A DNA stretch of 36,128 bases from Candidatus Giovannonibacteria bacterium. GTDB lineage: Bacteria > Patescibacteriota > Minisyncoccia > JACPKW01 > UBA11713. A program made the position numbers and the translations under genes. Under the pieces are notes generated by a model, which made no database searches, was not told the origin of the DNA, and worked only from the letters and a program-made list of their open reading frames with translations. Position 1 is the first letter of the stretch. Each line of letters starts with the position of its first letter. The stretch spans positions 1 through 36,128 of the forward strand of contig JAHFOJ010000007.1 of assembly GCA_023266875.1 (NCBI GenBank), given 5' to 3'. Positions 1 through 36,128 of the stretch are shown here, one piece after another.

Positions 1-209
1 TATCCTCCGTGCTTGTATTTCTTTTCTGTTAAATCGCGATGAAGCGCTATAATATTATCCATGAGATGCAATGAGAATTCCTGCACATCTCGCTTATTTC
101 TTTTTCCGTTCAATAATTCCTTCCAAGCTAAAAGCAGATTTTCAATAGAAATAATCTCTTCAAAACTATGAGTGAATTGAATTCTTCCTTTAAGCCCCCC
201 CCCAATCAA
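1..209 (-). CDS. DGR-type reverse transcriptase, N-terminal fragment (gene continues beyond left edge)
   Basis: Minus-strand frame reads ...GGGLKGRIQFTHSFEEIISIENLLLAWKEFLNGKRNKRDVQEFSLHLMDNIIALHRDLTEKKYKHGGY with no stop up to position 1; resembles the conserved N-terminus of DGR/group II-like RTs (IENLLLAWKEF...LTEKKYKHGGY). Start uncertain: no in-frame ATG, best candidate TTG at 209. Not in the ORF list because it is truncated. Confidence 0.82.
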   Translation of the reverse strand, partial: MIGGGLKGRIQFTHSFEEIISIENLLLAWKELLNGKRNKRDVQEFSLHLMDNIIALHRDLTEKKYKHGG

Positions 210-575
210 TTTTTGCCCATCATTGGGCGATTTGTTGCGGTTTATAGATTGTGGCATGGATATTTAGATCATATCTCGAAAAAATCTAGGTATACGCTAG
301 GCGCAAAGATTGATTCGTATTTTCTTGAAGCATTAGAAAATATGTTTATCGCAAGTTATCTTCCAAAAGAACAAAAACTTCCTTGTCTTCAAAAAGCAAC
401 GACCAAACTAGACCTTCTTAAATTCTTTTTGCAGATTTCTTGGGAAATTAAAGCGATAGATACAAAAAAGTATATCGCGCTTTCCGGCGAGTTAAACGAA
501 ATTGGGAGGATGCTGGGAGGCTGGCAACGCGGGATTGTTTCAAAAGAAAACTCCGCCAAAAGAGGCGGAGAATGA
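168..575 (+). CDS. avd: Avd-like four-helix bundle protein, DGR accessory variability determinant
   Basis: 135 aa; KKSRYTLGAKIDSYFLEALENMFIASYLPKEQKLPCLQKATTKLDLLKFFLQISWEIKAIDTKKYIALSGELNEIGRMLGGWQRG is the typical bAvd/four-helix bundle pattern; adjacent to RT fragment and TR. Confidence 0.85.
   Translation: MSELNSSFKPPPNQFLPIIGRFVAVYRLWHGYLDHISKKSRYTLGAKIDSYFLEALENMFIASYLPKEQKLPCLQKATTKLDLLKFFLQISWEIKAIDTKKYIALSGELNEIGRMLGGWQRGIVSKENSAKRGGE
551..570 (-). terminator. Hairpin CTCCGCC-N6-GGCGGAG followed on the minus strand by TTTTCTTTT; candidate terminator of the TR transcript
   Basis: Perfect 7-bp stem; minus-strand reading CTCCGCCTCTTTTGGCGGAGTTTTCTTTTG. Lies inside the 3' end of avd, 11 nt past the TR. 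Confidence 0.5.
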
Positions 576-581
576 AGAGAG

Positions 582-709
582 TTTCGTGGACGGACGAGGC
601 GATCATTCGAATTGAAGTCATTCTCGAGCCAATTGAAGTTCAGGTTCCAGCGCTTGCCATTGAAGTTGAGGTAAGCAACGTTGCGCCTGCCATTCGCATC
701 CTCCCAGAT
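582..709 (-). repeat. DGR template repeat (TR)
   Basis: 128 bp aligned without gaps to 1084-1211 (offset 502). All 25 mismatches fall at TR adenines on the minus strand. TR reads WEDANGRRNVAYLNFNGKRWNLNFNWLENDFNSNDRLVRPR, rich in AAY codons. Confidence 0.95.
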
Positions 710-824
710 AAACGTACGAGATATCATCTTAATCACCGCCCCTTGAATGCTCTCAGGGCTGAATATTATTTGGGGCATCAAAGCCCGCCAATATCTCGCA
801 CCAAGTATCTTCATTTTTGAAGTT

Positions 825-844
825 CCTGCCTGCCGTCAGGCAGG
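825..844. repeat. Perfect 8-bp stem, 4-nt loop hairpin CCTGCCTG-CCGT-CAGGCAGG
   Basis: Read directly from sequence; lies within the proposed TR transcript leader. Confidence 0.75.
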
Positions 845-937
845 TCTGCATGCACCACTCTACCCTAAGCCATAGCCGAAGATATTCTCGATGCATGGAT
901 ACTGGTTTCGGCCGCGGGAAGCCTTGACCGCCCGCAG

Positions 938-966
938 ATTCGCCTACTGCCAAGATAATTATACCA
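938..966 (-). promoter_or_regulatory. Candidate promoter of TR RNA: extended -10 TTGGTATAAT followed by GGCAGTAGGCGAA
   Basis: Minus strand TTGCTTGGTATAATTATCTTGGCAGTAGGCGAA; TGnTATAAT extended -10 with TATAAT at 963-958. Confidence 0.5.
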
Positions 967-967
967 A

Positions 968-1005
968 GCAAAAAGCTCCCGGCATATCGCTATGCGCGGG
1001 AGCTT
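968..1005 (-). terminator. Rho-independent terminator of the DGR target gene
   Basis: AAGCTCCCG-GCATA-TCGC-TATGC-(G)-CGGGAGCTT hairpin (14 bp with one bulge) followed on minus strand by a T run. Confidence 0.8.
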
Positions 1006-1036
1006 AGAGTTTTCAGCTTCAAAAACAAAGTTCAAA

Positions 1037-1071
1037 GAATCCAAGGGCTGAAGCCGAGAGCCCAAGGATTC
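1037..1071 (-). other. Imperfect hairpin immediately downstream of VR
   Basis: GAATCC-aa-GGGCT-(9 nt)-AGCCC-aa-GGATTC; 11 paired bases with a 2x2 internal loop, about 12 nt past the VR 3' end. Confidence 0.6.
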
Positions 1072-1076
1072 AAGGT

Positions 1077-1631
1077 CTAAACCTTGCGCGGACGGACGAG
1101 GCGAACAACCGAAAGGAAGCCACCCCCGAGCCAATAGAAGAACAGGAGCCAGCGCTCGCCAAAGAAGTAGAGGTAAGCAACGCTGCGCCTGCCAAACGCA
1201 TCCCCCCAGACTGTTCCAGTAAAAACCAAGTAAAACGGTCTGAATTCTGCAGGGATTTCACTTTCGTGCTCCAACAACCATTCGGCATCTTCTTGGCCGT
1301 AGTTGGTGTTGAGCTCGAGGCGAGACCGGCGCACTAATTCCTCGCCGCGGATTGAACTCTCGCCACTTTTGAGAAATGGCACGAGCTCAAGATCAGAAAC
1401 CGAAGTAAGGCCGCGCGGAACATGCTCGAGAAGTTTCCAGCCGTTCTTCCGCTTATCGTATTTAAAAACTGCCGCTCCTCGGTTAATTATCGGCTGAACT
1501 GCGTGCGCGATCTCTTCCGGATCAAGAGATCCCTCTCGAACGCGCCGAAACCAGTCGTTTTGCTGGCGTGCAAATTTGCCCAGCTTTCTGTCTAATTCAT
1601 CTTGTTCGTCCGCGACAATTTGTGTTGTCAT
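1077..1631 (-). CDS. DGR target (variable) protein with C-terminal VR
   Basis: 184 aa; C-terminus WGDAFGRRSVAYLYFFGERWLLFFYWLGGGFLSVVRLVRPRKV matches the translated TR at all non-A-dependent positions; SD-like AAAGGGG upstream of ATG. Confidence 0.9.
   Translation of the reverse strand: MTTQIVADEQDELDRKLGKFARQQNDWFRRVREGSLDPEEIAHAVQPIINRGAAVFKYDKRKNGWKLLEHVPRGLTSVSDLELVPFLKSGESSIRGEELVRRSRLELNTNYGQEDAEWLLEHESEIPAEFRPFYLVFTGTVWGDAFGRRSVAYLYFFGERWLLFFYWLGGGFLSVVRLVRPRKV
1084..1211 (-). repeat. DGR variable repeat (VR) in the 3' end of the target gene
   Basis: Gapless alignment to TR 582-709; mismatches only at TR adenines; 3' end contains an A-free GC-rich 14-mer TCGCCTCGTCCGTC, analogous to a (G/C)-rich IMH segment. 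Confidence 0.95.
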
Positions 1632-1695
1632 GACGATTTCCCCTTTCTTTTTTGTCTAGTCAGCTTTCGCCTACTGCCTATATTTTAAGGACTAA

Positions 1696-1715
1696 TTTAC
1701 AATCTTGATTGTAAA
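1696..1715. promoter_or_regulatory. Palindrome TTTACAATC-TT-GATTGTAAA upstream of the DGR target gene
   Basis: 9-bp arms perfect; lies between map stop and target gene start. Confidence 0.5.
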
Positions 1716-1721
1716 CGATCT

Positions 1722-2483
1722 TTAAATTTTTGTCAACACTTCTGGCCCATCTTTAGTAACCACCATTGTATGCTCAAAATGCGCTGCTGGTTTTCCGTCG
1801 CAAGTTTTCCACGTCCAGCCGTCTTTATCCAAAAAAACCTCGGGGCTTCCCAAGGTCACCATGGGTTCAATCGCTATCACCATATTTTCTTTAAGCTCTG
1901 TTCCCGTTCCCGCCCTCCCCCAATTCGGTATTTCCGGATCTTCGTGAACTTTTTTCCCCACACCATGCCCGACTAGTTCATGAACCACGCCAAAACCTGA
2001 TGCTTCAACAAATTTTTGAATCGCATGCCCAATATCGCCGACCCGCGCGCCAGCACGCACCTGCTTTATTCCAATTTCAAGCGATTTCCTCGTAATTTCA
2101 ATCAGCCGAAATAGTTTTTCATTAACTTTTCCAATCTCGATTGTTTCAGCCATGTCCGTAAATAGCCCTTTATATTTCATTCCGATATCGAGCCCGACAA
2201 TATCGCCATCCTTAAGTTCGCGCGCGGTTGGAATACCGTGAACCACTTCATCATTTATCGAAACGCAAAGCGATGCGGGATACGACCCACTGGAACCTCC
2301 AGCGCTATAGCCCTTGAACGATGGGACTCCTTTCGCGTCTAAAATTAGAGATTCCGCCAATTTGTCGAGTTCGATGGTTTTGATGCCGGCTCGCGCCTTC
2401 GCTTTGATTTCTTTCAAAATGGCGGCCAAGATCCGGCCGCCTTCGCGTAAATTTTTAAGCTCTTCAGTTGTTTTTATGGTCAT
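1722..2483 (-). CDS. map: Type I methionine aminopeptidase
   Basis: Family pattern GGSSGSYPASLCVSINDEVVHGIP, DIVGLDIGMKYKGLFTDMAET, VHELVGHGVGKKVHEDPEIPN, FEHTMVVT; next to adk. Confidence 0.95.
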   Translation of the reverse strand: MTIKTTEELKNLREGGRILAAILKEIKAKARAGIKTIELDKLAESLILDAKGVPSFKGYSAGGSSGSYPASLCVSINDEVVHGIPTARELKDGDIVGLDIGMKYKGLFTDMAETIEIGKVNEKLFRLIEITRKSLEIGIKQVRAGARVGDIGHAIQKFVEASGFGVVHELVGHGVGKKVHEDPEIPNWGRAGTGTELKENMVIAIEPMVTLGSPEVFLDKDGWTWKTCDGKPAAHFEHTMVVTKDGPEVLTKI

Positions 2484-3072
2484 TGAAATATTTATCGAGC
2501 TTGCCTTCTAACTCCTTAAAAACTTCTTTCGGAGCTTGTTCGCCGTTTACTTCGATTAATTTGCCAGAGTCGCGATAATAGCTGACTGCAGGAAGAACAT
2601 CCCGATCAAAATAGCTCATCCGCTCCTCAATGCTGTCTTTTTTATCGTCTGATCGCGCGCGAAGCAAAAGACGCCTGACAACTTCATCTCTTGAAACGTT
2701 TAAATAAATTCCTATAGCTTTCGGCCGCCCTAAAAAATCAAGAACATTATCATTAAGTATTGCTTCCTCAAGCCGCCTTGGAGAACCGGACGAAAATAGA
2801 ATTTCCTCTCCTTTAACCTTTTCAATGAAATGGGTAAGCCAGAGATAAAAAGAAAGCCAAGAAGGAGCAAGCTCTCCCTTTTCAAGAATTGTCTTAACTC
2901 GCCGCCCCAAAACCGTATCATGAGTCGCAAGTTCACGCAAAAGCTCGCCCGTTATTATTTGAACAGCTTCTTTAAAATCCGGGCGTCCGCGCAAAAATTC
3001 AATCTGCGTATCCTTTCCGCACCCGGACCGTCCGAGGAAAACAAGAGTAGTTGATTTCGGAATCGCTGACAT
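2464..3072 (-). CDS. adk: Adenylate kinase family nucleoside monophosphate kinase
   Basis: P-loop FLGRSGCGKDTQ, GELLRELA, LLLRARSDD; operon position between secY and map. Confidence 0.88.
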   Translation of the reverse strand: MSAIPKSTTLVFLGRSGCGKDTQIEFLRGRPDFKEAVQIITGELLRELATHDTVLGRRVKTILEKGELAPSWLSFYLWLTHFIEKVKGEEILFSSGSPRRLEEAILNDNVLDFLGRPKAIGIYLNVSRDEVVRRLLLRARSDDKKDSIEERMSYFDRDVLPAVSYYRDSGKLIEVNGEQAPKEVFKELEGKLDKYFNDHKNN

Positions 3073-3174
3073 ATTAAATAATCTTACAATTTTATTAAAA
3101 CCAAAGCGAGCCCTGTCGCGGGCGTCGGACAGGGCGAACGTCTAATTTTTCAGATAAAATTAAAGTGAAGATAT

Positions 3175-4440
3175 CTACTCGTATTCCCTCATCACTAACT
3201 GTGCCTCAATTTGTTTGACCGTTTCCAAAACAACCGAGACCACAATCAAGAGACCTGTTCCGCCGATTGTTAGAGCCGTGATTCCAGTTACGGCGCGCAT
3301 GACCAAAGGCAGTACGGCAATGAGCCCAAGAAAAATCGCACCGATTAAAGTTATCCTTGTTATTATCCGAGAGAGAAAATCGGCTGTCGGACGGCCTGGA
3401 CGGATCCCCGGAACAAAAGCTCCTTGTTTTTGCAAATTAGTTGAAATTTGCTCGGGATCGAAAGTGACCGCCGTGTAAAAATACGTAAATAGGAAAACCA
3501 AAATAAAGTAAGAGGCCGCGTAAGCCCATGGGCTATTTAAAAATTGGAGCATCAGAGAAGCAACGTGCTTCACAATCGCGTTCGAAGAAGATGCGAGAAA
3601 ATTAATTATCATCTGCGGAAAAAGCAGAATGGACAGAGCGAAAATTATCGGAATTACGCCTGCCTGATTGACCCGGAGGGGCAAATGCGTGGAAACCCCG
3701 CCGTAAACGCGCATCCCGCGAATGCGTTTGGCATACGAAACAGGAATTGGACGCTCGCCCTCTGACACCACAACCACTCCCGCGATAATTAAGAGCCCGG
3801 CCGCTATAAATCCTAATATCATCGGAATCTGCGAATAATCAAAACTGAAGAGCGTCTCTTGAATTGAAGCTGGAATCCTCGCCACTATGCCCGCAAAAAT
3901 TAAAATGGAAATGCCGTTTCCTATGCCATACTCGGAAATCAGCTCTCCAAGCCACATCAAAAGAACAGATCCTGCCGTTATTACTGTTATGTTAATCAAG
4001 CGCTCCACAAATCCGAAGTGCCCAATGACATTATTTCTCTCAAGCAAAATCAGAAATGAAAATCCCTGAAGCACCGCGAGCGGCACAGTGAGAATACGGG
4101 AATATTGGTTGAATTTCTGGCGCCCCGCCTCTCCTTCCTCTTGATACATTTCTTTCAAAGCAGGTATGATCATCGTCAATAACTGCATAATGATTGAAGC
4201 AGTAATGTAAGGACCAACGCCCAGCATCATTATCGACAAATTGGAAAGACCCCCTCCTGAAAAAATATTCAATAGGCCGAAAAACTGGTTATTTTCAAAA
4301 AAAGCTTTCAGGCGCAGGGGATCAATCCCGGGGATTGGAAGCGTGGCCGCAAGGCGAAAAACCACAAAAACTCCTGCCATGAAAAGAATCTTTTTTCTTA
4401 AGCCCTTGTCTTTGAAAAGATGTTTGGCTTTCTCGAACAT
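3175..4440 (-). CDS. secY: Preprotein translocase subunit SecY
   Basis: 421 aa multi-TM, SecY motifs (GIGNGISILIFAGI, ERPIPVSYAKRI, NQAGVIPIIFA). Confidence 0.97.
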   Translation of the reverse strand: MFEKAKHLFKDKGLRKKILFMAGVFVVFRLAATLPIPGIDPLRLKAFFENNQFFGLLNIFSGGGLSNLSIMMLGVGPYITASIIMQLLTMIIPALKEMYQEEGEAGRQKFNQYSRILTVPLAVLQGFSFLILLERNNVIGHFGFVERLINITVITAGSVLLMWLGELISEYGIGNGISILIFAGIVARIPASIQETLFSFDYSQIPMILGFIAAGLLIIAGVVVVSEGERPIPVSYAKRIRGMRVYGGVSTHLPLRVNQAGVIPIIFALSILLFPQMIINFLASSSNAIVKHVASLMLQFLNSPWAYAASYFILVFLFTYFYTAVTFDPEQISTNLQKQGAFVPGIRPGRPTADFLSRIITRITLIGAIFLGLIAVLPLVMRAVTGITALTIGGTGLLIVVSVVLETVKQIEAQLVMREYE

Positions 4441-4455
4441 GTGCTAATGATAGCT

Positions 4456-4899
4456 CTAAGCGATCCTCCCTCCAACCTTTTCAAGCATTGCTCGCGCTTG
4501 GTTTGAAACGGCGCAATTCTTAATAATCATTGGCTTTGTTATGCTTCCTCCGCCTAAAACTTTGACATTTGGCACGCGGCCGGATATTTGTCTTACAAGA
4601 CCTCTGCGCACAAGAATAAAGGGCGTTATTGTCTCGCCTAACTCGAAATTGGCCTCAAGCGAACCCAAATTGATAACGGCCAATTTGCGCTTATGTAAAT
4701 TAACCTGGCGGGAAGATTTGCCGGATCCACGCCGCTTCGGAATTTTCTTCAAAATATCGCGAAGTTGGGGACGTATTCTATGCCCAGATCGCGATTTTTG
4801 ACCCTTAATTCCTTTGCCCGAATAACTCCCGCGCTTTCCTCCGCGCCCCACACGACGGGACTTTTTATGATTATGAGAGCTGAGATTATGTAATTGCAT
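4456..4899 (-). CDS. rplO: 50S ribosomal protein L15
   Basis: N-terminal LSSHNHKKSRRVGRGGKRGSYSGKGIKGQKSRSG; operon position. Confidence 0.96.
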   Translation of the reverse strand: MQLHNLSSHNHKKSRRVGRGGKRGSYSGKGIKGQKSRSGHRIRPQLRDILKKIPKRRGSGKSSRQVNLHKRKLAVINLGSLEANFELGETITPFILVRRGLVRQISGRVPNVKVLGGGSITKPMIIKNCAVSNQARAMLEKVGGRIA

Positions 4900-5389
4900 G
4901 ATTTTTGCCTATGCTTTTTAAATTTTTAAGCGCCTCGATAGCCGCCCGCGCGTTATTTATCCTATTTTTTGTATGCGACAAAATTTTTGCTGAAGCGTTT
5001 TTTATTCCAGCTAAATCGAGCACTATCCTTGCTGGTCCCCCTGCAACAAGACCGCGCCCGGATAAGGCAGGCCGCATGCGCACGTATGCCGCTCCAAACT
5101 TCCCTTCAGTTTCAAATGGAATGCTCGCGTTTTTATTAATTTCGACGCGGATAATATTTTTCTTAGCCGCACGGATCGCCTTGTCGAGCGCAAGCGCGGT
5201 ATCAGCCCCTTTGCCAATTCCAACTCCAACCTGCCCTTTTCTATCGCCAATAACCATTGTCGCGCGGAAAGAAAAACGCCTTCCGCCGGCCACTACGCGG
5301 GCAACTCGGCTAAGATCGATCAGTTTTTGGTCAAATTCTGACTTCTTAGGCGCTCCGCTTCTAAAATTTCTTCTTCTCTCTTCTGCCAT
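4886..5389 (-). CDS. rpsE: 30S ribosomal protein S5
   Basis: RVVAGGRRFSFRATMVIGDRKGQVGVGIGKG; operon position. Confidence 0.97.
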   Translation of the reverse strand: MAEERRRNFRSGAPKKSEFDQKLIDLSRVARVVAGGRRFSFRATMVIGDRKGQVGVGIGKGADTALALDKAIRAAKKNIIRVEINKNASIPFETEGKFGAAYVRMRPALSGRGLVAGGPARIVLDLAGIKNASAKILSHTKNRINNARAAIEALKNLKSIGKNHAIT

Positions 5390-5434
5390 ATTAGTTAAAT
5401 TGTTGAATAGTCTATCATAAAATTTTCCCGTAAA

Positions 5435-5788
5435 TTAGATTTTTAATCCGCCTTTTCGAAGTGCGCCCGCTAAAGCAGCAACTCTGCCGTGATAACGGTT
5501 CCCTCCGCGATCAAAAACGACCTGATCAATTTTTTTATCTTTTATCTGTTTGGCCGCAAGCCGCCCCAGTTCCCGCGCGCGATCGGTTTTTGTCCCTTTT
5601 TTTATTTTTGTATCCGACATGCCGAAAATGGTCTTGCCCGCGTTATCATCGATCAATTGCAAGTATATATGTTTTGAAGACCGAGACACAGAGAGGCGCG
5701 GACGGGACAAAGTGCCTGAAATTTTTGCCCTGATTCTGGTATGTCTTCTTAAACGTTTTTCTTTTCTATTAGTTAACTTCATGGTCAA
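5435..5788 (-). CDS. rplR: 50S ribosomal protein L18
   Basis: RHTRIRAKISGTLSRPRLSVSRSSKHIYLQLIDD; FDRGGNRYHGRVAALA. Confidence 0.96.
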   Translation of the reverse strand: MTMKLTNRKEKRLRRHTRIRAKISGTLSRPRLSVSRSSKHIYLQLIDDNAGKTIFGMSDTKIKKGTKTDRARELGRLAAKQIKDKKIDQVVFDRGGNRYHGRVAALAGALRKGGLKI

Positions 5789-5799
5789 AACTATTTTAA

Positions 5800-6345
5800 T
5801 TATGCTCCGGTGCCCACAGCCTTCTTGCCTGCCTTGCGGCGAACAAACTCGCCTTCGTAGCGAATGCCCTTGCCTTTATACGGCTCCGGCGGTTTGAGTG
5901 CGCGAATTTGCGCGGCGGCCTGCCCGACTTTTTCCTTATCAACCCCGGAAACGGTTATTATATTTTTTTCAATCAGCAATGCAACTCCATCTGGAGCTTG
6001 AAATTTTACCGGATGGGAAAAGCCCAATGACAAGTTAAGCCCCCGTCCTTCGGCGGCGGCTCTAAATCCTATGCCCTGTATTTCAAGCCGCTTTGAAAAA
6101 CCGGAGGTAACCCCGCTGATCATATTCTTAATATGAGACGCATAAGTTCCCCAGAGTGCGCGGGCGAGCTTTGTCGGCTTTTTCACACTCAAAACTAATA
6201 AATTGTCTTTTTTCTCAATCCCAATTTCATCGCGAAAAACACGTAAAGATTCGCCCTTCGGTCCTTTAACTTTTACGATGCCCCCGGAGATTTCAACTAT
6301 AACGCCTTCCGGTATTAATATTGGTTTTCTGCCTATTCTTGACAT
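5800..6345 (-). CDS. rplF: 50S ribosomal protein L6
   Basis: MSRIGRKPI..., GVDKEKVGQAAAQIRALKPPEPYKGKGIRY. Confidence 0.97.
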   Translation of the reverse strand: MSRIGRKPILIPEGVIVEISGGIVKVKGPKGESLRVFRDEIGIEKKDNLLVLSVKKPTKLARALWGTYASHIKNMISGVTSGFSKRLEIQGIGFRAAAEGRGLNLSLGFSHPVKFQAPDGVALLIEKNIITVSGVDKEKVGQAAAQIRALKPPEPYKGKGIRYEGEFVRRKAGKKAVGTGA

Positions 6346-6352
6346 AAAATTT

Positions 6353-6742
6353 TTACCAAATTTCGCAAATAACTTCTCCTCCTAAATGTTCGGCTCGTGC
6401 CTCTTTATCTGTTTTGAGCCCCCTAGAAGTCGAGATGACAGCGATCCCGGAGCCCTGCTTCACTTTCCGAATTTCTCTCGCGGGCATGTACACACGCCGC
6501 GAGGGCTTCGAAATTCGCTTAGTACCAGACAGACTTGGGCGGCCAGAGGAGTCATAAGATAATTCAATCTCAATCATTTTTCTGTTTTTCTTCCCTCTTC
6601 GTTCAAACTTGGATATATATCCGGATTCTTTCAAAATTCTTGCGAGCTCATGTTTTATTTTTGAATGCGGAACAAGCGCAGTTTCTTTCTTAACCGCCGA
6701 AGCGTTCTTTATTCTAATTAACATATCTGAAATTGGATCCAT
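6353..6742 (-). CDS. rpsH: 30S ribosomal protein S8 (start taken as internal Met of the listed ORF)
   Basis: MDPISDMLIRIKNASAVKKE... ISTSRGLKTDKEARAEHLGGEVICEIW; ORF extension to 6826 overlaps rpsN and is unlikely coding. Confidence 0.94.
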   Translation of the reverse strand: MDPISDMLIRIKNASAVKKETALVPHSKIKHELARILKESGYISKFERRGKKNRKMIEIELSYDSSGRPSLSGTKRISKPSRRVYMPAREIRKVKQGSGIAVISTSRGLKTDKEARAEHLGGEVICEIW

Positions 6743-6749
6743 TATATTT

Positions 6750-6935
6750 TTACCAGCTAGCTTTTCTGATTCCGGGGATAAAGCCTTCATTCGCAAGTTC
6801 CCTAAAACAAATCCTGCATAATTCAAAATCCCTCATATATCCTCGCTTCCTGCCACAACGGAAGCATCGTCTTACGATGCGAGACGAGAATTTTGGTTTT
6901 CTTTGAGACCTGGCGTAGGTTGAAGTTTTAGACAT
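6750..6935 (-). CDS. rpsN: 30S ribosomal protein S14 (zinc-binding type)
   Basis: RCFRCGRKRGYMRDFELCRICFRELANEGFIPGIRKASW. Confidence 0.96.
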   Translation of the reverse strand: MSKTSTYARSQRKPKFSSRIVRRCFRCGRKRGYMRDFELCRICFRELANEGFIPGIRKASW

Positions 6936-6938
6936 AAT

Positions 6939-7472
6939 TTATTTTTGAAATGGTATCCCTAATAATTTATACATCTCTAATGCTTCATCCCTTGAACGGG
7001 CTCTAGTGGTCAAAGTAACTGACAGGCCAAAAATATTTTTAACATCCTCGCCTATTATTTCCGGGAAAACTATATGTTCTCGAATGCCGATTGTCATATT
7101 CCCTTTTTCGTCAACGCTTTTTTCAGAAAGTCCCCGAAAATCCCTCGTGCGCGCGAGCGCAACGCTTATTAGTCTTGTCAAAAAATCGTACATGCGCTTC
7201 CCCCTTAAAGTCGCGGAATATCCAATCGTCATCCCTTCCCGCGTCTTAAACGAAGCGATTGCTTTTTTAGCCAACCTCGCAACTAGTTTTTGTCCCGTGA
7301 TCAAAGCCAGATTCTTAGCTATCGCTTCTCTGTCTTTATCTTCCTTCACTCTGCCAACTCCTGTATTTACAGTTATCTTCATAATTTTTGGAACAGCAAG
7401 CGGCGACGAGTGATTTCGGCGCTTCATCAATTCTTTAACCACTTCTTTTTTATATTTTTCTTCGAAATTCAT
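6939..7472 (-). CDS. rplE: 50S ribosomal protein L5
   Basis: VPKIMKITVNTGVG..., IREHIVFPEI. Confidence 0.96.
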   Translation of the reverse strand: MNFEEKYKKEVVKELMKRRNHSSPLAVPKIMKITVNTGVGRVKEDKDREAIAKNLALITGQKLVARLAKKAIASFKTREGMTIGYSATLRGKRMYDFLTRLISVALARTRDFRGLSEKSVDEKGNMTIGIREHIVFPEIIGEDVKNIFGLSVTLTTRARSRDEALEMYKLLGIPFQK

Positions 7473-7475
7473 AAA

Positions 7476-7790
7476 TCAAAACTCCGCTTTGCATTTTTTG
7501 CATATTCGGCGCTTCTCGCTTCCAGCTTCACTAAATCCGACTCTAACCGCCTTCCCGCAATGCGGGCATTTCGGAAGAGCTTTTGCGGCGGCTATCGGCC
7601 TATGCGCTTGAATAATACTCCCCTTCTCGCCTGCTTTTCTTGGTTTCTGATGAATCTTTTTCATATTTATATTTTCAGCCAAAATACGCTCTTCTTTAGG
7701 GTAAACGTTTAACACTTTAGCCTCGCGGCCTTTATCTTTTCCAGAAATGATCACAACGCTATCGCCCTTTTTTATTCTGACACTTGTCAT
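7476..7790 (-). CDS. rplX: 50S ribosomal protein L24
   Basis: MTSVRIKKGDSVVIISGKDKGREAKVLNVYPKEERILAENINMKKIHQKP; zinc-ribbon-like C-terminus. Confidence 0.94.
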   Translation of the reverse strand: MTSVRIKKGDSVVIISGKDKGREAKVLNVYPKEERILAENINMKKIHQKPRKAGEKGSIIQAHRPIAAAKALPKCPHCGKAVRVGFSEAGSEKRRICKKCKAEF

Positions 7791-7795
7791 ATTTA

Positions 7796-7897
7796 CCCCG
7801 TTAGAAAATCTCTAAAAAGCCAATGCGACCAAAATCGGTTTTCTTTGAGGAAGCTTAATTTTCTTAAAAAGTATTGCATATAGATTTTCTAACGGGG
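7796..7897. repeat. MITE-like inverted-repeat element, copy 1 (between rplN and rplX)
   Basis: Perfect 16-bp terminal inverted repeats CCCCGTTAGAAAATCT/AGATTTTCTAACGGGG, 102 bp, flanked by TTTA on both sides. Confidence 0.85.
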
Positions 7898-7898
7898 T

Positions 7899-8264
7899 TT
7901 ATACAACCTCCGGCGCTAAAGAAATAATTTTCAAAAAGCCGCGATCGCGAAGCTCGCGCGGAACCGGGCCGAAAATAACGCCGCCTTTCGGCTCGTTCCC
8001 ATCCAAAATTACCACAGCATTTTCATCAAAGCGCAAATATGAACCGTCCGGACGCCTGTATGGATTTCTTTGTCGAACAATCACAGCCCGAAGCACGTCT
8101 TTTTTCTTTGCGATTTTGCGCGGTTCCGCTTTTTTTACGGAAACAACAATAACATCGCCGATTTGGGCATATCTGCGGCGCGTACCCCCAAGCACCTTGA
8201 TACACTGAACTAATTTTGCTCCAGTGTTATCGGCAACATTAAGCATTGATCTTGTCTGAATCAT
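7899..8264 (-). CDS. rplN: 50S ribosomal protein L14
   Basis: [28 protein letters not shown]..., [24 protein letters not shown]. Confidence 0.97.
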
Positions 8265-8275
8265 AAAGATTTATC

Positions 8276-8545
8276 TCAAAAATCCGCTACAGCTTTCCGC
8301 TCTAATAACATAACAATCTTCCATCGTTTGCCTTTCGAAATCGGCTTTGTTTCCTGAATTTCCACTCTGTCTCCAATATGAAATTCTCCATTTTCGTTAT
8401 GCGCCTTAAATCTTTTTGAAATCTTGACATATTTGCCGTATTTCGGAGCCTTCGTGTAGCGCCTAACCAAAACTACAGATGTTTTTGCCATCTTGTCTGA
8501 AACAATCTCTCCTATTAAAATTTTTGGCTGCTTATTTCTTTCCAT
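8276..8545 (-). CDS. rpsQ: 30S ribosomal protein S17
   Basis: GEIVSDKMAKTSVVLVRRYTKAPKYGKYVKISKRFKAHNE...GDRVEIQETKPISKGKRWKIV. Confidence 0.96.
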   Translation of the reverse strand: MERNKQPKILIGEIVSDKMAKTSVVLVRRYTKAPKYGKYVKISKRFKAHNENGEFHIGDRVEIQETKPISKGKRWKIVMLLERKAVADF

Positions 8546-8735
8546 ATATTTCCTTTTCGCGGATAATAGTTAAAATCCTCGCAATATCTTTCCTAAAATT
8601 CAAAACGGATTTAACGTTTTTGGATTTGCTTCCGGAACGGCCAAAATTTTCTTGCCTGATTTTTGTCCTGTCTTGAAGAAGTAAAGCTTCCAGCTCGGTG
8701 ACAGATTTCTCCCTTAATTCTTTTAATTTTTTCAT
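8532..8735 (-). CDS. rpmC: 50S ribosomal protein L29
   Basis: MKKLKELREKSVTELEALLLQDRTKIRQENFGRSG...RKDIARILTIIREKE; operon position. Confidence 0.92.
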   Translation of the reverse strand: MKKLKELREKSVTELEALLLQDRTKIRQENFGRSGSKSKNVKSVLNFRKDIARILTIIREKEIYGKK

Positions 8736-8837
8736 CCAGTTAGAAAATTAACACAATAATCCGTCTCGCTAACGGTTCTGATATATTTCAAATTTTATAT
8801 TTTTATTATTCATGCTTATAAATTTTCTAACGGGATG
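8733..8837. repeat. MITE-like inverted-repeat element, copy 2 (between rplP and rpmC)
   Basis: Ends CATCCAGTTAGAAAATT / AATTTTCTAACGGGATG; interior clearly similar to copy 3 (AACACAATAAT...TTTCAAATTTT...TATTATTCAT). Confidence 0.85.
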
Positions 8838-8840
8838 ATG

Positions 8841-9257
8841 TTAAATTCTTGAAATAATTTTAGTTTTAACCGGCAATTTGGCGCCAGCGCGCTTTAACGC
8901 TTCCCGAGCTCTGTCTTGAGGCAAACCGTCAATTTCAAAAATAACTCTACCCGGCTTAACCACAGCGACATAGCCAATCAAATCGCCTTTACCGGCGCCC
9001 ATTGTAACTTCCGGCGGCTTTTGGGTCAATGGCTGATCGGGAAATATCCTTATCCAAATTTTTCCGCCCTTTTCCAAATATCGAGTCATGGCTTTGCGTG
9101 AAGCTTCAATCTGCTGGGAGGTAATACGTTTTGATCCGAGCGATTTCAATCCAAACCCTCCGAAAATAAGCGTGGTGCCCCTGGTTTCAGCTCCCTTAAA
9201 TTGGCCGCGCAGTCTCTGCCATTTGCGATATTTAACTTTCTTCGGGAAAAAAGGCAT
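8841..9257 (-). CDS. rplP: 50S ribosomal protein L16
   Basis: MPFFPKKVKYRKWQRLRGQFKGAETRGTTLIFGGFGLKSL; RIFPDQPLTQKPPEVTMGAGKG. Confidence 0.97.
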   Translation of the reverse strand: MPFFPKKVKYRKWQRLRGQFKGAETRGTTLIFGGFGLKSLGSKRITSQQIEASRKAMTRYLEKGGKIWIRIFPDQPLTQKPPEVTMGAGKGDLIGYVAVVKPGRVIFEIDGLPQDRAREALKRAGAKLPVKTKIISRI

Positions 9258-9258
9258 A

Positions 9259-9927
9259 TTATTTTACTTCCTGTTTTTTAGTAAATACTTCACCTTTGTA
9301 TATCCAGACCTTTATGCCTAAATCGCCATAAGGCAAATGGGCGCGCTCGCGCGCAAAATCAATATCGGCTCTAAGCGTCGTCAGTGGAATCTGCCCGCGC
9401 TTAAGCCATTCATAACGGGCCATTTCGGCCCCGTCCAGGCGGCCGGATAAGGAAATCTTAACGCCCTTAACATCGCGTGAAGATATGACTTTCTCAATCG
9501 TGTGTTTTAGCACGCGCCTGAAAGGCATGCGTTTTTCTAAATCTTCCGCTACCATCTGCGAAACTATCTTAGCGTGCGTTTCAGGCTGACGAATTTCTTC
9601 AACGGAAACCTTAAAATTTTTCGGCGAGGAAAGATTAAATTTCTTGGCAAATTTTTGAATTTCATTTTTTAATTTTTCGACTCCCTCGCCTCCGCGGCCT
9701 ATCAAAATTCCCGGCCTGGATGTCTTTAAAATTATATTGAGGTCATTCTGGCTTCTTTCAATTTCGATCTCGGATACAAACATGCCTGAAAGCCTTTCCG
9801 AGAGCCACTCGCGAAGCATGACATCAGACCTCAAATATTCGCTATAATTTTTTGCTCTGAACCAGCGAGATTTCCAATCGCGGATAATGCCTAACCGAAA
9901 AGAATATGGATGCACTGAATGGCTCAT
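9259..9927 (-). CDS. rpsC: 30S ribosomal protein S3
   Basis: HPYSFRLGIIRDWKSRWFRAKNYSEYLRSD; KH-domain GRGGEGVEKLKNEI. Confidence 0.97.
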   Translation of the reverse strand: MSHSVHPYSFRLGIIRDWKSRWFRAKNYSEYLRSDVMLREWLSERLSGMFVSEIEIERSQNDLNIILKTSRPGILIGRGGEGVEKLKNEIQKFAKKFNLSSPKNFKVSVEEIRQPETHAKIVSQMVAEDLEKRMPFRRVLKHTIEKVISSRDVKGVKISLSGRLDGAEMARYEWLKRGQIPLTTLRADIDFARERAHLPYGDLGIKVWIYKGEVFTKKQEVK

Positions 9928-10262
9928 AATTTTTCAGATAATAAAACGCTAATGTGGCATGTTCGCTTGCGTATTTGATAGGCGCGACCGAAAGCTCTGG
10001 GCATAAATCGCTTTAAGGTAGGCCCTTCGTCAACTCTTATTTCTTTCACAAATAGCTCATCTGGCTTTGCGGTATTTTTATTTCTGGCATTAGCTTCGGC
10101 CGACGCAAGCAGTTTCTCTAAAATTAGCGCAGCGTCTCTTGGAGTAAACCGTAAATTTCTCTTTGCTTCTAAAAGCGTTTTTCCCCGAATCAAATCGGCA
10201 ACGCTCCGCACTTTGCGGGCCGATCTGCGGGCATAACTCAATTTTGCTTTTATATCCGCCAT
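9924..10262 (-). CDS. rplV: 50S ribosomal protein L22
   Basis: AKLSYARRSARKVRSVADLIRGKTLLEAKRNLRFTPRDAALILEKLLASAEANARN. Confidence 0.96.
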   Translation of the reverse strand: MADIKAKLSYARRSARKVRSVADLIRGKTLLEAKRNLRFTPRDAALILEKLLASAEANARNKNTAKPDELFVKEIRVDEGPTLKRFMPRAFGRAYQIRKRTCHISVLLSEKL

Positions 10263-10270
10263 AAAATTAA

Positions 10271-10603
10271 TTATTCCTTTTTCTCCTTTGCGGCCGCAGC
10301 TTGTGTTATTTCGGTTTCTCTCTGTTTTGCTTCTATTTCCCGCTGCATTTTTCCTCCGTGCCTAGTGAATTTCCTTGTAGGCGAAAATTCGCCGAGCCTG
10401 TGTCCGACCATTTCTTCCGTTACAGACACCTGAATAAAATCTTTCCCATTATGAACGCCAAAAATAAAACCAACCATTTCCGGGGAAATCTGGGATGCCC
10501 GCGCCCAAGTCTTAACAACGGTTCTGTCGCCCGCTTTTATATTCGAAATCTTTTTTAATAATTTTTGATCCACATACGGACCTTTCTTAAGAGATCTTGT
10601 CAT
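10271..10603 (-). CDS. rpsS: 30S ribosomal protein S19
   Basis: [19 protein letters not shown]...[28 protein letters not shown]. Confidence 0.97.
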
Positions 10604-10604
10604 A

Positions 10605-11429
10605 TTATTTTCTCCTCTTCAAAATTAAAGATTTGGAATATTTCTTCTTGTTTCTTGTTTTAACTCCCCTGACTCCCTTGCCCCAGCGGTTAATTGGGCG
10701 CCTGCGGCCGCGGAGCGCTTTGCCTTCGCCACCGCCGAACGGGTGGTCAACAGGATTCATTGCAGACCCGCGCACGGTAGGACGGATCCCAAGCCTGCGT
10801 GAGCGCCCGGCATTTCCCAAATTGATGAGGAAATTTTCTTCTCCGGACACCTGCCCAATTGAAGCCCAGGCAAGATCATTGATTTTTCTCACCTCACCTG
10901 ACGGCATTTTGATTTGGCTAAACGGCGGATCTTGCGCCAAAACTTCGGCAAAACTCCCGCCAGAGCGGATCAATTTTGCGCCGCCATTGGCATATACTTC
11001 TACATTATATATTTGAGTTCCAACGGGGATATTTCTAAGTACAGTTCTATTTCCTCTCTTTATGGGAGCTTTCAATGAGACAATTATTTCATCGTCAACT
11101 TTTATTCCAACCGGAAGCAAAACATACCTCCTTTCGCCGTCTTTAAATAAAAGAAGCCCGATAAAACCTGTCCGGTTAGGATCATACTCAATCGATTCAA
11201 CTCTGGCAGGAATATCTTTTTTATCGAACAAGAAGTCAATATCGCGATAAAGGCGCTTCACTCCGCCTCCTTTGTGCCTTGTCGTAATGCGCCCGAGATT
11301 ATTTCTTCCAACGCCGCGCTTGCGCCCATAGGTCAGAGACTTTAACGGTTCGTTTCGCGTCAAAATTCCCCCGAATTCAATGCCGGTCATTTGTCTTCTT
11401 GATGGACTTGTTGGTTTGTATGATTTCAT
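10605..11429 (-). CDS. rplB: 50S ribosomal protein L2
   Basis: [15 protein letters not shown]..., [47 protein letters not shown]. Confidence 0.97.
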
Positions 11430-11530
11430 CCCGTTAGAAAATTAACACAATAATACGTTTCGCAAACGGTTTTGATAAATTTCAAATTTTGTATTTCTAT
11501 TATTCATTTTTGTAGATTTACTAACGGGAT
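11427..11530. repeat. MITE-like inverted-repeat element, copy 3 (between rplW and rplB)
   Basis: CATCCCGTTAGAAAATTAACACAATAAT...ACTAACGGGAT; homologous to copy 2 across its length. Confidence 0.85.
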
Positions 11531-11549
11531 CATAAATAATCGCCGCGAT

Positions 11550-11969
11550 CTATATTAACTCAATTTTATGGCCTTTTTCAAGAGAAACTACCGCTTTCTT
11601 AAATCCGCTCTTCTTGCCAGCCTTGCCCCGCGACCAAAGTTTTTTATCTCTCGAAGCAATAATATTAACTTTTCTTACTTTGACTCCGTAAAGATCTTCA
11701 ATCGCGTGCTTAATTTGTGGTTTATTCACATTCTCAAAAACTTTAAACACATACGCCCCTGATTCGTTCAATAGGCCGGATTTTTCTGTAAAATGAGGCG
11801 CGTTTAGTATCTCAAAAGCCCTGCCCGATAATTCATTTTTTTCGGCTAATTTCACCGATGCTGGCACATCTTTCTCGACTGTTTTCTTGTTTTTATCAAA
11901 AGCTTCTTCGCGGCGCGTCAAAGCTCTGTCAGACGATCGCTTATTTTTAAAAAAATCTAGTAAAGCCAT
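11550..11969 (-). CDS. rplW: 50S ribosomal protein L23
   Basis: ILNAPHFTEKSGLLNESGAYVFKVFENVNKPQIKHAIEDLYGVKVRKVNII. Confidence 0.94.
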   Translation of the reverse strand: MALLDFFKNKRSSDRALTRREEAFDKNKKTVEKDVPASVKLAEKNELSGRAFEILNAPHFTEKSGLLNESGAYVFKVFENVNKPQIKHAIEDLYGVKVRKVNIIASRDKKLWSRGKAGKKSGFKKAVVSLEKGHKIELI

Positions 11970-11973
11970 AATA

Positions 11974-12633
11974 TTATTTCTCTTCTTTCCTCCCAGTAGC
12001 TAATTCTTTTTCCGCACCCAAAGGCATAAATACAAATTTATTTCTCAAAAGATCAGATGAAGAAACATTTCTTACCTCTTTTACCTCGACATTCGGGATA
12101 TTGCGAAGCGAACGAAATGTTGATCGATCGGTTTTTAAAAGCAAAACCAAAATATTTGATTTTCTCGCCGCCTGCTCTAAACCTTCAAGCCGAGACACAC
12201 TTTTAATAAATTCCGCAGCATTTTTTGTTTTTCCGTCAGGAAATTCAATTGAATCAAAAAAAATAATTTCTCCTTCCCTCAATTTCTGGGAGAAAATTGT
12301 CAAAATAGCTTTACGGCGCGCTTTTTTGTTTATTTTTTTTAAATAATTTCGATCATTCGTAGGGCCGTGCGTCACGCCCCCGCCAATCCACAATGGCGAG
12401 CGGATCGAACCGTGTCTGGCGCGCCCGGTGCCTTTCTGCGCCCATGGCTTTTTTCCTCCGCCTCGCACCTCTGCCCGATCCTTAACTTTTGCCGTATTCG
12501 AGCGGCGATTTGACATTTCAGATTCTGAAACTTGGAAGACCAAAGATGGATTCCACGGCAAAGCGAAAACGCTCTCCTCCAATTTTAGAGTCCCGGTTCC
12601 TTTGCCTTTTTTGTCGTAAACCTTTACTTCCAT
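11974..12633 (-). CDS. rplD: 50S ribosomal protein L4
   Basis: GGGKKPWAQKGTGRARHGSIRSPLWIGGGVTHGP. Confidence 0.96.
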   Translation of the reverse strand: MEVKVYDKKGKGTGTLKLEESVFALPWNPSLVFQVSESEMSNRRSNTAKVKDRAEVRGGGKKPWAQKGTGRARHGSIRSPLWIGGGVTHGPTNDRNYLKKINKKARRKAILTIFSQKLREGEIIFFDSIEFPDGKTKNAAEFIKSVSRLEGLEQAARKSNILVLLLKTDRSTFRSLRNIPNVEVKEVRNVSSSDLLRNKFVFMPLGAEKELATGRKEEK

Positions 12634-12635
12634 AA

Positions 12636-13244
12636 TTAATTTGCGCTTTTGATCTCGATCAGGGCTCCGCGCGCTCCCGGAGTCGCCCCGCTTAAATAAA
12701 TAAGATTCTTCTCCGTCTCTATTTTTACAATTTTCAAATTTTTGACTGTTACATTTTCGCCTCCCATGCGCCCAGCCATTCGCTTGCCTTTAAGCACGCG
12801 CTGCGGCCACGTAGCGCCGATCGATCCTGGCGCGCGTTCATTATGCTTTTGGCCGTGAGTCCTCGGACCCCCAGCGAAATTATGACGCTTGACTACTCCC
12901 TGAAATCCCTTGCCTTTGGAGACGCCCCGAACCACAACTTTTTCGCCTTCCTTGAAATTTGAGAGGTCCATTTTATCGCCGACATTTTTGGGATTTTTCA
13001 TTCTAAATTCGCGCGAAACACTGAAATTTCCAAGCCCTTTAAAGTGCCCTCTCTGTGGCTTTTTTATATTTTTAATTTTTTTCTCCCCCGATCCAACCTG
13101 AACCGCCTCATATCCGTCCTTCTCTTTGGTCTTAACTTGCAAAACGACCACAGGTCGAACCCGAAGAACCGTCGCCGGAATGATGTCCCCTTCTTCATTA
13201 AAAATCTGCGTCATCTGAATTTTTTCTGCAAGCATGTATGCCAT
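12636..13244 (-). CDS. rplC: 50S ribosomal protein L3
   Basis: GVSKGKGFQGVVKRHNFAGGPRTHGQKHNERAPGSIGATWPQRVLKGKRMAGRMG. Confidence 0.97.
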   Translation of the reverse strand: MAYMLAEKIQMTQIFNEEGDIIPATVLRVRPVVVLQVKTKEKDGYEAVQVGSGEKKIKNIKKPQRGHFKGLGNFSVSREFRMKNPKNVGDKMDLSNFKEGEKVVVRGVSKGKGFQGVVKRHNFAGGPRTHGQKHNERAPGSIGATWPQRVLKGKRMAGRMGGENVTVKNLKIVKIETEKNLIYLSGATPGARGALIEIKSAN

Positions 13245-13283
13245 GATAATTTTTATAAAAATTATATAATCTTTGTCTCTTAT

Positions 13284-13313
13284 AAAAAATCCCGGAGATT
13301 ACCGGAATTTTTT
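13284..13313 (-). terminator. Hairpin with T6 tail between rpsJ and rplC (attenuator or terminator candidate)
   Basis: AAAAAAT-CCGG-loop-CCGG-ATTTTTT symmetric structure in the intergenic gap. Confidence 0.55.
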
Positions 13314-13335
13314 CAAGTGGTAATCCTTAGATGTT

Positions 13336-13671
13336 CTACGACATTTTAACCTCGATATCGACGCCTGCCGGCAGTGTTAGATTCGTCAATGCATCGATTA
13401 TCTTGGGCGTAGGGTTCAGGATATCTATTATTCTTTTGTGCACCCGCATCTCAAATTGTTCGCGGGCATTCTTATGAACAAAGCTCGAGCGATTCACTGT
13501 GTATCTTCGGATCTCCATAGGAAGCGGAATGGGCCCTGTTATGTCTGCTCCGTATCTCGAGGCCGTGTCCACTATTTGGCGGACTGATGCATCTAAAATT
13601 TTATGATCATATGCTCTGACGCGTATCCGTAGTTTCTGCGAATCTTCTGTCTTTGTTTTTGTATCAACCAT
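13336..13671 (-). CDS. rpsJ: 30S ribosomal protein S10
   Basis: [71 protein letters not shown]. Confidence 0.97.
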
Positions 13672-13737
13672 TTCGCTCTGCTTCTATATTTTTAATGTAA
13701 TCTTTGATTTGCTTATTTAACTATCTTAGTAACAACG

Positions 13738-13806
13738 CTCCCGATTTTGTTTACAAAATCGAGGATCCCGACTTCTTTATTATAATTTATAATTGTGCGT
13801 CGGGAC
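13738..13806. repeat. Dispersed palindromic repeat downstream of tuf
   Basis: CCCGATTTTGTTTACAAAATCGAGGATCCCGAC...GTCGGGAC; core also found (inverted) at 16444-16532. Confidence 0.65.
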
Positions 13807-13815
13807 AGCGCCATA

Positions 13816-15009
13816 TTATTTCAATATTTTCGTTACCACGCCAGCGCCAACCGTCTTTCCGCCTTCGCGGATCGCAAAGCGCAATTTTTCTTCCATGGCC
13901 ACAGGAGCAATCAACTTAACTTGAAACTTAATCGTGTCGCCAGGCATCACCATTTCTGTTCCGGAAGGAAGCGCAACATCTCCAGTCACGTCAGTCGTTC
14001 GAATATAGAACTGCGGCTTGTATCCTGTGAAAAATGGCGTGTGCCGTCCACCTTCTTCCTTGGTCAAAATGTAAACTTCCGCCTCAAATTCTGTGTGCGG
14101 CGTAATCGAGCCCGGCTTCGCGATCACCTGTCCGCGCTCAACATCTTCTTTTTTAAGTCCGCGCAAAAGAATCCCGGCATTGTCTCCGGCAATGGCCTCA
14201 TCCAACTGCTTATTGAACATTTCAATTCCCGTGATAATTGTTTTTGCCGTGTCTCTTATGCCGACGATTTCAATTTCGTCGTTAATTTTAGCTTTTCCAC
14301 GCTCAACCCTGCCGGTAACCACAGTCCCTCGTCCTTCAATCGAAAACACGTCTTCAACCGGCATCAAAAATGGCTTGTCCACTTCGCGAACTGGTTCTGG
14401 AATATATTCATCTAATTGTTTAGTAAGCTCTAAAATTGGTTTCGCCCATTCATCATCTTTTGATTTTGTTTCAAGCGCTTTCACTGCAGAACCGCGAATA
14501 ATCGGAGTTTTGTCCCCAGGATATTCATATTTTGTCAACAGTTCTCGCACCTCCGCCTCAACCAAATCAATTAATTCTTTGTCATCAACCATATCAACCT
14601 TATTTAAAAACACAATAATAGCGGGCACTCCAACTTGTCGCGCGAGAAGTATGTGTTCGCGCGTTTGTGGCATCGGGCCATCAGCGGCTGAAACCACCAA
14701 AATAGCGCCGTCCATCTGCGCAGCGCCTGTAATCATATTTTTAATGTAGTCGGCGTGTCCCGGAGCATCGATATGCGCGTAGTGGCGCTTTGCAGTCTCA
14801 TATTCCGAGTGGTGAAGCGCGATTGTAATACCGCGCTGGCGCTCTTCAGGGGCATTGTCGATTTGGTCGATTTTTTCCAATTTAACCTTATTTCCAGCCA
14901 TATTCAGGACATGTAAAATAGCCGCCGTAAGGGAGGTTTTTCCGTGGTCCACATGACCGATAGTGCCGACGTTTAAGTGCGGTTTTGTGCGTTCAAATTT
15001 TCCTGCCAT
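13816..15009 (-). CDS. tuf: Elongation factor Tu
   Basis: [51 protein letters not shown]. Confidence 0.98.
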
Positions 15010-15082
15010 ATGTATGTATTATTGTTATAAATAAAAAAAGCCAATAAAAACCTATTTAATTGAAACTAAATCGGTATTTACC

Positions 15083-15111
15083 ATGTTAATGTAAGGCTTG
15101 AATGTAGTCAA
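15083..15111 (-). promoter_or_regulatory. Candidate sigma70-type promoter of tuf
   Basis: Minus strand TTGACT - 17 nt - TAACAT upstream of tuf. Confidence 0.6.
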
Positions 15112-15140
15112 CCCCTCCCTTTTTCTAAAAAGAGAGGGGT
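15111..15140. terminator. Hairpin ACCCCTCCCTTTTTCTAAAAAGAGAGGGGT upstream of tuf promoter
   Basis: Near-perfect inverted repeat with A/T-rich inner stem. Confidence 0.5.
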
Positions 15141-15150
15141 AATTAATAAC

Positions 15151-15187
15151 AAAAAAGGGCCGTTTCTCGATTACTCGAGTCGTGCCC
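15151..15187 (-). terminator. Terminator-like element 1 with tail AACGGCCCTTTTTTGTT
   Basis: Minus strand GGGCACGACTCGAGTAATCGAGAAACGGCCCTTTTTTG downstream of the 15214 gene. Confidence 0.65.
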
Positions 15188-15213
15188 AAATTTATATTTC
15201 AGGCTATTGGTGG

Positions 15214-15573
15214 TTAGCCAGTCCCAGCTGGGGACAAACGCGACTGATGTAGCTTACGGTCTTGAGCCCTAACCCAACTTGGCGTTACAAAATCATGAAG
15301 TTCAATTTTCAAATCAACCTCAGTTTGATTCGGCAAACCAGACACTACACCGCAATCTGCACACTTCTTAGAGGCTTTGAGCTGAATGAATTGACCTTCA
15401 AGCCAGCGATCCAAATCAGCAGATTCCTCCATAGCCCCCGGCAGCGTCAGGTACGCATTCTCAAATTTACAGGACGGGCACTGAAAGACTGCTTTAACGT
15501 AAAAATCAGTTCGACCCCACCTACGAGAATCGTTTTGTTTTGAAACAACCACTTCCCATTTTTTTAGGTACAT
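15214..15573 (-). CDS. Hypothetical protein with two CxxC-type zinc-ribbon motifs
   Basis: FQCPSCKFENAY ... KKCADCGV; SD GGAGGGAGGA upstream of ATG. Confidence 0.65.
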   Translation of the reverse strand: MYLKKWEVVVSKQNDSRRWGRTDFYVKAVFQCPSCKFENAYLTLPGAMEESADLDRWLEGQFIQLKASKKCADCGVVSGLPNQTEVDLKIELHDFVTPSWVRAQDRKLHQSRLSPAGTG

Positions 15574-15616
15574 AAGTCCTCCCTCCTACGCAAAATAGTA
15601 GCAAAATATTAAAAAA

Positions 15617-15651
15617 CAAAAAAGGGCCGTTTCCGGTGTCAGGTCGTACCC
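15617..15651 (-). terminator. Terminator-like element 2 with tail AACGGCCCTTTTTTGTT
   Basis: Minus strand GGGTACGACCTGACACCGGAAACGGCCCTTTTTTGTTTTTT. Confidence 0.6.
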
Positions 15652-15682
15652 TTTTCTTAACTCTTCTATGTTGATAATTTGC

Positions 15683-15862
15683 TTAATCAAATTCGCTAGG
15701 ATCAATGTCAGGTAGATGAGTATCTGCATGGCCGCCAATATTATAATCTGCGTGTTCTCCTGGACAAACTTCTTGGTGCAAGAGATAAAAATCTATTTCT
15801 TCAGAATCCAATATTTCTGGCTCGCGACTGATAATTTCTTCGAATCTTTCACATTCAGTCAT
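15683..15862 (-). CDS. Small acidic protein, 59 aa (below the ORF-track length cutoff)
   Basis: MTECERFEEIISREPEILDSEEIDFYLLHQEVCPGEHADYNIGGHADTHLPDIDPSEFD*; AAGGAGATT Shine-Dalgarno upstream of ATG. Confidence 0.6.
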   Translation of the reverse strand: MTECERFEEIISREPEILDSEEIDFYLLHQEVCPGEHADYNIGGHADTHLPDIDPSEFD

Positions 15863-15929
15863 TTTTTTTAATCTCCTTGTGCCAAAGGCTGGTACATTAA
15901 TTCACGATGCTTTCGGAAATGTTCAACAG

Positions 15930-16232
15930 CTAGCCTCGCCTTCTCTTTTTCTTTATAAACTTTGTCATCAAATATTCTGCTTGTTCGCGAGTTGGCAGTG
16001 GGACACGCGAGCCATCAGAAACAGAATTTGTTACTTTCACAAATTTCCGACTTAAGAGTTTTTCAAAAAATTCGCGCGCCCTGTTAGGTAAATTCTTTAA
16101 TGTGTCCTCGCTCATTCTAATGGAATAGAATCCAGAATGGCTGAAGTCAACTCTATTCCTTGATAGAATCTCACAAAATATTCCGAAATTTTTGCGATTT
16201 GAGATTTTCAAAAGAACTCTATTTACCTTCAT
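15930..16232 (-). CDS. Hypothetical protein (start placed at the SD-preceded internal Met)
   Basis: MKVNRVLLKISNRKNFGIFCEILSRNRVDFSHSGFYSIRMSEDTLKNLPNRAREFFEKLL...; SD GAAGGGAGGG 5' of ATG at 16232. Confidence 0.6.
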   Translation of the reverse strand: MKVNRVLLKISNRKNFGIFCEILSRNRVDFSHSGFYSIRMSEDTLKNLPNRAREFFEKLLSRKFVKVTNSVSDGSRVPLPTREQAEYLMTKFIKKKRRRG

Positions 16233-16303
16233 TAGTAAACCCTCCCTTCTTTGAAAAAAGCATATCAAATTTTGATAAAGATTTCTACCCCAACAAACCA
16301 AAC

Positions 16304-16326
16304 AAAAAAGGGGCCGTTTTGGACCC
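16304..16326 (-). terminator. Terminator-like element 3 with tail AACGGCCCCTTTTTTGTTT
   Basis: Minus strand GGGTCCAAAACGGCCCCTTTTTTGTTTGG. Confidence 0.45.
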
Positions 16327-16343
16327 TAAAGAATATTCCGAGA

Positions 16344-16365
16344 CCCGTCGCTCGCGAGCGACGGG
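16344..16365. repeat. Perfect 22-bp palindrome CCCGTCGCTCGCGAGCGACGGG
   Basis: Read directly from sequence. Confidence 0.85.
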
Positions 16366-16375
16366 GTGAGCGAAA

Positions 16376-16441
16376 TTATTTTTTGCCTTCTTTATTCAAC
16401 TCCGCAATATTATTCGGCACTTCCTCATAATGATCAAATTC
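16376..16441 (-). pseudogene. Duplicated, diverged C-terminal tail of EF-G (fusA fragment)
   Basis: Minus-strand translation [21 protein letters not shown] versus fusA end [21 protein letters not shown]; 17/66 nt differences, mostly synonymous. Confidence 0.85.
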
Positions 16442-16443
16442 TC

Positions 16444-16532
16444 CCGATGTCGCTTGCGTTTTACGCAACTGCGACATCGCGGATCCTCGATTTTGTAACC
16501 AAATCAAAGATTTGGACAAAATCGGGACATCG
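16444..16532. repeat. Two adjacent strong inverted repeats between fusA and the duplicated tail
   Basis: CGATGTCGCTTGCG-tttta-CGCAA-ct-GCGACATCG and GATTTTGT-aa-CCAAATC..GATTTGG-ACAAAATC; second shares core with 13738-13806. Confidence 0.7.
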
Positions 16533-16533
16533 T

Positions 16534-18636
16534 CTATTTCTTGCCTTCCTTAATAAGTTCGGCTACATTGTTTGGGACCTCTTCGTAATGATCAAACTCC
16601 ATCGTATAACTTGCTCTCCCCTCCGTTTGCGAACGAAGCGCCGTCACATATCCGAACATTTCGGACAACGGAACTTTTGCATCGATAACTTTTATATTCA
16701 TTCGGTCTGTTATAGATTCGATCCTTCCGCGTTTTGAGTTGAGATCGCCTGTCACATCACCCATAAATTTATCGGGTGTCAAAACTTCCACTTTCATTAT
16801 TGGCTCAAGCAAAACCGGCTTTGCGCGGCGGCACGCTTCCTGAAGGGCTATAGAGCCCGCGATTTTAAACGCGGCTTCAGAAGAATCCACATCGTGATAT
16901 GAACCATCATAAATCGCGACCATGAGATCAACGAGCGGAAAGCCCGCAACGATTCCGCGGTCAAGCGCTTCCCTAACCCCTTTTTCGACAGCAGGAATAA
17001 ATTCCTGCGGCACAAGCCCGCCGCGGATTTCATTTTCAAACTCAAATCCCTTTCCGCGCTCTTGTGGTTCAACTCGAAGCCAAACATGCCCGTATTGCCC
17101 GCGGCCACCGGATTGCCGGATATATTTTCCTTCCGCTTCCGCCTTCTGCCTTATAGTTTCTTTGTAAGCGACTTGCGGACGCCCAACATTAGCTTCCACT
17201 TTAAATTCGCGCTTCATTCTGTCCACGATAATTTCCAAATGCAGCTCTCCCATTCCGGAAATAATTGTTTCCAAAGTTTCTTCATCTGATTTAATTCGGA
17301 AAGTCGGATCCTCTTCGGAAAGCCTACGGAGCGCGATGCCCATTCTTTCTTGGTCTTGCTTAGTTTTGGGCTCGATTCGCATAGATACAACCGGCTCCGG
17401 GAACGTAATTGTTTCAAGCCGGATCGGATGATCAGGGTCACAAAGCGTATCGCCAGTTCTGGTATTTTTAAGACCGACGATTGCGCCGATTTCTCCCGCA
17501 TATATTTCTTTAATTTCTTCACGGTGGTTCGCGTGCATGCGCAAAATTCTCCCGATCCGTTCTTTATCATCATTGTTCGCGTTCAAAACATATGATCCGG
17601 CTTTAAGCACTCCGGAATAAACGCGAAAATAAGTGAGCTGCCCAACGAATGGATCAGTTTGCAATTTAAAAGCAAGCGCAGCAAAAGGCGCGTCATCCGT
17701 AGGAGGACGTGTAATTTCTTCTTCGGTTTTCACATCGTGGCCCTTAACCGCGGCAAGCTCGCCTGGGCTTGGAAGATAATCTACAACACCGTCTAGCATC
17801 AATTGCACAGCTTTATTTTTAAGAGCAGATCCGCAAAAAACAGGAACCAATTTATACTCAATCGTTGCTGCTCGAAGGGCTTTTCTCAATTCCGGCTCGG
17901 TAATTTCTTTTCCCTCAAGATATTTTTCCGTAAGCGCGTCGTCGGACTCTGCTATTTTTTCAACCATGATGTGCCGCCATTTTTCTGCCTCGTTTTTCAT
18001 TTCCAAAGGCAAATCTTCGGTTATAATTTTCTCGCCGTGTTCCCCTTCGAACTTAACTGCCTTCATTCGCATCAAATCAATCACGCCAACATGATCTCCC
18101 TCGTGGCCAATTGGGATTGTCACTGCAACCGCGTTAGGAGTCAGCCGCTCCCAAATTGACTTTAAAGAATGTTCAAAAGACGCGCCCATGCGGTCAAGTT
18201 TATTTATAAAGCAAATTCGCGGGACTTTATATTTATCAGCCTGCCGCCAGACGGTTTCCGACTGCGGTTCAACTCCGGCAACTCCGTCAAAAACCACAAC
18301 GCCGCCGTCGAGCACTCGAAGGGAGCGCTCCACCTCTACTGTGAAATCCACGTGGCCCGGCGTGTCGATTATATTGATGCGATATTCGTTTTTCTTATCC
18401 TTTGGCAAATAAGTCGGCGTCCAAAAACAAGTTGTCGCGGCCGAAGTAATTGTAATTCCGCGTTCTCTTTCTTGTTCCATCCAGTCCATCACCGCCTCGC
18501 CCTCGTGAACCTCGCCAATTTTATGAGAAACGCCGGTGTAAAAAAGCACCCGTTCGGAAACAGTTGTTTTCCCTGCATCTATGTGCGCGATTATTCCAAT
18601 ATCGCGCACTCTATCAAGAGGATATTCTCGTGCCAT
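16534..18636 (-). CDS. fusA: Elongation factor G
   Basis: [46 protein letters not shown]; 700 aa. Confidence 0.98.
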
Positions 18637-18642
18637 GAAAAT

Positions 18643-19113
18643 TTACCAAGCAAAGTGGGCAAACGCTCTGTTTGCTTCCGCCATTTTGTGAGTATCTTCG
18701 CGCTTTTTCATTGCAGCACCCTCGCCTTTGTATGCCGCCAAAATTTCTTCAGACAATTTATATGCCATCGGCTTCCCTTTTTTCGCGCGCGCGGCCGCCA
18801 AGAGCCACCGAAAAGCGAGCGCATTTTTTCGGTCAGCTCGGACTTCGCGAGGCACTTGGTAAGTCGCCCCTCCGACTCGGCGCGACCTGACTTCAAGAAC
18901 CGGGGAAACATTGGAGATCGCTTTTGTTAAAATAGCAAGCGGCTCATCATTTTTCATTCTGGATTTAAGCTCGTCCATCATTTGGTAAACCACATTGCGG
19001 GCGGTTTGTTTTTTCCCGTCATACATTAAATGATTAATGAATTTCTCCACCAATTCAGACTGATATTTTGGATCCGGCTCAAGATGAAATTTTTTCTTCG
19101 CTTTTCTTCTCAT
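18643..19113 (-). CDS. rpsG: 30S ribosomal protein S7
   Basis: KFINHLMYDGKKQTARNVVYQ; VGGATYQVPREVRADRKNALAFRWLL. Confidence 0.97.
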   Translation of the reverse strand: MRRKAKKKFHLEPDPKYQSELVEKFINHLMYDGKKQTARNVVYQMMDELKSRMKNDEPLAILTKAISNVSPVLEVRSRRVGGATYQVPREVRADRKNALAFRWLLAAARAKKGKPMAYKLSEEILAAYKGEGAAMKKREDTHKMAEANRAFAHFAW

Positions 19114-19152
19114 GTTTTAAATTCTAATATCCTAATTACCATAGCCTAAAAC

Positions 19153-19563
19153 CTATTTCGGACGTTTAGCTCCGTATTTTGACCTTTGCTGTTTCCTGTT
19201 TTCAACGCCTGTAGTATCTAAAACTCCGCGGACAATATGATATCTAACTCCCGGCAAGTCCTTCACTCGTCCTCCGCGCAGAAGCACAACAGAGTGCTCC
19301 TGCAAATGGTGCCCCTCGCCCGGAATATACGCGGTAACTTCCATGCCGTTAGTCAGACGAACGCGCGCGACTTTTCGCAAAGCCGAGTTAGGTTTTTTTG
19401 GAGTGGTTGTGAAAACTTTCGTGCAAACACCTCTTTTGAAAGGAGAGGGATAAAAAACAGGCCGATTTTGGAGCAAATTAAAACCGCGTCCCAAAGCAAC
19501 CGCTTTTGACTTCTTTATTATTGGGCTCCGCCCTTTCCTTATTAATTGCTGTATTGTCGGCAT
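19153..19563 (-). CDS. rpsL: 30S ribosomal protein S12
   Basis: [64 protein letters not shown]. Confidence 0.98.
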
Positions 19564-19642
19564 ATAAAAATCATCCTTACGGACGATGAAAAAAGTTTAA
19601 CAAAATACCGGCCAAGAGTCAAACAAGCTATCAGCTTGAATA

Positions 19643-20263
19643 TTATATACCCAAGGAGGTGCCAACAATAATGAAATATACAAAATTTGTTATTACAGGA
19701 AGGAAAAAAAAAGCAAAAAATAAAGCAATAATCAAACCGCCTCCTCCAAGCTGCATAAATAATTGACTGGCTCTCGGGAATAAATCTGCTAAAACTTTGG
19801 CCCCATCGAGTGGTGGCAAAGGAATGAGATTAAAAAAGGCTAACGCAATATTAATATAAACAATTATTCCTAAGAAACCTAGTAGATTTACACCAAGAAA
19901 GCTTGAGAAAAATGGAGATAATCTTAAAAATAATCCCAGAATTATTGCAATTAATAAGTTTGTTGCGGGCCCAGCAAGCGCTACTTTTAGAGAGCCATAT
20001 TTCGGGTCCGATAGATTATATGGATTATAAGGAACTGGACGCGCCCATCCTATAAAAAATCCACCAGCAAATAATAAGAAAAGCGGCAACAACACAGTCC
20101 CGAAAAGTTCCATATGAACAATGGGATTCAAGGTTAATCTTCCGGCGTATTTCGCGGTAGGATCGCCTAAGCTTTCTGCAATAAAGCCGTGGGCATATTC
20201 ATGAAAAACAGCCGAAAACACTATGACAAAATATAAGAATAATTTCACTATGACCTCTTCCAT
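19643..20263 (-). CDS. Site-2 protease family (M50) membrane metalloprotease
   Basis: HEYAHGF zinc motif, LNPIVHMELFG, NLIPLPPLDGAKVL; multi-TM. Confidence 0.9.
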   Translation of the reverse strand: MEEVIVKLFLYFVIVFSAVFHEYAHGFIAESLGDPTAKYAGRLTLNPIVHMELFGTVLLPLFLLFAGGFFIGWARPVPYNPYNLSDPKYGSLKVALAGPATNLLIAIILGLFLRLSPFFSSFLGVNLLGFLGIIVYINIALAFFNLIPLPPLDGAKVLADLFPRASQLFMQLGGGGLIIALFFAFFFLPVITNFVYFIIVGTSLGI

Positions 20264-20336
20264 ACAAATTCTTTAACGCTTGTATTTAAGACTCAATAAT
20301 TATATACTATCTCAATCGCAATTAAAATAATCATAC

Positions 20337-20534
20337 ATGGCTAAATCATGTCCAATCTGCAACAAAGGATCGCAAATCTCGGGAACCCGGGTGCTTTTGC
20401 GCGGAAATTATAACCCGACCAAAAAATCGCGAAAATATCCGAATCTGCAATCGGTTCTTTTGCCGAACGGCGGCCGGATGACAATCTGCACTTCGTGCCT
20501 CAAACAAGGCCGCCATCTTACGCTCAAAAAATAA
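20337..20534 (+). CDS. rpmB: 50S ribosomal protein L28
   Basis: MAKSCPICNKGSQISGTRVLLRGNYNPTKKSRKYPNLQSV...RMTICTSCLKQG. Confidence 0.92.
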   Translation: MAKSCPICNKGSQISGTRVLLRGNYNPTKKSRKYPNLQSVLLPNGGRMTICTSCLKQGRHLTLKK

Positions 20535-20617
20535 ATTAAATTTCTAAATAAACTTTAAAAAGTATAAAATGGAATATAGTCTCCTTTTTATTTTGTAAAG
20601 TTAAAACTAATTATTAT

Positions 20618-20690
20618 CCGCCCATAGCTCAGTTGGTAGAGCAGCTCCCTTTTAAGGAGAAGGTCGTAGGTTCGATCCCTACTGGGCGGA
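20618..20690 (+). tRNA. tRNA-Lys (TTT)
   Basis: Cloverleaf CCGCCCA TA GCTC...GAGC..CTTTTAA..GTAGG TTCGATC CCTAC TGGGCGG A; no encoded CCA. Confidence 0.93.
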
Positions 20691-20738
20691 CAGAACGCCG
20701 AATTTAAAATATGTATACCTTTTTCAGCCAGAGGCTTT

Positions 20739-20762
20739 TCCGCCGACCGGCGGATTTTTTTA
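20739..20762 (+). terminator. TCCGCCGACCGGCGGATTTTTTT terminator-like hairpin
   Basis: 7-bp perfect stem followed by T run, downstream of tRNA-Lys. Confidence 0.65.
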
Positions 20763-20778
20763 ATGTATAATAAAGTCA

Positions 20779-21165
20779 ATGGGGGCGCTTGATTTCATAG
20801 CTGATTATTTTGCTTGGCACTACTCCGAAGCAATTAAAGACCTCTTAGAAATAGAGAAAAATTTCATGCGTTTTGCCTATCATCTTTTTTCCATGCCCCT
20901 TCTTTTTAAAACTCTTTTTGCCCCAATATTCCGCCTAAATGAAAAGCGCAAGCTCGGATTCGACCTTGAGGCCGCGTCCGAACGATTTATAGTCAACACA
21001 ATAATGAGAATCGTTGGATTTTTTGTGAGACTCATTTTTTTGGTTCTGGGCGCAATAATTGAAATTATTTTGGCGTTCATCTCAATCCCTATTTTATTGT
21101 TTTGGCTTCTTGCCCCAATGGCAGCAATTATTTTATTTTTTGCAGCTTTATTTTATTTAATATAA
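20779..21165 (+). CDS. Membrane protein, hypothetical, operon partner of the AAA+ gene
   Basis: 128 aa with hydrophobic C-terminal half; stop overlaps next start (TAATG). Confidence 0.7.
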   Translation: MGALDFIADYFAWHYSEAIKDLLEIEKNFMRFAYHLFSMPLLFKTLFAPIFRLNEKRKLGFDLEAASERFIVNTIMRIVGFFVRLIFLVLGAIIEIILAFISIPILLFWLLAPMAAIILFFAALFYLI

Positions 21166-23654
21166 TGGCAAGAATAAATCGGGAATTCAGGAAAAATAAA
21201 TTCGCAAGCGCTCTTTTCATTGATCAACTTTTTTCAAGTAGGGCGCGGAGGGTCGCCGCCCTTTTGTTGAATGTTTTCATCATCTTCCCGGCATTTGCGC
21301 TTTTATATAAATATATTGCGGAAAACACAACCATTCTGCCGATACCTTATGTGATAAACAGCTCCGTATTCGCCGGAATGATTTATTTGGCATTATCACT
21401 CCGATTTGTAGAGGCAGGCATTGATTGCTTCATCAACTCAAAAACTTACGATAAAAATGGCGATCAGGCGGGCAAAAACTTTTTTGCGCGCTTGAATTAT
21501 TATGCTTCTGAGATAATTTTTTATAGTTTGCAAGAATCGGGAAACGATCCTTCGGCAATTATTGGCGCCGCAAGCAAAACAAAAACTGGTTTAGCGATAC
21601 TTCTTCGAATAGGATTTAATCAAAAAGAATTTCAAACGCTAGAAGAAAATCTGAATGCCGAGAAGATTGCGAGTACAGAGCAATTTTTATCTTCCTTAAG
21701 TATTGCCGTCAAAGATGGATTATGCATTAGCGCCGGCCATATTTTCGTCAGTCTTTACAGGCAAAGCGAACAATTTAGAACCGCCGTCATAAAAAAGAAT
21801 TTATCTGAAGATGATTTATTTGAAATAGCCAGCTGGGCCGAAAAAACAAGCGCCAAAGAAGACATGGATCGCAGATTTTGGAGATGGGAAGTGCTAGGAC
21901 GTGTCCCCGGATTTGCAAGAAATCTAGCATATGGAGAAATCTATTTATTAGAAGAACACGCCCGCGAACTAAGAGAAGAAGCAGAATCAGAAAAACACGA
22001 CCTGATTGGGCGCGCTCGAGAAATTGAATTATTGGAGTCGGCTCTCCTAAAAAATGAAGGGGCAAATATCGTTTTAATCGGCGAGCCCGGATCCGGCAGG
22101 CACGCAGTGCTTTCAGGACTTGTAAAGATGATCTCGGGCGGAAAAATTTTTCCGGAACTAGAACATAAGCGCGTCTTCGAGCTTGATGCCGAATCGCTCG
22201 TGGCATCCGCAAAGACTAAAGGCGAGATTGAAGAATTAATTATCCGCGTGTTTAATGAAGCAGTGCGAGCCGGAAACATTATTTTAGCAATAGATAATTT
22301 CCCTGAATTCACCCGCTCGCTCGCATCGTTCTCAATCAGCGCATCAGAACTACTGGGGCCATATCTAGGCCATTCCTCAATCCACATCATCGCCTTGGCG
22401 GATAAATTAGGAGCGCGGCGCACTCTTGAAACAGAAGCGGGGCTCATGAAATTCTTTGAAAAAGTGGAAATTGCGGATCTAGATCAAAAAACCCTCACTG
22501 AAATTTTAGAAAACATCACGATCGAATACGAAACACGCTCGCAAAATATTATTCTTTTGACATTTGCAGCTCTCAAGAAAATAAGCGAGGGTGCTCTAAA
22601 TTATTTGGTTGAAGGCGGAGTGATAAAACGCGCGATCGAACTTATAGAAGAAACGATAAATGAAGCGCGGCTCAAAAACAAAATTCCCGCAGGGGAAGAA
22701 ATTGTTCTTGAAATTCTTTCAAGAAAAACAAAGATGCCCTTGGGAGAAATTAAGGAAGACGAAAAAGAAAAATTGCTCGTTCTTGAAACGCTGCTTGAAA
22801 AAAGAGTTATTAATCAAAAAGAAGCGACTTCAAAAATCGCGGCCGCCATCAGGCGCGCCAGAGCGGGCATTCGTAACACCTCCCGCCCAATAGGATCATT
22901 CCTATTTTTGGGGCCAACCGGAGTTGGTAAAACGGAAACCGCGAAAACTCTCGCGGAGGTGTATTTTGGAAATGTAGACGCGATGACCCGCTTTGACATG
23001 TCTGAATACCAAGGCGAAGACGGACTTACGCGATTAACCGGGTCTTTCGAAAAAAACGAGCCGGGCATTCTTGCTTCGCGGATGAAAGCAAATCCATACG
23101 GATTGCTTTTGTTCGATGAATTTGAAAAAGCGAATGAAACCGTCCGCAACCTTTTTTTGCAAATTCTTGATGAAGGTTTTTTTTCAGATTACACGGGCTC
23201 AAGAATTAACATGCGAAGTGCGATTATTATCGCAACCTCAAACGCCGGTTCCGAACTCATCTGGCAGATGGTTCAAGCTGGAGAAAACCAAGTCGAGTTG
23301 GATAAAAAAATAAGCGCCCATATCCGAGAAAAAAAGATTTTAAGCCCTGAACTTCTGAACCGCTTTGACGCAGTAGTGATTTTCCGCCCTTTGGCATCAG
23401 ACGCGCTCCTAAAAATTTCACGAATTATGCTGCAAAATCTGCAAGAACGGCTGAAAAAACAAAATTTTATGCTCGAATTATCTGATCCGCTTATAACGGC
23501 CGTAGCCCAAGGCGGATATGACCCTTCTATGGGAGCGCGTCCGATGCAGAGATTCATCCAAGATAAAATTGAGAAAATAATTTCCGAAAAAATTATCAAA
23601 GGCGAAATCGCCCCCGGAAAAACATTTTCTTTTTCCGCAGAAGATTTAAAATAA
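21165..23654 (+). CDS. Membrane-anchored ClpB/ClpC-like AAA+ ATPase
   Basis: Second AAA domain intact (FLFLGPTGVGKTETAK, LLLFDEFEKAN, R-finger/C-terminal GARPMQRFIQDKIE); N-terminal TM segments; ORF-track start at 21102 overlaps upstream gene, ATG at 21165 preferred. Confidence 0.88.
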   Translation: MARINREFRKNKFASALFIDQLFSSRARRVAALLLNVFIIFPAFALLYKYIAENTTILPIPYVINSSVFAGMIYLALSLRFVEAGIDCFINSKTYDKNGDQAGKNFFARLNYYASEIIFYSLQESGNDPSAIIGAASKTKTGLAILLRIGFNQKEFQTLEENLNAEKIASTEQFLSSLSIAVKDGLCISAGHIFVSLYRQSEQFRTAVIKKNLSEDDLFEIASWAEKTSAKEDMDRRFWRWEVLGRVPGFARNLAYGEIYLLEEHARELREEAESEKHDLIGRAREIELLESALLKNEGANIVLIGEPGSGRHAVLSGLVKMISGGKIFPELEHKRVFELDAESLVASAKTKGEIEELIIRVFNEAVRAGNIILAIDNFPEFTRSLASFSISASELLGPYLGHSSIHIIALADKLGARRTLETEAGLMKFFEKVEIADLDQKTLTEILENITIEYETRSQNIILLTFAALKKISEGALNYLVEGGVIKRAIELIEETINEARLKNKIPAGEEIVLEILSRKTKMPLGEIKEDEKEKLLVLETLLEKRVINQKEATSKIAAAIRRARAGIRNTSRPIGSFLFLGPTGVGKTETAKTLAEVYFGNVDAMTRFDMSEYQGEDGLTRLTGSFEKNEPGILASRMKANPYGLLLFDEFEKANETVRNLFLQILDEGFFSDYTGSRINMRSAIIIATSNAGSELIWQMVQAGENQVELDKKISAHIREKKILSPELLNRFDAVVIFRPLASDALLKISRIMLQNLQERLKKQNFMLELSDPLITAVAQGGYDPSMGARPMQRFIQDKIEKIISEKIIKGEIAPGKTFSFSAEDLK

Positions 23655-23660
23655 AATTAT

Positions 23661-23733
23661 GTCGGGCTGCGGGGAATTGAACCCCGGCTACAAGACCCCC
23701 AGCCTTGCGTACTACCTCTATACTACAGCCCGA
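23661..23733 (-). tRNA. tRNA-Pro (GGG)
   Basis: Acceptor TCGGGCT/AGCCCGA, anticodon loop CTGGGGG, T arm CGGGG TTCAATT CCCCG. Confidence 0.85.
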
Positions 23734-23742
23734 TTTGATAAT

Positions 23743-24138
23743 TTAAGCCGCATGACCGTGCTTTGCGAGAAGTATTTTTGCTTTCTCAACAACTTCATTC
23801 AGAGGCACGAAACCGAAATAAATAAATTCGTCTGCTCCAAGATCCAGCGCTTTTTTGTCGTCACCAGGGCGATTTAGATGCGAACTGACTATGATTGGCA
23901 ACTCGGCAGTCGGCGGAAATTTTTTTAATTCGCCTATCAGATTAAATCCGTTAATCATCGGCATGTCAATTCCAGTAATAATCAAATTCGGCTTCTCGCT
24001 TTTAATTTTTTCTAATCCTATCTGCCCATTTTCAGCCTCAAGAACCTCGAACCCCTCAGATCGAAATTTTTCGGCATACACCTGTCTCTTAAAACTGTTA
24101 TCGTCAACTATTATGATTTTACATTTCCTTTCAATCAC
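23743..24138 (-). CDS. Receiver-domain (CheY-like) protein, phospho-acceptor site degenerate
   Basis: IIIVDDNSFKRQVYAEKFRSEGFEVLEAENGQIGLEKIKSEKPNLIITGIDMPMINGFNLI. Confidence 0.85.
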   Translation of the reverse strand: MIERKCKIIIVDDNSFKRQVYAEKFRSEGFEVLEAENGQIGLEKIKSEKPNLIITGIDMPMINGFNLIGELKKFPPTAELPIIVSSHLNRPGDDKKALDLGADEFIYFGFVPLNEVVEKAKILLAKHGHAA

Positions 24139-24143
24139 CGATC

Positions 24144-24599
24144 TTACTCCCCTTCATTTTTATTTTTTTTGAACGGCGCGTTTGTAAAAAACCATCTGAC
24201 GGTTTTAGTTCCAAAATAGGTTGCTAAAAAGAAAGTTAAGGCTAAAATCTGATTTACCGCAAAGAATGCGTTTATCGCTCCGAATTGTTTATAGGCATGT
24301 ATTGACTTATACTCAAATATCAAAAATGCCGCTGCTGAAATTAATGTATCAATTAATATCACAAATCTTTGTCTCGGCGTAACAAAGCCAGCAAGAAATG
24401 AAAGAGTCAGAATCGCCAAAATCGAAATAAATATCGGCTCATCAATCAAATCAGAAAAAAACGGCAGACTGCCCAACATAATCACGCCGCTTGTAATCAT
24501 AAGCATCCTAAGCGTATCACCGTAATAATGAGGCGCAAGAGATGGCGGGAGAATTATCTTCTCGCGAAGCTTGTCTGTTTCGTATGAAAACGACATCAT
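24144..24599 (-). CDS. Hypothetical membrane protein
   Basis: 151 aa, several hydrophobic segments; adjacent to receiver gene. Confidence 0.6.
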   Translation of the reverse strand: MMSFSYETDKLREKIILPPSLAPHYYGDTLRMLMITSGVIMLGSLPFFSDLIDEPIFISILAILTLSFLAGFVTPRQRFVILIDTLISAAAFLIFEYKSIHAYKQFGAINAFFAVNQILALTFFLATYFGTKTVRWFFTNAPFKKNKNEGE

Positions 24600-24672
24600 A
24601 TTATTGGTCGAATTAAACGATAAACCCAGACTACGCTAACTTACTCACATATTAGCATATTTCGAGCTCTTG

Positions 24673-24745
24673 CGTCCCTACCCCGACTCGAACGGGGATT
24701 TCAGCCTTCGGAGGGCTGTGCTCTGTCCAATTGAACTATAGGGAC
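24673..24745 (-). tRNA. tRNA-Arg (CCG)
   Basis: GTCCCTA...TAGGGAC acceptor, anticodon arm AGCCCTCCGAAGGCT, T arm CCCCG TTCGAGT CGGGG. Confidence 0.9.
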
Positions 24746-24748
24746 AAA

Positions 24749-25237
24749 TTAAGTGTGCCTATCCGCGAGCACAAACGCTCCAAACGAATAGGGTTTGATC
24801 ACCGCTTCGAATCCATGCCCTTTGACCATGCCCACAACAGCGTCAATCAAATCTTTTGTCGGGCCGTTTAATCCTACGTCCAAGTGTACGGAAATTTTGC
24901 CGTCCCAAAAAAAGTCATCGCCCAAATATTCGCGAAGCCGCGACCTTAATTCCTGTGTAAAAGTAATAGAATACATGGTTTCTTTATAAATCCGGTCGCG
25001 AAGCGTTTTCATCGGAACTTCTTCCGAGCGCGTCCAATAATATCTTCCGCCGTTTCCAACGCGCAAAATGCCGACCGCCGTCACAAAACGCACCTCGGAG
25101 GCCGCTTTGGAATCGGTACCTACAACAATTTTATATTCCCGCTCGGGCTTTTCATTTATAAAGGAGACTAACTCAAAAACCAGCTCATCAAAAGTAATCG
25201 TGCGCGTATTTGAAAAAAATCGGACGCTTTCCGACAT
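24749..25237 (-). CDS. YkuK/DUF458-like RNase H-fold protein
   Basis: YKIVVGTDSKA..., VHLDVGLNGPTKDLIDAVVGMVKGHGFEAVIKPYSFGAFVLADRHT. Confidence 0.75.
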   Translation of the reverse strand: MSESVRFFSNTRTITFDELVFELVSFINEKPEREYKIVVGTDSKAASEVRFVTAVGILRVGNGGRYYWTRSEEVPMKTLRDRIYKETMYSITFTQELRSRLREYLGDDFFWDGKISVHLDVGLNGPTKDLIDAVVGMVKGHGFEAVIKPYSFGAFVLADRHT

Positions 25238-26047
25238 TTAGATAAGTCTCCCCTGCAAATCGGCTTCTGTGTTATAATTATTCAAAGTCAGCTTCGCTTT
25301 AAGAACGCGGTCAATTTTAAAAACTCTAAGCCCGCCTCGCAAATGGCAAAAGCCCTCGAATGAATCGGGCCCGATATCATATATATCCACGAGCCGCGTG
25401 TTGCGAAGCGTGTTGGAAGATTCTGCCGCGCGAGTTATGTAGTCAATTTCTACAGATTTTCGCGCGCTAAGCGCCTCATTCAAAACCTGTCTCACGTTCT
25501 GGGCTTCATCCATTCGCCATTTAACCGGAATAGAAATTTTATCCATTTGATCCCGTGAAAAAAAAGTTACATAACCGTTTTTCTTTCCAAATTCATAAAG
25601 ATCCCGAGTCAGGCGGACGTCATCTGTGCAATAATTTTTAATTTCATCAATTTTCCCCTCGCGAAACCACTTGATCGCATCAAGCCCATGCGCGGATTTT
25701 TTCGCGTTAATGGTAGTCTGGCATAAGTTGTCCAAGGATACCCTAAATCCGGCATTCGCGACAACCTCGTCCATCAAATCAAGAGTCGGCAAAGTTTTCG
25801 TATCAATCTTTACATATGGCGCAAGCACCGGATAGTCGAAATGTCTGATATTAAAACCTATAACTAAATTTGCCTCGCTAAGCATTTTTTCGAAGTGCCC
25901 TAGATCTTTTTCTTCAAAGGAAAAAAATTTGTCGCGGTTATAAGAATATGCCGAAAGAATAGAAACGCCGAGCAAATCAAATTTATCACGCCCTCCGACT
26001 TCAGCAAATTCTTTTTTGGTTTCTAGGTCAAAAACGATCGTGTCCAT
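25238..26047 (-). CDS. RNase H-like 3'-5' exonuclease-fold protein (YprB-type)
   Basis: MDTIVFDLETKKEF..., VIGFNIRHFDYPVL, YCTDDVRLTRDLYEFGKKNGYV. Confidence 0.75.
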   Translation of the reverse strand: MDTIVFDLETKKEFAEVGGRDKFDLLGVSILSAYSYNRDKFFSFEEKDLGHFEKMLSEANLVIGFNIRHFDYPVLAPYVKIDTKTLPTLDLMDEVVANAGFRVSLDNLCQTTINAKKSAHGLDAIKWFREGKIDEIKNYCTDDVRLTRDLYEFGKKNGYVTFFSRDQMDKISIPVKWRMDEAQNVRQVLNEALSARKSVEIDYITRAAESSNTLRNTRLVDIYDIGPDSFEGFCHLRGGLRVFKIDRVLKAKLTLNNYNTEADLQGRLI

Positions 26048-26050
26048 AAA

Positions 26051-26461
26051 TTAAAAAGGAAGATCTATTGAATACGCGCCCGCGCCAAGAAAAATAAGCG
26101 AAAGCGCTATGGCTAGCAGCGCTAAATCAAATTCATAACCGTCCACAAATCCACGCTTATACTTAACTTTCCAAATAGCGACAAGCATATCTATCGAAAT
26201 CAAAATGGCGACGGGCTGGACAAAAAATCCTATCAAAAGCAGACTGCCGCCTCCAAATTCAACAAGACCCACAACCCAAACCCAAAACTTCGCCGGCTTA
26301 ATTCCAACCGATTCAAAAAAGGCAACGGTTTCAGGAAAATTCTTGAAAAGTTTTGGATAGCCGTGAGCTATAAATACAGCCGCCAATACAAGACGCAAAA
26401 TGAGGGGAGCAAATTCAGAATAATACAAAAGTAGAGGAAATAAATTGACCATTGCCTCCAT
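26051..26461 (-). CDS. DoxX family membrane protein
   Basis: LRLVLAAVFIAHGYPKLFKNFPETVAFFESVGIKPAKFWVWVVGLVEFGGGSLLLIG. Confidence 0.85.
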   Translation of the reverse strand: MEAMVNLFPLLLYYSEFAPLILRLVLAAVFIAHGYPKLFKNFPETVAFFESVGIKPAKFWVWVVGLVEFGGGSLLLIGFFVQPVAILISIDMLVAIWKVKYKRGFVDGYEFDLALLAIALSLIFLGAGAYSIDLPF

Positions 26462-26476
26462 TATATATATTTAGGC

Positions 26477-26510
26477 AAAAAAAAGAAGGGCTTGGATAAT
26501 TCCCAAGCCC
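26477..26510 (-). terminator. Rho-independent terminator
   Basis: Minus strand GGGCTTGGG-AATTAT-CCAAGCCC followed by CTTCTTTTTTTT. Confidence 0.8.
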
Positions 26511-26535
26511 GACTTATGTTCTCGTCGAGAGCTAG

Positions 26536-26769
26536 CTATTTATTCAGCTTGGTCAACCCAAGCCAAAAGCGATACCGCTTGCTTCTGGGTAATATGTGAG
26601 CGAAAGAGTCGTATATCTCTTCTTTTGTGATAGTCTTGTCATCTTTCGCCACACCTCTCAAAACCTTATTGGCTTTTGAGCTTCGCCCCAGTTCGCGAAC
26701 GATCGCCTTATTAGCCGCAACTCCGTTTTCAAAAAGCGATGCTTGCTCTCGATCACTTTTTAACTTCAT
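26536..26769 (-). CDS. Hypothetical small protein, 77 aa
   Basis: MKLKSDREQASLFENGVAANKAIVRELGRSSKANKVLRGVAKDDKTITKEEIYDSFAHIL...; SD AGGGGGA upstream, terminator downstream. Confidence 0.6.
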   Translation of the reverse strand: MKLKSDREQASLFENGVAANKAIVRELGRSSKANKVLRGVAKDDKTITKEEIYDSFAHILPRSKRYRFWLGLTKLNK

Positions 26770-26856
26770 GTCGATCCCCCTTAAATCTTGAATTCTTTAA
26801 TTATACCTCTTTCTATATATATTGTCAAACCGAATAAATAATGATATTATTAGCCA

Positions 26857-27774
26857 ATGCCTAACGAGAAAAAAAGTGCGAATGGTGGGGGCGGTGCTTT
26901 TTCCGGAGACGCTGGAATATTTTTGTTTTTAATAATCATTGCCGCGCTTGCGATATCCGTTAAAGGATCAAATCTTTCGCAAAAAAATGGGATTAATATT
27001 GGATCGCCCACTTCCGTCGGAACAGTTGAAGACAATATTTCAAAAAAAAATAAGCCGTCGAGTTTCTTGTCATCAAACAGCGCACCTAATTTCCAAAGCG
27101 GGCAATCAAGTGCTCAAACTGCTTCCGCACCGGAATCGAGTTTTATGATCTTTGAATCCAGCGCCAGAAACGCGGACCCAAACCAAGAATATATTGATAT
27201 ATACGCCGTCATAACAAACGGGAAACCCGTGCCAATGAGCAGCTGGACAGTTGAAAATTCAAAGGGAAATAAATTTATAATTGGCGGCGCGAGCTATCTC
27301 GCCCGCGCCGGAGAAATAACTTCCGAGTCAGGAATTTTACTCGCTCCGGGAGAAATACTCCATATTATAACCGGAAGTTCGCCTCTCGGGTTTAATTTTC
27401 GCACGAATATATGCACTGGATATTTCGACCAATTTCATAATTTTTATCCATCCCTTCGCGAAAATTGCCCGCGACCCGAAACTGAAAATTCGGCTCAAAA
27501 TCTGGACAATGTTTGCTATAATTTTTTGAAAAATTTCCCCAGATGCCGCACGCCAATTAATGTTGCGAACCAAACTACGCTTGACTGTCAAAATTACGTA
27601 AATCAAGAATTAAGCTACACAAAATGCGTGGATACTCATAGAAATGATAAGGATTTTTGGGGGAATGAGTGGTATCTGTATCTTGGCCGAACTTCAGAGA
27701 TTTGGAAATACGAAAGGGAAACCGTCACACTCCGCGACCAAGCCGGAAAAATCGTGGCTAGTTATTCGTATTAA
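26857..27774 (+). CDS. Membrane-anchored lamin-tail-domain (LTD)-like surface protein
   Basis: N-terminal TM (AGIFLFLIIIAALAISV); DIYAVITNGKPVPMSSWTVENSKGNKFIIGGA..., WGNEWYLYLGRTSEIWKYERETVTLRDQAGKIVASYSY. Confidence 0.65.
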   Translation: MPNEKKSANGGGGAFSGDAGIFLFLIIIAALAISVKGSNLSQKNGINIGSPTSVGTVEDNISKKNKPSSFLSSNSAPNFQSGQSSAQTASAPESSFMIFESSARNADPNQEYIDIYAVITNGKPVPMSSWTVENSKGNKFIIGGASYLARAGEITSESGILLAPGEILHIITGSSPLGFNFRTNICTGYFDQFHNFYPSLRENCPRPETENSAQNLDNVCYNFLKNFPRCRTPINVANQTTLDCQNYVNQELSYTKCVDTHRNDKDFWGNEWYLYLGRTSEIWKYERETVTLRDQAGKIVASYSY

Positions 27775-27813
27775 ACCCGCAAAAACTTTTTATAATTCCG
27801 ATTTATAAAAAAG

Positions 27814-27852
27814 AAAAACGAGCCATTCCGCAAAAGCGAAAAGGCTCGTTTT
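27814..27852. terminator. Bidirectional rho-independent terminator
   Basis: AAAAACGAGCC-(18 nt)-GGCTCGTTTT. Confidence 0.8.
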
Positions 27853-27899
27853 CAAAGAACCAAAGCTCAATCTAGGCTAAGCGACTAAGTGCCTAAGCA

Positions 27900-28082
27900 C
27901 TATTCGTCGCTGAAGCCGAAGAAAGCATTGTGGCCGAACCAGACATGCTCAAAGGAGCCGAGATAGAAGCTGAAATGGCCATTCGAGTTGACTCTCACGT
28001 GCGGGACCGGGTGGTAACCGTCCAGAAGCGGGAGTGTTTCTTTCTCATCGAAAGAAGCATACCAATAACTTCTTGGTAACAA
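27900..28082 (-). CDS. Possible small aromatic-rich protein (TTG start)
   Basis: MLPRSYWYASFDEKETLPLLDGYHPVPHVRVNSNGHFSFYLGSFEHVWFGHNAFFGFSDE followed by terminator 27814-27852; weak start context. Confidence 0.4.
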   Translation of the reverse strand: MLPRSYWYASFDEKETLPLLDGYHPVPHVRVNSNGHFSFYLGSFEHVWFGHNAFFGFSDE

Positions 28083-28093
28083 GAAACCTTATT

Positions 28094-28576
28094 TCAATGC
28101 TTTTTGGCCAGTTCAAACAGCGCTATCCCTGCGGCAACCGACACATTCAACGATTCTTTTTTGCCCAACATTTGGATTTGAATAATCTTATCGCATTTTT
28201 TGAGTATATCCGGTGAAAGTCCTGTCACTTCATTTCCCAAGATTAACGCTAGTGGAAAACGGGGCTTAAATTTCCGGTAATCAATTGCGCTCTTTGATTG
28301 TTCTAGCGCTATAATCCGAACTTTTTCTTTTCTAAGCCGCGCGATTAAAACTGCGATAGATCGCACTTTCTCGCGCGCAAGATATTTTTCAGCTCCGAGC
28401 GCGACTTTGGAAATTTTTTTACGATAATTTCCAAATTTGTCGGTCGGCGAAGGCGTGTAGCCAGTCAGATAAATTTTTGAGACTCCGGCGGCGTCCGCCG
28501 TGCGAAAAATCGAGCCGACATTATATAGGCTTCTTATATTATGGAGAATTAGAAATTTTTTGCGCCTCAAACCCAA
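28094..28576 (-). CDS. SpoU/TrmH family RNA methyltransferase
   Basis: LHNIRSLYNVGSIFRTADAAGV, LILGNEVTGLSPDIL, SLNVSVAAGIALFEL motifs. Confidence 0.9.
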   Translation of the reverse strand: MGLRRKKFLILHNIRSLYNVGSIFRTADAAGVSKIYLTGYTPSPTDKFGNYRKKISKVALGAEKYLAREKVRSIAVLIARLRKEKVRIIALEQSKSAIDYRKFKPRFPLALILGNEVTGLSPDILKKCDKIIQIQMLGKKESLNVSVAAGIALFELAKKH

Positions 28577-28578
28577 AA

Positions 28579-29529
28579 TTATTGCGCCTTGTTCAAAGGA
28601 GGGAAAAATGCCGGATCAATTGTGCGCTCAAAACAGACGCGCCCTTGGTCGTGATCCCAATTTTCAGTGCCATACGGGCCTGCGGGATAAGCAGATTTAG
28701 TCATAATTCTTGAGTTTTCCCCTCCGCGGCTCGGCTTTGAAAAATTTGCGCACAATTTAAAATTCAAATTTCCGGTTTTCTCATAAATATATTCGGCCTG
28801 ATTTTCAGGATCTTTTGGAGGAATAAAACCTGTAATGCTGTTTTTTAACTCCGAAAGATTTTGCGGTAATTTTTGTTTTGCCTGCCAGAAATTCACCACC
28901 TGTTCCTGAATATTCTGCAAATCAGACACACGCTCGTCGTCAAACCTGTATGCCCGCTCAAGCGCCGGCGAGCCAACGATGAAAAACCCGCCGACAATTG
29001 AAACCGCAACTGCGACAATTGAACCCCATGTAATTGCCGTCATAAACCAAGGCCTTGGTTCAGCGCCGCTCTTTCGGACATCCCAAAGATAATAGATAAA
29101 TACCGCGGCAGCGGTCAGAAGAACCGCGAGCACTTTGAGCAAAAAACGCGTCGTAAATTCTCCTTGCAGAAGATTATAAACAAGCGCAACTAAATCGCCG
29201 ATCATAATTAGCGCGGCGAGAAAAACAGTGAAGTAAATGAGCCAGCGTCGCGATTTCATCTCGCGTTTTTCTGGCACCTTGGCGTAGCCGCGATTCAAAA
29301 ACCATACCGACCAAGTGTAAACAGGAAAAACAACGATCAAAATAGAGATCGCCCAGCGAATTGAACTATAAACTCCCGAGATATAATAGTAATTCGATTC
29401 AAGCGGATCTGGCAGAAGGACATTCACATATTGGAATATAAGAGAAATAAAACTCCCCACCGCCACATAAAGAGTGATGATAGATAAGAGATGGAGAAAA
29501 ATATCTTTGGGTCCAGTTTTTTGTTCCAT
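28579..29529 (-). CDS. DUF5671-like membrane protein
   Basis: PKDIFLHLLSIITLYVAVGSFISLIFQYVNVLLPD..., multiple TM segments. Confidence 0.7.
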   Translation of the reverse strand: MEQKTGPKDIFLHLLSIITLYVAVGSFISLIFQYVNVLLPDPLESNYYYISGVYSSIRWAISILIVVFPVYTWSVWFLNRGYAKVPEKREMKSRRWLIYFTVFLAALIMIGDLVALVYNLLQGEFTTRFLLKVLAVLLTAAAVFIYYLWDVRKSGAEPRPWFMTAITWGSIVAVAVSIVGGFFIVGSPALERAYRFDDERVSDLQNIQEQVVNFWQAKQKLPQNLSELKNSITGFIPPKDPENQAEYIYEKTGNLNFKLCANFSKPSRGGENSRIMTKSAYPAGPYGTENWDHDQGRVCFERTIDPAFFPPLNKAQ

Positions 29530-29530
29530 A

Positions 29531-30334
29531 TTATTTGATCTGATAGATTACATTCACATTAACAACAACTTCGTTCTCGCCTGTCGGGACCGCGGGAGGT
29601 GCAGCTTTGGTAGCCACATCTCCTCCCATACCATAGCCGTAAAAAATCGGCGGGGGCATCGCGCCTGATTCCGAAAATCCAACTACCTTGCCTAGGCGCA
29701 CGCCTAATTTTGAAGCAAGCTCTTCTGCTTTTTTCTTTGCATCTTCAATGGCCTTAGTTCTGGCTTGGGCTTGCGTTGCCATCGGATCTTCGGTGGTAAA
29801 CTCCAAATTGCCGACCTGGTTTGCTCCGGCCGTCGACGCATCAGTTATAATCGATCCGATTTTGGCGAGATCCCGAATTTTAACGTCGAGATTTTGCGAA
29901 ACCTGATATCCGCGAAGGCGCGATTTGCCTTCATTATAATCATATTGCGGATAAATAGAATAATTCGTGGTCTTAATATCTTTTTCTTCGACTCTGTTTT
30001 TCTTTAATGACTCAAAAATTTTATTGATGCGCTCGGTCGCATCGGTTTGGGCTTTTTCAACTGTGGCCGACTCAGTCATAACCGCAAGATTGATTTTCCC
30101 GATATCCGGCTTAACAAAAACTTTCCCCTCGCCTGTAATCGAAATAGTCGGAGAATTTAGATCGGTTTTCCCAAGATCGCGGATAACCTCGAGCGATTTT
30201 GTTGCAAGAAAAATCGCAAGCAAAACTCCTACAAGGACTACTATCTTTCTTTTTGTGTAATGCCCGTGACCGCAGGAACAAGATCCGTTACCCCCTAGAT
30301 TATTATCGCCTTTATCGCCTTCGTTTTTATACAT
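29531..30334 (-). CDS. SIMPL (DUF541) domain protein
   Basis: ISITGEGKVFVKPDIGKINLAVMTESATVEKAQTDATERINKI; AIEDAKKKAEELASKLGVRLGKVVGFSE. Confidence 0.87.
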   Translation of the reverse strand: MYKNEGDKGDNNLGGNGSCSCGHGHYTKRKIVVLVGVLLAIFLATKSLEVIRDLGKTDLNSPTISITGEGKVFVKPDIGKINLAVMTESATVEKAQTDATERINKIFESLKKNRVEEKDIKTTNYSIYPQYDYNEGKSRLRGYQVSQNLDVKIRDLAKIGSIITDASTAGANQVGNLEFTTEDPMATQAQARTKAIEDAKKKAEELASKLGVRLGKVVGFSESGAMPPPIFYGYGMGGDVATKAAPPAVPTGENEVVVNVNVIYQIK

Positions 30335-30494
30335 ATTATTAAGATATCTTAGTTTATAAAGATATTGAGATCATATAGCTTCTAGGCTATTTTTTCAACT
30401 TTTTTAAGTTGAGCTCTTAAAGCAGCTAGAATTTTGACATTAGATGAAAATGAAGTAACATACCTAAAATTCTTTACAAAGAAAGGAACTTAAA

Positions 30495-32030
30495 ATGAAT
30501 GGCGAGGCAAGACAAATACTCATCATCGACCTCGGAGGCCAATACGTTCTTCTGATAAACCGTGTATTACTTGAATTGGGCGTGCAACCAAAAATTCTTC
30601 CGCCAAACGAAGCCGGAGAATATCTCAAAAAAAATTCCGTGAAAGGCATTATAGCTTCTGGAGGCGCAGCCAGCGTGTCGGATCCGGACGCTCCGAAGAT
30701 TCCGGAAAATGTTTTCAGGTGCAAGGCGCCGGGGCTTTTTATCTGTTTGGGCGCCCAGCTTCTCACAAAACACTTCGGAGGAAAAATCGGACGCATCCGC
30801 GATAAAATAGAATACAGCCGGAGCATTTTAGAAGCCGACATCACATCTCCGCTTTTCGCCGGTTTGGCTATTTCGAGTGACGTCTGGACTAGCCATAGAG
30901 ACAGCATCTTGGAGGCACCTGGAGATTTTCGCGTAATCGGAAATAATCATGAAGGCGGGATTCAAGCCATAGAACACCAAAAAGAGTCTATTTGGGGACT
31001 GATTTTTCATCCGGAAGTCGAGCAAACAGAATTCGGTCACATGATCTTTCAGAACTTCTTAAGAATATGCGGCGCCGCGAAAGATTGGTCGCCCGGGGAC
31101 ACCATATCAACATTGCGGAAAGATATATCCGACCAAATTCCAAAAAATGCCGGTGCACTTCTCGCTCTATCCGGAGGGGTTGATTCAACTGTGGCTGCGG
31201 TAATAGCAAAGTCGGTGCTTGGAGATCGGCTAATTCCCATAACGCTCGACACAGGAGGTCTTCGTGAGGGCGAGTTAAAAGAAATAATTGAGACATCGAA
31301 TCTTATTGGGTGCCCAACACACGTACTTAAGTCAAGAGGCGCATTTCTTCGGGCGCTTGGGAATAAGATGGATCCGGAGAAAAAGCGGAAGGCCTTCCAA
31401 AGGACATATTTTTCTATCTCGGAAGCCTACGCCGGAACGTTAGACCCAAAGCCGAAGTTTTTAATTCAAGGCACGACAGTACCAGACGTGATCGAATCAG
31501 CCAGAGTTGGCGAGGCAGTCAAAATTACAACTCACCACAACGTCGGCGCCAAAACAAAGTTTAAGCTGATCGATCCTCTCCGAAATCTATTTAAACCGGA
31601 AGTTCGGGCGCTAGCCAGAATGCTTGACCTTCCGGAAGAAATTTGTGAGCGCGAACCATTTCCCGGACCCGGTGGATACTGCAGAATTTCATGGATGCCC
31701 GTGACAAAAGAACGGCTTGATGTTTGGCAGTGGGCTCAGGCGCAAGTTGACAAGATAATCTCGAGATCGCTCTCTCAAGGAGGGGTTTCGCAGAAGATGG
31801 CTAATCTCCTGCCGAAGGCCAGAGGAGTAAAAGGCGACGGACCTAGCTTCGGCTATTGCGTTTCAGTTCGGGTAGTTCTTACTTCCACATTCATGACAGC
31901 CAAAGGCGTAGAACTGCCGTCAGAAATCAAACGCGAAATCAGGCGCGAGCTTACAAAACACCCAGCGATTGGCGGAAATATATTTTTCAACGAGAGCGAC
32001 AAGCCACCTGCCAAAATCGAGCTTGAATAA
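30495..32030 (+). CDS. guaA: GMP synthase (glutamine-hydrolysing)
   Basis: GATase N-terminus, ALSGGVDSTVAAVI PP-loop, IQGTTVPDVIES, FPGPGG. Confidence 0.96.
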   Translation: MNGEARQILIIDLGGQYVLLINRVLLELGVQPKILPPNEAGEYLKKNSVKGIIASGGAASVSDPDAPKIPENVFRCKAPGLFICLGAQLLTKHFGGKIGRIRDKIEYSRSILEADITSPLFAGLAISSDVWTSHRDSILEAPGDFRVIGNNHEGGIQAIEHQKESIWGLIFHPEVEQTEFGHMIFQNFLRICGAAKDWSPGDTISTLRKDISDQIPKNAGALLALSGGVDSTVAAVIAKSVLGDRLIPITLDTGGLREGELKEIIETSNLIGCPTHVLKSRGAFLRALGNKMDPEKKRKAFQRTYFSISEAYAGTLDPKPKFLIQGTTVPDVIESARVGEAVKITTHHNVGAKTKFKLIDPLRNLFKPEVRALARMLDLPEEICEREPFPGPGGYCRISWMPVTKERLDVWQWAQAQVDKIISRSLSQGGVSQKMANLLPKARGVKGDGPSFGYCVSVRVVLTSTFMTAKGVELPSEIKREIRRELTKHPAIGGNIFFNESDKPPAKIELE

Positions 32031-32070
32031 GTTCCGAGGTTCCATCTCAAAAAACATGAGATGCACAAAA

Positions 32071-32109
32071 GAAGCCCAGCCAGTTCGGTTGGGCTTCTCT
32101 CTTTTTTTC
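32071..32109 (+). terminator. Rho-independent terminator of guaA
   Basis: GAAGCCCAGCC-AGTTC-GGTTGGGCTTC then CTCTCTTTTTTT. Confidence 0.85.
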
Positions 32110-32181
32110 AGAAAAAAATTCAGAATTGCTAGTTATGATAAGGCATTTCTAAAACGCGAAGCCGGCCAACATCTAATATCA

Positions 32182-32418
32182 TTATTCGATGTTGGCCGGC
32201 AATTTTGGCGAGGGAGAAGATTTGACAGGACCAGTCTGCTTAAGCGGAGCTTTTTGGGTATCAAAAATATTTCTACCCCATGAATCCGGATTTAGTAAAT
32301 AAATTAGTAAGCAAACTAGAGCGAAAAATATTAGCAAGATAACTTGTTTGCCGAATTCAAACTCCGGACCCCTCGTCCTCTCTCGATCTTCCCCCAATTC
32401 TAAATTGTCGCGCTCCAT
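32182..32418 (-). CDS. Small single-TM hypothetical protein
   Basis: 78 aa, QVILLIFFALVCLLIYLL TM; SD AGGAGGTGAT upstream of ATG. Confidence 0.6.
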   Translation of the reverse strand: MERDNLELGEDRERTRGPEFEFGKQVILLIFFALVCLLIYLLNPDSWGRNIFDTQKAPLKQTGPVKSSPSPKLPANIE

Positions 32419-32485
32419 TTGATCACCTCCTTTTACAGCGCAAATGTTCTTCTATTTGGAGTTTAGTATGATTTTTTTTATCTGT

Positions 32486-33697
32486 CTATAGTTTTTCCAC
32501 TTCTTCGCGAACTATTTTTCTATCATCCCATGCCAGCTTGCTTCCGTTCGGACCCATGATCCACGGCTCAGCTCCTTTCCCCGTGATGATAACCACATCT
32601 CCCGCTTTCGCTGACTTGAGCGCGCGCCTGATTGCGACTCTCCGATCTAGAATTTTCTCAAAATTATGCGAGCCTGCGACTTCGTTCATTATTTTCATCG
32701 GGTCTTCATCATATGGATCTTCATTGGTAACAATAACTTTTTTGCCAAATTTTGCGGCAATATCCCCCATGATTGGACGTTTCCAAGCATCTCTCCCGCC
32801 GCCTGCCGCGCCAAAAACGCAGATCAAATTTTTCTCGCCTTCGGCGTAGAGAGTTTCATAAACTTTTTCCATCGCTTTTGGGATGAAAGCGTAATCCACC
32901 AAAACTTTAAAATTTATCCGTCCGCCAGCTGGCGGATCTATCCACTCCATCCGGCCGGGAAGCCCGGCCAAGCCGGATAGCGCCTTTTTGGAAACCTCGA
33001 GCGAAATACCTTCGCGGCGCGCGAATGCCATGGATGCAACCGCGTTCATTTTATTAAAGTCACCTGTAATCTTAAGTTCGAGGCCGGCCGGATAATCGCT
33101 CGCGACAAAAACTATTTTTTCCTTGGGAGCAATTTTATAGAAATATTCGAAGTTCGGATCATCTCCGTTTAAAATCGCGAGCGGAGCTATTTTGAACAGT
33201 TCTGCCTTAGCCGCGCGGTAATTTTCAAATCCTCCATGCGATTCTAAATGTTCTTCCGACAAATTCGTAAAAATCGCCGCGTAAAATTTAATAAATTTGT
33301 GGCGCGACTGCTTAATGCCCTCCGAAGTCATTTCCAAAAATACGTATTCGCAACCAGAATTTGTCGCACGGCGCAAAAATCTTTGAACGCGAAAACGCCC
33401 AGGCGTTGTCATTTTGAGCATGTTCTGTTCAAGTTCGTTCAAAATTCGAAAATTGAGACTATTTATCGTCGCTGATTTTATGCCCGCATCGCTAAAAATT
33501 TTAAAAAGCATCTCGGCTGTGGTGGTTTTCCCCGATGTGCCGGTAATACCTACCACTTTGAGGCGGCGTGAAGGAAATCTGTAAACTATCGCGGCGAGCA
33601 ACGCCAGCTTCCAATGATAAATCGGCTGGAGAAAATTAAAAATGGCCCTCGGAATAAAGCGCCTAACAAATCTCAAGATATTATCTGCCATGTCCAC
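32486..33697 (-). CDS. Mur ligase family protein (MurE-like)
   Basis: VVGITGTSGKTTTAEML, FTNLSEEHLESHGG, GLPGRMEWI, VFGAAGGGRDAWKRPIMG, TNEDPYDEDPM. Confidence 0.88.
   Translation of the reverse strand: MDMADNILRFVRRFIPRAIFNFLQPIYHWKLALLAAIVYRFPSRRLKVVGITGTSGKTTTAEMLFKIFSDAGIKSATINSLNFRILNELEQNMLKMTTPGRFRVQRFLRRATNSGCEYVFLEMTSEGIKQSRHKFIKFYAAIFTNLSEEHLESHGGFENYRAAKAELFKIAPLAILNGDDPNFEYFYKIAPKEKIVFVASDYPAGLELKITGDFNKMNAVASMAFARREGISLEVSKKALSGLAGLPGRMEWIDPPAGGRINFKVLVDYAFIPKAMEKVYETLYAEGEKNLICVFGAAGGGRDAWKRPIMGDIAAKFGKKVIVTNEDPYDEDPMKIMNEVAGSHNFEKILDRRVAIRRALKSAKAGDVVIITGKGAEPWIMGPNGSKLAWDDRKIVREEVEKL
32921..32936. repeat. 16-bp palindrome TCCGCCAGCTGGCGGA inside the Mur ligase gene
   Basis: Perfect palindrome, in-frame, encodes part of DPPAGGR. 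Confidence 0.75.
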
Positions 33698-34262
33698 CGC
33701 CTAAAATCTTAAGCGCGGCCTTAACACGCTCGGATGTTCCTGTAACCTTCACGGGCACGCTTGAAAGCGCCTCACGCGCCTCGCGAAGTCCATATCCCAA
33801 CGACTCAAGCGCGTCAATCGCGTCTTTCTCTTCCGAAAGCGCCCCAGCATCCATTTCCGATTTGCCGAATTTTTCGCGAAGCTCAACCATAATTTTCTCC
33901 GCGGTTTTCCGTCCTATGCCTGAAACTTTGGTCAAATAAGACAAATCGCCAGTCGCAATCGCGCGACGCAAAGTATCCGCCGGGACTGAATTTAAAATTC
34001 CGAGCGCGGTTCGCGGGCCCACTCCCGGCACGTTAATCAAAGTCTCAAAAAGTTCCAGTTCGTTTCGTTCTTCAAAACCGAATAAATCGAGAATATCTTC
34101 CCTGACGTGCTGATGCGTCCAAAGTCTCACTTGCCCTTCTTTTTTAGCCAATTTTCGCAAAGTCTCCGCGGTCGCGAAAATTTTATATCCCACGCCAGCA
34201 GCTTCTATTATAATGTAGCGCTCCGCTATGAATTTAACTTTACCTTCAAGCGAACCAATCAT
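33681..34262 (-). CDS. ruvA: Holliday junction branch migration protein RuvA
   Basis: MIGSLEGKVKFIAERYIIIEAAGVGYKIF..., LINVPGVGPRTALGIL, VSGIGRKTAEKIMVEL. Confidence 0.95.
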   Translation of the reverse strand: MIGSLEGKVKFIAERYIIIEAAGVGYKIFATAETLRKLAKKEGQVRLWTHQHVREDILDLFGFEERNELELFETLINVPGVGPRTALGILNSVPADTLRRAIATGDLSYLTKVSGIGRKTAEKIMVELREKFGKSEMDAGALSEEKDAIDALESLGYGLREAREALSSVPVKVTGTSERVKAALKILGGGHGR

Positions 34263-34360
34263 GAATATATCGTAGCGTATCTTTGGCTCTCTTTGTAGGT
34301 TTGCTTTTTTCGTTTATATAAGCTAAAAATAAATCAAAGATCTGCCCCAAGGAGGAGATT

Positions 34361-35095
34361 ATGGGAATATCTTTTTCTGATGAAACACTGCGCTTGCTTC
34401 AAGAAAGAAAAATCAGCCTAAGAGAAGTTGCGGATCAAGGTTCTTTAAATTATTACATCGCAAGTTATGCGCTTCATCGAAAGCACAATCTTTATTTGCG
34501 AAGAGGGCGCATGCCAATTACTGCCAAGTATGGCGGTAGTATTGAGCTATACCGCCAGCACTATAATGCAATTAACGGCGAAGGAGCATGGGAAAAATTT
34601 TTAGAGCTCACTAGAAAAAATAGCTTGCAAGTAGTAAGTATGTTGATGGGAATCTCTCGCGCGCGCGTAGGTCAGCTTATTTATAACCTCACTGGTAAAA
34701 AAAAGGCTAAGCTGCCTAAAAAAATTAAGGTGCCTCGGATAGACAAAGAGGCTCTGAAAACGGCGATAAGAAATAACAAGACCGTTGGTGCAATTGCGCA
34801 AGACCTAAACGTTAAGCTTTGCACGGTAGCCAGAGACGCTAAGTTTTGGAATCTTAAACTTCCCGATGGCATGGCCGCGCCTCGATCAATGGTTGATAAA
34901 ACTATGGTAAATTTGGTTAAGCAATATTGTTTTACGATTAAGGATCTTATGAGCGCTACTGGTTCCATACACCGAACGATTAAAAATCGATTAAGCGACA
35001 GCGAATGGAAAGAGCTCAAAAGATACCTTCTAAATAGAAGAAGGCGGAGAAATAAAGAAAAATCCGCCAATAACCCCCGCATCGAAGCTTTATAG
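34361..35095 (+). CDS. Hypothetical basic protein with HTH-like segments
   Basis: 244 aa; SD AAGGAGGAGATT before ATG; repeated NKTVGAIAQDLNV / TIKDLMSATGSIHRTIKNRL HTH-like stretches; terminator downstream. Confidence 0.65.
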   Translation: MGISFSDETLRLLQERKISLREVADQGSLNYYIASYALHRKHNLYLRRGRMPITAKYGGSIELYRQHYNAINGEGAWEKFLELTRKNSLQVVSMLMGISRARVGQLIYNLTGKKKAKLPKKIKVPRIDKEALKTAIRNNKTVGAIAQDLNVKLCTVARDAKFWNLKLPDGMAAPRSMVDKTMVNLVKQYCFTIKDLMSATGSIHRTIKNRLSDSEWKELKRYLLNRRRRRNKEKSANNPRIEAL

Positions 35096-35120
35096 CATCG
35101 GTGCGGGGCGTTTTCTTTTT
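35075..35120 (+). terminator. Terminator CCCCGCATCG...CGGTGCGGGG-CGTTTTCTTTTTT
   Basis: GC stem followed by T-rich tract at end of the 34361 gene. Confidence 0.75.
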
Positions 35121-35189
35121 TATTTATAAAATATGCTATCGGCTGAAAAACTCTTATTTTAAGGGTTTCTTATAATTCTAAGTGCAATT

Positions 35190-36128
35190 TGTCTATGTTC
35201 CCGTTCTCTAATCAATAGCTTGGAATCACTTGCAAGGGAGTTTGTAAATTTAATCCGAAGTGCAACCTTTTTGAATTGTAATATTCTAAATACTTCGGCA
35301 GCGATTTATTAATAATTTTCACGTCTCTTGGAATGCTATCAAGGCATTCTTCTTGTATGGTGCGATTGAACCTTTCCAGATGCGCATTGTCATTAGGTGT
35401 GCGGACTCTCGAATGCCTATGTCGAATGCCAGCTCTTTCAGTGAAATGAGTCGAGAATTCGCTCCCATGATCTGATTGTAGATGGAGAAATGAAAAAGGG
35501 GCGGCCAACCTCACCCTAAGAAGAAAAGCTAACGCCGTTCTCGTATTTGCACGTTCATACGCTCTGGCATAAGCCCATCTGGAGTAGACATCTAAGAGCG
35601 TAAATACATATATTCTCCTCTCGTTGGTTGTGAGGTGGATTGTGTCAACTTGGACCAAATCACCAGGTTTTTCAACCTCTGGACGCGGCATTGGCGCATG
35701 ATATCGTTTCCATGGGCTTCTCTTATTCAAAAGCATATGGCGATCAAGCGTTCGCTTGACCGAAGAGAGGCTGACAAGGACTCCATTATTTAAAAGTTCT
35801 TTGTGAACAACTTCGGCTGACCTTCTGATCTCGATTCTTTTTCGAATAATTAAATTCACAACTTCTTTATCTAATTCTCGGGAATGATGATGTGGTCTTG
35901 AAGATCTTGTTTCAATACGTCTCCATCCTCCGGTTGGATCTTTAGCGCACCATTTCACAATCACTGATTGGCTGTACCCTGTATACTTTGAGACTTTTCT
36001 CGTCGACCAGCCTCTGTATTTCACTAATCTAACTGCTTCCATCCTGATCCCGGGCAGATTTGAATTATTTGAATATGACATATACATGATTTTACCTGAG
36101 GTGATTCCAAGGTATTGAACCATAACGA
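35190..36128 (-). mobile_element. IS481/IS3-like insertion sequence; right end beyond window
   Basis: DDE transposase plus inverted repeats TCAATAGCTTGGAATCAC (35212-35229) and GTGATTCCAAGGTATTGA (36101-36118), 17/18 complementary. Confidence 0.8.
35212..36123 (-). CDS. Integrase-core (rve) DDE transposase, IS481/IS3-like
   Basis: GDLVQVDTIHLTTNERRIYVFTLLDVYSRWAYARAY, LQSDHGSEFSTHF, TPNDNAHLERFNRTIQEECLD, YYNSKRLHFGLNLQTP. Confidence 0.93.
   Translation of the reverse strand: MVQYLGITSGKIMYMSYSNNSNLPGIRMEAVRLVKYRGWSTRKVSKYTGYSQSVIVKWCAKDPTGGWRRIETRSSRPHHHSRELDKEVVNLIIRKRIEIRRSAEVVHKELLNNGVLVSLSSVKRTLDRHMLLNKRSPWKRYHAPMPRPEVEKPGDLVQVDTIHLTTNERRIYVFTLLDVYSRWAYARAYERANTRTALAFLLRVRLAAPFSFLHLQSDHGSEFSTHFTERAGIRHRHSRVRTPNDNAHLERFNRTIQEECLDSIPRDVKIINKSLPKYLEYYNSKRLHFGLNLQTPLQVIPSY

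Follow-up and report, generated by a model that had tools for sequence, protein, structure and literature searches.

Genes and features of the locus

The window, meaning the whole stretch of 36,128 nucleotides that was analysed, makes up the entire contig C24; the assembly to which it belongs totals 683,660 bp and is 91.5% complete. The accessory variability determinant gene avd lies on the plus strand (168..575, 135 aa), antisense to the reverse transcriptase (RT), the template repeat (TR) and the target gene, and it is in frame at the present length of the repeat close to its start. The Avd protein matched the bAvd family PF22296 (E 3.5e-12, 47.2 bits, cut-off 40) and, below the cut-off of 80, NF033474 (E 8e-20, 71 bits), while the search of the Avd profile against solved sequences gave no match. 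The structural model predicted a four-helix bundle with residues 1-16 disordered. The repeat itself is a C9 simple-sequence tract at 195..203 (G9 on the RT strand), which encodes Pro10-Pro12 of Avd and, in the extended RT frame, Gly-Gly-Gly. It is the sole G/C run of 8 or more in the window, and this non-triplet repeat sits past the avd ATG at 168 and ahead of the Avd domain.

The N-terminal fragment of a reverse transcriptase of the diversity-generating retroelement (DGR) type occupies 3..257 on the minus strand and is truncated at the contig end, so that only residues 1-62 are present; these matched the DGR-type RT family profile with an E value of 1e-24. The full-length relatives carry LGNLTSQ together with YADD or YPDD, the DGR motifs being (I/V/L)GxxxSQ and YxDD, and matched 8ub7 at 1e-46. 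This reverse transcriptase is the best solved match of the RT profile and belongs to what we take to be the DGR complex of Bordetella phage BPP-1. The search of the genome with PF00078 detected no RT. The RT family alignment placed the N-terminus in the window and the C-terminus at the start of a second contig, C16. In C16 (positions 1-188, L166) the first 54 bp are identical to window positions 39-92 in the N-terminal part of RT, after which the sequence jumps out of frame into the RT C-terminus (residues 279-323). This junction represents either an internal-deletion variant of RT within the population or a misassembly; it is probably the reason why the contig breaks at the window start. An IS481-like transposase gene was observed at the opposite contig end (35212-36126).

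The target (variable) protein gene lies at 1077..1631 on the minus strand (184 aa) with the variable repeat (VR) at its 3' end, and its homologues adjoin DGRs in other Patescibacteria. The model of the C-terminal half gave weak matches to C-type-lectin-like folds (E 0.3 or worse), and nothing significant was returned by the structure search with the target protein. A related target protein was found in 24 of 191 sampled genomes, the source genome counted, with mostly low similarity. A promoter-like TTGACA-17-TACAAT of the target gene is present at 1708..1736 on the minus strand by consensus match only. The 13-base leader GGCAGTAGGCGAA occurs ahead of the TR (939-951) and again in the leader of the target gene (1666-1678); its candidacy as a transcription-start element was dropped, as it is absent from all other loci.

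Template and variable repeats

The TR (582..709, minus strand) and the VR (1084..1211, minus strand), which forms the final ~43 codons of the target gene, were aligned by pairwise recomputation and by an independent scan. Both gave 128 bp at an offset of 502 with zero gaps. The changed positions comprise 25 of the 34 minus-strand adenines of the TR and 0 of the 94 other bases; viewed on the plus strand, all 25 mismatches fall at TR thymines. If 25 mismatches were placed at random, all of them would hit the 34 TR adenines with a probability of 2.1e-19. In the VR, the ten Asn codons of the TR have become F,S,Y,F,L,F,Y,G,L,V, and the identity breaks at both flanks, at 581/1083 and in the bases beyond 709/1211. 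A preliminary description of the window, made from sequence alone, had claimed each of these four features; the gapless alignment and the adenine-only divergence held exactly, and the ten replacements and the abrupt flanks held also. It had named proportional substitution at non-adenine positions as the outcome which would refute it, and none was seen when the alignment was run.

The alternative that the pair is an ordinary diverged duplication without retrohoming was considered. No support for it was found, and it is all but excluded by the placement of 25/25 differences at adenines (P about 2e-19), by the adjacent avd and RT, and by the same pattern in 121 of the 137 related loci described below. 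The preliminary description had also read the pair as a product of mutagenic retrohoming, and this reading is supported. The window cassette is thus regarded as a Patescibacterial DGR because the TR/VR divergence is adenine-only, the VR lies at the 3' end of the target reading frame, an Avd gene and a DGR-type RT N-terminus are found within 1.7 kb, and the arrangement is conserved in relatives; retrohoming in cells is inferred. The truncation of RT by the contig end, the antisense orientation of avd to everything else and the C9 at the avd start, here read as a conserved switch of the slippage type, had been missed.

A terminator-like hairpin followed by TTTTCTTTT (551..570, minus strand) was found by pattern match directly 3' of the TR. 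It is likely to mark the 3' end of the TR RNA, with the reservation that such patterns are overall no commoner than in shuffled sequences. As regards an IMH/stem-loop feature, the VR end is GC-rich, and a 6-bp hairpin, CAAGGT-TTAG-ACCTTG (1071..1086, minus strand), was read from the sequence at the VR end, spanning the stop codon. It may be a DGR stem-loop element, the function being inferred. The window TR has no further clear VR copy in the 683,660-bp genome, where only two other DNA matches, of 28 and 24 bp, occur. A TR-like sequence is present in G000:C7 at about 12149-13300 (L035 4150-5269), and its 3' end and terminator resemble those of the window TR. It lies next to what may be another target gene, with which it shows no A-only match, and is possibly an orphan or decayed second TR using the same RT.

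Conservation of the arrangement in related loci

The loci analysed with the window were 80 RT loci from the genome collection and 60 from a phylum-wide sample of 384 genomes, in 133 of which the RT profile was matched. The comparison set comprised 137 non-duplicate RT loci having avd nearby. The homologues with named records belong to Patescibacteria or unclassified bins, save one bin labelled Spirochaetia. The avd gene is antisense to RT in 137/137 loci. An A-only TR/VR pair was detected in 121 of them by a scan in which the differences could be A-only or T-only and on either strand, and the A was always on the RT strand. The TR is upstream of RT in these 121 pairs and near the avd 3' end in nearly all. 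Among the viral-contig loci (n=28), the three most similar ones (L227-L229) carry an antisense avd, while the remaining loci with a detectable avd, which are more distant DGRs, have avd on the RT strand and no repeat (22/22). In one close relative, L036 (G009:C18), the target, VR, TR and avd are present with a repeat of only six G, and no RT was found on the contig.

A simple-sequence repeat, putatively hypermutable, near the avd start codon

Of the 137 loci, 114 carry a repeat at the avd start, as do 40 of the 59 DGR loci of the phylum-wide part of the sample. The repeat is C8-C14 in 97 loci, a CA, CT or GA dinucleotide tract in 13, CAAT x7 in one, AGGAC or ACAGG in two and a GCCAGCC heptamer in one. 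The unit lengths are hence 1, 2, 4, 5 and 7, and never multiples of three (3, 6, 9). In most loci this repeat is the lone G/C run of 7 or more within up to 11 kb. Counted on the RT tree, at least 22 changes of repeat unit and 13 switches between presence and absence are needed; therefore different repeats have repeatedly occupied the same place. Such turnover of repeat type is the pattern expected if slippage, and not a particular motif, were being selected. The tract length also differs between close pairs, with C11 against C10 at 89% nucleotide identity and C11 against C8 at 85%. In Avd the repeat is translated into part of a tail that is predicted to be disordered and precedes the first helix; in-frame changes of length are therefore predicted to do no harm.

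A role of the repeat as RT promoter or ribosome-binding feature was rejected as the main one, because the repeat stays beside the avd domain where RT starts ~120-140 nt away, and because of the frame evidence given below. In loci whose repeat falls within the RT 5' untranslated region, an effect on RT expression, in addition or instead, remains a possibility.

Reading frame of avd across the repeat

The position of the avd start was evaluated from the opposite strand. The avd start lies opposite RT codon 7, where His is written as CAT in 91 cases and as CAC in 1, versus 1009:697 (59% CAT) elsewhere in RT (p 7e-20). In 78 of 83 loci the frame of the avd ATG stays open as far as the repeat; the other two frames are closed in 65 and 62. 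The five closed-frame exceptions equal in number the loci with a moved avd start. Where the RT start is displaced (L069, L074, L092, L093, L065), avd has a separate ATG which is still upstream of the repeat. The CAT bias, the open frame and this separate ATG identify the ATG upstream of the repeat as the true avd start; among the 114 repeat loci, L225 uses GTG.

The ATG-started frame through the repeat joins avd in frame in 25 of the 114 loci (ON) and out of frame in 89 (OFF). The in-frame share is less than one third (p 0.01), and both the +1 and +2 frames occur among the out-of-frame loci (49 and 38). In the repeat-free loci the avd start is in frame in 23/23 (Fisher 4e-13 versus the repeat loci). 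On the RT tree the ON/OFF state changes about 21 times, which is near the maximum for about 25 ON loci. The dN/dS values of OFF/OFF avd pairs were 0.03-0.24 where computable, several pairs being saturated, and by these values the out-of-frame genes are under purifying selection. The avd core frame is full length in 86 of the 89 OFF loci, and the TR/VR pairs of these loci are no less clean than those of the ON loci, with 55% of A and 0.7% of other bases changed. These three observations indicate that the OFF loci are not dead.

Three other explanations of the frame data were considered. According to the first, the cassette is an ordinary, constitutively capable Patescibacterial DGR in which the repeat is incidental and Avd translation starts past it. 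In its favour, all DGR parts are conventional and an in-frame start shortly past the repeat exists as GTG or TTG in 44/114 loci and as ATG in 2. However, 68 of the 114 loci are without any such start, the ATG opposite RT codon 7 is under synonymous constraint with its frame open to the repeat, the repeat-free loci are always in frame and often from an ATG at the equivalent place, and units of 1, 2, 4, 5 and 7 bases arose convergently at one place. This explanation is considered unlikely; a weak start past the repeat could still leave some residual Avd.

According to the second, transcriptional slippage or ribosomal frameshifting at the repeat lets every cell make some Avd at any tract length. 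Slippage is known in general to occur at mononucleotide runs of 8-14, and such a process would account for the conservation of out-of-frame avd. However, units of 4, 5 and 7 bases (L187, L218, L219, L106) are ill-suited to slippage by polymerase or ribosome, both the +1 and +2 frames are found, and the repeat-free loci are plainly in frame, which leaves this explanation very unlikely. The third attributes the tract lengths to mistakes in assembly or sequencing, with avd in frame in all cells. Homopolymers are indeed error-prone and the assemblies are metagenomic, but the repeats themselves, the non-homopolymer ones included, are not errors, 89/114 out of frame is far too many, and units of 2-7 bases, which are less prone to miscounting, also occur out of frame. 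This explanation is rated as even less probable than the second. One limit of the data is that each species is represented by one assembly, without reads, and homopolymer lengths in a single assembly can be miscounted.

Joint framing of RT and Avd

In 29 loci, the window included, RT has no start codon from the repeat to its conserved domain, that is, RT also starts across the repeat. In this dual class, 27 loci have an ATG on the RT strand whose frame enters the repeat from the side away from the RT domain; in 26 of these, avd and RT are open in one and the same repeat phase (p 7e-12). In the control class, where RT starts after the repeat, the phases of avd and RT agree in 11/29 loci, which is at chance. 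In the window, both the RT ATG at 257 and an alternative TTG at about 209 lie across the repeat from the RT domain, and the C9 places avd and RT both in frame. Against this, the window RT is incomplete, and it might possibly start at TTG codons near the repeat. The likely, bolder reading is that a single hypermutable repeat in a head-to-head coding overlap switches the RT and Avd frames in the same phase, so that the whole retroelement would be stochastically ON or OFF; the class-wide form would switch Avd alone. The switching is inferred.

Proposed phase variation of the retroelement

The overall reading is a Patescibacterial DGR with phase-variable activity, in which a slippage switch would act on Avd and, in the window, on Avd and RT. 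It is held to be very likely (probability about 0.86), and neither switching nor expression was observed. In this model, an adenine-error-prone RT together with Avd would copy the TR RNA, and the mutated cDNA would replace the VR of the target gene; for this copying step, the TR/VR pattern is shown here and the mechanism is known from BPP-1. The avd start codon is separated from the functional domain by the hypermutable repeat, with avd antisense to RT. Replication slippage by a non-multiple of three would put Avd out of frame, and retrohoming would stop until a back-slip. The loss of Avd abolishes a reconstituted DGR (PMC12875486), and the requirement of Avd for retrohoming is also supported by PMC10053308. 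In the subclass to which the window belongs, the RT frame also crosses this repeat, on the other strand, and one tract would switch both proteins together. The assembled window, with its C9 and both genes in frame, would represent the cassette in the ON state.

Comparison with known systems

The cassette resembles the BPP-1 DGR (mtd, avd, TR, brt) in the TR/VR adenine mutagenesis, the four-helix bundle of Avd and the DGR RT. It differs in that BPP-1 avd lies upstream of TR and RT, shares their strand and has no repeat, whereas avd of the window is antisense, is flanked by TR and RT and has a repeat between its start codon and its domain. The host group and RT type are those of DGR clade 2 of Patescibacteria/CPR (Roux et al. 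2021, PMC8144416), the placement of the window in this clade being inferred. Clade 2 is restricted to Patescibacteria and its activity is significantly lower than average (PMC8144416). In the text of that study that was searched, no switch, repeat or avd orientation is mentioned. A population which is mostly OFF would explain this low activity, and the model, if true, offers a concrete cause for the low values measured for Patescibacterial DGRs. The literature searched held no account of DGR phase variation, of a repeat switch or of an antisense avd, and the search left out key papers on the anatomy of CPR DGRs. Relative to that literature, the proposed repeat switch at the avd start is new, while the DGR itself is of an already known kind.

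Little is known about how DGR hypermutation is restrained in cells. If the model is true, one mutator is governed by a second, with most cells OFF and keeping a working target and a few cells ON and diversifying it. By the share of RT-profile genomes (133/384) and of repeat loci (40/59) in the phylum-wide sample, the putative switch is present in a large part of the phylum.

The contingency loci of Neisseria, Haemophilus and Campylobacter (poly-G or tetranucleotide) are alike in having a non-triplet repeat near the coding 5' end and in the mixture of ON and OFF among relatives. Those loci switch surface or restriction genes, whereas here a mutagenic retroelement would be switched, and in the dual class, unlike in those loci, a single repeat sets the frame of two genes, one on each strand. 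In the divergent promoter of Haemophilus hifA/hifB, a (TA)n repeat controls two divergent genes through promoter spacing. That system also has one repeat for two divergent genes, but the repeat of the window lies in overlapping coding sequence and would act on both frames. If true, a two-strand switch with one repeat is an uncommon genetic design. As a separate observation, a second G10 run is present at position 2294 of locus L114, away from the avd junction, and possibly belongs to another phase-variable gene.
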